NCBI GenBank assembly: GCA_017555825.1
Contig: JAFZFQ010000037.1
Coordinates: forward strand, 1 to 64,000
Length of the DNA stretch: 64,000 nt
Source: Bacteroidaceae bacterium
Lineage (GTDB): Bacteria > Bacteroidota > Bacteroidia > Bacteroidales > Barnesiellaceae_A
Direction of reading: 5' to 3'
The notes beneath the pieces are model-generated. The model was not told where the DNA came from. It searched no databases and saw nothing but the letters and a program-made list of their open reading frames with translations. The position numbers and the translations under genes are program-made. Shown one piece after another: positions 1 to 64,000 of this stretch; within the stretch, counting starts at the first letter, position 1, and every line of letters begins with the position of its first letter.

Positions 1-129
1 CTCAAGCAAGTAAATATTGAAAATGCAGCCGAGGCCGACCGCATCTTCTCGATGTTGATGGGTGAGGAAGTTGCTCCTCGTCGCGATTTCATCGAAGAAA
101 ACGCCACTTACGCCAATATCGACGCATAA
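1..129 (+). CDS. gyrB: DNA gyrase subunit B, C-terminal end (partial)
   Basis: The first 42 codons are open in frame 1 and end at TAA (127-129). The peptide contains [20 protein letters not shown] followed by a FIEENA-type segment and NIDA. This is the characteristic C-terminus of GyrB, the ATPase subunit of the type II topoisomerase that introduces negative supercoils. Only the tail of the TOPRIM/C-terminal region is present; the rest lies upstream of the window. A strong hairpin terminator follows 28 bases after the stop. The identification rests on the conserved tail, so GyrB rather than ParE is likely but not proven by this short stretch. Confidence 0.85.
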
Positions 130-156
130 TAGGTACCAATGGTGCTTGATATATAA

Positions 157-192
157 ATAGAGTGCACTCCCACGCGGTGCACTCTATTTTTT
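157..192 (+). terminator. Intrinsic terminator of gyrB
   Basis: A perfect 11-bp stem (157-167 with 177-187, ATAGAGTGCAC and its complement) closes a 9-base loop and runs into six T residues. It sits 28 bases after the gyrB stop. Confidence 0.85.
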
Positions 193-281
193 GCTTACCC
201 CTAAGCTAAAACTTTATCATTTGCTGCGCACTCTTTGGTGCTCATGTAGAGCCGTAAAAGTCTAAAAAGGAAGGCTTTTTC

Positions 282-312
282 TTGGTCTTGCCGAGCTTTT
301 GACGTATTTTTG
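282..312 (+). promoter_or_regulatory. Candidate Bacteroidota promoter for the DUF3667-like gene
   Basis: TATTTTTG (305-312) matches the -7 consensus TAnnTTTG. A TTG at 282-284 lies 20 bases upstream, the usual place for the -33 element. The start codon at 338 would have a leader of about 20 bases. Confidence 0.5.
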
Positions 313-337
313 TAGCTCATAAATACATCACAAAATC

Positions 338-1447
338 ATGTGTAAAGATTCTCAAAACGCAGAAGTAGAAATAACTCCGATTGATAGGCCGAAAAGATGT
401 TGCATGAATTGCGGTACAGAGCTCAACGGCGAGTATTGTCATATGTGTGGGCAACATGATAGTACTTCAAAGCTCAGTATTAAGTCGTTTATTAGCGACT
501 ATCTCGACAATGCCTTTTTGTGGGATTCACAATTTCTCAAGACAATATGGCTGATGATTAGTCGTCCCGGTTTCTTGACAAAAGAGTTCTTGGCGGGTAA
601 ATTTGTATCGCAAGAGAATCCTCTTAAACTGAACATGTTCTTGCTGTTTGTCTTCATTACCCTGTGTATTCTCTTTAAAACTACCGATAAGTTGAGCAAT
701 ACAATGCACGATATAACAGCAGATGACAGGGTAATTTCGGCTATGCATATAAACTCGTTCTTGGACGACGATTCTCATTTGGCTGCGACCCTGAACAGCT
801 CTCGCGATACGGTGTTGTTGCAGGCTCCTTTGTCTTTGGCCGAGACGCACCCCGATTACTTCAAGGTTGTAGAAATAATAGAAGATGCTTCTGGAGCATC
901 AAAGGATAGGTGGGTTGCTATTGTGCCTCACACGTTTATTGATGAAGGCGTTTTTGTGCAGAATTCTGACGACTATTATTGTATAAGCGATGCACCCGAA
1001 AATCTTTTAGACATCTTGCGCCTGATGAATGATGTAGGGGTAAAAATGCTCGAGATTACGATGGAGTATTTGCCTATCATCCTGCTACTTACAGCGCCCT
1101 TGCTGTCATTTTCGCTGCACCTTGTTTGGCGCAAGCAGAAGCTTCCCAATATCAATCACTTAATATTCTCGCTGCATTATACAGCTTTTGTTGTATTGCT
1201 TATCATTTTTATATACTTGCTATATCTTATTTTTTCGCCACCCAATGAGTTGTTAGAACCTCTGTTCACTGTGGCTTCCTGTGTATATCTTACCATCGCT
1301 TTTAGAGAGGTGTATGCAACAACTTCATGGCTCAAGACGATAATTAAGGCTTTTATTACCAGTATGATTTATTTTTCGATACTCGCTTTTATCTTCGTCT
1401 GTATATTTATTGCAGCCTGTTTTGTAATAGCAAATCAAATGGCTTAA
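338..1447 (+). CDS. DUF3667-like zinc-ribbon membrane protein
   Basis: The 369-residue protein starts with a treble-clef/zinc-ribbon pattern, C22-x2-C25 and C34-x2-C37 followed by GQH. This is typical of the DUF3667 family, found mainly in Bacteroidota. A hydrophobic segment follows near residues 98-115. The C-terminal third holds about four more membrane helices (from about 240 to the end), so the zinc ribbon probably faces the cytoplasm. The stretch between them (about 120-240) is polar and may lie outside the membrane. The function of the family is unknown. The gene is monocistronic: its own promoter-like box lies upstream and a hairpin terminator lies downstream. Family assignment is from motif memory; no function is claimed. 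Confidence 0.75.
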   Translation: MCKDSQNAEVEITPIDRPKRCCMNCGTELNGEYCHMCGQHDSTSKLSIKSFISDYLDNAFLWDSQFLKTIWLMISRPGFLTKEFLAGKFVSQENPLKLNMFLLFVFITLCILFKTTDKLSNTMHDITADDRVISAMHINSFLDDDSHLAATLNSSRDTVLLQAPLSLAETHPDYFKVVEIIEDASGASKDRWVAIVPHTFIDEGVFVQNSDDYYCISDAPENLLDILRLMNDVGVKMLEITMEYLPIILLLTAPLLSFSLHLVWRKQKLPNINHLIFSLHYTAFVVLLIIFIYLLYLIFSPPNELLEPLFTVASCVYLTIAFREVYATTSWLKTIIKAFITSMIYFSILAFIFVCIFIAACFVIANQMA

Positions 1448-1471
1448 GATTTTAGTAAAACCCCAAGATAG

Positions 1472-1508
1472 TCCCGAGAAGATCTTCAAGAACTTTTCGG
1501 GATTTTTT
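1472..1508 (+). terminator. Intrinsic terminator after the DUF3667-like gene
   Basis: A 10-bp stem, TCCCGAGAAG (1472-1481) with CTTTTCGGGA (1493-1502) and one G-U pair, is followed by six T residues. Confidence 0.8.
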
Positions 1509-1574
1509 GTCTACTTGCCGAGAAGATAAATATTATTAAATACTAATTACTGCGTGCGATTGCAAAAAAATCGC

Positions 1575-1583
1575 TTACTTTGC
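1575..1583 (+). promoter_or_regulatory. Possible -7 box for rnr-rpoN
   Basis: TTACTTTGC matches the Bacteroidota -7 box at all but one position and lies 43 bases before the rnr start. No TTG is found at the expected -33 distance, so this is a weak call. Confidence 0.35.
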
Positions 1584-1625
1584 ATTTATAGTAGGCCGTG
1601 TGGCCTGTAACCTCATTTATAGACT

Positions 1626-3776
1626 ATGGCAGGAAAACAAAATAAACAGGGCAATCGTATGACCATCAACGATTTGATGCAGCAAATAGTGGCAATATTC
1701 AATGCTACTCCCAATACACAATTCAATTACAAGCAAGTATCGCATGCCCTGGGATTGAGGCTTCCTGCCCAGAAAAAGAAGGTGTATGAGGTGCTCTCAA
1801 CTATGGCTATGCAAGAATTTCTCATAGAGACCTCGCCTGGTCGATTCAAGAAGAAAGACCGTGGCACGCGCGTTGTGGGTACCTTTGAGCGTCGCAATAA
1901 TGGCAAAAACCAAGTAGTAACCGAAGAAGGTGAGGCTATATTCGTAGCCGAGCGCAACTCGATGCATGCCCTCAATGGCGATAAAGTAGAGGTCTATGTG
2001 TTTGCTCGTCGTCGCCATTCAGAGCCTGAAGCCGAGGTAACACAGATTATAGAACGCGCCGACAACCTCTTTGTAGGTGTGCTCAACATTGAGAGACAAT
2101 ATGCCTTCTTGATTACCGATAGCAAGACGCTTGCCAATGATATATTTATACCCAAAAACAAGTTGCGCGGTGGTAAAGATGGCGAGAAGGCTGTTGTGCG
2201 CATTACCGAATGGCCCGAACACTCTAAAAACCCCATTGGCGAGGTAGTGGATGTGTTGGGTGAAGTAGGCGATAACAATACCGAGATGCACGCCATCTTG
2301 GCCGAGTTTGGCTTGCCTTATAAATACCCTGAGGCTGTAGAGAAGGCTGCCGATAAGATTTCGGATGCTATCACGGCCGATGAAATAGCTCGTCGTGAAG
2401 ATTTTCGTAATGTTACAACCTTTACTATCGACCCTCGCGATGCCAAGGACTTTGACGATGCGCTGTCTATACGACGTCTGCCCTCGGGCCTGTGGGAGGT
2501 GGGTGTACACATTGCCGACGTAACCCATTATGTGCAACCCGGTAGTATCATCGATAAGGAGGCCGAGAAACGTGCCACATCGGTATATCTTGTAGATCGC
2601 ACCATACCTATGTTGCCCGAAAGATTGTGCAACTATATATGCTCGCTGCGCCCCGATGAGGATAAGTTGGCCTTCTCGTGTATCTTTGAGATGGACGAAA
2701 ATGCCCATATCAAACATTCGCGCATTGTGCGTACGGTAATACGCTCCGATCGTCGATTTGCATACGAAGATGCCCAAGATATTATCGAGGGAGCCGAGGG
2801 TGACTATAAAGAAGAGATACTCACACTCAACGACTTGGCGCAAAAGATGCGTGCGCGTCGATTTGAAAATGGCTCTATAAGTTTCGATCGCCAGGAGGTG
2901 CGCTTTGAGATTGACGAGAAAGGACACCCCATCAGCGTATACTTCAAGGTGGCTAAGGAGGCTAATATGCTCATCGAAGAGTTTATGCTATTGGCCAACT
3001 GTACTGTTGCCGAGGCAGTAGGAAAGACTGCTGCCGGCAAGAAAGGCAAGAGCTTTGTATACCGTATACACGACCTGCCCGACCCGTCTAAAATCAACGA
3101 CTTGTCGGTGTTCATAGGCCGATTTGGCTATCGAACACGTCTGCACAACAATACCAAGGATCTCTCGAAAAACATCAACCGATTGATGCAGGAGATAAAA
3201 GGTCGCCCCGAAGAGAACTTAATATCGACCATAGCCATACGCTCGATGTCGAAAGCGATATATTCTACCGATAACATAGGCCACTATGGACTCGGATTTG
3301 ACTACTATACACACTTTACATCGCCCATACGCCGTTATCCTGATATGATGGTACATCGTCTCATCGACCGCTACCTCAATGGTGGTCGCAGTGCAGTAGA
3401 GCAGTCGCTTGAGTCGAAGTGCAAGCACTCGTCGGAGATGGAGCAGCTTGCTGCCAATGCCGAGCGTGCCTCTATCAAGTACAAGCAAGTGGAGTTCCTC
3501 AGCGACAAACTTGGCGAGGAGTACGACGGTGTAATATCGGGTGTTACCGAGTGGGGCTTGTATGTAGAGATAGATGAGAATAAGTGCGAGGGTCTTATCC
3601 CCATACGCGACCTTGACGACGACTACTACGAGATAGACGAGAAAAACTATGCCTTGGTAGGACGTCGCACACATCGCACATACCGCCTTGGCGACCCTGT
3701 GCGCATTGTCATTGCCAATGCCAACCTTGAGAAGAAACAGCTCGATTTTGCCCTTGTGCGCACGCTCAAGCGATAA
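1626..3776 (+). CDS. rnr: Ribonuclease R
   Basis: A processive 3'-5' exoribonuclease of the RNB (RNase II) family that degrades structured RNA, including rRNA and mRNA fragments. The 716-residue protein shows the expected order: an N-terminal winged-helix-like region (about 12-75), cold-shock/OB domains (about 80-235), the RNB catalytic domain, and a C-terminal S1 domain (about 630-710, with GVISGVTEWGLYVEI). The catalytic signature DPRDAKDFDDA begins at D269, so the metal-binding aspartates D269, D275, D277 and D278 are all present. The lysine-rich tail seen in E. coli RNase R is missing, which is usual for shorter homologues. rpoN follows after 21 bases and the two are probably co-transcribed. 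Confidence 0.95.
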   Translation: MAGKQNKQGNRMTINDLMQQIVAIFNATPNTQFNYKQVSHALGLRLPAQKKKVYEVLSTMAMQEFLIETSPGRFKKKDRGTRVVGTFERRNNGKNQVVTEEGEAIFVAERNSMHALNGDKVEVYVFARRRHSEPEAEVTQIIERADNLFVGVLNIERQYAFLITDSKTLANDIFIPKNKLRGGKDGEKAVVRITEWPEHSKNPIGEVVDVLGEVGDNNTEMHAILAEFGLPYKYPEAVEKAADKISDAITADEIARREDFRNVTTFTIDPRDAKDFDDALSIRRLPSGLWEVGVHIADVTHYVQPGSIIDKEAEKRATSVYLVDRTIPMLPERLCNYICSLRPDEDKLAFSCIFEMDENAHIKHSRIVRTVIRSDRRFAYEDAQDIIEGAEGDYKEEILTLNDLAQKMRARRFENGSISFDRQEVRFEIDEKGHPISVYFKVAKEANMLIEEFMLLANCTVAEAVGKTAAGKKGKSFVYRIHDLPDPSKINDLSVFIGRFGYRTRLHNNTKDLSKNINRLMQEIKGRPEENLISTIAIRSMSKAIYSTDNIGHYGLGFDYYTHFTSPIRRYPDMMVHRLIDRYLNGGRSAVEQSLESKCKHSSEMEQLAANAERASIKYKQVEFLSDKLGEEYDGVISGVTEWGLYVEIDENKCEGLIPIRDLDDDYYEIDEKNYALVGRRTHRTYRLGDPVRIVIANANLEKKQLDFALVRTLKR

Positions 3777-3797
3777 ACAATATATAGCAATACCCAC

Positions 3798-5264
3798 ATG
3801 TCACAACAGCGACTGCAACAAGAACAGAAACTGCAACAGAAACTCTCTCCGCAGCAAATACAGCTCATGCGACTCTTGGAGTTGAATGAGCCGGAGATGG
3901 AGGAGCGTATCAAGCAAGAGTTGGTAGAAAATCCGGCTCTTGAAGAGGGTATTGATGCCTCACACGACGACAATTATAGCAGTGGTGAGGGCAACTATGA
4001 CGAGGAGGGCTACCCTGTAGAGAGTGCCGAGCAGTTGTCGTTGGGCGATTATTATTCGGAAGATGACATACCCGACTATCGTTTTGGCTCACACAACTAC
4101 TCGCCCGACGACCGCCAGGAGCAGACTCCCATAGGTGCCGGCTCGTCGTTTCATGAGTTCTTGATTGAGCAATTGACGATACGCCAACTCAACGAGACGG
4201 AGCGTCACATTGCCGAGTATATCATTGGTAACATCGATGACAATGGCTACTTGCAGCGCACACTCGATGCTATATCCGACGACCTCATATTTCAGATAGG
4301 CATAGATGTCTCTACCGACGAGATTGCGCGCATATTGTCGGTAATACAAGATTTTGAGCCAGCCGGTGTGGGTGCTACTTCGCTACAAGAGTGCCTGTTG
4401 TTGCAGTTGGAGCGTCGCAGTGGCACTCCCTCCAACATGCTGGCCTATCGCATCATCAATGAGGCTTTTGACGCTTTTACCAAGAAGCATTACGACAAGA
4501 TTATCAAGCAGTTTGACGTGACCGAAGAGGCCTTGCGTGACGCCAATCACGAGATAAACAACCTCAATCCCAAGCCCGGCAGTGCGTGGAGCGACAACGA
4601 TACTCCCTCGGAGCAGATAACTCCCGACTTTGAGGTGTATGAGCAAGATGGCTCGTTGGTTATCAACCATATTTCGGGCAATATACCCTCGCTCATGGTG
4701 AGTAGGCAATATAGAGAGATGTTTGAAGACTATAACGCCAACAAGCAAAATCGTACCCGTGAGCGCCGCGATGCACTGCTCTTTGTCAAGCAAAAGTTGG
4801 ATGCTGCACAGTGGTTTGTCAATGCTGTGCGACAACGCCAGAAGACGCTGTTGGATACCATTACCGCTATTGTAGAGTTGCAACAAGACTTCTTCTTTAC
4901 CGGTATGGAGAGTGACTTGCGCCCGATGGTATTGCGCGACGTGTCGGAAAAAACCGGTTATGACATCTCTACCATATCGCGTGCTACAAGTACGAAATAT
5001 GTGCAGACCTCTTTTGGTATCTATCCTCTCAAGCACTTCTTCTCGGAGGGTGTGCAAAATACCGACGGCGACGAAGTCTCTACTCGCGAGATAAAACATA
5101 TACTGCAACAATGTGTCGATAGTGAGGACAAAGCGGCTCCCTTGTCCGACGACCGCTTGTGCGAACTCTTGCATCAAAAAGGCTATCCTATAGCCCGTCG
5201 CACGGTAGCCAAGTATCGCGAGCAGTTGGGTATTCCGGTGGCACGTTTGCGCCGGGAGATATAG
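3798..5264 (+). CDS. rpoN: RNA polymerase sigma-54 factor
   Basis: The alternative sigma factor that recognises -24/-12 promoters and needs AAA+ activators to open DNA. At 488 residues it has the full family layout. A glutamine-rich activator-interaction region I at the N-terminus contains LSPQQIQLMRLLELNEPEM. An acidic linker follows (about 55-105), then the core-binding domain, a helix-turn-helix region, and a C-terminal RpoN box (ARRTVAKYRE) that reads the -24 element. The gene follows rnr by 21 bases. No enhancer-binding activator gene lies in the window, so its regulon cannot be guessed from here. Confidence 0.95.
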   Translation: MSQQRLQQEQKLQQKLSPQQIQLMRLLELNEPEMEERIKQELVENPALEEGIDASHDDNYSSGEGNYDEEGYPVESAEQLSLGDYYSEDDIPDYRFGSHNYSPDDRQEQTPIGAGSSFHEFLIEQLTIRQLNETERHIAEYIIGNIDDNGYLQRTLDAISDDLIFQIGIDVSTDEIARILSVIQDFEPAGVGATSLQECLLLQLERRSGTPSNMLAYRIINEAFDAFTKKHYDKIIKQFDVTEEALRDANHEINNLNPKPGSAWSDNDTPSEQITPDFEVYEQDGSLVINHISGNIPSLMVSRQYREMFEDYNANKQNRTRERRDALLFVKQKLDAAQWFVNAVRQRQKTLLDTITAIVELQQDFFFTGMESDLRPMVLRDVSEKTGYDISTISRATSTKYVQTSFGIYPLKHFFSEGVQNTDGDEVSTREIKHILQQCVDSEDKAAPLSDDRLCELLHQKGYPIARRTVAKYREQLGIPVARLRREI

Positions 5265-5279
5265 TCAAGAAGCAATCCC

Positions 5280-5300
5280 TGCGAAAAATCGCACTTTTTT
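5280..5300 (+). terminator. Short hairpin terminator after rpoN
   Basis: TGCGA (5280-5284) pairs with TCGCA (5289-5293) around an AAAA loop, then C and six T residues. The stem is only 5 bp, so it is a weak terminator. Confidence 0.45.
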
Positions 5301-5323
5301 ATAAAATTTTTCAATAAAATATG

Positions 5324-5331
5324 TACATTTG
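5324..5331 (+). promoter_or_regulatory. -7 box for the PAP2-like / purE unit
   Basis: TACATTTG matches TAnnTTTG exactly. Transcription would start near 5338, giving a leader of about 85 bases before the start codon at 5422. No clear TTG was found at -33. Confidence 0.45.
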
Positions 5332-5421
5332 CATATTGTGGCTTGTTATGTATTACAAGGTCGCATATAGACTGCTGTAACATAATATTTTGTAAAACAT
5401 AATTTTAATACACATAAAGAT

Positions 5422-6057
5422 ATGAAACTCTTTGCACGCATTTGCTCGACTATATTCCACCCCCTTATCATGGCTACGCTGGGTATTTTTCTGTCGTTGT
5501 ACTACTCATACATGAGAATGTTGGGCACAGAGTATATTATCAATGTGTCGTTGATGGTTATATTGATCACCATCTTTATACCCTCGTTGGGTATTTTGTT
5601 GCTCTATAAAACCAAGTACATCAAGAGTATAGGTCTTGTTAATCGCACCGAGCGCACGTTGCCCTATCTGCTCTTTTTTGTATGTTATATAGTGGCTACA
5701 ATCTTCCTGTGGTATGCCAACTTGCGTGGCATGCAGTTTGGTTTCTTTGTAGGAGGACTTCTGGCTATTGTACTCGACTTGATTGTCAATCGTTGGTGGA
5801 AGATAAGTGTACACATGACGGCTATAGGCTGCCTCACAGGCCTCATATTTGTAATGAGCTACATGCAATATATCATGTATACCGAGTATATTCCCTATCT
5901 GCAAGTAGCAGCCATTATTGCCTCGGGAGCCTTGGGTTCGTCGCGCATCATATTGCGTCGTCACACCATCGGTCAGGTATGTTGCGGATTTATCAACGGC
6001 TTTTTCTGGGTCTTTGTCTCATGCCTGTTGGCCACTACAATGCAATATATACAATAA
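5422..6057 (+). CDS. PAP2-like integral membrane protein
   Basis: A 211-residue protein made almost entirely of membrane helices (about six). The segment KISVHMTAIGCL followed later by SSRIILRRHTIGQV resembles the conserved His and SR-x5-H-x3-Q motifs of PAP2-type lipid phosphatases. The usual first motif K-x6-RP is not obvious, so catalytic activity is uncertain. It sits 18 bases before purE. If active it would remove phosphate from a lipid pyrophosphate at the inner membrane; that is inference from family membership only. Confidence 0.6.
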   Translation: MKLFARICSTIFHPLIMATLGIFLSLYYSYMRMLGTEYIINVSLMVILITIFIPSLGILLLYKTKYIKSIGLVNRTERTLPYLLFFVCYIVATIFLWYANLRGMQFGFFVGGLLAIVLDLIVNRWWKISVHMTAIGCLTGLIFVMSYMQYIMYTEYIPYLQVAAIIASGALGSSRIILRRHTIGQVCCGFINGFFWVFVSCLLATTMQYIQ

Positions 6058-6075
6058 ACATAACACAATATACAC

Positions 6076-6582
6076 ATGCAACCTATTGTTAGTATTATTA
6101 TGGGCAGTACCTCCGATATGCCCATTATGGAAAAAGCTGCACAGCTTCTCAACGACTTCCAAATACCGTTTGAAATAAATGCCCTCTCGGCACACCGTAC
6201 ACCGGCGCAAGTCGAAGAGTTTGCCCGCAATGCCCACAAGCGTGGCGTGAAGGTGATCATAGCCGCAGCCGGTATGGCAGCCCACCTGCCCGGTGTTATT
6301 GCCGCCATGACACCCCTGCCTGTGATTGGTGTACCCATCAAGTCGACTCTTGAGGGTATGGATGCCCTCTTGGCTATTGTGCAAATGCCTCCCGGTATTC
6401 CCGTTGCCACTGTAGGTATCAATGCCGGTCTCAATGCCGCTATCTTGGCTACACAGATACTTGCCCTTGGCGACGAAAATATTGCTCGTAAAGTGAGTGA
6501 ATATAAGGAAAACCTCGCCGGAAAGATTACCAAGGCCAACGAGGAATTGGCTCAAATCAAGTACGAATACAAGACAAACTAA
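6076..6582 (+). CDS. purE: N5-carboxyaminoimidazole ribonucleotide mutase (PurE)
   Basis: Converts N5-CAIR to 4-carboxy-AIR in de novo purine synthesis, in the cytosol. The 168-residue length and class I PurE motifs are clear: GSTSD (10-14) for phosphate binding, SAHRTP with the catalytic H40, and AGMAAHLPGV. The protein is complete and ordinary. No purK is adjacent in this window, so the partner enzyme must be encoded elsewhere. The start at 6076 lies 18 bases after the PAP2-like gene, and no Shine-Dalgarno sequence is present, as usual in this phylum. Confidence 0.95.
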   Translation: MQPIVSIIMGSTSDMPIMEKAAQLLNDFQIPFEINALSAHRTPAQVEEFARNAHKRGVKVIIAAAGMAAHLPGVIAAMTPLPVIGVPIKSTLEGMDALLAIVQMPPGIPVATVGINAGLNAAILATQILALGDENIARKVSEYKENLAGKITKANEELAQIKYEYKTN

Positions 6583-6611
6583 ATAGTAGAGTTGTTATAA
6601 AAGCATAGACA

Positions 6612-6657
6612 ATTGGTCCGATTGGTGGGGCACTGCCTGCCGATTGGACTCATTGGT
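6612..6657. repeat. Short direct repeat rich in ATTGG between purE and ispG
   Basis: Two 15-base units (6612-6626 and 6643-6657) share 12 of 15 positions. Each begins and ends with ATTGG. They lie 31 bases apart just upstream of ispG. They could be a paired binding site or chance. Confidence 0.4.
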
Positions 6658-6684
6658 ATATAAAGAAAAATAAAACTTATAGCC

Positions 6685-8496
6685 ATGTACAATTATCGTC
6701 GTCGCAAAACCATAGAGGTACACATCGGTAATACTCCGTTGGGTGGTGACAATCCTATACGCATACAATCCATGACCAATACCTCTACCCTTGACACGCC
6801 TGCAAGTGTAGAGCAATGTGTGGCCATCGTAGAGGCCGGTGCGCATTATGTGCGACTCACAGCGCAAGGTATTCGTGAGGCCGAAAACTTGGCCAATATA
6901 CGTCGAGAATTGCGTGAGAGAGGCTACACAACACCTCTTGTTGCCGACATACACTTCAATCCTCATGCTGCCGATGTGGCTGCCGAGAATGTCGAGAAGG
7001 TGCGCATCAATCCTGGTAACTTTGTCGACCGTATCAAGACCTTCCAGCAGTATAACTACACCGATGAGGAGTATGCTGCCGAGTTGCAACGCATACGTGA
7101 GCGTTTCACGCCCTTTATCAATATATGCAAGGAGCATCACACTGCCATACGCATAGGTGTCAACCATGGCTCGCTCTCCGATCGCATTATGAGTCGCTAT
7201 GGCGATACTCCGCAGGGTATGGTGGAGTCGTGCTTGGAGTTTTTGCGCGTGTGTCGCGATGAAGATTTCAGCGATGTGGTTATCTCTATCAAGGCTTCCA
7301 ATACGGTGGTGATGGTAGAGACTGTGCGTCGACTCGTTGAGGCAATGGATGCCGAGGATATGCACTTCCCCCTACACTTGGGTGTGACCGAGGCCGGCGA
7401 TAGCGAAGATGGTCGCATCAAATCGGCTGTTGGTATAGGTACGCTCTTGGCACAAGGTATAGGCGATACTATTCGTGTGTCGCTCAGCGAAGATCCGCAA
7501 AATGAGGTTCCCGTGGCATATAAGTTGGTCGACTATATCACCGCTCGTGAGGGGCATGCTCCTATCGAAGGTTGTCGTCTTGCCGACTATTCGCCCGTTG
7601 TGCCTCAGCCACGCAATACACATGCTTGTGGTGTGGTAGGCAATGGCCAGTTGCCTGTAGTGATAGGCTCGGCTTGTGGCAAGCTCACCCCCGACTTTGT
7701 ATATGCAGGCACTCAAATGCCGCACGAAGCCCCCGCACAGCGCACCATTGTCGACGCTGAGGTATATGTGGCGATGGACAATGTGTATCCGCTTTTTAAA
7801 GCCTCTCAAATCGATGATATGTCTCAAGTGGATGCTGCTATCAAGTTTGTACAGATAGCCTGCTCTGAGGCCAATACTGCCCTTTTGGAACGTGTTGCTA
7901 ACATGAAAGAGGCCGTGATAATACTCACCTCGCAACATGCCAATCCTGTGGGCGACTGCCAGGCTGTTGTCGACCGCATGAAGATGGCGGGAGTGACTAC
8001 GCCTGTTATATTCCGTGCAACCTATTGCGAGAATTGTGCCGAAGACTTGCAAGTGAAGTCGGGTGCCGATCTCGGTGCGCTTATGCTCGACCATTATGGC
8101 GAGGGTCTCTGGTTGGAGAATTTGGGTGCTGTTGCCGCGGGCGATTGTACCGACTATGCCTTTGGTATATTGCAAGCAGCGCGCTTGCGCACCAGTAAGA
8201 CCGAGTATATATCGTGCCCGAGTTGTGGTCGCACGCTGTTCAACTTACAACAAACCATAGCTCGTGTCAAGGCTGCCACTTCGCACCTCAAAGAGTTGAA
8301 GATTGGTATCATGGGTTGTATTGTCAATGGACCGGGTGAGATGGCCGATGCCGACTATGGATATGTGGGCTGTGGCCCTCGTCGCATAGCCTTGTATAAG
8401 GGAAAGACTTGCATTGAGCGCAATATACCCGAGGAAGAGGCTGTTGAACACCTCATAAACCTCATTAAAGAGAATGGCGATTGGCGCGAAGCCTGA
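6685..8496 (+). CDS. ispG: 4-hydroxy-3-methylbut-2-en-1-yl diphosphate synthase (long-form IspG/GcpE)
   Basis: Catalyses the reduction of MEcPP to HMBPP, the penultimate step of the MEP isoprenoid pathway, using a [4Fe-4S] cluster. The 603-residue length is the long form found in Bacteroidota, chlamydiae and plastids. It has an N-terminal TIM barrel (about 1-270), an extra insert domain in the middle, and the C-terminal cluster-binding domain. The cluster ligands are C511 and C514 (CPSCGRT) and C545 (MGCIVNGPGE), with the conserved glutamate just after. The gene has its own strong terminator. Together with the polyprenyl synthase in this window it supplies isoprenoids, and so probably quinones and the undecaprenyl carrier. 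Confidence 0.95.
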   Translation: MYNYRRRKTIEVHIGNTPLGGDNPIRIQSMTNTSTLDTPASVEQCVAIVEAGAHYVRLTAQGIREAENLANIRRELRERGYTTPLVADIHFNPHAADVAAENVEKVRINPGNFVDRIKTFQQYNYTDEEYAAELQRIRERFTPFINICKEHHTAIRIGVNHGSLSDRIMSRYGDTPQGMVESCLEFLRVCRDEDFSDVVISIKASNTVVMVETVRRLVEAMDAEDMHFPLHLGVTEAGDSEDGRIKSAVGIGTLLAQGIGDTIRVSLSEDPQNEVPVAYKLVDYITAREGHAPIEGCRLADYSPVVPQPRNTHACGVVGNGQLPVVIGSACGKLTPDFVYAGTQMPHEAPAQRTIVDAEVYVAMDNVYPLFKASQIDDMSQVDAAIKFVQIACSEANTALLERVANMKEAVIILTSQHANPVGDCQAVVDRMKMAGVTTPVIFRATYCENCAEDLQVKSGADLGALMLDHYGEGLWLENLGAVAAGDCTDYAFGILQAARLRTSKTEYISCPSCGRTLFNLQQTIARVKAATSHLKELKIGIMGCIVNGPGEMADADYGYVGCGPRRIALYKGKTCIERNIPEEEAVEHLINLIKENGDWREA

Positions 8497-8515
8497 TGTA
8501 ACGATATGTATATAT

Positions 8516-8557
8516 AACAAAAAGCAGCTCTCACGATGGTGGAAGCTGCTTTTTGTT
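8516..8557 (+). terminator. Strong terminator between converging ispG and Lrp genes
   Basis: A perfect 14-bp stem (8516-8529 with 8544-8557) encloses a 14-base loop. The A-rich left arm and T-rich right arm mean it can work in both directions, which fits the converging genes. Confidence 0.85.
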
Positions 8558-8577
8558 TCTTATAGGTAAGAGGGAAA

Positions 8578-9075
8578 TTAGTTCTCGGCTTTTTTCTTGC
8601 GACCGCGTGCTTTCACTTTGTGTACAACGGGCACTTTGCGCTCCATGCTTTGTTCGAGCGAAATGAGCGTGTCGGTAGAGATTACGCCGGGGATGTTTTG
8701 GATGCGGTCGTTGAGCAATTCCATGAGGTGCTCGTTGTTATAGGCATACAACTTGCACAATACGGTGAACGGGCCTGTGGTAAAGTGACACTCAACAATT
8801 TCTTGGATTTTTTCCAATTCGGGAAGAACCTCACGATACATATTTGCTCGTTCGAGTCGCACACCAATGTAGGTGCAAGTGTGGTAGCCAAGCACTTTGG
8901 GATCTACATGATAGCCCGATCCGGTGATAACGTTCAGGTCGATCATGCGTTGAATGCGTTGGTGAACGGCTGCACGCGATACGCCACATACTGTAGCAAC
9001 ATCTTTCGACGGGATGCGTGCGTTGTGCATAATAACCTCCAGAATTCGGCGGTCCAAATCATCAATTTTTTCCAT
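8578..9075 (-). CDS. Lrp/AsnC-family transcriptional regulator
   Basis: A 165-residue regulator with the classic two-domain form. The N-terminal winged helix-turn-helix (about 4-60) includes DDLDRRILEVIMHNARIPSK and the recognition helix SRAAVHQRIQRM. The C-terminal part is the ligand-binding RAM domain (about 68-150). Such proteins form octamers and usually sense amino acids. The C-terminus carries an extra basic tail (KARGRKKKAEN) that could add non-specific DNA contact. It is transcribed alone, converging on ispG. The target genes and the effector cannot be told from the sequence. Confidence 0.9.
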   Translation of the reverse strand: MEKIDDLDRRILEVIMHNARIPSKDVATVCGVSRAAVHQRIQRMIDLNVITGSGYHVDPKVLGYHTCTYIGVRLERANMYREVLPELEKIQEIVECHFTTGPFTVLCKLYAYNNEHLMELLNDRIQNIPGVISTDTLISLEQSMERKVPVVHKVKARGRKKKAEN

Positions 9076-9138
9076 AATAATACCGTTTTTATTTTTGTTT
9101 TTTACTAAATATCACATTTTTGTGTTGCAATGATTTAG

Positions 9139-9146
9139 CAAAACTA
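9139..9146 (-). promoter_or_regulatory. -7 box for the Lrp-family gene
   Basis: Read on the minus strand this is TAGTTTTG, an exact TAnnTTTG match, about 64 bases upstream of the start codon. No TTG is found at -33. Confidence 0.4.
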
Positions 9147-9283
9147 AAAATAATATTTGATAATGTAAAACTTTTGGTCGGTTTTTTATTGTTTTGTAGT
9201 AAAAAAGTTTGAAAACAACTCTGTGTATATGTGTAAAGCTATATTATATGCCTTTTTCCATGTGTAAATTTATCTTCCCAAAA

Positions 9284-9314
9284 CAAAAAAAGGTTGCTAA
9301 AGATAGCAACCTTT
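9284..9314 (-). terminator. Terminator of the FKBP pair
   Basis: On the minus strand an 11-bp stem (AAAGGTTGCTA and its complement; 9304-9314 with 9289-9299) with a 4-base loop is followed by a T-rich run. It lies 26 bases after the stop of the FKBP lipoprotein gene. Confidence 0.8.
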
Positions 9315-9339
9315 GTATATTATTACAGAAATTTGTCAA

Positions 9340-10212
9340 TTACTTGGCCAATCCGATAGTCTCAACCTCAAATACGAGAGTAGAGTTTGAAGGCATGTCG
9401 GCACCTCTACCGCGCACACCGTAGGCGAGGTCTGAGGGGATGTAAAGGATATACTTGGCACCAGGCGACATCAATTGAAGACCTTCGCCAAAACCGGGCA
9501 CCATTTGCGATGCAACAAATTTTACGTTGTTGCCTTGGTCGAAGATGGTGTCGTTTACAAACTTACCTACGTAGTTCAACTCAATGCGGTCCGAAGCCTT
9601 GAATGTCTTGCCGTTACCCTCTTTTACAACCTTGTAGAGAAGGCCCGAAGCGGTCTTTTGTACACCCTCTTCTTGCTCTTTGGCAGCGAGGAAAGCCATA
9701 CCGGCCTCAAGGTTGGCAATAGCCTCGGGAGTGTTGGCTATAGAGTCGAGTTCGGCTTGCTCTTTGGCCTCGCGAGCTGCTGCTACGATGCTATCGCATA
9801 TAGCGTTTACTCTTTGCTTGTCGATAGCCAATGTTGTGTCGCCACTCAATACTTGTGCATAGGCTACAACGAATGTGTTGAAGTCCATGTCGAGAGCAAA
9901 TTGCTCAGACATTTGCTCGAAGCTCTTCTTCATTTGTATACCGTCGTTCAAGCCTTTGTAGTATGAAGTTTGTTCGTCGGTAGACTTGGCAGCCTCTTTA
10001 ATACCTTTCAAGTATTGGTTGATGTCGAGTTCGTTCAAGTCGGGGTATACGCCCATAGCCTTAGCCTCGGCCAAGCGTGAACCTTGCATTATACCTACAC
10101 CGTAGCTGAGTGTGTCGGCAGCGTTATCGAGTCTTGCAGCGCTGTGGTTGCCACATGAGCACACATTCATCATGAAAGCTGCACCCAATGCAAATACAAA
10201 AAATTTCTTCAT
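9340..10212 (-). CDS. FKBP-type peptidyl-prolyl isomerase lipoprotein (Mip/FkpA-like)
   Basis: A periplasm-side prolyl cis-trans isomerase that assists folding of envelope proteins. The N-terminus is a lipoprotein signal (MKKFFVFALGAAFMMNVCSC), with Cys20 the likely lipidated residue. A helical FKBP_N dimerisation domain follows (from DTLSYGVGIMQG, about 34, to about 190). The FKBP fold lies at about 195-290, containing VPGFGEGLQLM and the YGVRG stretch near the active site. It follows a second, cytosolic-type FKBP gene after 16 bases and both share a promoter and terminator. The 290-residue length is normal for Mip-like proteins of Bacteroidota. Confidence 0.9.
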   Translation of the reverse strand: MKKFFVFALGAAFMMNVCSCGNHSAARLDNAADTLSYGVGIMQGSRLAEAKAMGVYPDLNELDINQYLKGIKEAAKSTDEQTSYYKGLNDGIQMKKSFEQMSEQFALDMDFNTFVVAYAQVLSGDTTLAIDKQRVNAICDSIVAAAREAKEQAELDSIANTPEAIANLEAGMAFLAAKEQEEGVQKTASGLLYKVVKEGNGKTFKASDRIELNYVGKFVNDTIFDQGNNVKFVASQMVPGFGEGLQLMSPGAKYILYIPSDLAYGVRGRGADMPSNSTLVFEVETIGLAK

Positions 10213-10228
10213 CGTTGTAATGGTGTTA

Positions 10229-10819
10229 TTAGATTACTTTAATCAATTCAACTTCGAAAATAAGTGTAGCGTGGGGAGGGATGGGGCCTGCACCTTGTGC
10301 GCCGTAACCCAACTTCGAGGGGATGTAGAGTTTCCAGCGTGAGCCTTCGTTCATCAATTGAAGAGCCTCTACCCAACCGGGGATAACTTGGTTTACACCA
10401 AATACAGCGGGTGTGCCACGTTGTACCGAGCTGTCGAATACCATACCGTCGATGAGTGTACCGTGATAGTGGCATTGTACCTTGTCGGTAGCTTTGGGTT
10501 GGCGACCCTCGCCTGTAGCGAGTACTTCATATTGCAATCCGCTGGGGAGTGTTATCACGCCTTCGCGTTTGGCATTCTCGGCCAAGAAATCTTCGCCGGC
10601 CTTCAAGTTTGCCTCGGCAGCCTTCTCGGCTTCGGCTTGCAATTGTGTGAAAAACTCGTTGATAATTTGTTTTGCCTCGTCGATGCTGATGGCGGGCTCT
10701 TTAGCCTCCAATACGCAACGTACGCCTTCGGCGAAGTCATCTACGTTCAACTTGTTGATGCCCGATGCGAGGTAGCTGTAACCTACGTTCAAGCCAAGTG
10801 AATAACTCAATTTGTCCAT
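10229..10819 (-). CDS. FKBP-type peptidyl-prolyl isomerase (FklB-like)
   Basis: A 196-residue isomerase with the same two-part form as its neighbour: FKBP_N helices (about 1-85, starting DKLSYSLGLNVGYS) and an FKBP domain (about 90-196, with VIPGWVEALQLM and YGAQGAGPIPP). No signal peptide or lipobox is seen, so it should act in the cytosol. It is first in a two-gene operon with the lipoprotein paralogue, and so provides prolyl isomerases for the cytosol and for the envelope from one transcript. The two are clearly paralogous but diverged. Confidence 0.9.
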   Translation of the reverse strand: MDKLSYSLGLNVGYSYLASGINKLNVDDFAEGVRCVLEAKEPAISIDEAKQIINEFFTQLQAEAEKAAEANLKAGEDFLAENAKREGVITLPSGLQYEVLATGEGRQPKATDKVQCHYHGTLIDGMVFDSSVQRGTPAVFGVNQVIPGWVEALQLMNEGSRWKLYIPSKLGYGAQGAGPIPPHATLIFEVELIKVI

Positions 10820-10884
10820 AATCGTTTTTTATTTATTTGTTATATATTTCTTACAGTGAAACGGGGTTTCTGTTTTTGCGAATG

Positions 10885-10892
10885 CAAAGATA
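10885..10892 (-). promoter_or_regulatory. -7 box for the FKBP operon
   Basis: The minus strand reads TATCTTTG, an exact TAnnTTTG match, about 66 bases upstream of the first FKBP start. No -33 TTG was found at normal spacing. Confidence 0.45.
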
Positions 10893-11057
10893 TACTCTTT
10901 CGTTTAATTGAGGAGTTAAAAATAACATAAAAATAACACTCATTTGGTCGCACAATCAATTATTTTTTCGATATTTACACCACACACACTATGCCCTCAA
11001 CGACTATTGTACAGATTGGGTTGTAAGGTAGTGGCTGTAATAGAAAAATATAGAACT

Positions 11058-11753
11058 ATGGGAAAGAAAAAATTGGTGGTACTCACCGGTGCCGGCATGA
11101 GTGCCGAGAGTGGTATATCGACCTTCCGCGACAGTGGCGGATTGTGGGAGAAATATAATGTCGAAGATGTAGCCTCGATAGAGGGCTGGCATCGCAATCC
11201 GGCTCTTGTGCAGGAGTTCTACAACGCCCGTCGCAAGCAGTTGGTAACCGTGCAACCCAACGATGGCCACCGTGCATTGGCGGCTCTTGAGCAAGACTAC
11301 GACGTGCGCATCATTACCCAGAATGTCGACAACCTGCACGAGCGCGCCGGTAGCACACAAGTGCTACACCTACATGGCGAGCTGATGAAAGTGCGCTCTA
11401 CGCGCGACGAAAGCCGCATCTACGAGCTCACGCCCGACCACTGCGAGATAACTATGGAGTCGCGCGACGAGTATGGCGATACCATGCGCCCCCACATCGT
11501 CTTCTTTGGCGAAGCCGTGCCCATGATAGAGCCCGCTATAGAACTCACCGAGCAAGCCGACATCTATGTCGTTATAGGCACCTCGCTCAACGTCTATCCC
11601 GCCGCCGGGCTCTTGCACTATGTGCGCCGAGGCACACCTATCTACCTTATAGACCCCCAGCCCGTCAATGCCCCAGCCGGCATGAACATACACTTCATCG
11701 CCAAAGGCGCCACCCAAGGCGTAGCCGAGCTGATAGAACTGCTCAAGAAGTAG
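11058..11753 (+). CDS. NAD-dependent protein deacylase (sirtuin), lacking the zinc cysteines
   Basis: A sirtuin of 231 residues that removes acyl groups from lysines using NAD. The start at 11058 (MGKKKLVV) is chosen because the upstream in-frame extension has no sirtuin similarity. NAD-binding GAGMSAESG (11-19), TQNVDNLHERAG and the catalytic HLHG (H106) are present. FYNARR (Y55, R58) matches the Tyr-x2-Arg pair that marks class III enzymes of the CobB/SIRT5 type, which prefer acidic acyl groups such as succinyl. The four cysteines that normally hold structural zinc are missing; only one Cys occurs in that region. The gene is alone, with a terminator downstream. Confidence 0.9.
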   Translation: MGKKKLVVLTGAGMSAESGISTFRDSGGLWEKYNVEDVASIEGWHRNPALVQEFYNARRKQLVTVQPNDGHRALAALEQDYDVRIITQNVDNLHERAGSTQVLHLHGELMKVRSTRDESRIYELTPDHCEITMESRDEYGDTMRPHIVFFGEAVPMIEPAIELTEQADIYVVIGTSLNVYPAAGLLHYVRRGTPIYLIDPQPVNAPAGMNIHFIAKGATQGVAELIELLKK

Positions 11754-11778
11754 GATATAAAACCCCTCTAAAATACAA

Positions 11779-11823
11779 ACACCACCTTTGTGAAATATCG
11801 TTTCATCAAAGGTGGTGTATTTT
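11779..11823 (+). terminator. Terminator of the sirtuin gene
   Basis: A 12-bp stem (ACACCACCTTTG 11779-11790 with 11807-11818) has an inner TGAAA/TTTCA extension and is followed by a short T run. Confidence 0.75.
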
Positions 11824-11887
11824 GTTGTGGTATAGTGTGTTAGGTGCTGTTTTGCCAACTATTTTTTGCCACATTACACAAACATTT

Positions 11888-11930
11888 AGAGGGCGGCAAT
11901 AGGTCGTTGAACCTATTGCCGCCCTCTTTT
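11888..11930. terminator. Long hairpin between converging sirtuin and tRNA/prfB units
   Basis: A perfect 17-bp stem (11888-11904 with 11911-11927) with a 6-base loop. The T run (TTTT, 11927-11930) favours the plus strand. On the minus strand it directly follows the tRNA-Arg 3' end and could stop or protect that transcript. Confidence 0.6.
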
Positions 11931-11933
11931 CAG

Positions 11934-12005
11934 TACCTCCGCTGGGAATCGAACCCAAATCTACGGTTTAGGAAACCGCTATTCTATCCGTTGAACTACA
12001 GAGGC
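11934..12005 (-). tRNA. tRNA-Arg, anticodon CCT
   Basis: The 72-base minus-strand sequence folds as a complete cloverleaf. The acceptor is GCCTCTG/CGGAGGT with a G1-U72 wobble and discriminator A. The D arm is GTTC/GAAT, the anticodon arm GCGGT-TTCCTAA-ACCGT, the variable loop has 4 bases, and the T arm is TTGGG-TTCGAAT-CCCAG. The anticodon CCT reads AGG codons. CCA is not encoded. It lies 30 bases after prfB on the same strand and may be processed from that transcript. Confidence 0.95.
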
Positions 12006-12035
12006 AGTATGCTTTTGTCTATACTGTATGTGCTA

Positions 12036-13145
12036 TTATTCGCCACCAAATTCCATGAGGTAGGCTTTGATGAAGTCGTCTATCTCGCCATCCATTACGC
12101 GGTTTACGTCGGATGTTTGGTAGTTGGTACGGTGGTCTTTCACACGACGGTCGTCGAAGACGTAGCTGCGTATTTGTGAGCCCCACTCGATTTTTTTCTT
12201 GCCGGCTTCTATCTTGGCTTGCTCTTCCATGCGGTGCTTCAACTCTTTGTCGTAGAGTATTGAGCGGAGTTGGCGCAAGGCGTTTTCTTTGTTCTTGGGT
12301 TGGTCGCGTGTCTCGGTGTTCTCGATGAGGATTTCCTCTTCTTCGCCGGTGTAGGGGTCTTTGTATTGGTAACGCAGACGCACACCCGACTCTACTTTAT
12401 TCACGTTCTGACCACCGGCACCGCCCGAGCGGAAGGTGTCCCACGAGATGAGTGCGGGGCTGATGTTTACCTCGATGGTGTCGTCGACAAGGGGTGTAAC
12501 GAATACTGAGGCAAACGAGGTCATGCGCTTGCCTTGTGCATTGTAGGGCGATACGCGCACGAGACGGTGTACGCCGTTTTCGCTCTTGAGGTATCCGTAG
12601 GCAAAGTCGCCCTCGATTTGCATCGATACCGATTTGATACCGGCTTCGTCGCCCTCGATGAGGTGAGCTATGGCTACCTTGTAGTTGTTGCGCTCGCCCC
12701 AGCGCATATAGAGGCGCATGAGCATCGAGGCCCAGTCTTGGCTCTCGGTACCACCGGCTCCCGAGTTTATCTTGAGCATTACGCTCATCTTGTCTTCTTC
12801 GCGACGCAACATGTTGCGCAACTCAAGATCCTCGATGAGTTTCATAGCGCGTTGGTAGGCATTATCAACGTCGGCTTCTTCCACAACGCCCTCTTTTACA
12901 AACTCGTAGGCGAGTTGCAACTCTTCAACGGCCTTTTCTACCTCGGTGTAGCCTTCGATCCAAAATCTTATTTCTTTGATTTTTTTCATCTGTGCTTCGG
13001 CCTTCTTTTGGTCGTTCCAGAAGTCGGGCACATGGGTGCGTAGCTCTTCCTCCTCGACTTGAATTTTCTTGGTGTCGATGTCGAGGTAGCGGTATAGTGC
13101 GCTGCGGCGCTCTTCGGTCTCTTTGAGTTGTTCTACGGTTATCAT
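12036..13145 (-). CDS. prfB: Peptide chain release factor 2, with no programmed frameshift
   Basis: Reads UGA and UAA stop codons and triggers peptide release. The 369-residue protein carries the catalytic GGQ (G244-G245-Q246, in SGGAGGQNVNK). At the stop-recognition site it has SPY (199-201) in place of the usual SPF. In most bacteria prfB needs a +1 frameshift at an in-frame UGA near codon 25. Here the matching place (RYLDID, residues 19-24) is read as CTC GAC with no stop, so the protein is made from one open frame and this autoregulation is lost. tRNA-Arg(CCT) follows on the same strand. Confidence 0.95.
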   Translation of the reverse strand: MITVEQLKETEERRSALYRYLDIDTKKIQVEEEELRTHVPDFWNDQKKAEAQMKKIKEIRFWIEGYTEVEKAVEELQLAYEFVKEGVVEEADVDNAYQRAMKLIEDLELRNMLRREEDKMSVMLKINSGAGGTESQDWASMLMRLYMRWGERNNYKVAIAHLIEGDEAGIKSVSMQIEGDFAYGYLKSENGVHRLVRVSPYNAQGKRMTSFASVFVTPLVDDTIEVNISPALISWDTFRSGGAGGQNVNKVESGVRLRYQYKDPYTGEEEEILIENTETRDQPKNKENALRQLRSILYDKELKHRMEEQAKIEAGKKKIEWGSQIRSYVFDDRRVKDHRTNYQTSDVNRVMDGEIDDFIKAYLMEFGGE

Positions 13146-13192
13146 TGAGGATTTTTATGCTTTATGTTGCGGTTTCTATGCCTTGTTTTTTA

Positions 13193-13233
13193 TAAAAAAG
13201 CACAAGGGCGTACAAAGGTAGTACGTCCTTGTG
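13193..13233 (-). terminator. Terminator of the acyl-CoA ligase gene
   Basis: On the minus strand a 13-bp stem with one G-U pair (13221-13233 with 13201-13213) is followed by CTTTTTTA. It separates the ligase gene from prfB. Confidence 0.85.
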
Positions 13234-13260
13234 TTATTTGCCAAATATTGAGCCGATTTT

Positions 13261-15072
13261 TTATGAATACATCAACTCGATTTCTTTCTTGTATATTTGG
13301 TTGATGACAGGGCGGCGCACCTTGAGGGTGTTGGTCAACTCGCCACGTTCCATAGTGAAGGCGTGGGGAAGAAGGGTGAACTTCTTGATTTGCTCGAAGG
13401 GTGCAAAGTTCTTTTGCAACTCGGCAATGCGGCCTTCTATCATGGTGTAGATTTCTTGGTTTTTCACCAAGTCCTCGAAGGTGTGGAACTGTATTTGCAT
13501 CTTCTTGGCATAGTCGGTAAGTGCCTCGTATGCAGGAACGATAATGGCGGTAACATACTTGCGTTGGTCGCCTATCACGGCTATTTGCTCGATAAAGCGG
13601 TCGCCACCCAAGCAGCTCTCGATGGCTTGCGGAGCAATGTACTTGCCGTTTGAGGTCTTGAAGAGGTCTTTGATGCGCTCGGTGATAGACAGTTTGCCAT
13701 CTTCATAAGCACCGGCATCGCCTGTGCGGAACCAACCATCTTCGGTAAATACCTTGGCGGTCTCTTCGGGCTTTTTGTAGTAGCCTTGCATCACTGTACC
13801 GCTCTTGACGAGAATCTCGTTGTTGTTCTCGGTGTCGATGCGTACCTCTACCTCGGGCATCACTGTGCCTACTGTACCTATCTTGTAGTCGTGTGCGAGG
13901 AAGCAAGATACTGTTGCGGTAGTCTCAGACAATCCGTAGCCATAGGTGATGGGCATACCGCACGAGAGCAAGAACTCGTTGATAGAATCGCCGAGGGGAG
14001 CACCGGCAACGGGGAAGAGTACACCGTTGTTTACACCCACTGTGTAGCGTATCTTCGAGAGGATAATCTTGTCGAACAACTTATATTGCAAGTTGAGCAA
14101 GAGAGGTATATTGCGACCTTTGCTCTTGTATTCGAGGTAGTATTTGCGACCGGTTTTCAAAGCGGCTTTTATCAACTTGGCCTTTACACCGGTTTGCTTG
14201 GCGATAAAGTCTTGTATACCTCCATATACTTTCTCCCAGAAGCGGGGCACGTTGCACAACAACGAGGGGCGTACCTCCTTGAGGGTGTCGGCAATGGTCT
14301 TGGGGTCGCGGTTGATAACAATGCGAATACCTCTGAAGAGACAGAAGTAGCTCCAAGCACGCTCAAAGATGTGTGTCATGGGCAAGAAACTGAGCGACAC
14401 ATCCTCATCGCTGATCATGGTGAGGCGCTCGTCGTGTATGCGCATGATGATATCGTAGTTGGTGTGCGAGAGCATTACACCCTTGGGCTCGCCGGTAGTA
14501 CCCGATGTGTAGATGAGGGTAGCGAGGTCTTCGGGGCGTGCCGAGCGTGTGCGACGCTCAACCTCGGCTTTTACTTCGGCCGAAGCGTTTTCGCCCATTG
14601 CCATGAACTCGTCCAAGTAGATACTTTGGCTATCGCCTTCGGCACGTACAACTTGACGGTCGAAGATGACTACATGCTCTACAAGCGGACAGTTGGCGCG
14701 AGCCTGCATCCATACATCGTATTGAGGTTGCTCGCCAATGAAGAGGAAGCGAGCCTCGGTTTCGTTGATGATGTAGGTAATCTGGTCGGCCGAGCTGGTA
14801 GCGTATAGGGGGGCAATTACTGCGCGGTTTTGGAAAGCACCGTGGTCTACTACAAGACCGTGAATGGTGTTTTGAGTAAATGTTGTGATATTCTCTTTTT
14901 CCTTAATACCTAATTGCGCCAATGCAAGGGCGGCTTTGTCTACGAGCGCCTTGAATTCGTTCCAAGAGGTTGATATCCACTCGTTTGTTACATAGTCTTT
15001 GTGACGGATGGCTTCGCGCTCTCCGTACTTTTCGGCCTGACGTGCAGGCATAGATGTCATTTGATTGATCAT
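13261..15072 (-). CDS. Long-chain fatty-acid-CoA ligase (AMP-forming)
   Basis: Activates long-chain fatty acids with ATP and CoA through an acyl-adenylate. The 603-residue protein is a full-length ANL-superfamily enzyme. The P-loop-like motif is IYTSGTTGEPKGVMLSH (about 187-203), the A5-type motif is YGYGLSETTA, and the hinge/A7 region is DGWFRTGD. The conserved GKYIAPQ near the C-terminus carries the region that switches between half-reactions. It has no signal peptide and is likely membrane-associated in the cytoplasm. It is monocistronic, with a -7 box at 15094-15101 and a striking nested palindrome further upstream (15163-15197) that could be its operator. Confidence 0.92.
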   Translation of the reverse strand: MINQMTSMPARQAEKYGEREAIRHKDYVTNEWISTSWNEFKALVDKAALALAQLGIKEKENITTFTQNTIHGLVVDHGAFQNRAVIAPLYATSSADQITYIINETEARFLFIGEQPQYDVWMQARANCPLVEHVVIFDRQVVRAEGDSQSIYLDEFMAMGENASAEVKAEVERRTRSARPEDLATLIYTSGTTGEPKGVMLSHTNYDIIMRIHDERLTMISDEDVSLSFLPMTHIFERAWSYFCLFRGIRIVINRDPKTIADTLKEVRPSLLCNVPRFWEKVYGGIQDFIAKQTGVKAKLIKAALKTGRKYYLEYKSKGRNIPLLLNLQYKLFDKIILSKIRYTVGVNNGVLFPVAGAPLGDSINEFLLSCGMPITYGYGLSETTATVSCFLAHDYKIGTVGTVMPEVEVRIDTENNNEILVKSGTVMQGYYKKPEETAKVFTEDGWFRTGDAGAYEDGKLSITERIKDLFKTSNGKYIAPQAIESCLGGDRFIEQIAVIGDQRKYVTAIIVPAYEALTDYAKKMQIQFHTFEDLVKNQEIYTMIEGRIAELQKNFAPFEQIKKFTLLPHAFTMERGELTNTLKVRRPVINQIYKKEIELMYS

Positions 15073-15093
15073 AAAAAGTCAATTAGTTCGGCG

Positions 15094-15101
15094 CAAAGGT
15101 A
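15094..15101 (-). promoter_or_regulatory. -7 box for the acyl-CoA ligase gene
   Basis: The minus strand reads TACCTTTG, an exact TAnnTTTG match 22 bases before the start codon, so the leader would be only about 15 bases. Confidence 0.5.
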
Positions 15102-15162
15102 GAGATAATGCCTCGTAAAAGTTGTTTGTGACAAGTAATAAATGCCAAAAAGTGCCCTATAA

Positions 15163-15197
15163 TTGCACAATTGCACACCATATGTGCATGTGTGCAA
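15163..15197. promoter_or_regulatory. Nested palindrome with four TTGCACA half-sites (operator-like)
   Basis: TTGCACA occurs at 15163 and 15171, and its inverse occurs at 15183 (TGTGCAT) and 15191 (TGTGCAA). All four share one symmetry centre at 15180. The array lies about 60 bases upstream of the acyl-CoA ligase -7 box and 48 bases past the polyprenyl synthase stop. No T run follows directly, so an operator is more likely than a terminator. Confidence 0.5.
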
Positions 15198-15244
15198 TGC
15201 GCTTTGTCACATAGCCTTGGTATATATCAACAAAAAAGGTTGGG

Positions 15245-16219
15245 TTATTTTTCTCGGCTGATAGTGTAGTCGAGCAGGGCGACGAGGGCTTCGCTTGCGT
15301 TGTTGTGGGGCAGTGTGTCGAGTATAGCCACGGCCTCGTTGCGCAATTGTTGCATGCGAGTTTGGGCATACTCTATGCCGCCATGTTCCTTGGCATAGTT
15401 GATAAGGGTGTCAATGCTCTTGCTGTCGAGGTTGTCTGTGTCGAGCAGTGTGCGCATGCGCAAGTTTTCTTCGTCGTTGTGGTGGGTGATGGCATAGAGC
15501 AACGGCAGGGTTATCTTGCCCTCTCGCAGGTCGTTGCCGGTAGGCTTGCCTATCACGCTCTCTTCGTAGTAGTCGAAGATGTCGTCTTTTATTTGGAAGC
15601 AGAGGCCGAGTAGCTCGCCATATTGTTCGAGCTTTGCGCAGGTCTCATCGTCGGCTTGAGCCGATATAGCGCCCACGTGCATACAGGTGCGGAAGAGCGA
15701 GGCTGTCTTGCGACGTATTACCTCGAAGTAGGCCTCCTCCGATAGACGGTGTTGACGAGCATTATCGATTTGATTTATCTCGCCGTGTGCAAGTTCTTGA
15801 CCAAGCCTGCCCATTGCAGCAATAATCTGCATGTTGTTGGTCTCTACACCACATTGCAAGGCACAAGATACAAAGTGGTCGCCCATGAGCACGGCCAGTC
15901 GGTTATCTTCCATTGCATTGATGGTGGGCAGTCCGCGACGATACAACGAGGTGTCTATCACATCGTCGTGTATAAGGCTGGCATTGTGCATGAGCTCAAT
16001 AGCTGCTGCCGAGTAGATAGTATCGGGGGTAATATCGCCAATCATGCGCGCACACAACATGATAAGAATGGGGCGTATCTGCTTACCCTTGGTGAGCAGA
16101 TAACGGTCGACTATCTTATCGATCAACTGGTTTCCTGTGTGGAGCCTCTCGGACAATATGCGGTTGAGAGTAACCAATTCGTCGTTTATAGGTGCTTGTA
16201 TGGCAGATAATACATCCAT
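15245..16219 (-). CDS. Polyprenyl diphosphate synthase (trans-isoprenyl type)
   Basis: Chain-elongating prenyltransferase that makes a long all-trans polyprenyl diphosphate, probably the menaquinone side chain. From the chosen start (MDVLSAI) the protein has 324 residues, the normal length. It has the first aspartate-rich motif DDVID (85-89) and the second, DDIFD, in the C-terminal half. An in-frame ATG eight codons upstream (16243) is rejected because the -7 box at 16241-16248 covers it, so the transcript should begin after it. It works downstream of ispG. Chain length cannot be read from the sequence by eye. Confidence 0.9.
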   Translation of the reverse strand: MDVLSAIQAPINDELVTLNRILSERLHTGNQLIDKIVDRYLLTKGKQIRPILIMLCARMIGDITPDTIYSAAAIELMHNASLIHDDVIDTSLYRRGLPTINAMEDNRLAVLMGDHFVSCALQCGVETNNMQIIAAMGRLGQELAHGEINQIDNARQHRLSEEAYFEVIRRKTASLFRTCMHVGAISAQADDETCAKLEQYGELLGLCFQIKDDIFDYYEESVIGKPTGNDLREGKITLPLLYAITHHNDEENLRMRTLLDTDNLDSKSIDTLINYAKEHGGIEYAQTRMQQLRNEAVAILDTLPHNNASEALVALLDYTISREK

Positions 16220-16240
16220 TGTCTTTCTGAAAAATCGTCG

Positions 16241-16271
16241 CAAAAGTACAAATAAAACTTTGCTAAAGCAA
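16241..16271 (-). promoter_or_regulatory. Promoter of the polyprenyl synthase gene
   Basis: The minus strand shows TTG (16271-16269), a 20-base spacer and TACTTTTG (16248-16241), matching both Bacteroidota promoter elements. It decides the start codon at 16219. Confidence 0.65.
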
Positions 16272-16395
16272 TAGTTGGCTGTGCATAATGATATAATCTT
16301 TATAAAATATCTGTTGTTTGCTATTTTATGTTTTATTGCTTTGCGTCGTTGGCATATCTTTCGCTTGTCTTGTTGTAAAAAACGTGGGGCACTTT

Positions 16396-16425
16396 TTGAT
16401 GTTTTGTGCCTTTTTTGTATCTTTG
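16396..16425 (+). promoter_or_regulatory. Promoter of polA-mfd
   Basis: TTG (16396-16398), a 19-base spacer and TATCTTTG (16418-16425) give a full match to the -33/-7 pattern, 56 bases upstream of polA. Confidence 0.65.
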
Positions 16426-16481
16426 TTCGTTAAGCCTAACGATGGCTTTTCCATTATAATGCACTAAAAACTAATACGAAA

Positions 16482-19277
16482 ATGGGCGAAAATACTACTC
16501 GGCAGAGGCTCTTTTTGATAGATGCTTATGCGTTGATATATAGGTCTTATTATGCTTTTATAAAAAATCCGCGCATCAACTCGCGTGGTGAGAATACGTC
16601 GGCGATACTCGGATTTGTCAATACGCTGGAAGATGTGTTGCGACGCGAAAATCCCACGCACATAGCGGTGGGTTTTGACCCGCATGGGCCAACATTTCGT
16701 CATGAGGCCTACGAGCGCTATAAGGCGCAGCGTGAGGAGACTCCCGAGGCTATACGCTTTGCAGTACCTATCATCAAGGAGATTATCAAGGCCTATCGCA
16801 TGCCTATTATAGAAGTAGCCGGTTATGAGGCCGATGATGTAATAGGCTCGTTGGCTGTGAAGGCCGAAGCTGCAGGATTTGACACTTACATGATGACTCC
16901 CGACAAAGATTATGGACAGTTGGTGACCGACCATGTCTTTATGTATCGCCCTCGTTTTGGTGGCGACTACGATGTGTTGGGCGTGTCGGAGGTGTGTGCC
17001 AAGTATGATATTGCATCGCCCAAGCAGGTGATAGATATATTGGGCCTTATGGGCGATAGCTCCGACAATATACCCGGATGTCCGGGAGTGGGCGAGAAGA
17101 CTGCTGTCAAGTTGATTCAAGAGTTTGGCTCTATAGACAACCTGTTGGCCAATACCGATAAACTGAAAGGTGCTCTACAACGCAAAGTACAGGAAAATCG
17201 CGAAATGATAGAGTTCTCGCGTTTCCTTGCAACCATCAAGACCGATGTTGAGGTGGAGTTTGACGAAGAAGCACTGCGCCGTAAACCCATTGACGAGGAT
17301 ACTCTCCGTCGTATTTTTAATGAAATGGAGTTTCGCACCCTTGCCGACCGTATCTTGGGCAAGAGCACATCGACTCCTGCTCCTGTGCAACCCGCAGCTC
17401 CACAACAAATATCGCTTTTCGACGCCTTCGATGCTGCCGAGCAAGCTCCGCAAGAGGAGGTTGTGCTCAAGAGTGTGGCCGATGTGCCTCACACCTATCA
17501 CTTGGTAGATACCGAAGATGCCATGTGGGACTTGGCAGCCCTGCTGGGCAATGCTTCGCAATTTGCCTTCGACACCGAGACAACGGGCATTGATGCCATG
17601 CAGAGCGAGCTGGTGGGTATGTCGTTTGCTATGCAAGCTCACGAGGCCTACTATGTGCCCGTTCCGGCCGATCGCGTGACGGCCGAATTGGTAGTAGAGA
17701 TATTCCGCTCGGCCTTAGAGAACGAGAATATTATGAAAATAGGTCAGAACATCAAGTATGACTATATGGTTATGCGCAACTATGGCATAACCCTGCAAGG
17801 CAAGATGTTCGACACAATGGTAGCACATTACCTGTTGCAACCCGAGCAACGTCACAACATGGACTATCTGGCCGAGGTCTATATGCAATATCGCACTATA
17901 CCCATCGATAGCCTCATTGGTGCCAAAGGCAAGGGGCAGTTGTCGATGCGTCAAGTGCCCATAAATGAGGTGTGTGTGTATGCAGCCGAGGATGCCGATG
18001 TGACATGGCAACTGTATGAGATACTGCGCGATGAGTTGTCTAAGGAGCAGATGACACAACTCTTTGAGGAGATAGAAATGCCTCTTGTGCGTGTGCTTGC
18101 CGAGATGGAGATGGCCGGCGTGCGTGTAGATGTCGAGGCTTTGCGAGTCTCGGCTCAATCTCTTGAAGAGCGCATTGTTGCCCTTGAGGGCGAGATACAC
18201 GAGTTGGCAGGTATGGTGTTCAACATAGCTTCGCCGCGACAAGTAGGTGAAGTGCTTTTTGAGCACCTCAAGATAGATGCCAAGGCTCGTAAAACCAAGA
18301 GTGGACAATACTCAACCACCGAGGAGGTATTGGAACGACTCCGTCCCAATCATCCTATTGTGGGTAAGATACTCGATATGCGAGGCTTGCGCAAGTTGCT
18401 GAGCACATACGTCAATGCTCTGCCCGAGCTTATCAATAAAAAGACAGGCAAGATACACACCTCGTTCAACCAAACAGTTACGGCTACAGGTCGCCTCAGT
18501 TCGAGCAACCCCAACTTGCAGAATATACCCATACGCGACGCCGATGGTCGCGAGATACGTCGTGCCTTTGTGGCCTCGCCCGGTTGTCGATTCTTCTCGG
18601 CCGACTATTCGCAAATTGAACTACGCATCATGGCGCACATGAGTGGCGATAGCTCTATGATAGAGGCCTTCAATTCGGGTGCCGATGTACACACTGCTAC
18701 TGCAGCCAAGATATTCAAAGTGCCTTTTGACGAGGTGACAAGCGATATGCGTCGAAAAGCCAAGACGGCCAACTTTGGTATCATATATGGTATATCGACC
18801 TTTGGACTTGCCGAGCGCCTGAGTATTTCGCGCCCCGAGGCCAAGGAACTCATAGATGGCTATTTCGAGACCTATCCGCGCATCAAGGAGTATATGGCGC
18901 AGTGTATCGAAGAGGCGCGTAAGTGTGGCTACGTGACTACAATCTGTGGTCGCCGTCGCATGCTGCCCGATATCAATTCGCACAATGCCACCGTGCGGGG
19001 TTATGCCGAGCGAAATGCCATCAATGCACCCATACAAGGCAGTGCCGCCGATATTATCAAGATAGCCATGATAAATATATACAATCGCATGCAACGCGAG
19101 GGCTTACAGGCGCGTATGATATTGCAAGTACACGATGAGTTGAACTTTGATGTGCCGGTGAGTGAGGTTGACCAACTTGCTCGCCTTGTGACCGAGGAGA
19201 TGCAGCGAGCCTACACCATGTGTGTGCCCTTGACTGCCGACAGCGGTGTGGCCGATAATTGGCTCGAAGCTCATTGA
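16482..19277 (+). CDS. polA: DNA polymerase I
   Basis: Replaces RNA primers and fills repair gaps. The 931-residue enzyme has all three domains. The 5'-3' exonuclease is at about 1-290, with DSSDNIPGCPGVGEKTA as the helix-hairpin-helix. The 3'-5' exonuclease is at about 340-530; its DTETTG with D364 is intact, so proofreading should be active. The polymerase domain follows, with motif A (SADYSQIELR, D708), motif B (RRKAKTANFGIIYG) and motif C (QVHDEL, D885). It has a clear promoter and is followed after about 21 bases by mfd, which makes a DNA-repair operon. Confidence 0.97.
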   Translation: MGENTTRQRLFLIDAYALIYRSYYAFIKNPRINSRGENTSAILGFVNTLEDVLRRENPTHIAVGFDPHGPTFRHEAYERYKAQREETPEAIRFAVPIIKEIIKAYRMPIIEVAGYEADDVIGSLAVKAEAAGFDTYMMTPDKDYGQLVTDHVFMYRPRFGGDYDVLGVSEVCAKYDIASPKQVIDILGLMGDSSDNIPGCPGVGEKTAVKLIQEFGSIDNLLANTDKLKGALQRKVQENREMIEFSRFLATIKTDVEVEFDEEALRRKPIDEDTLRRIFNEMEFRTLADRILGKSTSTPAPVQPAAPQQISLFDAFDAAEQAPQEEVVLKSVADVPHTYHLVDTEDAMWDLAALLGNASQFAFDTETTGIDAMQSELVGMSFAMQAHEAYYVPVPADRVTAELVVEIFRSALENENIMKIGQNIKYDYMVMRNYGITLQGKMFDTMVAHYLLQPEQRHNMDYLAEVYMQYRTIPIDSLIGAKGKGQLSMRQVPINEVCVYAAEDADVTWQLYEILRDELSKEQMTQLFEEIEMPLVRVLAEMEMAGVRVDVEALRVSAQSLEERIVALEGEIHELAGMVFNIASPRQVGEVLFEHLKIDAKARKTKSGQYSTTEEVLERLRPNHPIVGKILDMRGLRKLLSTYVNALPELINKKTGKIHTSFNQTVTATGRLSSSNPNLQNIPIRDADGREIRRAFVASPGCRFFSADYSQIELRIMAHMSGDSSMIEAFNSGADVHTATAAKIFKVPFDEVTSDMRRKAKTANFGIIYGISTFGLAERLSISRPEAKELIDGYFETYPRIKEYMAQCIEEARKCGYVTTICGRRRMLPDINSHNATVRGYAERNAINAPIQGSAADIIKIAMINIYNRMQREGLQARMILQVHDELNFDVPVSEVDQLARLVTEEMQRAYTMCVPLTADSGVADNWLEAH

Positions 19278-19298
19278 TAATCATATAAAAATGTGCAC

Positions 19299-22200
19299 AT
19301 GGAGCTTGTAGAACTCAAATCGGTAATTAATACCCCTGCGCGTAAAAAGGCGTTGCTTGCTGTATTGTCGGATAGAAAAGTGAAACGCATTGCCCTTGCC
19401 GGTCTCGAAGGCTCGGCGGTGGCTTTTGCCTTGTGCAACTTGCTCGATACGGGCAAGCACACCATCATAGTGGCCGGCGATAGTGACGAGGCGGGATATT
19501 TATATCACGACCTTGTGCAACTCGAAGGTGAGCAACGTGTGGCCTTTTTCCCCTCGGGCTATAAGCGCAATATCAAATATGGTCAGGTAGATGCCCCGGC
19601 GGGCATCATGCGTACCGATGTGCTCAACCGTCTCAAGCTCAAAGAACCTCTCTTGGTTGTGACTTACCCGGAGGCAATAGCCGAGAAAGTGGTGCAGGAG
19701 AAGGTGTTGGAGCAAAACACCTTGCATATAAGCATACAAGAGCCGGTAGATATAACCTTTGTTGCCCAGGTGTTGCGTGAGTATGGATTTGCCCGTGTCG
19801 ACTATGTGTATGAGCCGGGTCAGTATGCCGTGCGCGGTAGTATTCTTGACGTCTTTTCATACTCAAATGAGTATCCCTATCGCATTGACTTCTTTGGCGA
19901 CGATGTAGAGAGTATTCGTTCGTTTGATGTCGATAGCCAACTCTCGCGCGAGAAACACGATGAGGTGTATATAATACCCAATGTGTGCAACCGTGTGGAA
20001 AACGGTGTATCGTTGCTCGAATTTGTCGACGCCAAGACTCTCTTTGCCTTTGGCGACTTGGCACGTACCATCGACCGCATTATAGAGCTGTCGAAAGAGA
20101 CCCTTGCTGTGCAAGCCTATGTTACCGAGGAAGTCGATGTAAATGCCATGCAAAAGATAGTCGATGCCGATGCTTTTGCACGCAGTTTGGTGTCGTTTCG
20201 TCGCATTGAATATGGCAAAAAGACCATAGAAACGCCACAAGCAACTATCGAATATAACTGTTCACTGCAGGGTATATATCATAAGAATTTTGACCTTGTA
20301 AGCGACTCGTTTGTTAAGTTCCAACAAGAGGGCTACAAGCTATATATTGCCAGCGATAACGAAAAGCAGACCGATCGCCTGCGCGATATCTTTGCCGATC
20401 GTGGTGACGATATAACCTTTACCCCTATTTTGCACACCGTTCATGCCGGCTTTGTCGATAATGATATGAAGGTGTGTTGTTTTACCGACCACCAGATATT
20501 TGACCGCTTTCACAAGTATAACCTCAAGAGCGACAGAGCACGCTCGGGCAAGATGGCGCTGTCGTTGCGCGAACTGCAACAAATCGAGGTGGGCGACTAC
20601 TTGGTGCATATAGACCATGGTATAGGACAATTTGGTGGACTCACTCACACCGAGATTGCCGGCAAGAAGCAAGAGGCCATCAAGGTGATATACAAGAATG
20701 GCGACCTGATATATGTGAGCATTCATGCGTTGCACAAGTTGTCGAAGTATCGCTCAAAAGAGGGCGAGGCTCCTACGCTCAACCGATTGGGTACTGGAGC
20801 ATGGGAGCGCATGAAAGAGCGCACCAAGAGCAAGATGAAAGATATTGCTCGCGACCTCATCAAGCTCTATGCAGCTCGCCGACAAGAGAAGGGTTTTGCC
20901 TATTCGCCCGACAACTTTATGCAACACGAGTTGGAGGCTTCGTTTATATATGAAGATACCCCCGACCAAGTAAAGGCTACGCAAGACGTCAAGGGTGATA
21001 TGGAGAGTGCGCGCCCGATGGATCGCCTCATCTGTGGCGATGTGGGCTTTGGCAAGACCGAGGTTGCCATTCGTGCGGCTTTCAAAGCTACTTGCGACAA
21101 CAAACAGGTAGCAGTGCTCGTTCCTACTACGGTGTTGGCTTTTCAGCACTACCAGACCTTCAGCGACCGCTTGCGCGAGTTTCCGGTGAGGGTCGAGTAT
21201 CTGAGTCGTGCACGCAAGCCCAAGGAAGTGCGACGTATACTCGCCGAACTCAAAGAGGGCAAGGTGGATATTCTCATAGGTACGCACCGCATCATAGGCA
21301 AGGATGTAGAATTTAAAGACTTGGGCCTCTTGGTTATTGACGAAGAGCAAAAGTTTGGTGTGGCAGTCAAGGAGAAGCTCAAGCAGATGAAGGTCAATGT
21401 CGATACCCTTACCATGTCGGCAACCCCCATTCCGCGCACATTGCAGTTCTCATTGATGGGAGCACGCGATCTCTCGGCCATTACCACGCCACCATCCAAT
21501 CGCTATCCTATAATGACCGAGGTTCACTCTTTCAACGAAGATATTATCCGTGAGGCTGTCAACTTTGAGATGAGTCGCAATGGTCAGGTCTTTTTTGTCA
21601 ACAATAATATTGAGCAACTTGCTACATTGCACAACCTCATTACACGTCTTGTGCCCGACGTGCGCATAGCCATAGGTCATGGTCGCATGTCGCCCGATGA
21701 GTTGGAAAAAGTGATACTCGACTTTGTCAACTACGACTACGATGTGCTGTTGGCAACTACTATTATCGAGAGTGGTATAGATATGCCCAATACCAATACT
21801 ATTATTATAAATAATGCGCACAAATTTGGCCTGAGCGAGTTGCATCAATTGCGAGGTCGGGTAGGTCGTAGCAATCGCAAGGCTTTTTGTTACCTACTCA
21901 CACCGCCACACCATGCCTTCAGCGAGGAGTCGCGTCGTCGCTTGCAAGCCATCGAGAGCTTCTCGGATCTGGGTAGTGGTATTCATATTGCCATGCAAGA
22001 CCTCGATATACGCGGAGCCGGCAACTTGCTGGGAGCCGAGCAGAGTGGTTTTATTGCCGATCTTGGCTATGAGACCTACCAAAAAATCTTGCAAGAGGCA
22101 GTTTCAGAGCTCAAGACACAGGAGTTTAGCGAGCTTTACTATAGCGAGAGTGATAAGGGTGGCGCCGAGACCTATGTGGCCGATTGTCAATTTGAATCGG

Positions 22201-22640
22201 ATCTCAATCTTTTTATTTCGGCCGACTATGTGCCTATGGACAATGAGCGCATTACCCTATATCGCGAGCTTGATGGCCTTGAGCGCGAAAGTGATGTAGC
22301 CGCCTTCTGTGAGCGACTACGCGACCGTTTTGGTGCCATTCCCACCGAGACGCTCGATCTTGTGCAAGTCGTCAATCTGCGTCGTGTAGCGCGTACACTT
22401 GGCTTTGAGAAGGTGTCGCTCAAGCAAGGGCGTATGTATCTATACTTTGTGGGCGATGAGCACACAGCCTACTACCAGTCGGCGGCATTTGGCAGGGTGC
22501 TCAATTATATGCAACATCATCCGCGTCAATGTAAATTGCGCGAGGTCAACAGTCGCCGTTCTATGGTCGTAGACAATATCACCGATGTACTTACTGCGGT
22601 ACAACTGCTCAAGACTATCACCCAGACCGAGAGCGTGTAA
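19299..22640 (+). CDS. mfd: Transcription-repair coupling factor
   Basis: Removes RNA polymerase stalled at DNA lesions and recruits UvrA. The ATG at 19299 gives 1113 residues; a GTG two codons earlier is also possible. The layout is as expected. A UvrB-like N-terminal region is followed by the RNA-polymerase interaction domain (about 470-540, with LVHIDHGIGQFGGL). The SF2 translocase has Walker A (GDVGFGKTE, near 580) and DEEQ (near 681), then the ESGIDMPNTNT and QLRGRVGRS motifs. The C-terminal TRCF domain ends the protein. The gene follows polA closely and its stop lies only 6 bases from the stop of the converging channel gene. Confidence 0.96.
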   Translation: MELVELKSVINTPARKKALLAVLSDRKVKRIALAGLEGSAVAFALCNLLDTGKHTIIVAGDSDEAGYLYHDLVQLEGEQRVAFFPSGYKRNIKYGQVDAPAGIMRTDVLNRLKLKEPLLVVTYPEAIAEKVVQEKVLEQNTLHISIQEPVDITFVAQVLREYGFARVDYVYEPGQYAVRGSILDVFSYSNEYPYRIDFFGDDVESIRSFDVDSQLSREKHDEVYIIPNVCNRVENGVSLLEFVDAKTLFAFGDLARTIDRIIELSKETLAVQAYVTEEVDVNAMQKIVDADAFARSLVSFRRIEYGKKTIETPQATIEYNCSLQGIYHKNFDLVSDSFVKFQQEGYKLYIASDNEKQTDRLRDIFADRGDDITFTPILHTVHAGFVDNDMKVCCFTDHQIFDRFHKYNLKSDRARSGKMALSLRELQQIEVGDYLVHIDHGIGQFGGLTHTEIAGKKQEAIKVIYKNGDLIYVSIHALHKLSKYRSKEGEAPTLNRLGTGAWERMKERTKSKMKDIARDLIKLYAARRQEKGFAYSPDNFMQHELEASFIYEDTPDQVKATQDVKGDMESARPMDRLICGDVGFGKTEVAIRAAFKATCDNKQVAVLVPTTVLAFQHYQTFSDRLREFPVRVEYLSRARKPKEVRRILAELKEGKVDILIGTHRIIGKDVEFKDLGLLVIDEEQKFGVAVKEKLKQMKVNVDTLTMSATPIPRTLQFSLMGARDLSAITTPPSNRYPIMTEVHSFNEDIIREAVNFEMSRNGQVFFVNNNIEQLATLHNLITRLVPDVRIAIGHGRMSPDELEKVILDFVNYDYDVLLATTIIESGIDMPNTNTIIINNAHKFGLSELHQLRGRVGRSNRKAFCYLLTPPHHAFSEESRRRLQAIESFSDLGSGIHIAMQDLDIRGAGNLLGAEQSGFIADLGYETYQKILQEAVSELKTQEFSELYYSESDKGGAETYVADCQFESDLNLFISADYVPMDNERITLYRELDGLERESDVAAFCERLRDRFGAIPTETLDLVQVVNLRRVARTLGFEKVSLKQGRMYLYFVGDEHTAYYQSAAFGRVLNYMQHHPRQCKLREVNSRRSMVVDNITDVLTAVQLLKTITQTESV

Positions 22641-22646
22641 GGATGG

Positions 22647-23978
22647 CTATATGCCCGTAGCGCCAATATCTTCGGGCTTGTATCCTTGCGATACGAGCGA
22701 CTGTGCTATGTAGTAGCGACCCGAGGCGTTCTGGAATGGATATAGCTCGAACAATGGCATAATGGCTATGGCATATTCCATGATTTGCGATTGAATGATT
22801 TCGTAGCTCTCCCAATGTGTAGTATTGGTGAAGCAATAGAGTTGCAAAGGCATGCCATTGCCGTCGGGTTGTAGCGAGCGCACCATCAACGTATACTCCT
22901 CACGGTGCTGAATATCGGGGTGTAGCGAGAGATAGTTTGTGAGGTATTGCCTGAAAAGAGCCAGGTTTGTACCGGCTTGGTTGTTGCCCAAGGCTTCGTG
23001 AGGCGTGTTGTCGTTGGTGGGGTTGTAGATTGTTATGCCGTTTTTCTCTATAAAGTTGGCAATGACGCTGTGTGTCGAGAGTCGCTTTATCAACTCCGGA
23101 GTGCAGAACTGTATGGAGTTGAGGTCTACCACTATCGACTGCATGATGCGTCGGCCACCCGACTCTTTCATTCCGCGCCAATTCTGTATAGGTTGCGATA
23201 CCAGCGTGTATGGTGGCAACATGATGAGTGTGTTGTCGTAGTTGCGCACCTTTACCGTGTTGAGCGATACATCTGTTACTACACCATCGACTATAGTACC
23301 CGGTATGGTTATCCAGTCGTCGTTGCGCACCATATCGTATTGGGCAATCTGTATGCCGGCCACAAAGCCGAGTATTGTATCTTTGAAAATGAGCAACAGA
23401 ATAGCGGCAAAAGCACCCAATCCGGTGATAAGTGCCGCGGGCGAGCGGTTGATGAGAATAGAGACTGTAACGATGCATCCCAATGCGATAAAAACGCCGT
23501 GAATAATCTGTAGTATGCCCTTCATGGGTCGGTTGCGCATGCGGCTGTGCTCATAGAAGGCATCCCATAGCAGAGATACAAATGTATTGACCGTGCTCAC
23601 CATGACCCACACCAGGGCTATGATGCACACACGTTGCAGGGAGGTGAGCAGTGTGCCACTGAAGGCAAAAGGAAGCATGATGTGTATGCTTGTAGGAGGG
23701 ATAAACCACAATGCACGCGATATGAGTTGCGACCGATAGAGGTTGCCAAAGAAAGCCCCCTTGCGATGTTGCAAGATGTGTTTAAGTATAAAATTCGACA
23801 ACCAACTGAGCACGAACATGGCCAGAAACGACTGCAAGACAATAACAATAAGGTATATCCACTTGTCATATATCCCGCTCGAGGCCTGGTGCAACCCCAT
23901 GTGCGAGAGTATATCGCGAATGTGTTGCAGCAGTCTGTGGGCAGCCGAGCTCGAGTTGTTGTCGATAGATAGTAGCAT
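22647..23978 (-). CDS. Mechanosensitive ion channel, MscS family (YbdG-like)
   Basis: A channel that opens under membrane tension during osmotic downshock. The 443-residue protein has about five membrane helices between 40 and 215. The pore-lining helix and the start of the beta domain read LGAFAAILLLIFKDTILG and TIVDGVVTDVSLNTVKVRNYD. A later segment NWRGMKESGGRRI strongly resembles E. coli YbdG (MscM). The cytoplasmic C-terminal domain (about 270-443) would form the vestibule. It faces mfd tail to tail with a 6-base gap. No other osmotic-stress gene is adjacent. Confidence 0.9.
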   Translation of the reverse strand: MLLSIDNNSSSAAHRLLQHIRDILSHMGLHQASSGIYDKWIYLIVIVLQSFLAMFVLSWLSNFILKHILQHRKGAFFGNLYRSQLISRALWFIPPTSIHIMLPFAFSGTLLTSLQRVCIIALVWVMVSTVNTFVSLLWDAFYEHSRMRNRPMKGILQIIHGVFIALGCIVTVSILINRSPAALITGLGAFAAILLLIFKDTILGFVAGIQIAQYDMVRNDDWITIPGTIVDGVVTDVSLNTVKVRNYDNTLIMLPPYTLVSQPIQNWRGMKESGGRRIMQSIVVDLNSIQFCTPELIKRLSTHSVIANFIEKNGITIYNPTNDNTPHEALGNNQAGTNLALFRQYLTNYLSLHPDIQHREEYTLMVRSLQPDGNGMPLQLYCFTNTTHWESYEIIQSQIMEYAIAIMPLFELYPFQNASGRYYIAQSLVSQGYKPEDIGATGI

Positions 23979-24017
23979 ATTGTTACCAACAATCGTTACC
24001 GATGTTTGTTCAACGTT

Positions 24018-24047
24018 TTGAGAGTCGCATAAAAATTACTATCTTCG
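24018..24047 (+). promoter_or_regulatory. Promoter of ychF
   Basis: TTG (24018-24020), a 19-base spacer and TATCTTCG (24040-24047), with one mismatch in the -7 box, lie 37 bases upstream of the ATG. Confidence 0.55.
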
Positions 24048-24084
24048 CGCCGAATTTGAAAACGAACACAATAAATATATTATC

Positions 24085-25188
24085 ATGGCATTGAAATGCG
24101 GTATTGTTGGCTTGCCCAACGTCGGAAAATCGACACTTTTCAACTGTTTGTCAAACGCTAAAGCTCAATCGGCAAACTTCCCCTTCTGTACAATAGAGCC
24201 CAATGTGGGTGTGATAACAGTGCCCGACGAGCGCTTGAACAAGTTGGCCGAGATTATACATCCCCAACGCATTGTTCCTACTACTGTAGAGATTGTAGAT
24301 ATTGCCGGTCTTGTAAAGGGTGCAAGCAAGGGCGAAGGTTTGGGTAACAAGTTCCTTGCCAACATTCGCGAGACAGATGCTATTCTTCACGTGTTGCGTT
24401 GCTTTGACGACGATAATATTACCCACGTAGACGGTAGTGTTGATCCCGTGCGCGATAAAGAGATTATCGACTATGAGTTGCAACTCAAGGACCTCGAAAC
24501 CATCGATGCCCGCATCGCCAAGGTACAAAAGCAAGCTCAAACCGGTGGCGACAAGAATGCCAAGATGACCTACGATGTGTTGAGCCGTTACAAAGAGGCT
24601 CTTGAGCAAGGTAAGGCTGCTCGTACCGTGCAATTTGAAACAAAAGACGAGCAACGCATTGCACACGATCTCTTCTTGCTCACCAGCAAGCCCGTATTGT
24701 ATGTATGTAACGTAGACGAGGGTAGCGCTGTGAGCGGTAATGCCTATGTAGAGCGTGTGCGTGAGGCTGTAAAGGAGGAGAATGCCGAGATTCTTATTTT
24801 GGCAGCCAAGACCGAGTCGGAGATTGCCGAGTTTGAAGATTATGAGGAGCGTAAGATGTTCCTCGACGAGATAGGTCTTGAGGAGTCGGGCGTATCGCGT
24901 CTTATTCGTTCGGCCTACAAGTTGCTCGACCTCGAAACATATATCACTGCCGGCGAGCTTGAGGTGCGTGCCTGGACCTATCGCAAGGGTAGCAAGGCTC
25001 CCCAATGTGCCGGTGTTATCCACACCGACTTTGAGAAAGGTTTTATTCGCGCCGAGGTTATCAAGTACGAAGATTTCATTACTCTTGGATCGGAGGCTGC
25101 CTGTAAAGATGCCGGTAAGATGAGCATCGAGGGCAAAGAGTATGTCGTACAAGATGGCGATATCATGCACTTCCGCTTCAACGTGTAA
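24085..25188 (+). CDS. ychF: Ribosome-associated ATPase/GTPase YchF (OLA1 family)
   Basis: A universally conserved P-loop NTPase of the Obg group that binds ribosomes and responds to oxidative stress; family members prefer ATP. The 367-residue protein shows GLPNVGKST (G9-T17), IVDIAGLVKGASKGEGLGN as the G3 region, a coiled-coil insert (about 125-200), and a C-terminal TGS domain. That domain contains RAWTYRKGSKAPQCAGVIH and DFEKGFIRAEV. It is monocistronic with its own promoter and terminator. The antisense strand is also open for 339 codons here, a by-product of codon bias. Confidence 0.96.
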   Translation: MALKCGIVGLPNVGKSTLFNCLSNAKAQSANFPFCTIEPNVGVITVPDERLNKLAEIIHPQRIVPTTVEIVDIAGLVKGASKGEGLGNKFLANIRETDAILHVLRCFDDDNITHVDGSVDPVRDKEIIDYELQLKDLETIDARIAKVQKQAQTGGDKNAKMTYDVLSRYKEALEQGKAARTVQFETKDEQRIAHDLFLLTSKPVLYVCNVDEGSAVSGNAYVERVREAVKEENAEILILAAKTESEIAEFEDYEERKMFLDEIGLEESGVSRLIRSAYKLLDLETYITAGELEVRAWTYRKGSKAPQCAGVIHTDFEKGFIRAEVIKYEDFITLGSEAACKDAGKMSIEGKEYVVQDGDIMHFRFNV

Positions 25189-25207
25189 GCATCTACTGTA
25201 TAGATAT

Positions 25208-25244
25208 AAATGCCATGCAAAACATTTGTTTTGTGTGGCATTTT
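25208..25244 (+). terminator. Terminator of ychF
   Basis: AAATGCCA (25208-25215) pairs with TGGCATTT (25236-25243), with an inner CAAAAC/GTTTTG stem, ending in a T run. Confidence 0.75.
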
Positions 25245-25330
25245 CATTGTCAGGGGGTTCAATGTGTTTGTATCTGTGTTTGTATCTCTATGTAGAATGA
25301 AAAATCTTTCACTAACGTAGCGCGATTGTC

Positions 25331-25350
25331 GATAGAAAAATCTATCTTTG
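25331..25350 (+). promoter_or_regulatory. -7 box with overlapping dyad, hydrolase-murF-ddl operon
   Basis: TATCTTTG (25343-25350) is an exact -7 match, 25 bases before the start. A 6-bp dyad GATAGA/TCTATC (25331-25336 with 25341-25346) overlaps it, a place where a repressor could block the promoter. Confidence 0.45.
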
Positions 25351-25374
25351 TAAGTTAAAATGTAATAGCTAAAT

Positions 25375-26151
25375 ATGTTGACTCAAATAACACTCAACGG
25401 CACACGTGTACAGTATAAGGTAGTAGGCGAGGGTGCTCCTGTCATTTTGCTACATGGCTGGGGTTGTAACATTGCTACAATGGCTTCTATTGAGGCTATT
25501 TTGTCGCCTCACTTCAAGGTCTATACACTCGATTTTCCCGGATTTGGTGGTAGCGAAACGCCTGCCGATGTGTGGGGTGTAGAGGAGTATACACAAATGC
25601 TGGAGCGTTTTGTGGCTGAGTTGCATATTGACAACCCTATACTCATAGGTCACTCTTTCGGTGGTCGCGTATCTATCTTGTACGGCTCGCGCAATGAGGT
25701 GCGCAAGATTGTATTGGTCGATGCTGCCGGAGCCAAGCCTCGACGCCCGCTCAAGTATTACTGCAAGGTATACTCTTATAAACTCTACAAGCAATTCTTG
25801 TACCTGACAATGGGCAAGGAGCGTGCCGAGGAGAAGTTGGAGGCGCGTCGTCGCACTGCCGGTTCGGCCGATTACAATGCCCTCACTGGTATGATGCGTC
25901 GCATTCTCGTCAAGGTGGTAAACGAGTATCTCGAAAAAGAGATGACCTTGATAAAGTGCCCTGTGCAACTTATATGGGGAGCCAATGACAAGGATACCAA
26001 GCTACGCGAAGCCAAGGTAATGCTCAAGCGCATACCCAATGCACGCCTTGATGTGATAGAGGATGCTGCACACTATTCATTTATTGACAACCCCTTCCGT
26101 TTTCGTTCATATCTCACCGCATTCTTGAAAAAAGAGATTTACGGTAAATAA
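25375..26151 (+). CDS. Alpha/beta-fold hydrolase of the MurF-Ddl unit
   Basis: A 258-residue serine hydrolase. The oxyanion motif HGWG (26-29), the nucleophile elbow GHSFGG with S94, an acidic residue in WGANDKDTK, and a catalytic histidine near 232 (DAAHYSF) are all present. A helical cap lies between about 125 and 195 and is rich in basic residues. No signal peptide is present, so it should act in the cytoplasm or at the inner face of the membrane. It is 11 bases upstream of a membrane-bound MurF-like ligase and in one operon with ddl. That suggests a role in cell-wall precursor handling, but the substrate is unknown. Confidence 0.85.
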   Translation: MLTQITLNGTRVQYKVVGEGAPVILLHGWGCNIATMASIEAILSPHFKVYTLDFPGFGGSETPADVWGVEEYTQMLERFVAELHIDNPILIGHSFGGRVSILYGSRNEVRKIVLVDAAGAKPRRPLKYYCKVYSYKLYKQFLYLTMGKERAEEKLEARRRTAGSADYNALTGMMRRILVKVVNEYLEKEMTLIKCPVQLIWGANDKDTKLREAKVMLKRIPNARLDVIEDAAHYSFIDNPFRFRSYLTAFLKKEIYGK

Positions 26152-26162
26152 TTATAATCGCA

Positions 26163-27734
26163 ATGATAACACTTATCACACAAATAGTATTGCTTCTTGC
26201 CCTCATCATCTATGTGGGTGTGGCGTTGAAGTATGAGTTGCAAATGTTGCAACAAAACAGCTATCGCAACGATCGTTATATGAGATGGATGAAGAACAAC
26301 GGCGACTCATCATCGCCTCGTCGTCTCGTACTCTATTTCCTTCTGCTCATATCTTGCACACGCTTTACCCCCGAGATTATCCATCCCTTTATTGCGGTGG
26401 TGCTGGTGGTATTTGCCGTGCGTGAGTTGCGCATGAAGTACAAGAAACCTCTTGTTTTTACCCAACGTGCTACTCGTCTCTACATCGCTATGTGGGTTTG
26501 TGTGCTATGTGTTGTTGCCGTGTTTGCAGTAGCTACACGCTACTCTATCTATGCAGTGCTTTTGGCATTGCTCGCATCGGCGGCTTTCTCGTGGGTGGTA
26601 CTCATGGCTGCCAATATGCTTATGCACCCCATCGAACTTCAAATAAACAAAGGCTTTTATAACGAGGCCAAGAAGATACTTGAGTCAATGCCCAATTTGC
26701 GCATCATCGGTGTTACCGGTAGCTATGGCAAGACCAGTACCAAGCACTATTTGTATCGCATCCTTAGCGAGAAGTACAATGTGTTGATGACTCCCGGTAG
26801 CTTCAATACACCTATGGGAGTGATACGCACCGTGCGCGAAATGATGAAACCCTATTATGATGTCTTCATCGTAGAGATGGGTGCCAAGCAGTTGGGCGAC
26901 ATCAAAGAGATATGCGACCTTGTGTGCCCCACAATAGGTATTGTTACTGCTGTGGGCGAGCAACACTTGGAGTCGTTCAAGAGCATTGAGAATGTGCAAC
27001 GCACCAAGTTTGAGCTTGTAGATGCGCTACCTGCCGATGGCTTGGCAGTAGTGAACAATGACTTTGAATATATAGCCAATCGCAAGGTCGACAACGTGGC
27101 AGTGAAGCGTTATGCCCTTGGCGAAGGCTTCGACTATCATATAGAGAATGTTGAGTATGGCGAGGTAGAGACCCGCTTCACAGTGGTGGGCGAGGGACGT
27201 AGCATAGAGCTTGCCACCAAGTTGGTAGGCGATTGCAACTTGTCCAATCTTATGGCTTCGGTTATTGTGGCACTACACCTTGATGTGCCCGAGAAGTCTA
27301 TACGATATGGCGTGAGTCAAATAGAACAGGTGGAGCACCGCTTGAATATGAAGCGCACTCCCGGTGGCTTGTCTATTATCGACGACGCTTTCAACTCCAA
27401 TCCCGATGGTGCTCGCATGGCACTCGATGTGCTTGCGCGTATGAAGACCGGCAAACGCATTGTCATTACACCGGGTATGATAGAGTTGGGTGACAAGCAA
27501 GTGGAGTATAACAAGCGATTTGGCGAGCAAATGGCCTCAGCAGCCGACTATGTGATGATTGTGGGTGCATATAACCGCGAGGCAATCCTATCGGGTCTTG
27601 TAGAGGGTGGTATGTCGCAAGAGAATATATTCATAGCCGATAGCTTTGCCATAGCGCAAGGCCGATTAGTACAGATAGCCCGTGCCGGTGATGTGGTATT
27701 GTATGAAAATGACCTGCCCGACACGTTTAAGTAA
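26163..27734 (+). CDS. Membrane-anchored MurF-like Mur ligase
   Basis: A 523-residue member of the Mur ligase family, which joins amino acids or dipeptides to peptidoglycan precursors using ATP. It starts with four to five membrane helices (about 3-23 and 54-152) instead of the soluble UDP-substrate-binding domain of normal MurF. The ATPase core begins at GVTGSYGKTST (183-193, K190). MurF-like stretches follow, such as GSFNTPMGV, VEMGAKQLGDI and the middle-domain motif DDAFNSNPDG. The C-terminal ligase domain is complete. It lies between the hydrolase (11-base gap) and ddl (29-base gap). Ddl makes D-Ala-D-Ala, the dipeptide that MurF adds, so a MurF-type reaction on a membrane-held substrate is plausible. 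Confidence 0.85.
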   Translation: MITLITQIVLLLALIIYVGVALKYELQMLQQNSYRNDRYMRWMKNNGDSSSPRRLVLYFLLLISCTRFTPEIIHPFIAVVLVVFAVRELRMKYKKPLVFTQRATRLYIAMWVCVLCVVAVFAVATRYSIYAVLLALLASAAFSWVVLMAANMLMHPIELQINKGFYNEAKKILESMPNLRIIGVTGSYGKTSTKHYLYRILSEKYNVLMTPGSFNTPMGVIRTVREMMKPYYDVFIVEMGAKQLGDIKEICDLVCPTIGIVTAVGEQHLESFKSIENVQRTKFELVDALPADGLAVVNNDFEYIANRKVDNVAVKRYALGEGFDYHIENVEYGEVETRFTVVGEGRSIELATKLVGDCNLSNLMASVIVALHLDVPEKSIRYGVSQIEQVEHRLNMKRTPGGLSIIDDAFNSNPDGARMALDVLARMKTGKRIVITPGMIELGDKQVEYNKRFGEQMASAADYVMIVGAYNREAILSGLVEGGMSQENIFIADSFAIAQGRLVQIARAGDVVLYENDLPDTFK

Positions 27735-27763
27735 GCGAATAGAAAAAACAGAAAACTGAAATA

Positions 27764-28960
27764 ATGAAAACAACCGTAGGTGTATTTTTCGGAGGTCGCT
27801 CGGTAGAGCACGAAATATCGGTGCTTACTGCCCTCCAAGCTATGTATGCTTTTGATAGCAACAAATACAATATTGTGCCTGTATATATCTCGAAAGAGGG
27901 TCGCTGGTATAGTGGCGAGGCTCTCATGTCGGTGTCGAACTTCCGCGACATGAACGCCCTCAAGGCGCAATGCGAAGAGGTGTATATGAACCCCGAATTT
28001 GGCGATTACAACCTCTATCGTCGCAAGAAAAAACTCTTTGGCTCGCCCATCGTCACCACTTTGGATGTGGTAGTACCTGCCTTGCACGGTACAAATGGCG
28101 AGGATGGTGTATTCCAAGGTTTGTTGGAGACCATTGGTATTCCTTTTGCCGGATGTAACACCCTCTCGGCAGCCATCGGTATGGACAAGATTGTAATGAA
28201 GATGGTACTTGAGAGCTGCAATATACCCATTGTAGACTATGTGTGGTTTACCGACAAACAATGGTTTACCGACCGTGATCGTTGGGCAGATGAGGTGGAG
28301 CAAAAGATAGGCTATCCCGTGATTGTAAAACCCGCCAACTTGGGCTCAAGTGTGGGTATATCGCGTGCCGACAACCGTGTGGAGTTTATGACCAAGGTCG
28401 ATGAGGCAAGTCGCTACTCTACTCGTTTGGTGGTAGAAGATTTGGTTGAAAACCTCAAAGAGATAAACTGCTCGGTGCTTGGCGATTGCGACGACTACAT
28501 GGCGTCGGTGTGCGAGGAGCCTATCAAGAGTGGTAAGATACTCTCTTACGAGGATAAATACATGGGCGGTAGCCAAGGCGAGAGTGGCATGCAAGCCAGC
28601 GAGAAGCGCATTCCTGCCGACCTCACTCCCGAGCAGACAGCTCGTGTGCAATTCTTGGCCGGAGAGACTTTCCGCGTGCTCTCGTGTCATGGTGTAGCTC
28701 GTGTCGATGTGATGATTGACGACAACACCGGCGACATCTATGTCAACGAAATCAACGCTATTCCCGGTTCGCTTTCGTTCTACTTGTGGGAGGCTACCAA
28801 AGTGCCCTTCGATGAGTTGATGGATCGTATGGTGCAGCTCGCCCTCAAGCGCAAGCGCGAGGCTGCCAACAAAACCGTGAGCTACACCCAAAACATCTTT
28901 GCCCTTGGTGGTGGCGGTGTAAAGGGTGCTAAAGGAGCCAAAGGTGCTAAGCTGAAATAA
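27764..28960 (+). CDS. ddl: D-alanine-D-alanine ligase
   Basis: ATP-grasp enzyme that joins two D-alanines for peptidoglycan. It has 398 residues against about 310-370 for most homologues. The substrate triad residues are visible by alignment with E. coli DdlB: the glutamate in GGRSVEHEIS, the serine in LGSSVGIS, and the tyrosine in the omega-loop SYEDKY. The Lys-Tyr pair argues for D-Ala-D-Ala, not D-Ala-D-lactate, as the product. After the catalytic domain comes an odd tail, GGGGVKGAKGAKGAKLK, with three GAK units. It is the last gene of the hydrolase-MurF-ddl operon and is followed by a terminator. Confidence 0.95.
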   Translation: MKTTVGVFFGGRSVEHEISVLTALQAMYAFDSNKYNIVPVYISKEGRWYSGEALMSVSNFRDMNALKAQCEEVYMNPEFGDYNLYRRKKKLFGSPIVTTLDVVVPALHGTNGEDGVFQGLLETIGIPFAGCNTLSAAIGMDKIVMKMVLESCNIPIVDYVWFTDKQWFTDRDRWADEVEQKIGYPVIVKPANLGSSVGISRADNRVEFMTKVDEASRYSTRLVVEDLVENLKEINCSVLGDCDDYMASVCEEPIKSGKILSYEDKYMGGSQGESGMQASEKRIPADLTPEQTARVQFLAGETFRVLSCHGVARVDVMIDDNTGDIYVNEINAIPGSLSFYLWEATKVPFDELMDRMVQLALKRKREAANKTVSYTQNIFALGGGGVKGAKGAKGAKLK

Positions 28961-28987
28961 TCTGAACCTATTAGTATATATGAGAGG

Positions 28988-29022
28988 GCAAGGGCGGCCG
29001 TGATGGTCGCCCTTGCTTTATT
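28988..29022. terminator. Terminator between converging ddl and gadB
   Basis: A 12-bp G+C-rich stem with one G-U pair (28988-28999 with 29005-29016) and a 5-base loop, followed by TTTATT on the plus strand. Confidence 0.8.
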
Positions 29023-29032
29023 GTGTGAGAGG

Positions 29033-30466
29033 CTATTTCTTGCAACAACCTGTATGAGTAAACATCTTATTGTGGTGATGCTCGTTGCGCTCCAAGGCAA
29101 TGCGCGAGGGTGTGGGGTGCTCAAGTTTTTCGAGCTCGGCAATGGCTGCGCGCATGTCGTCGAGTAGCATATCGGCCATGTCGCGGCTGAAGCCTTGACG
29201 CACCACGATGCGCATTACGACCATCTCTTCGATGTTCTTGGGCATGGTGTAGGCTGGTACCATCCAACCACTCTGTTTCAGTTTGTCTTGTAGGTCGTAG
29301 AGTGTCCACTTGGCTGTTTTGCTATAAGTACGACACATAAACCATATGAAGAGCGGGTTGACAACATCCTTGCAGTAATTGACGAATGGTGTCATCTTGC
29401 CTATCTCTTGGTGTAGATAGCGTGCTATCTCCATAGAGTTGTGCTGTACTTGTTTGTAGCCCTCATATCCGAGGCGGATAAATTGGTAGTATTGGCCCAA
29501 GATTTGAGCCGCCGGGCGTGAGAAGTTCAAGCCCACTTGCGTGATGTCGGCTCCTAAGTAATTGACCGAAAACGACATCTTGCCGGGCAAGTATTTCTTG
29601 TCTTTCCATACGACCCAACCGAGACCCGGATATACAAGGCCAAACTTGTGTCCCGATGTGCTGATAGACAATACCCATTTGAGGCGGAAATCCCAGCGTT
29701 TCTCGGGGTGTAGGAAGGGCAGGATGAAACCGCCCGATGCTGCATCGACGTGGATGGGTATATCGTGATGAGTGCGGGCATTGTACTCATCGAGTGCCTT
29801 GTCGAGCGCCTCTACATCGTCGTTGAGTCCGGTCCATGTAACACCTTGTATGGGTACAACACAGATAGTATTCTCATCGCACAGCGCCAAGGCGTCGTGA
29901 GGGTCGAGGGTGGGTTTTTCGAGCGATAGAGGTACGGTGCGCATCTCTATCTGCCACAAGTCGGCAAATTTTTCCCATACTACTTGGTAGCCCGTAGAGA
30001 TAACAAAATTGGGTTTGTCGGTGGGCTTGCCTTGTGCCATGCGACGCTCTTTCCAGCGCAACCAGGCAGCAACACCACCCAGCATACAAGCCTCGGACGA
30101 GCCGATAGCCAATGCGCCGGTTTTCCATTTATTCTGCTCGGGCGAGTTCCATAGGTTGGCCACTATATTTATACACTTGGCATTCATTACCGCCACGCGA
30201 GGATACTCGGTCTCATCTATATAATTGATAGCGATGGCCTCGTTCATGAGTTTGGTAGCAAAGGGATCCATGTAGGTGGTAACGAAGGTTGCCAGGTTGA
30301 GACGAGGTTGCGTCTGTGCAAAAGTCTCATTTTTCACCATCTGATAGGCAATCTCGGGTCGGGTACCATGTTGAGGAATGGCATCGACGGGCGAGGGTTG
30401 CAACATCTCTTCCGAGCCGAATACCGCTGCATGTTCGCAGCAACTTTTGTTTTCTGTTTTTTCCAT
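29033..30466 (-). CDS. gadB: Glutamate decarboxylase
   Basis: PLP enzyme that converts glutamate to GABA and uses up a proton, giving acid resistance. The 477-residue protein matches E. coli GadB closely: the PLP lysine is K274 (STSGHK; K276 in E. coli), and HVDAASGGF holds the PLP-pyridine aspartate. The C-terminus (KMFTHTGCCKK) keeps the HT that in E. coli GadB plugs the active site at neutral pH, with five extra residues after it. The cytosolic enzyme needs an antiporter. The likely partner gadC is in this window but about 19 kb away. An MFS gene is divergent from it. Confidence 0.95.
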   Translation of the reverse strand: MEKTENKSCCEHAAVFGSEEMLQPSPVDAIPQHGTRPEIAYQMVKNETFAQTQPRLNLATFVTTYMDPFATKLMNEAIAINYIDETEYPRVAVMNAKCINIVANLWNSPEQNKWKTGALAIGSSEACMLGGVAAWLRWKERRMAQGKPTDKPNFVISTGYQVVWEKFADLWQIEMRTVPLSLEKPTLDPHDALALCDENTICVVPIQGVTWTGLNDDVEALDKALDEYNARTHHDIPIHVDAASGGFILPFLHPEKRWDFRLKWVLSISTSGHKFGLVYPGLGWVVWKDKKYLPGKMSFSVNYLGADITQVGLNFSRPAAQILGQYYQFIRLGYEGYKQVQHNSMEIARYLHQEIGKMTPFVNYCKDVVNPLFIWFMCRTYSKTAKWTLYDLQDKLKQSGWMVPAYTMPKNIEEMVVMRIVVRQGFSRDMADMLLDDMRAAIAELEKLEHPTPSRIALERNEHHHNKMFTHTGCCKK

Positions 30467-30640
30467 AATCCTAATTTCGTTTTATAAGATTTAGCAGTAT
30501 TCACAAAACGTATTCTTGCAGCCAATGGTTGCTTGCAATAAGCATTATTAGTCCTTTTTGTCTTTTGCCAACGTGTGTCGTATGAGTGCTGAACACAAGC
30601 CTGCGATTGCGTGTTAATATTGCCACAAAACGATAATATT

Positions 30641-31858
30641 ATGAAAGTAGAAACCGGACGGGGACGCATACCCCTCATTACCCTCTTGGGTATTTGGTCT
30701 ATCTCGGCACTCAATGCACTGCCGGGACTGGCCGTTTCGCCTATATTGGGCGAGTTGCAAAAAATCTTTCCACACGCTACCGAGTTGGATATACAGATGC
30801 TCACGTCGTTGCCATCACTCATGATTATACCCTTTGTGTTGTTGGCGGGTAAGCTCACCGAGCGCATCGATAATATACGTCTGTTGCAGGTGGGCTTGGT
30901 TATCTTTGTATTGAGCGGTGTACTCTATCTTATGTCTAACAAGATGTGGCAACTTGTGGCAGTGAGTGGCTTGTTGGGTGTAGGCTCGGGATTGATTATT
31001 CCGCTTTCAACGGGCTTGATAGGCCGATTCTTTGTTGGTCGCTATCGCACCAAGCAGTTCGGTCTGAGCTCGGCCATTACCAACCTTACCCTTGTTATAG
31101 CTACCGTTATAGCGGGCTATCTGGCCGAGATAGAGTGGCACTTGCCCTTTATTGTATACCTATTGCCCATCGTTTCTATTATCCTGTCGTTCCAGTTGCG
31201 CAAGGCGCTCTCGCAAGAGCCCGAGCCTTCGCCCGAGATAGATCACACCGACAACGGCCTGCGTCCGCATGTAAAGGTGGGTAGCAACGGTATAGGAGTG
31301 CATCACCTCATCGAAGTTATGTTGTTCTATGGTATGGTTACATACTTGGTGGTTATTGTGAGCCTCAACCTGCCCTTCCTTATCGAAGAGCGAGGCATGC
31401 CCTCGGGATTGTCGGGTACCTATATTGCTCTCTTCTTCCTTGCTATCATGGCGCCGGGATTCATACTCAATCGTCTCATAGATATATGGGGTAGAGCCAC
31501 ACAATTGTGGAGTATGCTCATGATAGTTGTAGGCCTGGGCTTGATTGTTGTCACTACCAACGAGTGGTTCGTGGGTCTCGGATGTGTCAGTGCCGGAGTG
31601 GGATATGGCATTATACAGCCCATTATGTACGACCGCACCACGCACATTGTATTGCCTCACAAGAGTACCCTTGCCCTGGCATGTGTCATGGCGATGAACT
31701 ATGTGGCTATCTTGGTGTGTCCGTTTGTGGTGAAACTCTTTGAGATAATCATGCACGATACGAGTCAGCTCTTTGCCTTCAAGCTCAATACCTTCTTGGC
31801 AGCTGTTACGATGTTGGTAGCCTTTATATATCGCAAATCGGCGCTGTTCGACAATTAA
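30641..31858 (+). CDS. Major facilitator superfamily transporter
   Basis: A 405-residue MFS permease with about 12 membrane helices and the central loop near 195-225. The ATG at 30641 (MKVETGRG) is preferred over an in-frame GTG 10 codons upstream, which adds a polar stretch with no family support. The motif GKLTERIDNIRLLQ after helix 2 corresponds to MFS motif A in weakened form. The substrate is unknown; it looks like a drug/metabolite exporter of the 12-TMS group. It diverges from gadB (174-base gap), which hints at but does not show shared control. Its stop is 2 bases from the converging WYL gene. Confidence 0.8.
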   Translation: MKVETGRGRIPLITLLGIWSISALNALPGLAVSPILGELQKIFPHATELDIQMLTSLPSLMIIPFVLLAGKLTERIDNIRLLQVGLVIFVLSGVLYLMSNKMWQLVAVSGLLGVGSGLIIPLSTGLIGRFFVGRYRTKQFGLSSAITNLTLVIATVIAGYLAEIEWHLPFIVYLLPIVSIILSFQLRKALSQEPEPSPEIDHTDNGLRPHVKVGSNGIGVHHLIEVMLFYGMVTYLVVIVSLNLPFLIEERGMPSGLSGTYIALFFLAIMAPGFILNRLIDIWGRATQLWSMLMIVVGLGLIVVTTNEWFVGLGCVSAGVGYGIIQPIMYDRTTHIVLPHKSTLALACVMAMNYVAILVCPFVVKLFEIIMHDTSQLFAFKLNTFLAAVTMLVAFIYRKSALFDN

Positions 31859-31860
31859 AT

Positions 31861-32757
31861 CTATTTGTATAGGTCGAGAGCAGCTTGCAGTTTGTTGCGT
31901 ATCTCGTTGCGCAATTTTGCCGGCGATATAACCTCTATTTCTCGTCCCAGCGAGAGTAGTTCTTGTATGAGGTCGTAGGTGATGTACATGTTGTATATAA
32001 AATCGACGTAGCCATCGCCCACCTCATACTCGCGCTGTGAGTGGTGAAGGGGTAGGGCGCGCAAGTATTGGGCTTGTCGCATGGTCGCTCGCAGGCGTAT
32101 AGCCTCGGGTTGCTCATCGCTGCGTATCACGCCAAACGATTGTGCAAAGTAGTTGGCAGGGTTGAAGTCGGCGGGAAACTCAAATGTATCGGTTGTGAGC
32201 GAGAGCTCTACCACGCGGTCGAGGGCATAGGTCTTGATGTGGCGATCCTTGCGGTTGTAGCCTATTACATACCATCGCTTGCGGAATGCCTTGACAAAAT
32301 AGGGCTCCAGCTCTACCTTTTGTGCCGACATTTTCCAGAAGGCATGGTATGTCATGCGTATCACATGCCCCTGTTGCATGGCCTCGGTTATAGTGGCCAT
32401 ATAGTCGTTGCCCGAAGGGATATGTTCGGGTATGATGCGCTCGGCCATATCGGCACCATGGCGCATGAGGTAGTTGACCGACAGTGAGTCAAACAACCAC
32501 TTTTGCAGGTCGCTGCTCTTGTCGGGTTGTGCCTGCTCGATGTAATACTCGTAGGTCGATGTGTCGCAAAGGATGTTCACATCAAAAAGATTCTCGGCTC
32601 CCTCGCGGTAGTTGCAGAAGGTGCGTCGGGTGAGAGGGTTGCCATCTGAGAGGTCGCTCTGCAACCACAGTCGCTCTATCTCGCCACGAGTGATGCGCTT
32701 GTAGCGCCACACTGTGTCGAAAAACCACATGTATCGTTGTATAATACTTTGCGACAT
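31861..32757 (-). CDS. WYL-domain transcriptional regulator
   Basis: A 298-residue regulator with an N-terminal winged-helix region (about 1-75, with ITRGEIERLWLQSDLSDG) and a WYL domain (about 120-225). The WYL hallmark appears as KRWYVIGYNRKDRHIKTY. A C-terminal WCX-type extension follows. WYL domains sense nucleic acids or nucleotides and often control DNA-damage or defence genes. Here no defence genes are close by. It follows the flavodoxin-ferredoxin gene by 3 bases on the same strand, so those two are co-transcribed. Target genes are unknown. Confidence 0.85.
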   Translation of the reverse strand: MSQSIIQRYMWFFDTVWRYKRITRGEIERLWLQSDLSDGNPLTRRTFCNYREGAENLFDVNILCDTSTYEYYIEQAQPDKSSDLQKWLFDSLSVNYLMRHGADMAERIIPEHIPSGNDYMATITEAMQQGHVIRMTYHAFWKMSAQKVELEPYFVKAFRKRWYVIGYNRKDRHIKTYALDRVVELSLTTDTFEFPADFNPANYFAQSFGVIRSDEQPEAIRLRATMRQAQYLRALPLHHSQREYEVGDGYVDFIYNMYITYDLIQELLSLGREIEVISPAKLRNEIRNKLQAALDLYK

Positions 32758-32760
32758 AAC

Positions 32761-33582
32761 CTATAGAGTTGTTACCGGCGATTTTCTTTTCTTGAAGCAC
32801 TGTGATAGTATGGGGGCATAGGGTGTGTCGAGCTTGCGAGCTTTGGTAGGACACCCTTTTACGCAAGCACAGCACTTGATGCAACGAGTCGTGTCGGTAT
32901 GTAGGCAATTGCCGGCCTCGATAGCACCTGTGGGGCACAGCTTGGCACACTTGCCACACCGCTTGCACTTGTGGTCAATAACCTCTACGTGTGGCTTTAC
33001 ACCCGACTTGTTGCGACGTTGTTTCAGTACAAAGAGCACAAATCGAATGGTCGAGAAAATAGAGTTGCGAGGCTCTTTCAGAGTTGCAATGTCGATGCGC
33101 TTGGGGTGCTTGGCACAACTCAACTTCTCGGCAATAGCCTTGCCCCATGCACGGGCATCGGCCAGGTCGGTAGCGTCGGGGCGACCTGTGGCTATGGGGT
33201 GTTGCGATGTGCTATATGAGTGCTCACCTACAAAGGCCCCGACAGCTACGGGAACAAATCCGCGACTGCGCACAAACTCATAGAGTTGTTCGGCAGCTTC
33301 TTCATAGGCACGGTTGCCATACACTACGATGGGCACAACAGGTGTGTTGTTGCCACGCATGGCATCGAGGCGTTGCAGTGCTATGGGCGCTACCTTGCCA
33401 CCATATACAGGGACAGATACAATGACCAACTCGTTGCTCTCGAAATGCAAATTCTCGGGAGTGCGGTAGGTTGCATCAACAATACGGCTCTCGTAGCGAC
33501 AACCATCGGCCACGGCCATTGCCACCTTGCGCGATGTGCCGGTGGGCGAAAACAAAACGATAGAAACTGTGGTTATATTCAT
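32761..33582 (-). CDS. EFR1-type flavodoxin-ferredoxin fusion protein
   Basis: A 273-residue redox protein with an N-terminal flavodoxin-like domain and a C-terminal ferredoxin domain. The FMN phosphate loop is FSPTGTSRK (about 11-19). Two [4Fe-4S] motifs follow, CKRCGKCAKLCP and CIKCCACVKGCP. The start MNITTVSIVLFS (33582) is chosen because an upstream in-frame extension of 37 codons would run through the -7 box at 33588-33595. This EFR1 family is found mostly in anaerobes and probably passes electrons between reductases; the true partner is unknown. The WYL regulator gene follows after 3 bases. Confidence 0.85.
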   Translation of the reverse strand: MNITTVSIVLFSPTGTSRKVAMAVADGCRYESRIVDATYRTPENLHFESNELVIVSVPVYGGKVAPIALQRLDAMRGNNTPVVPIVVYGNRAYEEAAEQLYEFVRSRGFVPVAVGAFVGEHSYSTSQHPIATGRPDATDLADARAWGKAIAEKLSCAKHPKRIDIATLKEPRNSIFSTIRFVLFVLKQRRNKSGVKPHVEVIDHKCKRCGKCAKLCPTGAIEAGNCLHTDTTRCIKCCACVKGCPTKARKLDTPYAPILSQCFKKRKSPVTTL

Positions 33583-33587
33583 AATGA

Positions 33588-33595
33588 CAAAGGTA
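33588..33595 (-). promoter_or_regulatory. -7 box abutting the EFR1-type gene start
   Basis: The minus strand reads TACCTTTG, an exact match, ending 5 bases before the ATG at 33582. The transcript would start on or very near the start codon, so a leaderless message is likely. Confidence 0.45.
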
Positions 33596-33772
33596 GCGAA
33601 TAGTGTGTGAAAAAACGAACTTATTTCTCTTTTTTCGTATCGCCTCGTAGCGGTCATACCCTTGATGCTCAATTTGCAAAGCGCAGTTTGCAAACAACAC
33701 AGCGATTTGAAAATTTTAGCATCTATTGAGGAAATAAATCTTTATTAAATCGTTTACTTGCAGAAAAAGTAT

Positions 33773-33780
33773 TAATTTTG
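33773..33780 (+). promoter_or_regulatory. -7 box for pckA
   Basis: TAATTTTG is an exact TAnnTTTG match 72 bases before the pckA start. No TTG lies at ideal -33 spacing. Confidence 0.45.
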
Positions 33781-33852
33781 CACTGCTTCAATAAAATGGA
33801 GTTTAATTAGGTAAGAAAGATTAGTTTAAATAACCAAAAAGATTTATTAGAA

Positions 33853-35460
33853 ATGGCAACATTAGACTTGACAAAGTACGGTATTAACGGAACAACCGAA
33901 GTACTGCACAACCCCTCTTATGATCAACTCTTTGCCGAGGAGACTCTTCCCGGTCTTGAAGGCTATGAAGTAGGTCAAGTAACAGAATTGGGTGCTGTAA
34001 ACGTAATGACAGGTATCTACACCGGTCGTTCGCCCAAAGATAAATTTTTCGTTTACGATGAGGTTTCTAAAAACACTGTATGGTGGACCTCAGAAGAATA
34101 TAAAAACGATAACAAACCCGTTTCGCAAGAGACTTGGAACTCATTGAAAGACCTCGCTATCAAAGAGTTGTCAAACAAGAAACTCTATGTAGTAGATACT
34201 TTCTGCGGTGCCAACGAGAACTCACGCCTCAAAGTACGTTTCATCGTTGAGGTTGCATGGCAAGCTCACTTTGTAACCAACATGTTTATTCGCCCCACAG
34301 CCGAGGAGTTGGCCAACTATGGCGAGCCCGACTTCGTTGTTTACAACGCTTCTAAGGCTAAAGTTGAGAACTGGCAAGAGCTCGGCCTCAACAGCGAGAC
34401 TGCCGTAGTATTCAACCTCACAAGCAAAGAGCAAGTTATCATCAACACTTGGTATGGTGGTGAGATGAAGAAAGGTATGTTCTCTATCATGAACTACCTC
34501 CTCCCCTTGCGAGGTATGGCTTCAATGCACTGCTCGGCCAACACCGACATGAACAATGAGAACACAGCTATCTTCTTCGGTCTCTCTGGCACAGGTAAGA
34601 CTACTCTCTCTACCGACCCCAAACGTCTCCTCATCGGTGACGACGAGCACGGCTGGGATGACGAGGGTGTGTTCAACTTCGAAGGTGGTTGCTACGCCAA
34701 GGTTATCAACCTCAGCAAAGAGAACGAGCCCGACATCTACAACGCTATCAAGCGCGACGCTCTCCTTGAGAACGTTACTGTTGATGCCAACGGTAAGATC
34801 GACTTCAACGACAAGTCGGTTACTGAGAACACTCGTGTATCATATCCTATCTTCCACATCAACAACATCGTACGTCCCCAATCTAAGGGTCCCGCTGCTA
34901 AGAGCGTAATCTTCCTTTCGGCCGACGCTTTCGGTGTATTGCCTCCCGTTTCTATCTTGAACGCTGAGCAAACTAAGTACTACTTCCTCTCTGGTTTCAC
35001 TGCTAAGTTGGCCGGTACAGAGCGTGGTATTACTGAGCCCACTCCCACATTCTCTGCTTGCTTCGGTGCTGCTTTCTTGTCATTGCACCCCACTAAGTAT
35101 GCCGAGGAGTTGGTTAAGAAGATGGAGAAATCGGGCGCTAAGGCCTACCTCGTAAACACTGGTTGGAACGGTACAGGCAAGCGTATCTCTATCCGCGATA
35201 CTCGTGGTATCATCGATGCTATCCTCGATGGTTCTATCGACAAAGCTCCTACAAAACAAATTCCTTACTTCTCATTCACAGTGCCCACAGAGTTGCCCGG
35301 TGTTGATCCCGCAATTCTCGATCCTCGCGACACTTACGCTTGCGCTTGCGAGTGGGAAGAGAAGGCCAAAGACCTCGCTGGTCGCTTCATCAAGAACTTC
35401 AACAAGTTCACTGGCAACGAAGCTGGTAAGGCTCTCGTAGCAGCAGGTCCCCAACTCTAA
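33853..35460 (+). CDS. pckA: Phosphoenolpyruvate carboxykinase (ATP)
   Basis: Interconverts oxaloacetate and PEP with ATP/ADP. In gut Bacteroidales it mainly runs toward oxaloacetate, fixing CO2 and yielding ATP on the way to succinate. The 535-residue length is standard. The kinase P-loop GLSGTGKTT (243-251) and the kinase-2 stretch [20 protein letters not shown] are clear. Codon use is more biased than in the neighbours (for example many CTC, GGT, AAC and AAG codons), as expected for a very highly expressed enzyme. It has its own promoter and a strong terminator. Confidence 0.97.
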
Positions 35461-35491
35461 TCGAAGTAGTGTAATACACACTATACAGCCC

Positions 35492-35524
35492 GAGGCCGTG
35501 TCCGCAAGACACGGCCTCTTTTTT
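35492..35524 (+). terminator. Terminator of pckA
   Basis: GAGGCCGTGTC (35492-35502) pairs perfectly with 35508-35518 around a 5-base loop, then six T residues. Confidence 0.9.
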
Positions 35525-35557
35525 ATCATTAATATTAATAAGTGTTATTTACCCCCC

Positions 35558-35583
35558 CGATTGTTAATGTTTATTAACAATCG
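35558..35583. promoter_or_regulatory. Perfect palindrome upstream of the first T9SS-tail gene
   Basis: CGATTGTTAAT (35558-35568) and its exact complement (35573-35583) flank a 4-base loop. A C7 run lies just before it. No T run follows and it is 70 bases upstream of the gene, so it looks like an operator or an mRNA leader hairpin. Confidence 0.45.
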
Positions 35584-35653
35584 AATTGTGGGCTTGACTT
35601 TTCTGTTTATAATCAATACCTTGCGCACATAATTACCATAAATACCATAGACC

Positions 35654-37822
35654 ATGAAAAAGCAATTACTACTTCTTTTTGCCGCATTGGCAATTTCATT
35701 GGCAACATATGCCGAGCATGAGTACATCCCTTTTCTTCAAGAAGGTAATGCGTGGGCGTTTCTAAACAGTGTGATGATGAGTGTTGATCAATACTCTATT
35801 AATGGAGCTGTAATAGGCGATAATGAATACAAGGTGATTTATAAAACCCGATTCAATGCGCTCTCATGGAAGTCTGAACAACCCTCAAAATGGGGCTACG
35901 CGCGAGAATCGGATGGAAAAGTATATTTAGATACAAACCAAGGCGAAAAAATTGTTTATGACTTTTCGTTACAAAAGGGCGATACTGCCTATTGGGGTAC
36001 TCTATACGACTCACAGGGAAAGCCCGTGTGTGACCGATATGTGTATGTAGAAGATGTCTATTATGAGCAAATTGCTGGACAAAATCGCAAAGTATTGAAA
36101 GTGGAAACCTGCGGGGTGAGTCTTAATGAAATGGATGATTATGCTGTGATTCGCGAGAAGGAAACATGGATTGAAGGCATGGGGTCAACACGTGATATTT
36201 TTGAAAGTGAAGAATGTCGTTGGGCAGATTTCGTTGGACCAAGCAGTCAATATGCATATTACCATAATTATCTGACGGATGTCACTTATCCCGAGAACGC
36301 CGAACTATATGATTTTATTACCTGTTATGAGCACGAGTATATACCCTATGTTGAAGAGGGAAAGGTATGGGTAGATAAAGACCACCAAGGAAACCATATA
36401 CAAGTTGGTATAAGTGAGACTATTACCATCAATCAAAAAGAGTATTACAAGCTGTATAAACAAGGTTTTAGTGATTATGGTGGTAATCAAACTCCAACCG
36501 GTGATTCTCAACTTCATGGATATATCCGTGAAGAGGATAAACGGGTCTATGTGAGAAGTATTAATAATGAGCAAGAGTATTTGATATACGATTTTGGAGC
36601 ACAAGTAGGCGATACAATAGATTGGGCTACCATAACCTACACATGGACTGATGTTATCTTCAAACGGTATATTGTAGTAGATAGCATCGCGACAGCAACA
36701 TATTATGGTAAAGAGCGAGACATATACTATGTAACTTGTATCGAAAGAATTTTTGATAAATCGGGGGTAGAGAATATCGAAAATGGTCCAAGGTATTTCA
36801 ACGATGTGTGGATTGAGAGTATAGGAACACTGCAACATCCTATTATGTCGCGTCTTGATGATGCTTTTAGATGGGGGGCAACGGGCATGGAGTGGTTCGA
36901 TTACTGCTACAACTACAATACCCAAGAGATATATCCTACCGACAAAACACCTATGCCCGAATTCTCATATCCCGAGCGTGGGTACATCCCTTTTCTTCAA
37001 GAAGGTAATGCGTGGGTAGAAGAAGGTATAGGTGGCGTATACAGTCGTTATATGATAGCCGACACCACTGTGATTAATGAGAAAGAGTATTGTGTGATAA
37101 AGCAAAGGTGGGTATATATAAATGAGGATATTTATAAAGATGTAAGTTATAAAACCTACATTCGCGAAGAGGGGAAAAAAGTATACCAATATCAATATGA
37201 GGGAAACTTTATCCCTGTATGGTCTAATACCGAACATCTTTTCTTTGACTTCGGTGCTCAAAAAGGAGATAGTATTGTCGTCGCAGATTGGGATGAATAT
37301 AAACTAACTCTCGTTATAGATAGTGTTTGCCAAACAGTATTGAACAACAAGGATAGAGATGTGTTCTATGTTAGCTACATAGTATTGGATAAGGTGTTCG
37401 AAGAAGAATACATAGATAGACGTGATATTTGGATTGAAGGTATAGGATCAACCCAAACGGCTACATATGACTGTAAATGGCGGTTGACAAGTGGCAATTC
37501 ATGGTTCTACTGCTTCCATAACTACGACACCGGGTATACATACCCCGAGTATAAAACGATGTTAGACTTCAGTGCCGTACACGCTACACAGTCCGATGCA
37601 AAAAACCTCACCCTACACCGCAATGGTGATGCGTTGATGGCGGTGTTCCCCACAGCTCAGGCGGGCGAAGCTATCACGCTATACGATGCTACAGGTCGTG
37701 CAGTGGCTATACAAGCTGTGCGCCAAGGTGCTACTACGGCTAACATCGATGTGGCTACACTCCCTGTTGGTGTATATATAGCCCGCCTCAATAGTGGCGC
37801 TACAGCCAAGGTGGTGCTGTAG
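35654..37822 (+). CDS. Secreted three-repeat protein with T9SS type A sorting domain
   Basis: A 722-residue exported protein. A signal peptide (MKKQLLLLFAALAISLATYA) is followed by three tandem copies of a domain of about 210 residues. Each copy starts with a (H/G)EYIP(F/Y)-x2-EG-x2-W-type motif near 23, 230 and 440, and ends with (D/W)IEG-G-(S/T)-like segments. The last 71 residues are a Por/T9SS C-terminal domain ending GVYIARLNSGATAKVVL. It should be exported by Sec, carried across the outer membrane by the type IX system, and attached to the surface. The repeat domain matches nothing I recognise. The region is AT-richer than its neighbours. A 35-bp stretch is identical between repeats 1 and 3 (35722 and 36982). 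Confidence 0.85.
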   Translation: MKKQLLLLFAALAISLATYAEHEYIPFLQEGNAWAFLNSVMMSVDQYSINGAVIGDNEYKVIYKTRFNALSWKSEQPSKWGYARESDGKVYLDTNQGEKIVYDFSLQKGDTAYWGTLYDSQGKPVCDRYVYVEDVYYEQIAGQNRKVLKVETCGVSLNEMDDYAVIREKETWIEGMGSTRDIFESEECRWADFVGPSSQYAYYHNYLTDVTYPENAELYDFITCYEHEYIPYVEEGKVWVDKDHQGNHIQVGISETITINQKEYYKLYKQGFSDYGGNQTPTGDSQLHGYIREEDKRVYVRSINNEQEYLIYDFGAQVGDTIDWATITYTWTDVIFKRYIVVDSIATATYYGKERDIYYVTCIERIFDKSGVENIENGPRYFNDVWIESIGTLQHPIMSRLDDAFRWGATGMEWFDYCYNYNTQEIYPTDKTPMPEFSYPERGYIPFLQEGNAWVEEGIGGVYSRYMIADTTVINEKEYCVIKQRWVYINEDIYKDVSYKTYIREEGKKVYQYQYEGNFIPVWSNTEHLFFDFGAQKGDSIVVADWDEYKLTLVIDSVCQTVLNNKDRDVFYVSYIVLDKVFEEEYIDRRDIWIEGIGSTQTATYDCKWRLTSGNSWFYCFHNYDTGYTYPEYKTMLDFSAVHATQSDAKNLTLHRNGDALMAVFPTAQAGEAITLYDATGRAVAIQAVRQGATTANIDVATLPVGVYIARLNSGATAKVVL
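37607..37822 (+). repeat. T9SS tail repeat, copy 1
   Basis: The 216 bases that encode the sorting domain match 39439-39654 with about 15 differences (about 93% identity), while the protein bodies upstream differ. This indicates recent duplication or gene conversion of the tail. Confidence 0.85.
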
Positions 37823-38050
37823 TGGAAAAGGATAAAGAAAAGCACCTTGCCGCCTATCAAGGTGAAGATGGGGAAATCTTTTAGAGCCTACTACAACAGC
37901 GAACAACATTGACACCACGATGACTTGGATGTTGTAAATAATGGGCAAACACCTTTCGCTATAAACTATACGATTGAACAGGGTGCATTTAGAAGTGTTA
38001 ATAGATAATGGTAGACTTGCTTTTACAAAGTAATTGTTATATATGCAAAA

Positions 38051-38058
38051 AAGGAGGT
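38051..38058 (+). promoter_or_regulatory. Strong Shine-Dalgarno sequence, unusual here
   Basis: AAGGAGGT lies 3 bases before the ATG at 38062. Nearly all other starts in the window lack such a sequence, as normal for Bacteroidota. It supports this start over the upstream ATG at 38008. Confidence 0.55.
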
Positions 38059-38061
38059 ATT

Positions 38062-39654
38062 ATGAAACGAATATTTATCACTTTATTGGCGGTGCTTAGC
38101 ATTGCAACCATGTTGGCTAAAGATAGCTATTTGCCAATATGTACTCCCGGACGTGATTATACCTATACCAATGGTAAATATACACTCGATCTTAGCACAA
38201 TAACGTCAGAACATTCCGGTTATGTGTGGTTTGATCGTGAGGAACTATTCCCGTATAGCAACCGACTGCGCGAGGAAGGCTCTCTTGTTCTTAAGTATTT
38301 CCCCAAGTATAAAAAGGAGTCCGGATGGATCGAAAAAGCTGAAGAAAATTTCACAACGACAGGTAGCGATTTTGTATATTTTGATTATAATCTGCAAGTA
38401 GGTGATACTCTTTGTGTTGTAGATATGACCCAATATGATGACAAAGAAATTTATGGTCGTATTATTAAAGTCCTATCTATAGACTCCGTAGAAATAGGTT
38501 CGCTAAACCGATTAAGATACAACCTTGAGTCAAGAAATTTTTATGCTTCTATTTGGGAGAAGCATGATGATGAGTACCATTTTTCAAAGGTCACATATAA
38601 CACACCCTATAACGACTCGTGGATAGAGGGAATAGGATATACAAATTACAATTTCGATAGAAATACATTGGGACTTTATTCTCTTTATGACAGTGGCACG
38701 CTCATATATGGTGAAGAAAATGTTGATGAAAATACTTATTTGTCTACGTGCATACCTCTAAGAGAGTATATTTACTATCATGAACAAGGAGGTCGCTGGC
38801 TTGAAATGTCATTTTTGTCAGAAAAATTTCCAGGTTATACTGCCCATAATTATGATAGTTACGGCAGCAAAGTTTTGAGAGAGCAGGGGGCACAAATTCT
38901 ACGAAACTTTGACGGCCTGACAACCACCCCCGAGTTGATAAAGTTATTGAACGAAAATTTGCCAACTGTCAATGATGACTTTGTCTACTTCGATTATAAT
39001 CTTCAAATAGGCGATACCCTTTGTGTTGTGGAAAGCACTGCCACCGCTGTGTGTGAATATGAAATGCATATATTAGATGGCAAAATAATAAAAGTGTTGT
39101 CGGTAGATACAATAGAACTTGGTATGCAATCACAATTGAAATATAATCTCGAATCACGACCTTTCATTGCAGTACTCAGCATGTACTACGATGCTGCACT
39201 ACCTCCCGAAGAAAGAGTTTATGAATATAATTATGGTATAGATATTGGTAAAACCTATAGTGATGCATGGATAGAGGGTATAGGATATACCTCGATAGTT
39301 TTTCCCGATGATTTAGATGCTAACTTAATACACAAACTCCAATGTGTGTTTGAGGAAGGTGAACTAATATATTGTGCCGATGGCGCCGATTGTAACGGAC
39401 TGAGCGACCGGACCAATAAGAAGATAGATTTTGCCACCCTCACCCTACACCGCAATGGCGATGCGCTGATGGCGGTGTTCCCCACAGCTCAGGCGGGCGA
39501 AGCTATCACGCTATACGATGCTACAGGTCGTGCAGTGGCTACGCAAACCGTGCGCCAAGGTGCTACTACGGCTACCATCGATGTGGCTACACTCCCTGCA
39601 GGTGTGTACATAGCCCGCCTTAATAGCGGCGCTACAGCCAAGGTGGTGTTGTAA
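38062..39654 (+). CDS. Secreted two-repeat protein with T9SS type A sorting domain
   Basis: A 530-residue exported protein. The start at 38062 gives a clean signal peptide (MKRIFITLLAVLSIATMLA) and sits next to a strong ribosome site; an upstream in-frame ATG (38008) would put 18 polar residues before the signal. The body is two tandem copies of a domain of about 215 residues. Each has DFVYFDYNLQ(V/I)GDTLCVV and a later DSWIEGIGYT or DAWIEGIGYT. The tail is the same T9SS sorting domain as in the gene before it. The repeat is distantly like that of the neighbour (both have WIEGIG(Y/S)T). Function unknown; a surface or secreted protein. Confidence 0.85.
   Translation: MKRIFITLLAVLSIATMLAKDSYLPICTPGRDYTYTNGKYTLDLSTITSEHSGYVWFDREELFPYSNRLREEGSLVLKYFPKYKKESGWIEKAEENFTTTGSDFVYFDYNLQVGDTLCVVDMTQYDDKEIYGRIIKVLSIDSVEIGSLNRLRYNLESRNFYASIWEKHDDEYHFSKVTYNTPYNDSWIEGIGYTNYNFDRNTLGLYSLYDSGTLIYGEENVDENTYLSTCIPLREYIYYHEQGGRWLEMSFLSEKFPGYTAHNYDSYGSKVLREQGAQILRNFDGLTTTPELIKLLNENLPTVNDDFVYFDYNLQIGDTLCVVESTATAVCEYEMHILDGKIIKVLSVDTIELGMQSQLKYNLESRPFIAVLSMYYDAALPPEERVYEYNYGIDIGKTYSDAWIEGIGYTSIVFPDDLDANLIHKLQCVFEEGELIYCADGADCNGLSDRTNKKIDFATLTLHRNGDALMAVFPTAQAGEAITLYDATGRAVATQTVRQGATTATIDVATLPAGVYIARLNSGATAKVVL
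39439..39654 (+). repeat. T9SS tail repeat, copy 2
   Basis: Second copy of the 216-base segment at 37607-37822; see there. Most of the roughly 15 differences are silent or conservative. Confidence 0.85.
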
Positions 39655-39683
39655 TACGATACATAGATTATAAATATAATTAT

Positions 39684-39723
39684 GGAGTATTGTCCTGTGG
39701 TGCGGGGCAGTACTCCCTTTTTT
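39684..39723 (+). terminator. Terminator after the second T9SS-tail gene
   Basis: GGAGTATTGTCC (39684-39695) pairs with 39705-39716 (two G-U pairs), then C and six T residues. The rest of the 370-base gap to metK holds a promoter, a riboswitch and a short reading frame, listed separately. Confidence 0.75.
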
Positions 39724-39800
39724 ATATACTGCTGTGCTTGTCTATAAATGGTAACAAACCACAAACTTTATTTATTTTATCACCTTGTGCCTTGTAGGTG

Positions 39801-39830
39801 TTTGTAATTCAATAATATTTCGTACCTTTG
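39801..39830 (+). promoter_or_regulatory. Promoter of metK
   Basis: TTTG (39801-39804), an 18-base spacer and TACCTTTG (39823-39830) match both promoter elements. Transcription would start near 39837, just before the SAM-II aptamer, leaving a leader of about 190 bases. Confidence 0.65.
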
Positions 39831-39842
39831 TGCCCGAAATAA

Positions 39843-39896
39843 TTGTGGAAGGATTTGACTGCTTGCAACCACACAAAAAAATTGCTAAAACTGTTC
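39843..39896 (+). ncRNA. SAM-II riboswitch aptamer upstream of metK
   Basis: The sequence follows the SAM-II (SAM-alpha) consensus in order and spacing. The P1 left arm TGTGG (39844-39848) is followed by GATTTGA (39852-39858), then TTGCA (39863-39867). P1 right arm CCACA (39869-39873) comes directly after, then an A-rich loop and GCTAAAA (39884-39890). The known marine SAM-II RNA has GAUUUAA and UUGCA 17 bases end to end and GCUAAA 17 bases further on; here these are 16 and 16. It should bind S-adenosylmethionine and lower expression of metK, whose product makes SAM. I could not resolve the pseudoknot pairing by hand. Confidence 0.8.
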
Positions 39897-39897
39897 T

Positions 39898-39948
39898 ATG
39901 CATACGCCGTTTCAAGGTGGTACAATTTGTGTGATTTTTTTTGAGTAG
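39898..39948 (+). other. 16-codon reading frame directly after the SAM-II aptamer
   Basis: ATG at 39898, eight bases past the conserved GCTAAAA, opens a 16-residue frame (MHTPFQGGTICVIFFE) ending TAG at 39946-39948. SAM-II switches usually hide a ribosome site just before a start codon, and this is the start codon in that place. The frame is not in phase with metK. It may be a leader peptide or chance. Confidence 0.3.
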
Positions 39949-40024
39949 TTCTTCCCTCTGCCGTTATTGATGTAGCGACACGATGTGTTGTTGCCCCGTT
40001 TAGTAATAGATAAAACAGAACGAT

Positions 40025-41353
40025 ATGAGTAAGAATTATTTGTTTACATCGGAGTCGGTGTCGGAAGGACACCCCGATAAAGTGGCCGACCAATTGTCGG
40101 ATGCTGTGCTTGACCAATTCTTGGCGCAAGATGCTACCTCGAAGGTGGCTTGCGAAACCTTGGTAACTACCGGTCAGGTAGTATTGGCCGGTGAGGTGAA
40201 GTCGTCGGCTTCGGTCGATTTGATGGAGACTGCCCGCCGTGTTATCAACCGCATTGGTTACAACAAGAGTGCATATAAATTTGATGGCGACTCATGTGGT
40301 GTATTCTCGGCTATACACGAGCAAAGTGCCGACATCAATCGTGGTGTTGAGCGCAAAGACCCCATGGAGCAAGGCGCCGGCGACCAAGGTATGATGTTTG
40401 GTTATGCTTGCAACGAGACTGATAACTACATGCCCCTCTCGCTCGAAATTTCGCACATCCTCTTGCTCGAATTGGCCAAGATACGTCGCGAGGCAGAGCA
40501 AATGACCTACTTGCGCAAGGGTCGCGTTACATCATACTTGCGTCCCGACTCAAAGTCGCAAGTAACCATCGAGTATGACGAGCAAAACAACCCCGTGCGC
40601 ATCCACACTATCGTTATTTCTACTCAACACGACGAGTTTGTGTGCCCTGCGGATGATACTGTAGAGGCTCAAGACCGTGCCGACGAGGAGATGTTGGCAA
40701 CTATCCGTCGCGATGTACAAGAGGTGTTGTTGCCCCGCGTAATAGCTCAATTGCCCGAGCGCGTGCAAGCTCTCTTCGACGACCGTCTTATCCTTCACGT
40801 CAACCCCACAGGCAAGTTTGTTATCGGTGGTCCTCATGGCGATACAGGTCTTACAGGCCGTAAAATCATTGTAGATACATACGGCGGTAAAGGTGCTCAC
40901 GGTGGTGGTGCATTCTCGGGCAAAGACCCCTCGAAGGTAGACCGCTCGGCTGCCTATGCAGCTCGCCACATAGCCAAGAACTTGGTGGCTGCAGGTGTTT
41001 CCGATGAGGTGTTGGTGCAAGTATCGTATGCCATCGGTGTGGCACGTCCTGTAAGTATATATGTCAATACATACGGTAAGTCGCACGTATCGCAAAGCGA
41101 TGCCGAGATTGCCGAGGTTGTAGATAAGTTGTTCGATTTGCGTCCTCGTGCCATCGAGGAGCGTCTCAAATTGCGCAACCCCATCTACGAGGAGACAGCT
41201 TCTTACGGTCACATGGGTCGCACTCCCCGCACTGTTACCAAGGTGTTCACTTCGCGCTATCTCGCCGAGCCTATTGTGCGCGAGGTTGAGTTGTTTACAT
41301 GGGAGAAACTCGACTATGTAGATGCCGTACGCGAAGCATTTGGCTTGAAATAA
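40025..41353 (+). CDS. metK: S-adenosylmethionine synthase
   Basis: Makes S-adenosylmethionine from methionine and ATP. The 442-residue protein has all family signatures: [16 protein letters not shown] at the N-terminus (methionine/ATP site), [12 protein letters not shown] (the ATP-binding hexapeptide region) and [16 protein letters not shown] (the second signature, P-loop-like). It is a little longer than E. coli MetK (384), as usual in Bacteroidota because of inserts in the middle. It is expressed from a promoter followed by a SAM-II riboswitch, which gives direct feedback from the product. It ends in a terminator shared with converging sufB. Confidence 0.97.
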
Positions 41354-41373
41354 CAAGCACACATATATAAACG

Positions 41374-41402
41374 ACAAAGGCGCTCCAATGGGGCGCCTTT
41401 GT
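41374..41402. terminator. Terminator between converging metK and sufB
   Basis: ACAAAGGCGC (41374-41383) pairs exactly with 41393-41402; loop of 9 bases. Tails on both sides are only moderately T-rich. Confidence 0.65.
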
Positions 41403-41427
41403 TGTTGTATAGGGTTTAAGATTGTGT

Positions 41428-42915
41428 TTATCCTACCGAGCCTTCGAGAGTTACTTGCAGGAGTTTTTGTGCCTCTACGGCAAACTCCATGGGCAACTTG
41501 TTCATTACCTCCTTGGCATATCCGTTTACGATGAGGCCCACAGCATCTTCGGTGGGGATACCACGTTGGTTGCAATAGAAGATTTGGTCTTCGTTGATCT
41601 TTGAGGTGGTAGCCTCGTGTTCCATTACAGCGGTGTTGTTCTTGATGTCGATATAGGGGAATGTGTGAGCGCCGCAGTGGTCGCTGAGCAAGAGGCTGTC
41701 GCATTGTGTAAAGTTGCGGGCGTTGTCGGCAGTGGGCGTAACACGCACCAATCCGCGATAGCTGTTTTGGCTACTACCGGCCGATATACCCTTTGAAACA
41801 ATTGTACTGCGGGTATTCTTGCCTATATGTATCATCTTGGTACCGGTGTCGGCTTGTTGGTGGTTGTTGGTGACAGCTACCGAGTAGAACTCGCCCACCG
41901 AGTTGTCGCCGGCAAGTACACAACTGGGATATTTCCAGGTTATAGCCGAGCCGGTCTCTACTTGAGTCCACGAGAGTTTTGAGTTGTCGCCCTTGCACAA
42001 TCCGCGTTTGGTAACGAAGTTGTAGATACCACCGCGACCCTCTTTGTCGCCGGGATACCAGTTTTGCACGGTCGAATATTTCACCTCGGCACGCTCATGT
42101 ACGCGTATCTCTACGATAGCTGCGTGGAGCTGATTTTCGTCGCGCATAGGCGCGGTACAGCCTTCGAGGTAGCTCACATAGCTGTCGTCGTCGGCCACGA
42201 TAAGGGTGCGCTCAAATTGGCCTGTGTTGGCGGCATTGATGCGGAAGTAGGTCGAGAGCTCCATGGGGCAACGCACGCCCTTGGGGATGTATACAAACGA
42301 GCCGTCGCTAAAGACAGCCGAGTTGAGGGCTGCAAAGAAGTTGTCGCGGTATGAAACCACCGAGCCGAGATACTTGCGCACCAAGTCGGGATAGTCTTTT
42401 ACCGCCTCGCTTATCGAGCAGAAAATTACGCCGAGTTCGGCCAATTTCTCGCGGAAGGTAGTCTTTACCGACACACTATCCATCACGGCATCTACGGCTA
42501 TACCCGAGAGGCGCATTTGCTCTTCGAGCGAAATGCCGAGCTTGTCGAATGTCTTGAGCAACTCGGGGTCTACCTCGTCGAGCGACTCGGGGCCTTTGCG
42601 AGTCTTGGGCTCGGCATAGTAGCTTATGGCCTGATAGTCAATCTCGGGTATATTGAGGTGTGCCCAAGTGGGCATCTTGAGAGTTTGCCAGTAGTGGAAG
42701 GCTTGCAAGCGGAATTCGAGCAACCACTCGGGCTCGCCCTTGCGCTCCGAAATGAGGCGTACAACATTCTCGTTGAGACCCTTTTCGATTATATCGGTCT
42801 CTATATCTGTAACAAATCCATACTCATACTCTTTCGATGTAACATCGTCGAGAATAGAGTCTTTACGAGGCTCTTCGTTGACGTTGGTAATTTTATCGTT
42901 GTTTTCCATCTTCAT
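41428..42915 (-). CDS. sufB: Fe-S cluster assembly scaffold subunit SufB
   Basis: Core scaffold protein of the SUF system, which builds [4Fe-4S] clusters with SufC (ATPase) and SufD. The 495-residue protein has the family pattern: N-terminal [19 protein letters not shown], then the beta-helix region with [16 protein letters not shown], and the C-terminal part with [20 protein letters not shown]. It follows cvpA by 22 bases. Downstream lies a terminator and converging metK, so sufC, sufD and sufS are not next to it as they often are. The IspG, MiaB and EFR1-type proteins in this window all need Fe-S clusters. Confidence 0.95.
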
Positions 42916-42937
42916 CTTTACTTTGTTAGTTCAACAA

Positions 42938-43438
42938 TTAAGGTGTTGGGGTAGTTGTTTTACCCTCTACGAAGTTGAGAACTTTGGGGGCAAAATCTCT
43001 AACAGTCTCGTAGCATATCGCCTTGGTGAGCGTGGGCGACTTCCATACTTTGGCATCTTTGGTCACAAGCATAGCCAAGTTGAGCGCGAGGCTCACAAAG
43101 AGTATGGTCTTGAATGCACCAAAGAGTCCGCCTGCAATGGAGTCTATCCATCCAAGTCGCACCAACCGGGTGATAGACTTGAGAAACCCTGAGACAATGC
43201 GTATGGCGGTATATATAACAAAGAACAGACCCGCATACGACACCATTTCGCATACCAAGAGGCTCCATCCGGTGCGCTCAAACAGAAGGGCTGTTATATC
43301 TTTGCTCCATATATATGTACATATTACACCCAATAGTAGAGCAGCCACGTCGCCTACTTGGCGTACGATGCCTCGCACCATGCCCCAAATAGTCATGAGC
43401 ACGACAAGCCCCAACATTATGATGTCTATAACTTCCAT
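42938..43438 (-). CDS. CvpA-family membrane protein
   Basis: A 166-residue inner-membrane protein with four predicted helices (about 4-22, 27-45, 65-85 and 105-125). The CvpA-type stretch GMVRGIVRQVGDVAALLLGV is at the N-terminus. CvpA homologues are linked to colicin V export and to envelope stress resistance in enterobacteria; the molecular role is unclear. It is the first gene of a two-gene operon with sufB, 22 bases apart. A -7 box lies 26 bases upstream. Confidence 0.85.
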   Translation of the reverse strand: MEVIDIIMLGLVVLMTIWGMVRGIVRQVGDVAALLLGVICTYIWSKDITALLFERTGWSLLVCEMVSYAGLFFVIYTAIRIVSGFLKSITRLVRLGWIDSIAGGLFGAFKTILFVSLALNLAMLVTKDAKVWKSPTLTKAICYETVRDFAPKVLNFVEGKTTTPTP

Positions 43439-43463
43439 TATTTCATTTTAATATGAGTGATTG

Positions 43464-43471
43464 CAAAAATA
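43464..43471 (-). promoter_or_regulatory. -7 box for cvpA-sufB
   Basis: The minus strand reads TATTTTTG, an exact TAnnTTTG match, 26 bases before the start codon. No TTG at ideal -33 spacing. Confidence 0.45.
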
Positions 43472-43570
43472 CACTTTTATTTCCAATAAAACGCTATTTG
43501 CGACACTATTTTGAGCGCCGAGATGATGCGATTATGTTAATTTTATTTATCACCATTGAGGTGTAAATAT

Positions 43571-44182
43571 CTATACCTCTTCGTCGAATATCTGGTCGAA
43601 ACGACGTCGCAGTTCTTCGTGGTTGGCAATGATGGCACGTAGCTCGTCGAGGCGTACTTTATTGTCGCTTTGTGGTAGCCATAGGCGCAGGTATCCACCT
43701 TCGGCATACTTCTCTTGCAGATGGTTGCAGAAACGCTCGTAATGTACCTCTCGGTTGTCGGTGTCGAGGTGTTTCAGCCCATACTGTACAGTGCGTCGCA
43801 GGGTGGTGTCGGGGTCTATAAGGCGGTCGGCCTCGGCTACAATGCAACCATAGATAGAGCGAGGTGCTTGGTTGTTCGATGCGCGATGATCCTCGACAGC
43901 CTCTTTGATGATAGTGACTTGCTCGGGGGTAAACCACTGTGGCAACATGCTGTCGTTGGTTACAATTTCGCCCGACACGATGTGATGACGCTCACGGCCT
44001 TCGCACAGCCCCAAGTCGTGATAAGCTGCAATCGTATATGCCATATCGGCATCAACGCCATACTGCTTGGCAAGAGTCATACTACGTTCTATCACATCGG
44101 TCACATGTGTGAGGTTGTGCGCCTTGTCAAATGCCTCGTATCGAGGTATGATGTGTTGTGCTATATACTCCTGTAGCGTCAT
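43571..44182 (-). CDS. HD-domain phosphohydrolase
   Basis: A 203-residue protein of the HD superfamily of metal-dependent phosphohydrolases. The first ligand histidine lies in NLTHVTDVIER, the HD pair is in AAYHDLGLCEGRERHH, and a later conserved Asp is in EADRLIDPD. These features fit a nucleotide or phosphate-ester hydrolase; the substrate is unknown. It is the last gene of a miaB-MFS-HD operon, with only 3 bases between it and the MFS gene. A small number of related HD proteins act on pppGpp or dNTPs, but nothing here decides that. Confidence 0.8.
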   Translation of the reverse strand: MTLQEYIAQHIIPRYEAFDKAHNLTHVTDVIERSMTLAKQYGVDADMAYTIAAYHDLGLCEGRERHHIVSGEIVTNDSMLPQWFTPEQVTIIKEAVEDHRASNNQAPRSIYGCIVAEADRLIDPDTTLRRTVQYGLKHLDTDNREVHYERFCNHLQEKYAEGGYLRLWLPQSDNKVRLDELRAIIANHEELRRRFDQIFDEEV

Positions 44183-44185
44183 GGT

Positions 44186-45385
44186 CTATCGCAGTTTGTT
44201 GTGCTCGAAGTGCTTGCGTATAACAAAGAAAAACAATATAAATCCGGCTGTGGCAACGCCCAATCCGGTGCGGAAGGCGTTGGCATAGTTGCTCAGCTCG
44301 GCAATATGACCGCCTATAAATACACCCAGACCTATGCCCAGATCCCATGCCGTGAAGTAGGTGGAGTTGGCTGTTCCGCGGCGACTGTTGGGGGCGAGGT
44401 TGATAAACATGGCTTGCAATGCCGAGCACATGGTGCCAAAGCCCAGTCCCAATATAAATGCTGCCGAATAGAAGCCTATGGGCTGCCTGAAGATGACAAA
44501 AACGCTAAAGCCCAACAAGATGACTATCATGCCCAGAATGATGCTATGTGCCACCAATCCCTTGTTGAGCATCATGCCCACGCGCATGCGCGACATGACA
44601 AGACCGCAGGCCATGATAACGAAAAAGAGTCCGGTGCCATCGGTAATGCCTACCTCGGTGCGCCCATAAATGGCCAAGTAGGTCGATAGTATGCCATAGG
44701 CAAACGAGAAGAGCATGACAGGCAACATCTCGGGCAATCCTTTCACGAGGATAAAGCGGTCGAGCGATATGCCTTGTGTGGGCTGTTCTATCTCTTTGTG
44801 TGGGGCTTTGATAGCCGATACGCAACATAGTCCCAAGAAAGAGGTGACAACCGATATCATAAAGATAGGCGTGAACTCGTGCAGTGTCTCGTAGAAGTAG
44901 AGCGATATAGAGGGCCCAAATGCCATGGCCAAATTGTTGCTGACACCATAGAAGCCAATACCCTCGCCACGACGCTCGGCGGGCATAATGTCTATTGCCA
45001 TGGTGCTGTTGGATACCGTTACCAATCCGAACGATGCGCCATGCGTAGCACGGATGAGGGTAAACAGCAAGAGCGAGCCGGCCAGCAAGTAGCCACAGAA
45101 GAAGAGCATAAATATCGAGTAGCAGATGAGCAACAGCCTCTTGCGGGGAAATGTGTCGACCATATATCCGCTCACCGGCCTTACGAGTAGTGCCATGATG
45201 GTATAGGAGGCCAATACCATGCCGGTGAGGCTTTTATCGGCTCCAAACGCTTCGCCCACATACATGGGTAGTATGGGTAGCAGTAGGTAGAACGAGAAGA
45301 ACAGCAAGAAGTTGCCTGCTGCTACGGCACAAAAACTCGGTGTCCACAGTCGCGGACGGGGTGTGTCGGTGGGCGTGGTGCTCAT
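44186..45385 (-). CDS. Major facilitator superfamily transporter (sugar/drug efflux type)
   Basis: A 399-residue permease with 12 membrane helices in two halves, with the loop near 185-210. MFS motif A appears as SGYMVDTFPRKRLLL between helices 2 and 3. The ATG at 45385 is preferred; the longer frame would need a TTG start that overlaps miaB. Similarity in style is to the YfcJ/AraJ-like exporters, but the substrate is unknown. It starts 1 base after the miaB stop and ends 3 bases before the HD gene, so the three genes are translationally tight. Confidence 0.85.
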   Translation of the reverse strand: MSTTPTDTPRPRLWTPSFCAVAAGNFLLFFSFYLLLPILPMYVGEAFGADKSLTGMVLASYTIMALLVRPVSGYMVDTFPRKRLLLICYSIFMLFFCGYLLAGSLLLFTLIRATHGASFGLVTVSNSTMAIDIMPAERRGEGIGFYGVSNNLAMAFGPSISLYFYETLHEFTPIFMISVVTSFLGLCCVSAIKAPHKEIEQPTQGISLDRFILVKGLPEMLPVMLFSFAYGILSTYLAIYGRTEVGITDGTGLFFVIMACGLVMSRMRVGMMLNKGLVAHSIILGMIVILLGFSVFVIFRQPIGFYSAAFILGLGFGTMCSALQAMFINLAPNSRRGTANSTYFTAWDLGIGLGVFIGGHIAELSNYANAFRTGLGVATAGFILFFFVIRKHFEHNKLR

Positions 45386-45386
45386 T

Positions 45387-46718
45387 TTATTCAACTTCCT
45401 CGCCCAAGAGTGTGGCCGATGAGGCCTCGTATACCTTAACCTTTACGAAGTCGCCTACACGGTGGTTGCCACGAGGGAATACCACAACCTTGTTTTGTTG
45501 TGTGCGACCGAAGAGTTGTTCACGAGAGCGTTTTGAGAAGCCTTCAACAAGCACCTCAAAGGTCTTGCCTATGTCGCGACGGTTGCTTTCGAGCGAAAGC
45601 TCGTTTTGCAGGTCTATCATGCGTTGCAAGCGTGCTATCTTGGTCTCCTCGTCGATGTCGTCGGGCAGGTGTTTTGAAGCAAATGTACCGGGACGCTCTG
45701 AATACTTGAACAAGAACGACGAGTCGTAGCACACCTCGCGCATGAGGCTCAAAGTCTCTTCAAACTCCTCCTCGCTCTCCGAGTGGAAACCACAGAAAAG
45801 GTCGCTTGAGATACCGCAATCGGGTATGATGCGACGTATGGCGGCAACACGGTCGAGATACCACTCGCGGGTATATTTGCGATTCATCAACTGCAAGATG
45901 CGGTTGTTGCCCGATTGCACGGGAAGGTGTATATGGTGGCACAATGAGGGATGCGAAGCAATGGCTTCCAAGATTTCGTCGCTCATATCCTTGGGGTGCG
46001 ATGTTGTGAAGCGCACGCGCATGCCCTCGCCGGCAGCCTCGGCCACCATGCGCAACAAGGCGGGGAAGTCGACACGAGTGCCATCTTCGGCAACGTAGTT
46101 GTATGAGTTGACATTCTGGCCCAGCAAGATAGCCTCTTTGAAGCCACGAGCTTTCAAGTCGGCAAGTTCGCGCAAGATGCTCTCGGGCTCACGGCTACGC
46201 TCGCGACCACGAGTGTAGGGCACGATACAGTATGAGCAGAAGTTGTTGCAACCACGCATGATAGAGATATAGCCCGAAACTCGGCTATGACCCATGCGAG
46301 CAGGAACAATGTCGCGATAGGTCTCTGTGGTAGAGAGCTCTACATTGACAGCGGGCTGGCCTTGCTCAACAGCCGAAATAAGAGCCGGCAGGTCGAGGTA
46401 CGCATCGGGGCCGGCAACAAGGTCTACGCCATGATTGCTCACCAAATCCTCGCGCACACGCTCGGCCATGCAACCCAACACACCCACAATGAGGTGGGGT
46501 TTCTTGCGCTTGAGTGCGCGGAAATATGCCAGTCGCGATACAATCTTTTGCTCGGCATTGTCGCGTATCGAACAAGTGTTGACAAACACAGCATCGGCCT
46601 CCTCGATTGTCTCGCACAAATGGTAGCCGTGCATTTCCATGATAGATGCTACTACCTCACTGTCGGCAACGTTCATTTGGCAACCGTATGTCTCTATAAA
46701 AAGTCTCTTTGTACTCAT
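45387..46718 (-). CDS. miaB: tRNA-2-methylthio-N6-isopentenyladenosine methylthiotransferase
   Basis: Radical-SAM enzyme that adds a methylthio group to i6A37 of tRNAs that read UNN codons. The 443-residue protein has the UPF0004 N-terminal domain with cysteines C13, C49 and C83 for the auxiliary [4Fe-4S] cluster. The radical-SAM motif C157-x3-C161-x2-C164 lies in RGCNNFCSYCIVPYTRGRE, which includes the MiaB-type tail. A TRAM domain (about 375-440) closes the protein. It uses SAM from metK and clusters from SUF. It heads the operon with the MFS and HD genes. Confidence 0.95.
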   Translation of the reverse strand: MSTKRLFIETYGCQMNVADSEVVASIMEMHGYHLCETIEEADAVFVNTCSIRDNAEQKIVSRLAYFRALKRKKPHLIVGVLGCMAERVREDLVSNHGVDLVAGPDAYLDLPALISAVEQGQPAVNVELSTTETYRDIVPARMGHSRVSGYISIMRGCNNFCSYCIVPYTRGRERSREPESILRELADLKARGFKEAILLGQNVNSYNYVAEDGTRVDFPALLRMVAEAAGEGMRVRFTTSHPKDMSDEILEAIASHPSLCHHIHLPVQSGNNRILQLMNRKYTREWYLDRVAAIRRIIPDCGISSDLFCGFHSESEEEFEETLSLMREVCYDSSFLFKYSERPGTFASKHLPDDIDEETKIARLQRMIDLQNELSLESNRRDIGKTFEVLVEGFSKRSREQLFGRTQQNKVVVFPRGNHRVGDFVKVKVYEASSATLLGEEVE

Positions 46719-46958
46719 ATATTTTGTGGTTTCTTTTTCTTTTGGTTTTTTCTATTTTTATTCTTGTTATACAGGTCTGTTGAGTGATATAAAATCGCCC
46801 GTTTTGCTTTAAAATCACACTCTTTTGTCATGCAATTCTATGTTTTTCTTCTATTTTGCATCTATAGAGTGTAAAGTTTTTCATAGTTGAGATTTTGGAT
46901 TATATTGTCAAGGGTAGTTGCGAAACCGCCCTTTCTTTCTTTTTAAACCTCATACCAC

Positions 46959-46989
46959 TTGTTTTTCTCTCAATAAACTTGTATATTTG
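46959..46989 (+). promoter_or_regulatory. Promoter of the small membrane protein / CoA-transferase unit
   Basis: TTG (46959-46961), a 20-base spacer and TATATTTG (46982-46989) match both elements, 23 bases before the start at 47012. Confidence 0.65.
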
Positions 46990-47011
46990 AGCGCAAAATT
47001 ACGAAATAAAG

Positions 47012-47467
47012 ATGGATTATTTAGACATTATACTCTATATTGTTTTTGCCATCATCGGTATTTTTAGTAGTATTAACTCTACTAAAGCCAAAAAACGTGC
47101 CGAGAATAAGCGCAAAACAGTTCCAGTGCCCGCACAGGCAGTGGTAGAAGAGGATGATGAGGCTGAATATGATCAACCCGTGCCCGAAGTGGTGTCGCTC
47201 GACGATATTTTCAGGGCATTGCGTGAGGGTCGCCCTCTTGAGACCGTGCGCAAAGAGACTCTCGTCGAAGAGCACACGCCTATACAGCAACCTGTTGTGC
47301 CTATCGAGGAGGGTATAAGGGTGACTCGTGACGAAGATTTTGCACAAAACGAAATATCGGATAGAGGCATCTATACCGACGATGAAAGTGTCGAGGCGTT
47401 CTCGGTGGAGAATGTCGATTGGCGACAAGCTGTTATTACCAGCGAAATATTAAACAGAAAATACTAA
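47012..47467 (+). CDS. Small single-pass membrane protein of unknown function
   Basis: A 151-residue protein with one N-terminal membrane helix (about 4-23, ILYIVFAIIGIFSSI) followed by a short basic stretch (KAKKRAENKRK). The basic stretch would hold the C-terminal part in the cytoplasm. The rest is acidic and low in complexity, and ends with WRQAVITSEILNRKY. I recognise this only as a type of conserved Bacteroidales hypothetical protein. It is 31 bases upstream of the CoA-transferase gene and shares its promoter. A function is not claimed. Confidence 0.7.
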   Translation: MDYLDIILYIVFAIIGIFSSINSTKAKKRAENKRKTVPVPAQAVVEEDDEAEYDQPVPEVVSLDDIFRALREGRPLETVRKETLVEEHTPIQQPVVPIEEGIRVTRDEDFAQNEISDRGIYTDDESVEAFSVENVDWRQAVITSEILNRKY

Positions 47468-47498
47468 AACTATAATCTCAATCTATTTATAAAGCACT

Positions 47499-48992
47499 AT
47501 GGCATACAGAATTCTTACTGCAGAAGAAGCTGCCTCGTACATCAACCATGATGATAACGTAGGCTTTGGTGGTTTTACAGCCGCAGGTACTCCTAAAGCT
47601 ACAACCATCGCCTTGGCCAAGAGAGCCAAAGCAGAACATGACGCCGGACGTCCCTTCAAAATCGGATTGTACACCGGTGCATCTACCAATGACTATATCG
47701 ATGGTGAGTTGAGCCGTGTCAATGCTATCAAAACACGTACTCCCTATCAATCACACGCCGACTCGCGCAATCTTATCAACAGCGGCGAAATGCCCTACTT
47801 TGACATGCACCTTTCGCATCTTTCTCAACAACTCCGTTATGGTTTCTTGGGCAAAATGCATGTAGGTATCATTGAGGCTGCCGATGTATCGGAAGATGGC
47901 GAAATCCTCTTGGGTGCCGGTGTAGGTATGGCTCCTACAGTGTGTGAACTCTGCGACAAACTTATCATCGAGCGCAACCACCACGAGAGCGACAGAATGC
48001 GTGGTATGCACGATATTTATACTCCGCTCGATCCTCCTTATCGTCGCGAAATTCCTATCTACAAGCCCAGCGACCGTATCGGTTCGCCCGTTATCAAGGT
48101 AGACCCCAAAAAGATTATCGGTATCGTAGAGACCGACTTGACCGACGGTGTTAAGCCTTTCTCTCCCGTTGATGCCACTACATCTAAGATTGGTGAGAAC
48201 GTATGTAACTTCCTCGCTTCTCAACTCAAAAACGGTCTTCTTCCCAAAGAGTTCCTCCCCGTGCAATCGGGTGTAGGTAACATCGCCAATGCGGTGTTGG
48301 CTCAAATGGGTCTCAACCCCGACATCCCCCAATTCCAAATGTATACCGAGGTGGTACAAGACTCGGCTATGGAGTTGATGTTCCAAGGTAAATGTACATT
48401 TGCCAGCACATGTGGTATGACAGTGAGCGATGATATGTTGTCGCGCATCATGGATAACATCTACTACTTCAAGGAGCGTGTTATCTTGCGTCCGAGCGAA
48501 ATCACCAACCACCCCGAGATTGTGCGCCGTCTGGGTCTCATCACTATGAATACAGCTCTCGAAGCCGACATCTTCGGTAATGTGAACTCTACTCACGTGA
48601 CAGGTACTAAGATGATGAACGGTTTGGGTGGCTCGGCCGACTTTACTCGCAATGCCTACCTCTCAATCTTTGCTTGTCCTTCGGTAGCTAAGGGTGGTAA
48701 GATCAGCTCTATCGTTCCTATGGTATCGCACCAAGACCACAGCGAGCACTCTGTAATGGTAATTGCTACCGAGCATGGTGTTGCCGACCTTCGCGCCAAG
48801 TCTCCTCGTCAACGTGCCGAGGCTATCATTGAGAACTGTGCTCACCCCATGTACCGTGAGCTCCTCTGGGATTACCTCAAGATGTCAAACGGTGGTCACA
48901 CACCTCACAGCCTCAAGGCTGCATTTGCCTTCCACACAGAGTTCCTCAACTCGGGCGATATGACCAAGACCGACTTCTCGCAATACAAATAA
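47499..48992 (+). CDS. Acetyl-CoA hydrolase/transferase family protein (succinate CoA-transferase type)
   Basis: A 497-residue enzyme of CoA-transferase family I, single-chain type (Cat1/AarC/Ach1 group), which moves CoA between acetate, succinate and related acids. Typical stretches are GFGGFTAAGTPKA at the N-terminus, VGNIANAVLAQMG in the middle and NGLGGSADFTRNA in the C-terminal half. In gut Bacteroidales such an enzyme links acetyl-CoA and succinyl-CoA pools during fermentation. Which acid pair it prefers cannot be told by eye. Codon use is strongly biased, as in pckA, which implies high expression. Confidence 0.9.
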   Translation: MAYRILTAEEAASYINHDDNVGFGGFTAAGTPKATTIALAKRAKAEHDAGRPFKIGLYTGASTNDYIDGELSRVNAIKTRTPYQSHADSRNLINSGEMPYFDMHLSHLSQQLRYGFLGKMHVGIIEAADVSEDGEILLGAGVGMAPTVCELCDKLIIERNHHESDRMRGMHDIYTPLDPPYRREIPIYKPSDRIGSPVIKVDPKKIIGIVETDLTDGVKPFSPVDATTSKIGENVCNFLASQLKNGLLPKEFLPVQSGVGNIANAVLAQMGLNPDIPQFQMYTEVVQDSAMELMFQGKCTFASTCGMTVSDDMLSRIMDNIYYFKERVILRPSEITNHPEIVRRLGLITMNTALEADIFGNVNSTHVTGTKMMNGLGGSADFTRNAYLSIFACPSVAKGGKISSIVPMVSHQDHSEHSVMVIATEHGVADLRAKSPRQRAEAIIENCAHPMYRELLWDYLKMSNGGHTPHSLKAAFAFHTEFLNSGDMTKTDFSQYK

Positions 48993-49011
48993 TAAGTATA
49001 GGCGATATACA

Positions 49012-49055
49012 ACAAATAGAGCCGCAATCGACAAGATTGTGGCTCTATTTGTATT
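49012..49055. terminator. Strong bidirectional terminator between CoA-transferase and gadC
   Basis: An 18-bp stem with one G-U pair (49012-49029 with 49035-49052), loop of 5 bases, A-rich and T-rich flanks on either side. Confidence 0.85.
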
Positions 49056-49068
49056 ATAAAGGGTGCAT

Positions 49069-50565
49069 TTATGCTTGCTTGGGAGTCTCGCTCTCTTCCC
49101 AATGGAAGGGTTCGAAGGTTGCCGATGGATCGCGCCACTCGGGCTTGCGCATACTATATATAATAAGAGGTGCAGCTACGACTACGATACAGCCTATTAC
49201 CAACACGGCATACCACACGGTATTGCTACCTACCGAAATCTGTCCGGGTGGAATAAAACTGAGTACAAAGGCCAAAAGCGAGCCCAGAAAACCTATGCCG
49301 GCGACGAGCCACATGAGCATGTTGCCTTTGTTGCCTATGCGGAAGGGGCGAGTGGCTTTTTTCATGTTGTATCGCAGATAGATGGCTGCCGCAAACATGA
49401 GCAAGTACATGATGAGGTATAGCAATACTGTGAGTTGCGACAAGATTTGATAGAAGCTCTGTACCGATGGCATGACCACAAAGAGCAATCCCAAAAGGGT
49501 AACAATAGCCCCTTGTATAAACAAGATGTTGCGTTGCACGCCACGGCTGTTGGTCTTCTGGAAGAATGGGGGCAGATAACCTGCACGACCCACGGCAAAG
49601 ATACCCTTTGAGGGGCCTGCAACCCATGTGAGCACACCGGCCAGCACACCAAATGCCAATGCAACAGCGATGACGGGCGAGAACCACGATGCTTTGACAT
49701 ACGCCAGATAGCGGTCAAATCCGACCAATAGGCTCTGTGTGAGGTTTATATCGCTCTTGGGGATAATTATGCCCAGCGAGAATGTTCCCAATACAAAAAT
49801 GAGTACCGTGATAAGAGAACCTATAAATACCGCCTTGGGGTAGTTGCGCGAGGGGTTGTCTACCTCTTGTACGTGTATACCACCCATTTCCATACCGGCA
49901 TAAAACAGGAATATACCGGCTGCCAAAACAAGGTTGTTGAAGTTGCTCAAGTCGGGAAAGAAACTACCACTGAAGTCCATTTGCGACTTACCTCCGGTGA
50001 GTAGGTAGATAATAGCCAGTACAACCAGCAATCCGGCAGGGATAATAGTGCCTACCAAGCCTCCGATTTTCGATACACGACCCACCCACGACATGCCTTT
50101 GAGTGAGATAAACGTTGCCAACCAATATATCACAAGTACGACTACAAGTGTATACATGCGGTTGGAAGCCAGCGTCATATCGTGGGTACTATCCATGCCT
50201 ATGAAGGCCAGCGATACGGCTCCAAAGGTGAGTACCGTGGGATACCATATTGTACTCTCTACCCATTGCAACCATATTGCCAAGAAACCCATGCGCTTGC
50301 CAAAAGCCTCGCCAACCCAGCGAAACACACCGCCTTGTTTGTTGGAAAACATGGCTGCCAACTCGGCTGCAACAAGTGCCGTGGGGATGAGAAATACCAG
50401 CGCTGCAAAGAGATAGTAAAATGCCGAGCTTATACCATACTCCGCCTCGGCAGGGAGTCCGCGCAACGACACTACGGCCGTTACGTTCATGATAGCGAGT
50501 GTAGCAACACTCAACTTTGCGGTTTTACCAATATTTGCCATAATACTGTTTTGTTGTTTGTCCAT
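49069..50565 (-). CDS. gadC: Glutamate/GABA antiporter-like amino acid permease
   Basis: A 498-residue APC-family permease with 12 membrane helices. It resembles E. coli GadC in several places: FFPDLSNFNNLVL, the helix 6 stretch FYAGMEMGGIHVQEVDNPSRNYPKA, WVAGPSKGIFAVG and FVLSFIPPGQI. GadC imports glutamate and exports GABA, which lets GadB use up protons inside the cell. The long C-plug that closes the E. coli protein at neutral pH is shorter here (about 20 residues after the last helix). gadB is about 19 kb away. The gene diverges from a porin gene. Confidence 0.85.
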   Translation of the reverse strand: MDKQQNSIMANIGKTAKLSVATLAIMNVTAVVSLRGLPAEAEYGISSAFYYLFAALVFLIPTALVAAELAAMFSNKQGGVFRWVGEAFGKRMGFLAIWLQWVESTIWYPTVLTFGAVSLAFIGMDSTHDMTLASNRMYTLVVVLVIYWLATFISLKGMSWVGRVSKIGGLVGTIIPAGLLVVLAIIYLLTGGKSQMDFSGSFFPDLSNFNNLVLAAGIFLFYAGMEMGGIHVQEVDNPSRNYPKAVFIGSLITVLIFVLGTFSLGIIIPKSDINLTQSLLVGFDRYLAYVKASWFSPVIAVALAFGVLAGVLTWVAGPSKGIFAVGRAGYLPPFFQKTNSRGVQRNILFIQGAIVTLLGLLFVVMPSVQSFYQILSQLTVLLYLIMYLLMFAAAIYLRYNMKKATRPFRIGNKGNMLMWLVAGIGFLGSLLAFVLSFIPPGQISVGSNTVWYAVLVIGCIVVVAAPLIIYSMRKPEWRDPSATFEPFHWEESETPKQA

Positions 50566-50651
50566 AATAACATACGATGCCCGACAATGGTTTAGTAAAC
50601 TTTACACAACGCTATCTTGTTTTGGATGTAAATCATTCAATTTATTTAAGT

Positions 50652-51944
50652 ATGAAAAAAGTTTTTATATCTATCTTACTGTCTATGGTGGTGTGTATAG
50701 CAGGTATGGCGCAGATGACGGCGACCGATAGTACCCATCATCATTCGGCTGTTGTCTTGACTACCGAGCACAACACCCAACAACAAAGTTCTTATGATGT
50801 AATAAAGGCTATGTATGAGGCCAATGGTCGACACTTTCAAGACCCTCGTGCGCCACGATTTTTGTTTCTCGATCGCAAGGGGCGTGTGGCATTGGGTATA
50901 GGTGGCTACGTAAAAGGTACGATGTCGGTGGGCTTTGGAGGTATTGCCAATAATGTCGATTTCGTTACGGCAGCTATTGCTACTCCGTCTCAGCCCGATA
51001 TGCGCAACCAATTTCGTATGGATGCTTCTACTTCGCGCCTATTCTTCAAGTTGGTAGGGCGCAATAGTGTTGTAGGCGACTTTACTGTCTATATCGAAAG
51101 CGACTTTCGCGGTACCGGAGCGGGTTACTATGGCATGCGATTGCGTCAGGCTTACATACAACTATGGCGTTTCCGCGCAGGACGTTCGTGGAGTACCTTT
51201 TGCGATGTAGCGGCAGCTCCGCCTACAATCGACTTTCAAGGCCCGTCGGGTACGGTACTTACCATGAATACAATGTTGCAATATACACAGCCCTTGGGCG
51301 AGAATTGGGAGATGGTAATGGCTGTAGAGACACCATCGGCTACCTATACAACACAGCCCCACTACAACGATGCCATTACGCAACGTGTGCCCGACTTCCC
51401 ATCCTATATACAATTTAAATGGGACGGTGGACAGAGTCATATACGACTCTCAAACCTGTTGCGTATGCTCTCTTATCGCAACCTTGTGGCCGACGAGAAT
51501 AAATTTACCTTCTGCTGGGCTACACAACTCAGTGGCGTAATACAAGCCTCGCGTCACTTCACATTCTACATGCAAGGTGTCTATGGTAGAGGTTACGGCG
51601 ACTATCTCAATGACCTTGGCGGCTATGGATATGACCTCATACCCGGCGAGCGCAATGGTTCGATGGTTGCTCCCTATGCACTCGGTTTGGTAGGTGGTGT
51701 GCAGTATACTATCTTTCCCGGCCTATTTCTATCGGCGGCATATAGCCAATGCCGGTTGTACGACGAGCCTTCGCTATCGGCTTCGGCCTATCGATACGGA
51801 CAATATGTGGTAGCCAATGCCTTCTATACACCTTTCCCCAACTGTCAGATAGGTATAGAGTATCTCTATGGTACACGACACAACTATAATGATGTATCGG
51901 GCAGTGCCCATCGTATCAATACCATGATACAATACAATTTCTAA
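50652..51944 (+). CDS. DcaP-like outer-membrane porin
   Basis: A 430-residue protein. The start at 50652 gives a signal peptide (MKKVFISILLSMVVCIAGMA); the longer in-frame start at 50577 would add 25 residues in front of it. The body begins with a predicted helical stretch (about 40-60), then FLDRKGRVALGIGGYVKGT, where the barrel starts. The chain alternates in beta-strand fashion and ends IQYNF with a C-terminal Phe, the outer-membrane barrel signature. DcaP-type trimeric porins take up small acids in Acinetobacter. It is divergent from gadC, so a role in amino acid or acid passage is possible but unproven. Confidence 0.75.
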   Translation: MKKVFISILLSMVVCIAGMAQMTATDSTHHHSAVVLTTEHNTQQQSSYDVIKAMYEANGRHFQDPRAPRFLFLDRKGRVALGIGGYVKGTMSVGFGGIANNVDFVTAAIATPSQPDMRNQFRMDASTSRLFFKLVGRNSVVGDFTVYIESDFRGTGAGYYGMRLRQAYIQLWRFRAGRSWSTFCDVAAAPPTIDFQGPSGTVLTMNTMLQYTQPLGENWEMVMAVETPSATYTTQPHYNDAITQRVPDFPSYIQFKWDGGQSHIRLSNLLRMLSYRNLVADENKFTFCWATQLSGVIQASRHFTFYMQGVYGRGYGDYLNDLGGYGYDLIPGERNGSMVAPYALGLVGGVQYTIFPGLFLSAAYSQCRLYDEPSLSASAYRYGQYVVANAFYTPFPNCQIGIEYLYGTRHNYNDVSGSAHRINTMIQYNF

Positions 51945-51965
51945 TACTTCAATATATAAAACGAG

Positions 51966-51991
51966 CGAAGCCCCCTTGATAGGGGGCTTCG
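51966..51991. terminator. Terminator between converging porin and Omp28-like genes
   Basis: CGAAGCCCCCT (51966-51976) pairs perfectly with 51981-51991 around TGAT. The minus-strand tail (CTCGTTTTA) is T-rich, and the plus-strand tail less so. Confidence 0.8.
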
Positions 51992-52026
51992 TAGTGTTTC
52001 TATTATAAATAGTGAGATTTTTCTTC

Positions 52027-53958
52027 TTATCGCACGACAACCTTGGTTACTTCAACAGCACCGTTGGCTACCACTTGTACAAGTGCTACGCCTTGGTATT
52101 GGGCAGTGCCGAGTGTTACTGTACCATAGCCGGTGGTTGTTGCAAGTGTGCGACCGTCGAGAGCTATCAACGAAGCTGTCATCTCGGTGTTGTCCATAGC
52201 AACAACTTTCACGCTACCATTTTCTACGATGCATTTAGTGGTATTGTTATTGGCAACGCCCTTGATGGCTGTGTGGTCTTTTACACGTACCATGTCGGCG
52301 TTTACTACACGCTTGGTCTTGCCATCTACTACCATAGCAACGATGTTGAGGTTGAAGGGGTTTTGTACAAACTCTATAGAACCTGTACCCATAGCCTTGG
52401 TATAAGGCACCTCGATGGTGTAGCTGTAGGTTGCATACTCACCGGCTGTTATTGTTGAGGGCAAGCTACCTTCTTCGCCGTAGAATGAGGGGTAGATACC
52501 ACGAGCAAGGTCGTTGAGTACAACTTCTACACTTTGGGGTTTTCTTTGCCATCCGCCAACCCAATCTTTCGAGCCCGAGTAGGCGTTCTTTTGGTAGAAG
52601 CCTGTAACGCTATCCTCGGTGAGTACATATACTACTCGCCAGTCAAGATTTGATTTATCTTCGGCTGTGCGCACTTTGGCTTCGGCAACAATGTGTGTTT
52701 GAGCCTCGTTCAAGCGAGCAGTAACGCTTACACCGGCTTCGGGTATCTCATTTTGTTGTCTATCAACAAGTGAAAGCCAAGAAGCAGGGTCGTCAAAATT
52801 GTAGCCCGAACCATTGCCGGTGGGGTTTGCTACATAGCGACGGTCTATCCAACCAATGGGGTAGGCGGTGAGACCGTTAGAGAAGAGGTTGCCTGTGTAG
52901 TCGTCTACAAGGAGGTTTACGCTACCCAATTGAGCACATTGTACGGCAATGGGGGCAACCTTCTCGGGTGAAACTTCCTTGAGCGAGTCAATAGCCCATG
53001 CACCAATCGGACAGTATGCACATTGTACACCTGTGTGCTCCTCGATAACTACACGACGACGGAAGGTGTTGGTTACCGACGATGCGTAGTCGTACTTGTC
53101 GCTACCTACTGTTGCGTGGAGCGTATATTGTATAGTCTCGTTGAAGTTGATAGGCATTCTGTGGCTCATAGTGAATGCTTTGCTATTGCCACGTGTAATG
53201 TTGAGGTTGCCGAATGTTTCGGTTACGCTCTTGTCGCCATACTCCAATGTTACGCTCACCTCGTCGAGCTTGTCGTATTGATAGTTGACTATATTGCCCG
53301 AGAATTTTACTTCTTCTACCTCGTTTACTACACTACCCAGGTTGAGCTCGATTGCAAACTTGTCATTGCTATATACCTTGATGTTGTCTACTGCAATGAT
53401 GCTCTTGTCGTAGCTTTGGTTTACAAAAGCTATATAAATGGTCTTGCCGGCATATTGAGCCAACGACAACTCGTGCGAGATAAACTCGTTTTCAAAGTAA
53501 TCTTCGGTCTTGCCTATTTCCTCTTCGGCAACTTCCCATACGGGTGTTGTGCCAAAGTCGCTGGGCTTGTTACCCTTGGTCGAAATGAATATTTTGAGAC
53601 CGTCGCGCTTGTTGGCCAAGAATGCTTGAGACTCCCATGAAAGCATCATGTTTTCGTTAAGAACAGTCACTGCAGGCAGCACCATCCAGTCGTTGGCTTG
53701 TCCGGCGGGGGTGTATTGCGATGTGCTACCCAAGAACATATCGGTGCTGGTGTTGCTGTCGCGAATGAGAATCCAGGGATTGTCCACAGCAAAACCAATA
53801 CTTTGCATAAATGATGTGGGGGTAAGTTGGTCTACGTCGTAGAAGGTGAGGCCGGTCTTATCTCCGTCGTTAAAGTTATACTCAAGCACTACAGGCTGAG
53901 CCATTGCACCACTGATAGCAAGAACTGCTGTCAGCAAAAAAGCAGTAATTTTTTTCAT
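52027..53958 (-). CDS. Omp28-related secreted protein with adhesin-like and Por-type tail domains
   Basis: A 643-residue exported protein. The start at 53958 (MKKITAFLLTAVLAISGAMA, a signal peptide) is used because the longer frame begins inside the promoter region. Residues about 20-190 look like a cleaved-adhesin / choice-of-anchor-J jelly-roll domain (LEYNFNDGDKTG, NDWMVLPAVTV, SIIAVDNIKVY). The central part has the Omp28 hallmark EEHTGVQCAYCPIGAWAID, a CxxC-containing segment similar to thioredoxin-like proteins. The last 70 residues have the style of a T9SS sorting domain. It probably sits on or outside the outer membrane. Confidence 0.85.
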   Translation of the reverse strand: MKKITAFLLTAVLAISGAMAQPVVLEYNFNDGDKTGLTFYDVDQLTPTSFMQSIGFAVDNPWILIRDSNTSTDMFLGSTSQYTPAGQANDWMVLPAVTVLNENMMLSWESQAFLANKRDGLKIFISTKGNKPSDFGTTPVWEVAEEEIGKTEDYFENEFISHELSLAQYAGKTIYIAFVNQSYDKSIIAVDNIKVYSNDKFAIELNLGSVVNEVEEVKFSGNIVNYQYDKLDEVSVTLEYGDKSVTETFGNLNITRGNSKAFTMSHRMPINFNETIQYTLHATVGSDKYDYASSVTNTFRRRVVIEEHTGVQCAYCPIGAWAIDSLKEVSPEKVAPIAVQCAQLGSVNLLVDDYTGNLFSNGLTAYPIGWIDRRYVANPTGNGSGYNFDDPASWLSLVDRQQNEIPEAGVSVTARLNEAQTHIVAEAKVRTAEDKSNLDWRVVYVLTEDSVTGFYQKNAYSGSKDWVGGWQRKPQSVEVVLNDLARGIYPSFYGEEGSLPSTITAGEYATYSYTIEVPYTKAMGTGSIEFVQNPFNLNIVAMVVDGKTKRVVNADMVRVKDHTAIKGVANNNTTKCIVENGSVKVVAMDNTEMTASLIALDGRTLATTTGYGTVTLGTAQYQGVALVQVVANGAVEVTKVVVR

Positions 53959-53991
53959 ATTTATATGTTTAGATGTTTCTCTCCGATGGCG

Positions 53992-54022
53992 CAAAGATAA
54001 TACAAAATGTATACTTCAACAA
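53992..54022 (-). promoter_or_regulatory. Promoter of the Omp28-like gene
   Basis: The minus strand has TTG (54022-54020), a 20-base spacer and TATCTTTG (53999-53992), both exact matches, 34 bases before the start at 53958. Confidence 0.65.
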
Positions 54023-54061
54023 GATGTCGCCCTCTATATTATGGCTTTAGCCTATAAAACT

Positions 54062-54101
54062 CAAGGGACTGAACCGGATTTTATCTCGGCACAGTCCCTT
54101 G
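54062..54101 (-). terminator. Terminator of the Na/Pi cotransporter gene
   Basis: CAAGGGACTG and its exact complement (54062-54071 with 54092-54101) flank a 20-base loop. On the minus strand the stem is followed by AGTTTTATAG. Confidence 0.65.
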
Positions 54102-54140
54102 TTTTGGGGGCATATTCCACCTTGGTGGAGTGTGGCAATA

Positions 54141-55904
54141 TTATACTTTCAGTTTGTGGCGTGATTGTTGTTTTACAGCGTCCACAACATTTACGATATA
54201 GTCGCCCAAGCTCTCTGCCTCGGCCACAATATCCATGTAGTATATACCTTCTTGATAATCGTAGTGCTTGGCATTGATGTTGTCCATATTGGCAGCACGC
54301 AATTGGTTGCGGAAGTTGTTGATTTCGTTCTCCTTGTTGTAGGTAGCAATGATGTCGGCGTTTTCGCTCTTCGACAACACGTTTACAAGGCCATCGAGTG
54401 CATCGGCATCAAGAGACAAGAGTGCATCGATGTTGGCTATAATCTCATCGTTGAACTTCACACCGGCCTCTTGCTTGCGCACGAGTGTGCGAGCAAGGTT
54501 GTAGCAGCAGTCACCTATGCTCTCTATCTCGGTAACCATGGTGAGCATAGAGTTTACTTGCAACTTACCGTCGTAGCTCAAGCGTCCACTTACTACTTTG
54601 TTCAAGAACGATGCAATCTCTATCTCCATGCGGTCGCATATTTGCTCATATTTTTCAATGCGGCTATATAGTTTAGAGAATGCTTCGCTACCCTCTTTTT
54701 CGTGCATGAGGCTTTGTACCATACCAAACATGCGACGCACACGCTCGGCATATACAACAATCTCTTGACGGGCTTGGGGCAAGTTCAACTCCGATGCGGC
54801 CATCATACCGGTATTGATATACTTGAGTTGGAACTCCTCGTCGGTAGCTTTCTTTTGCTTGATAGCAGAAGTAACAATCTTCTCATAGAACTTGATAAAC
54901 CAAATCATGATGAGTACGTTGCACACGTTGAATACCGAGTGGAACAATGCCAACGAGAACGATACTGTAGTTGCTGCTTTGGCTGCCTCATCTTCGGGGA
55001 GCAATGCAACCGAAGAGTTGAGCAAGCGGTCTACTTCTTCTACAGGAATGTTGTTTATTTGACCTACGAGGGCAATAATCAATCGAGTGAAGGGGTAGAA
55101 AAGTATGAGCATCCAGCACACACCAAAAATGTTGAACAGCATGTGTGCAAAGGCTGCACGCTTGGCCGATACGTTGGCCGAGAGAGCTGCCAAGTTGGCT
55201 GTGATGGTTGTACCAATATTCTCACCAAGAACCATCGCTGCAGCAATCTCAAATGAAACCCAACCTTGGGAACACATGATGAGTGTGATAGCCATCATGG
55301 CACTCGACGATTGCATGATGATAGTGAGGATTGTACCAATGAGCATAAACAACAGTACCGAGCCATAGCCCATATTGGTATAGTTGTTGAGGAATGCCAA
55401 TGCATCGGGGTTCTCGCGCAAGTCGGGTACTGCTTCTTTCATGTAGTCCATACCCATGAAGAGCAATGAGAAACCGATGAGGAACTCACCCCAATAGCGA
55501 CGTTGGTTGTTTTTTGAGAAGATAAGGGGGATAGAGATAGCCAAGATGGGGAATACCATGTCCGATATCTTGACTGTAAAACCGAATAGTGATATAATCC
55601 AAGCTGTTACGGTGGTACCTACGTTGGCACCCATGATTACGGCTATAGATTGTGTGAGTGAGAGGAGTCCGGCATTGACAAAACTTACAACCATGACGGT
55701 TGTTGCCGATGATGATTGAATGAGGGCTGTGATAAGAAGACCGGTAAATACGCCGGCAAATCTGTTGTTGGTCATTGACGAAAGGATGCTTTGCATACGA
55801 TCACCGGCAGCCTTTTGTATACCTTCGCTCATGACTTTCATTCCATAAAGGAACATACCCAGAGCTCCAATCAGCGTCAAAAAATCAAAAAAAGAGTAAT
55901 TCAT
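54141..55904 (-). CDS. Na+/phosphate cotransporter with PhoU-like domain (NptA family)
   Basis: A 587-residue inner-membrane protein that takes up phosphate with sodium. It has the two inverted NPT repeats, each with the QSSS motif (IQSSSATTVMVVSFVN near 63, and IMQSSSAMMAITLIM near 193). About eight or nine membrane helices lie before residue 350. The C-terminal part (about 360-587) is helical and looks like the PhoU domain common in bacterial members. It is monocistronic. No pho regulators are nearby. The substrate may be phosphate or phosphonate, from family knowledge only. Confidence 0.93.
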   Translation of the reverse strand: MNYSFFDFLTLIGALGMFLYGMKVMSEGIQKAAGDRMQSILSSMTNNRFAGVFTGLLITALIQSSSATTVMVVSFVNAGLLSLTQSIAVIMGANVGTTVTAWIISLFGFTVKISDMVFPILAISIPLIFSKNNQRRYWGEFLIGFSLLFMGMDYMKEAVPDLRENPDALAFLNNYTNMGYGSVLLFMLIGTILTIIMQSSSAMMAITLIMCSQGWVSFEIAAAMVLGENIGTTITANLAALSANVSAKRAAFAHMLFNIFGVCWMLILFYPFTRLIIALVGQINNIPVEEVDRLLNSSVALLPEDEAAKAATTVSFSLALFHSVFNVCNVLIMIWFIKFYEKIVTSAIKQKKATDEEFQLKYINTGMMAASELNLPQARQEIVVYAERVRRMFGMVQSLMHEKEGSEAFSKLYSRIEKYEQICDRMEIEIASFLNKVVSGRLSYDGKLQVNSMLTMVTEIESIGDCCYNLARTLVRKQEAGVKFNDEIIANIDALLSLDADALDGLVNVLSKSENADIIATYNKENEINNFRNQLRAANMDNINAKHYDYQEGIYYMDIVAEAESLGDYIVNVVDAVKQQSRHKLKV

Positions 55905-55989
55905 TACGTTTAATTTATAGTATTTTAATTGTATTTTTCGATCAGATACACTATCTTTATCACCATAAACGGTTGCAAAAATTTATTTG

Positions 55990-55997
55990 CAAAAATA
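55990..55997 (-). promoter_or_regulatory. -7 box for the Na/Pi cotransporter gene
   Basis: The minus strand reads TATTTTTG, an exact match, 86 bases upstream of the start. The region is A/T-rich and more than one similar box is possible. Confidence 0.35.
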
Positions 55998-56081
55998 AAC
56001 AAATAAAAATATTTGAGCCATAAAAGTGCTATATATTTTAACATCGTTTGCAATTTTAACATTCTTATATTGGTGCGCACC

Positions 56082-57755
56082 ATGGAAAAACACATTACAA
56101 TCTACTGTAGCAATACTTGCTCGAAAATAGATGTTGAGGGTGGAGAGTCTTTGTTGAGTATTTACAATCGCTTAGACCTTAACATGCCTCATAGGGCTGT
56201 CGTAGCTCGTGTCAATAACAAGTCGGAGAGTCTCCACTTTCGTATATACAACACTTGTGATGTCGAGTTTGTCGATATAAGCGATGCCTCGGGCATGCGT
56301 GCCTACGAGCGCTCGCTTTGTTTTGTACTTTATAAAGCTGTGCATGAGTTGTTTCCTGGCACAACACTGCGCATTGAGCACTCTATCTCAAATGGCAAAT
56401 ATTGCCTTCTGGGTGACTCTAAGGCTCCTATAGAACCGGCTGTAGTAGATGCCATACGAAACCGCATGCGCGAGATAGTAGCCAAGGATTTTCCCTTTGA
56501 GTTGAAAATGTCGCACACGGCCGATGTGATTGAGATTTTTGAGAAACAAGGGCTCACACAGAAGGTCGATTTGCTCAACACCGTGGGCGATTTATATACC
56601 GACTACTATGTGCTTGACGGCCTTGCCGACATGTACTATAGTTGGCTTGTGCCATCGACAGGATATTTGACCGTGTTCGATTTGCAACCCTATGCCAATG
56701 GTATGTTGCTCCTGCCACCCAATAAAAATGACCTCTCGCAACCGGCTACTCCTATTGATCAATCGAAGATGCTCGATGCCTTTGATAAGTATAATACATT
56801 CAATCAGATTATAGGCCTCAATGGGGTGGGGCGCCTCAATTATGCCATAGATGAAGACAGGGCTTCGACCCTGATACAGGTAGCCGAGGCGTTGCACGAA
56901 AAGCAGATTGCCACCATAGCCGATGATATAGCCCGGCAGTTTGATGCGGGCGGTGCGCGCATTGTGCTCATTTCGGGGCCCTCGTCGTCGGGCAAAACTA
57001 CCTTCTCAAAGCGTCTGTCGGTGCAATTGATGACCAACCGCCTCATGCCGGCGGCTATCTCGCTCGACGACTACTTTGTCAATCGCGTAGATACTCCTCT
57101 CGATGAGGATGGCGAGTATGACTATGAGTCGTTGTATGCGCTCGACCTTGTGCGCTTCAATAGCGATATGCGGCGCCTACTTGCCGGTGAGTTGGTAGCT
57201 CTCCCCATATACGATTTCAAGAGCGGCTCGCGCATAGACAATGCCAAGAGTATGCAGCTTACCCCCAACACGGTGCTAATACTTGAGGGTATACATGCGC
57301 TCAATCCCGAACTAACGGCATCGATACCCGACGACCAGAAGTATGGTATCTATGCTTCGGCTCTCACATCGCTATCTATCGACGACCACAATTGTATACC
57401 CTCTACCGACAATCGCCTGTTGCGTCGCATAGTGCGTGACGCCAAGACTCGCGGTGTGTCGCCCAAGGATACCATTGCCCGCTGGCCGAGTGTGCGTCGT
57501 GGCGAGGACAAGTGGATATTTCCTTATCAAGAAAATGCTCATGCCATGTTCAACTCATCGTTGCTCTTTGAGTTGGCCGTGATACGCGATTACGCTGTGC
57601 CTGTATTGCGCTCGGTACCACGCAATTGCCCCGAGTATGCCGAGGCTACTCGTTTGCTCAAGTTCTTGCACTATTTCCGCTCTCTGCCTCATGACGAGAT
57701 ACCTCCCACATCTTTGTTGCGAGAGTTCCTGGGTGGAAGTAGCTTCAAGTATTGA
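56082..57755 (+). CDS. Nucleoside kinase with N-terminal TGS-like domains (uridine kinase family)
   Basis: A 557-residue protein of an unusual fused form. The N-terminus looks like a TGS domain (about 1-60). The next part (about 60-240) resembles the editing-type region of threonyl-tRNA synthetase, with an HSISNGKYC motif. The P-loop kinase domain follows at about 290-500, with Walker A GPSSSGKTTFSK (K305) and lid residues near RRIVRD. Related proteins, such as a Thermotoga uridine-kinase-like protein, have this same layout. The ATG at 56082 is preferred; a longer frame from 56013 adds 23 non-conserved residues. Likely activity is phosphorylating uridine/cytidine or another nucleoside. Confidence 0.85.
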   Translation: MEKHITIYCSNTCSKIDVEGGESLLSIYNRLDLNMPHRAVVARVNNKSESLHFRIYNTCDVEFVDISDASGMRAYERSLCFVLYKAVHELFPGTTLRIEHSISNGKYCLLGDSKAPIEPAVVDAIRNRMREIVAKDFPFELKMSHTADVIEIFEKQGLTQKVDLLNTVGDLYTDYYVLDGLADMYYSWLVPSTGYLTVFDLQPYANGMLLLPPNKNDLSQPATPIDQSKMLDAFDKYNTFNQIIGLNGVGRLNYAIDEDRASTLIQVAEALHEKQIATIADDIARQFDAGGARIVLISGPSSSGKTTFSKRLSVQLMTNRLMPAAISLDDYFVNRVDTPLDEDGEYDYESLYALDLVRFNSDMRRLLAGELVALPIYDFKSGSRIDNAKSMQLTPNTVLILEGIHALNPELTASIPDDQKYGIYASALTSLSIDDHNCIPSTDNRLLRRIVRDAKTRGVSPKDTIARWPSVRRGEDKWIFPYQENAHAMFNSSLLFELAVIRDYAVPVLRSVPRNCPEYAEATRLLKFLHYFRSLPHDEIPPTSLLREFLGGSSFKY

Positions 57756-57761
57756 TATAAT

Positions 57762-57804
57762 AGAGAAGAAAACTCACGCTTGTATGGTTTTCTTCTCTTG
57801 TTTT
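57762..57804 (+). terminator. Terminator of the nucleoside kinase gene
   Basis: A perfect 12-bp stem (57762-57773 with 57787-57798), 13-base loop, followed by TGTTTT. Confidence 0.8.
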
Positions 57805-57885
57805 GTCACGATTCTTTAAGAATATAGGATGCGATTGGGAGAAAATAAACCGAACAAGTTCGTATATTTTTCTCTCACCTTTCAC

Positions 57886-57893
57886 TATCTTTG
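57886..57893 (+). promoter_or_regulatory. -7 box for the U32-TPR-barrel operon
   Basis: TATCTTTG is an exact TAnnTTTG match, 36 bases before the U32 start. No TTG was seen at ideal -33 spacing. Confidence 0.5.
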
Positions 57894-57928
57894 CACATTA
57901 TAAATTTAGAAAGATATAAATAAGAGAT

Positions 57929-59179
57929 ATGAAGAGAGAAGAATTTGAAATTATGGCTCCTGTGGGCTGTTATGAGTCATTACAGGCAGCTATACAAGCC
58001 GGAGCCGATTCGATATACTTTGGTATCGAAGGATTGAATATGCGCGCACGCTCGTCGGTAAACTTTACCATCGACGATTTGCACAATATAGCCCAAATCT
58101 GCGACCAAAATGGTTTGAAAAGCTATCTTACCGTCAATACCATTATCTACGACAACGATATGGAGTTGATGCGTAGCATTATCAATGCAGCACGCGATGC
58201 CGGTATCTCGGCCATCATTGCAAGTGATGTGGCTGCTATGACCTATGCCCGTAGCATTGGTGTAGAAGTACACTTGTCTACACAACTCAACATATCGAAT
58301 GTCGAGGCTTTGCGCTTCTACTCTCAATTTGCCGATGTTGTGGTGTTGGCTCGCGAGCTCAATATGGATCAAGTGGCGCACATCTACCGTGCCATTGAGG
58401 AAGAAAATATTGTGGGACCTGCCGGCAAACCTATACGCATAGAGATGTTCTGCCATGGTGCGTTGTGCATGGCCGTGTCGGGCAAGTGCTACTTGAGTTT
58501 GCATCAAATGAACAACTCGGCCAACCGTGGTGGTTGCATGCAGATATGCCGTCGCTCATATCAAGTGACCGACCGTGAGACCGGTGAGGAACTTGCTATC
58601 GAAAATCAATATATCATGTCGCCCAAAGACCTCAAGACTATACACTTCCTCAACAAACTTGTAGACTCGGGTGTGAGAGTCTTTAAGATTGAGGGTCGTG
58701 CTCGTGGTCCTGAGTATGTGAGCACCGTTGTTTCGTGCTACAACGAGGCCATCGAGGCTTGTCTCGAAGGCACATTCACCGACGAGCGCATTGAGGAGTG
58801 GAATACTCGTCTCTCAACCGTGTTCAACCGTGGATTTTGGGATGGCTATTACCTGGGACAACGCCTTGGCGAATGGTCTAAGAATTACGGCTCGTCGGCT
58901 ACCAAGCGCAAGGAGTATATAGGCAAGGGTGTCAAATACTTCTCTAACTTGGGTGTTGCCGAGTTCTTGCTCGAAAGTAGCGAGTTGTCGGTGGGCGATG
59001 AAATCCTTATCACAGGCCCCACAACAGGTGCGTTGTTTGTCAAGGTCGATGAGATACGTGTTGCTCTCAAGAGTGTCGATAAGGCGGTCAAAGGTCAGCA
59101 CTTCTCTATCAAGCTCGACCAAAAGATACGCCCATCGGACAAGTTGTATAAGTGGGTAGATACCGATCGTAAACAATAA
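57929..59179 (+). CDS. U32-family peptidase-like protein (TrhP/YegQ group)
   Basis: A 416-residue member of the U32 family. The N-terminal barrel starts MAPVGCYESLQAAIQAGADS, and the signature region is EMFCHGALCMAVSGKCYLS followed by NRGGCMQICRR, whose cysteines could hold an Fe-S cluster. Members called TrhP/YegQ make the 5-hydroxyuridine in the tRNA wobble base; others were named collagenases on older evidence. The tRNA role is the more likely one here, from length and motifs. It is first in an apparent three-gene operon, 10 bases before the large TPR gene. Confidence 0.9.
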   Translation: MKREEFEIMAPVGCYESLQAAIQAGADSIYFGIEGLNMRARSSVNFTIDDLHNIAQICDQNGLKSYLTVNTIIYDNDMELMRSIINAARDAGISAIIASDVAAMTYARSIGVEVHLSTQLNISNVEALRFYSQFADVVVLARELNMDQVAHIYRAIEEENIVGPAGKPIRIEMFCHGALCMAVSGKCYLSLHQMNNSANRGGCMQICRRSYQVTDRETGEELAIENQYIMSPKDLKTIHFLNKLVDSGVRVFKIEGRARGPEYVSTVVSCYNEAIEACLEGTFTDERIEEWNTRLSTVFNRGFWDGYYLGQRLGEWSKNYGSSATKRKEYIGKGVKYFSNLGVAEFLLESSELSVGDEILITGPTTGALFVKVDEIRVALKSVDKAVKGQHFSIKLDQKIRPSDKLYKWVDTDRKQ

Positions 59180-59189
59180 AATACACAAC

Positions 59190-62171
59190 ATGAGCAGACT
59201 ATATACTGTGCTCTCAATGCTCATATTGTGTGCAGTAGCCGTGTGCGGACAATCGATGCACACCACCGATGCTGCATCCGACTATGAGCGAGGTTATGCG
59301 ATGTATTATGATGGCAACTATATCGGTTGTTACGATATTATGTCTTCGTTGTTACGTCGCAGTGATGCATCGCGCTACCACGAAGAGGCGGCTTTCTATG
59401 CTACTATGTCGCAAGCACAGCACGCTGTAAAGCGCACGCCCGAGTTGCTCAACCGCTATCTGCTGGAGTATCCCTACTCTCTTCATCACAGCGAGATAAA
59501 GTTGGCGTTGGGTTATTACTACTACAATGAGGGGATATATGACAAGGCTGTGGAGCACTTGTTGAATATAAGTCTCGACAATATCGATCGTAGCGAGCAA
59601 GATGACTACTGCTATCGATTGGCTATGAGCTACATCAAGACCAATCAGCCCGAAAAGGCTCTGCCTCTGTGCAAAGCATTGTCGCAGAACTCTACTCAAT
59701 ATCGCAACGAGGCCTACTATTATTGTGGTTACATCTACTACGAAATGGGGAATTATGCGATGGCTCGTCGTGAGCTTGAACAGGTGCGTTCCACCTCGCA
59801 GTATGGCTTTGATGCGCAATATCTGTTGCTCAATATCGACTTTTTCAATAAGCAGTATGCACAATGTATCGCATTGTGTAGCCAGCTCTTGAATGAAGCC
59901 CCCGACACAAAATGTCGCGCAGAAATCAACCGTATAGCCGGAGAGTGTCACTACCAATTGGGCAATGATGTACAAGCGTTGAAGTATATCAATGACTACA
60001 TGAAGTTGACCGATGAGCCTTATCGCACCACGCTTTATATAGCCGGTATATTGACCTATCGCAATAAGCAGTATGACCGTGCTATTGAGTTGTTGAGTGG
60101 TGTTACAGATGACCACGACGCTATTGCACAGAGTGCCTATCTGCATCGAGGTCTGGTACATTTGCAACTCAAAGACTTGCGCCAGGCCTACACGGCGTTT
60201 ACCCATGCTGCCGAGAGCCGATGCGACGAAACCATTCGTGAGATTGCTCTTTACAATCAAGCTCTGTGTGCATATGAGGGCAATTTAAGCCTTTTTGATA
60301 GCACTCTGGCAATGTTTGAAAATTTTGTGCGTCAATATCCCGCATCGGCCTATATAGATGATGTAAACAGCCGAATATCGGAGTTACACATCACGTCGCG
60401 CAACTATAAGGTGGCGCTCGACTATATCGATCGTATCAAGCAACCATCTGACGAGGTACTCAAGCAACGCCAACAGATATTATATATACTTGGTACCGAG
60501 TCTTTTGCCAATAATAAGATAGCAGAGGCTGCCGATTGGTTTTCGCAAGCTGTCAAGGCGGGCAATCATTCTCCTGAGTACAAGCTACGCTCGATCTATT
60601 GGTTGGGCGAGTGCTGTTATCGCATGGGCGCCTATAAAGAGGCTCTCAAGTGCTACGAGCAGGTAGTCAAGAGCAATATTACTACCGATGCAACGACAGT
60701 GGCTTTGGCTCAGTACAACATAGCTTATTGTTACTTCAAGAGCAAGAAGTATAGCAGTGCATGCACAGCCTTTGAGCTCTATACCAAGCAACAAGGAGCT
60801 ACTACTCCCCTGCTTGTCGATGCCTATAGTCGCATGGGCGACTGCTCGTTCCATGCAAGTAAGTATACCAATGCCGAGAAATACTATGCCAAGGCTGCCG
60901 GATACAATAGCAATGGTAGCGACTATGCCTTGTTGCAACAAGGCATTGTTGCGGGTGTGACTAAGGATTACAATAAAAAAGTAAATCTCCTCTCGCAACA
61001 TATCAAGAAATATAAGCAGTCGGAGTATAATGCCGAGGCTTATAGCGAATTGGGTTATACATACATATCACTCAACAAGAACCACGAGGCAATAAATGCC
61101 TTTAATACCCTTGTAGAGACCTATCCCAAGAGTGCTGTTGCGCGCGAGGCGATGTTGCAATTGGGTGCCTTGTATTACAACCAAAGGGAGCTCTCAAAAT
61201 CTATTGCTGCCTATAAGAAACTTGTGACACAGCACCCTACGAGCAACGAAGCCAAGGTTGCTATAGAGGATCTCAAGTCGATATACATAGAGCTCGACCA
61301 GGTTGCCGAGCTGTCGCTCTTTATGCAACAGCAGGGCTTAGATTACCAAAAGAACGAGTTAGACTCTCTTACCTATATGGCTGCCGAGCGCATTTACATG
61401 ACTCGTGGCGATGTCTCTTCGCTTGCCAAGTATACATCGCAGTTCCCGCAAGGTGAATATACAGCTACGGCCTACTACTATATGGGCAACGTAGCCGATG
61501 TTGAGCAGAAGTATGATGAGGCATTGTCGCACTATCTTCACTCGTTGCAGGCCGATCCTGACGGTAACTTCTCGACCGAGGCTTTGGCACGCAGTGGCGA
61601 TATTCTCTATGATATGGAGCAATATGAGCGTGCTGCAGCCCAATATACACAATTGGTAGAGGTTGCTACCTCGACCGAGTTGCGTTACAATGCGCGTTTG
61701 GCTCTGTTGAGATGTCATGTCAATATGCAACAACATGCCGAGGCAATAACCTTGGCCACACACATCTTGTCGCAGAGCAAGTTGTCGCCCGAGGTGGAGC
61801 AAGAGGTGCGTTATCATAGAGCTATGTCGTACCAAGCAAGTGGCGATGTGGTGGCAGCTATGGCCGACCTTGCCCTCTTGGCACAAGATACGCGCTCACA
61901 ATATGGAGCCGAGGCGGCCTATATCATGGCACAGCACAATTTCGATGCCGGTAATATTGGCGAGGCGGAGGCTATGGCCAACGATTTTGTGCAGAAGGGT
62001 ACTCCTCATGCCTATTGGTTAGCTCGCAATTTTATCTTATTGGCCGATATTTATGTGGCTAAAAACGATAATTATACCGCGCGCCAATATCTCATACAGC
62101 TACGCGATAACTATCCCGGTAGCAACGACGATATAGCCTCGCTCATAGCCACCCGACTCTCCAACCTTTAA
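59190..62171 (+). CDS. Large exported TPR-repeat protein
   Basis: A 993-residue protein with a signal peptide (about 1-20, ending AVAVCG) followed almost wholly by helical TPR-type repeats (at least 15). Examples are YAMYYDGNYIGCYDIMSSLL, LGYYYYNEGIYDKAVEHLL, YNIAYCYFKSKKYSSACTAF and YYYMGNVADVEQKYDEALS. Aromatic and Ala/Gly residues at TPR positions recur along its length. No lipobox is seen, so it is likely periplasmic. It lies 15 bases upstream of a beta-barrel protein gene. In other Bacteroidota a large TPR protein next to such a barrel is a recurring pair; the function is not known to me. Confidence 0.85.
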   Translation: MSRLYTVLSMLILCAVAVCGQSMHTTDAASDYERGYAMYYDGNYIGCYDIMSSLLRRSDASRYHEEAAFYATMSQAQHAVKRTPELLNRYLLEYPYSLHHSEIKLALGYYYYNEGIYDKAVEHLLNISLDNIDRSEQDDYCYRLAMSYIKTNQPEKALPLCKALSQNSTQYRNEAYYYCGYIYYEMGNYAMARRELEQVRSTSQYGFDAQYLLLNIDFFNKQYAQCIALCSQLLNEAPDTKCRAEINRIAGECHYQLGNDVQALKYINDYMKLTDEPYRTTLYIAGILTYRNKQYDRAIELLSGVTDDHDAIAQSAYLHRGLVHLQLKDLRQAYTAFTHAAESRCDETIREIALYNQALCAYEGNLSLFDSTLAMFENFVRQYPASAYIDDVNSRISELHITSRNYKVALDYIDRIKQPSDEVLKQRQQILYILGTESFANNKIAEAADWFSQAVKAGNHSPEYKLRSIYWLGECCYRMGAYKEALKCYEQVVKSNITTDATTVALAQYNIAYCYFKSKKYSSACTAFELYTKQQGATTPLLVDAYSRMGDCSFHASKYTNAEKYYAKAAGYNSNGSDYALLQQGIVAGVTKDYNKKVNLLSQHIKKYKQSEYNAEAYSELGYTYISLNKNHEAINAFNTLVETYPKSAVAREAMLQLGALYYNQRELSKSIAAYKKLVTQHPTSNEAKVAIEDLKSIYIELDQVAELSLFMQQQGLDYQKNELDSLTYMAAERIYMTRGDVSSLAKYTSQFPQGEYTATAYYYMGNVADVEQKYDEALSHYLHSLQADPDGNFSTEALARSGDILYDMEQYERAAAQYTQLVEVATSTELRYNARLALLRCHVNMQQHAEAITLATHILSQSKLSPEVEQEVRYHRAMSYQASGDVVAAMADLALLAQDTRSQYGAEAAYIMAQHNFDAGNIGEAEAMANDFVQKGTPHAYWLARNFILLADIYVAKNDNYTARQYLIQLRDNYPGSNDDIASLIATRLSNL

Positions 62172-62186
62172 TTTGCGCATAAATAT

Positions 62187-63878
62187 ATGAAACGATATAC
62201 TCTCATTTTTGCCACAATGCTTGCGATTGTATTGCAGGCTTATGGTAATGACACTTTGCAGCGCGAGGTAACTATCGTGCGCAACTTTACGCCTACAGTG
62301 AGCGATGCCGACAAGATCAATACGCTACCGCCCATTACCACACCCTTATTTGAGCGCGACGATGTCACCTATGCCTTCGACGCATTTTCGGCAGGAGTCG
62401 TATCGGTACCCTCTAAGATTGATATGCCCTCGCTTGCATATGTGCAAGACAGTGTGACGCGATACAATGGATATGCCAACTTTGATATGGGTATGTACAT
62501 GGCTATGGCTGCCAATGCCGGTTATCGCATACTCGATACCAAGAGCGACAAATTGGGTGTAGCTGCGCAGTTTACATCGCTCAACGGAGATATTCCCATC
62601 GGTAGTCATGTTATGTTGCTATCCGACAAGACTCATCAGACATTCTACGATGTGCGTGCCGGCTTGCATTATGCCCATGTTTTCAGCAACAATATAACCA
62701 TGGCTCTCAATGCTTCATATCGATATGCTCATTTCAACTATTATGGTGTGATGGGCGAGGGTAACTCTCCCACGCAGCAGGTCAATAGTTGTATGGTCGA
62801 GTTGCGTGTCGATAACAGCGAGGCGCAACAGTATGACTACGAAAAGTGGCACGTCTTGGCAGGATATAAGCTTTATGACAATAGCACGGCCTTGTATACC
62901 CAAGCTCCCTCGCGCGAGCACGATGCCTATATCGACTTATCTTACCAATACATGCTCGACGACCACTGGAGCGTGGGTGGCGACATGAAAGGCGAGTATC
63001 TGCAGTACAACGGCCTCCTCGGTGTGCCATATCCCGATGCCGAGAGCACTCTATTGCCTCATGAAATCCTCACAGAGCACATCTTCATGATGCGTCTATT
63101 GCCCTATGCAACCTGGAACAAAGGGCGTGCGAGCCTTCGTGCCGGGCTCAAAATGGACATATCGGTAGGCGATGGCAATGTGTTTTGTGTAGCGCCCGAT
63201 GTGCGCTTCAATTGGGAGTTTATCCACAATTACTATCTTTTTGCCAACATAGGTGGAGGCAAGCAACTCAATCGCTGGAATGATGTGTCGCAATATTGTC
63301 TCTATTTCGACCCATCGCAGCAGATAGCGTCAAGTTATTCGCCCCTCGATGCACTGTTGGGTGTGCGCATGCACATCATTCCCGAGCTCTATGTTACGCT
63401 ATATGGAGGGTATGAAGTAGCCGATCGTGCCCTGTTTCAGCAGGTTGATGGTTTTTCACAAACAGTTGTGTGGGATGCTATTGATGCCCAATGTTTCAAG
63501 GCCGGATTGGCGCTCGATGCACGTATAACCGAGTATGTAACCCTTACAGCCGATGCAGCTTATCGTCACTGGAGCCACAATGGCAAGGCTATAACCTACA
63601 ATCGCCCCCGTTGGGAGGCCAATGTTGCGGCTGTGGTGCATCCTCTCAAGCAGTTGGACGTGAAGGTAGACTATAACATGCAGCTCGAACGCGACTATGG
63701 CGTGTATGGCAAGTTGGCCGATGTGCACAACTTGCAACTATCTGCCACCTATCGCGTGTTTGATTGGCTCTCGGTATCGTTGCATGGCAACAACTTGCTC
63801 AACCGTCGCCACGACTATTATTTTGGCCTCCCCGCTCCCGGCATACAAGTCATGGGTGGTGTGGCAGTCAAGTTCTGA
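62187..63878 (+). CDS. TonB-receptor-like outer-membrane beta-barrel without plug
   Basis: A 563-residue protein with a signal peptide (MKRYTLIFATMLAIVLQAYG). A short conserved N-terminal segment, EVTIVRNFTPTVSDADKIN, follows. In Bacteroidota relatives the same place reads like V-x-Y-x-P-(S/T)-I-S-D-A-x-K. The rest is a series of amphipathic beta strands ending GGVAVKF, with the C-terminal Phe of outer-membrane barrels. There is no TonB box or full plug domain (a true receptor has about 130 residues of plug), so it is not a standard TonB-dependent transporter. It is the last gene of the U32-TPR-barrel operon. No terminator was found after it. Confidence 0.8.
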   Translation: MKRYTLIFATMLAIVLQAYGNDTLQREVTIVRNFTPTVSDADKINTLPPITTPLFERDDVTYAFDAFSAGVVSVPSKIDMPSLAYVQDSVTRYNGYANFDMGMYMAMAANAGYRILDTKSDKLGVAAQFTSLNGDIPIGSHVMLLSDKTHQTFYDVRAGLHYAHVFSNNITMALNASYRYAHFNYYGVMGEGNSPTQQVNSCMVELRVDNSEAQQYDYEKWHVLAGYKLYDNSTALYTQAPSREHDAYIDLSYQYMLDDHWSVGGDMKGEYLQYNGLLGVPYPDAESTLLPHEILTEHIFMMRLLPYATWNKGRASLRAGLKMDISVGDGNVFCVAPDVRFNWEFIHNYYLFANIGGGKQLNRWNDVSQYCLYFDPSQQIASSYSPLDALLGVRMHIIPELYVTLYGGYEVADRALFQQVDGFSQTVVWDAIDAQCFKAGLALDARITEYVTLTADAAYRHWSHNGKAITYNRPRWEANVAAVVHPLKQLDVKVDYNMQLERDYGVYGKLADVHNLQLSATYRVFDWLSVSLHGNNLLNRRHDYYFGLPAPGIQVMGGVAVKF

Positions 63879-64000
63879 TAGAATCAATTTATTACAAGCC
63901 TAACAGTTTTACCCTCACGTAGCGGGTAATTTCGTTGCATCCGCCGGTATAGATATAAGGGTAATATATTAAGACATAAGAACATAAGAACATATACCTT

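Follow-up and report, generated by a model that had tools for sequence, protein, structure and literature searches.

Outer-membrane barrels that work together with TPR modules are familiar from the exporters AlgK/AlgE, BcsC and PgaA, the known TPR-linked exporters using barrels of 16 strands, and from Slam, which is a single chain with a smaller barrel. The envelope of the Bacteroidetes has also been considered from the side of Tol-Pal. No tol-pal loci are identifiable in this group, and no pal genes were reported for it in the database used in the same study, while the Chlorobiota have documented tol-pal genes (PMC12204202). PorE has been put forward as an alternative to Tol-Pal, and further systems are expected (PMC12204202). 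We describe here a pair of genes from a 64,000-nucleotide stretch of DNA (the window) of a Bacteroidaceae bacterium. Most of the Bacteroidota inherit the two genes together, and no assigned function was found for the co-occurrence of a plug-less barrel with a periplasmic TPR protein, as the sequence-only reading of this DNA had also stated. The literature searched, which excluded preprints and was sparse in subscription papers, held no earlier description of the pair or of the gene cluster in which it often lies. The features of the locus are:

57929..59179, + strand: U32-peptidase-family gene, 416 amino acids (Pfam PF01136, E 1.5e-65)
59190..62171, + strand: TPR gene, an ORF of 993 amino acids for a large, exported periplasmic superhelix
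59190..59252, + strand: signal-peptide-like N-terminus of the TPR protein, MSRLYTVLSMLILCAVAVCGQ, judged by eye
62187..63878, + strand: barrel gene, an ORF of 563 amino acids for a predicted plug-less TBDT-type outer-membrane barrel
62247..62468, + strand: disordered N-tail of the barrel protein, residues 21-94, where TBDTs carry the TonB box and plug
62265..62321, + strand: conserved segment EVTIVRNFTPTVSDADKIN, residues 27-45, with a V-x-V/I core
62469..63872, + strand: predicted barrel domain of 22 strands, residues 95-562, from the AF2 model and fold matches

The sequence-only reading had proposed an exported TPR protein of 993 residues followed after 15 bases by a barrel, and the ORFs, the gap of 15 nt between the TPR stop and the barrel start, the TPR matches and the signal-like start all agree with it. 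The U32-family gene stops 10 nt 5' of the TPR gene, an arrangement found only in the sampled genomes of the window's own genus; there it is probably an operon partner of the pair, and its product probably lies outside the machine discussed below. Elsewhere in the window, ORFs of 722, 548 and 655 amino acids (35654-37822, 38008-39654 and 52027-53994) have no Pfam match at E <= 1e-8; their neighbours are housekeeping genes (DNA polymerase I, Mfd, PEPCK, GcpE, sigma-54 and an RNB-family RNase).

Pfam TPR matches are numerous and spread across nearly the full length of the 993-residue protein. A lipobox was absent from all 52 members of the family inspected. The TPR protein is conserved more strongly than the barrel, with a mean top-residue frequency of 0.42 vs 0.32. 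In one genome (G003) the TPR gene is broken into ORFs of 675 and 290 amino acids (L082, 5681-6553 and upstream), which is a frameshift or assembly error.

The barrel protein of the window has no Pfam match of its own, and a comparison of its sequence with solved structures (PDB) found no relative. An AF2 model was built from 70 relatives and has a mean pLDDT of 82. The top folds for this model are all TBDTs, with BtuB first (VIA-align Z 23.9 over 418 residues, 3.0 A). Of the 70 relatives, seven matched PF00593, the TBDT barrel family, and no plug family occurs among the 13 Pfam families that the 70 relatives match. The 22 predicted strands, the TBDT matches and the missing plug family together point to a TBDT-type barrel without a plug, the lack of a TonB plug having been noted by the sequence-only reading: the 22-stranded barrel of the TBDTs is predicted here without their N-terminal plug domain, apparently a case of the TBDT fold being put to a second use once the plug was gone.

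The N-tail of the barrel protein has a pLDDT under 50 at residues 19-28 and 38-90. Phylum-wide it retains V/I-x-V/I followed by P, A and K/R positions, so that the conserved N-terminal segment reported earlier is real. The V/I-x-V/I stretch sits near the predicted mature N-terminus, and LPxFVITG or something similar is found in several tails from outside the Bacteroidia. To judge from its residues the V-x-V/I core, which is short and low in information, resembles a TonB box.

For a joint AF2 prediction the TAA stop was translated as if it were a residue, which joins both genes in frame; the model covered the barrel plus the last 631 (C-terminal) residues of the TPR protein and had few paired rows. 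Under these conditions the pTM was 0.49 and no confident interface appeared. Both partners were well folded, the TPR part as a superhelix with a pLDDT of about 95, and the N-tail of the barrel was still under 60.

With a single protein as query, relatives were found only in two ruminant-gut Bacteroidaceae MAGs. An alignment search with the barrel gave strong matches in every Bacteroidia genome of the phylum-wide sample and, counted by eye, in 107 of 121 Bacteroidales genomes; the matches in the remaining 14 were weak or lacking, and the TPR family was found in 0/14 of these. Further copies of the pair were found at identities as low as about 16-20%, so that it is not a product of chance. In a phylum-wide test of 64 further genomes, nearly all outside the Bacteroidia, 44 carried both genes, 19 neither and one was discordant. 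The last of these (G064) matches no more than part of the barrel, at 81 bits, and this match looks like an ordinary TBDT; loci L116 and L156, which were judged to be ordinary TBDT-like matches, were excluded from the counts. The Fisher p for co-occurrence is 2.3e-15 by genome and 6e-5 by family, finer phylogeny being ignored. The sequence-only reading had offered the frequent presence of either gene alone as a refutation of its view, which did not come about: apart from this one weak discordance the genes are kept or lost together, the 14 Bacteroidales genomes included. The pair is absent from families f64, f69, f80, f89 and f92 and, within the Bacteroidales, from f11, f16, f97-f99, f102, f109, f124, f130, f132 and f134; f69 is probably Chlorobia, and f57, mentioned below, probably Flavobacteriaceae, both names being guesses.

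The two genes are adjacent in 53/53 Bacteroidia regions and, in the phylum test, in 38 of 44 pair-bearing genomes. The earlier assertion that they are always adjacent was wrong: they are unlinked, with both present, in f73, f75, f94 and one f57 genome, and the non-adjacent TPR gene is still carried by 7/7 f75 genomes. Co-presence despite unlinking is a stronger sign of shared function than adjacency alone. The unlinked TPR gene of f73 and f75 (L227, L230, L232) is flanked on one side by HflX-like and CBS-domain genes and on the other by AroA-, Hsp20- and DnaK-like genes, these names being judged by eye. In many genomes outside the Bacteroidia (L102, L104, L105, L107, L108, L111, L115, L117) the TPR gene and the barrel gene share 4 nt, an overlap that suggests translational coupling.

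The genomic context was derived by clustering of neighbour genes and HMM annotation of the regions. In most of the non-Bacteroidia genomes examined and in four Bacteroidia families the barrel gene heads a cluster, usually with the TPR gene standing 5' of it, and the order is TPR, barrel, SPOR protein, TolQ/ExbB, TolR/ExbD and TonB/TolA. Downstream of the barrel, 46 non-Bacteroidia regions contain SPOR in 45, TonB in 41 and ExbB in 33 cases, ExbB/ExbD not being adjacent in 13; as the HMMs derive from members of such clusters, these counts lean towards detection in similar clusters. All 15 regions from the Bacteroidia families f54, f61, f62 and f63 possess both SPOR and TonB, and ExbB/ExbD went undetected by HMM annotation in the lone f63 region. 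By Pfam and NCBIfam the products are SPOR with HU-CCDC81, MotA/TolQ/ExbB, ExbD/TolR, and TonB_C or tolA; for the motor protein the best-scoring model is TolQ, with a score under the cut-off of that model. In f73, f75 and f94 the cluster remains with the barrel and the TPR gene is elsewhere. No substrate, synthase or enzyme gene is found among the recurrent cluster genes, except FolC in some.

The fetched regions of the sampled Bacteroidales, the window included, and of f55-f60 show the pair alone, with no adjoining motor or SPOR gene. The pair is separated from such genes in the window's genome, and this context is consequently invisible in the window itself. Other contigs of that genome encode a candidate ExbB-ExbD-TonB set (L125) as well as an HU-CCDC81-SPOR protein (L182), and it is guesswork to link them with the window's pair. 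In four genomes of f57 and one each of f59 and the Bacteroidales, the TPR gene has an FtsE-like gene (about 241-243 bits vs a cut-off of 265) beside it in divergent orientation. At L062, L064, L065, L072, L094 and L229 this divergent gene for an FtsE-like ABC ATPase lies 120-300 nt from the TPR gene, and it is kept at the last of these (in G111), where the barrel is unlinked. The SPOR and FtsE-like neighbours only suggest a connection with division.

Co-inheritance of the pair, and its clustering in many lineages with genes for a cell-wall-binding protein and a motor driven by ions, suggest that it may be the outer-membrane arm of a force-transmitting machine. We propose a trans-envelope machine of the Ton/Tol type, driven by the proton motive force, whose outer-membrane and periplasmic arm is the pair, a proposal whose chances we put a little short of even. 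TolQ/ExbB and TolR/ExbD would constitute the inner-membrane motor, in an ancestral-looking arrangement, and a TonB/TolA-like protein would span the periplasm and grip the TonB-box-like N-tail of the barrel. There being no plug for TonB to move, the pull would act on the membrane-embedded barrel itself, and hence on the membrane. The long TPR protein would be the periplasmic scaffold, presumably in direct contact with the barrel, and the SPOR protein would tie the assembly to peptidoglycan. The likeliest job would be the coupling of the outer membrane with the cell wall and inner membrane; perhaps the machine draws the outer membrane inward at division, as Tol-Pal does in Proteobacteria, a role that the reported lack of tol-pal loci in Bacteroidetes (PMC12204202) would favour. 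In unlinked lineages, including that of the window, we infer that the pair draws on a motor whose genes lie at another locus. A more far-reaching version, in which an ExbBD/TolQR machine whose TonB moves the outer membrane via the plug-less barrel replaces Tol-Pal in the Bacteroidota and was lost in some lineages, is possible and rather doubtful. Life without the pair in 14 or more Bacteroidales genomes and in several further families counts against the force-transmitting machine, as do the want of adjoining motor and SPOR genes in the sampled Bacteroidales and f55-f60, the 13 of 46 non-Bacteroidia regions with non-adjacent ExbB/ExbD and the low pTM of the joint model.

The main rival to such a machine is a TonB-energised conduit, in which a specific substrate (a protein, polysaccharide or fragment of the cell wall) enters or leaves through the open barrel, with the TPR protein as periplasmic gate or adaptor and the motor as the source of energy. 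A TBDT-type barrel with a TonB-box-like tail inside a TonB-ExbBD cluster would suit a conduit, as would the TPR-plus-barrel layout shared with AlgK/AlgE, BcsC and PgaA; but the pore would lack a gating plug, the predicted 22 strands differ from the 16 of those exporters, the cluster is poor in genes for a substrate or its synthesis, and the barrel is the less conserved partner. We regard the conduit as unlikely. That the motor genes are adjacent for other reasons, as parts of a general Ton system, and that the TPR protein bridges barrel and SPOR in an unpowered tether between outer membrane and peptidoglycan, would explain why the pair lies far from any motor gene in many lineages and why ExbBD is non-adjacent in more than a quarter of the non-Bacteroidia regions. 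TonB, however, stays clustered in most genomes, including most of those in which ExbBD is not adjacent, and the TonB-box-like tail is conserved, so that a tether of this kind is improbable.

The sequence-only reading had itself leaned towards an export or assembly device of the outer membrane. Its view of the genes as an envelope pair is favoured by their obligate co-occurrence; a general export or assembly role is disfavoured by the motor-SPOR context, by the SusD surface lipoproteins of pair-less genomes (50 in G349, 15 in G383, 12 in G312 and 10 in G307) and by the published lists of BAM subunits. The pair is unnamed among the purified subunits (PMC12611786, PMC12578637), a comparison made by subunit names. 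A Slam-like exporter or BAM accessory for outer-membrane proteins or surface lipoproteins would agree with the outline of Slam, with the very wide distribution of the pair and with the unknown identity of the surface-lipoprotein flippase of Bacteroidota (PMC12578637), but the TPR_Slam match has an E of 0.074 and is under the cut-off, and we consider a device of this sort quite improbable. A surface-lipoprotein exporter or general BAM factor was rejected on the retention of SusD in pair-less genomes.

Returning to the force-transmitting machine, the described systems can be set against the locus as follows. With the TBDTs (BtuB, FhuA) the barrel shares the predicted 22-strand fold, a TBDT-like C-terminus, the TonB-box-like N-tail and, in many genomes, clustered TonB-ExbBD genes; it differs in having no plug, in its obligate TPR partner and in a context without uptake genes. 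Slam likewise unites TPR and an outer-membrane barrel, whereas it does so in one chain, and the genomes that lack our pair keep surface lipoproteins; the TPR_Slam score is 13.9 bits vs a cut-off of 35.2. PorW/SprE of the T9SS is also a large periplasmic TPR protein of Bacteroidota, and was rejected as an identity for the TPR protein (NF052312, 85 bits vs a cut-off of 250). PorE, a proposed tether between outer membrane and peptidoglycan in Bacteroidetes, shares the phylum, a proposed Tol-Pal-like role and the proposed use of force from a TolA/TonB-like protein (PMC12204202), but is one multi-domain lipoprotein, in contrast to the present locus, where a barrel and a soluble TPR protein are clustered with motor genes.

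The likeness to Tol-Pal (TolQRA-TolB-Pal-CpoB) lies in a single cluster that unites homologues of TolQ, TolR and TolA/TonB with a TPR protein and with what is probably a peptidoglycan-binding protein. TolQ-TolR and TolA/TonB stand in one locus in many lineages and are non-adjacent in the window's genome. TolB is absent from the recurrent cluster genes. TolB_N (PF04052) was found in 18 of 247 phylum genomes, mainly of f69 in frames of about 450 amino acids, and the pair is absent in 8/8 f69 genomes tested. A clean anticorrelation of pair and TolB was not obtained, f81 having the pair together with weak TolB_N matches in frames of about 1050 amino acids, and a clean pattern of tol-pal replacement is for this reason not shown. 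Against CpoB/YbgF the TPR protein reaches 191 bits with TIGR02795 (cut-off 90), summed over seven repeat-protein stretches, and 70 bits with the full-length CpoB model NF008068 (cut-off 383). The outer-membrane partner is a barrel here and TolB/Pal there, the TPR protein of about 1000 amino acids is no lipoprotein, and SPOR replaces the OmpA-like domain. The co-inherited barrel-TPR pair, clustered with a TolQR-TonB motor and SPOR, is a concrete and testable candidate; if the proposal is true, the envelope machines powered by ExbBD/TolQR would gain another type, built on a giant TPR scaffold and anchored by SPOR.
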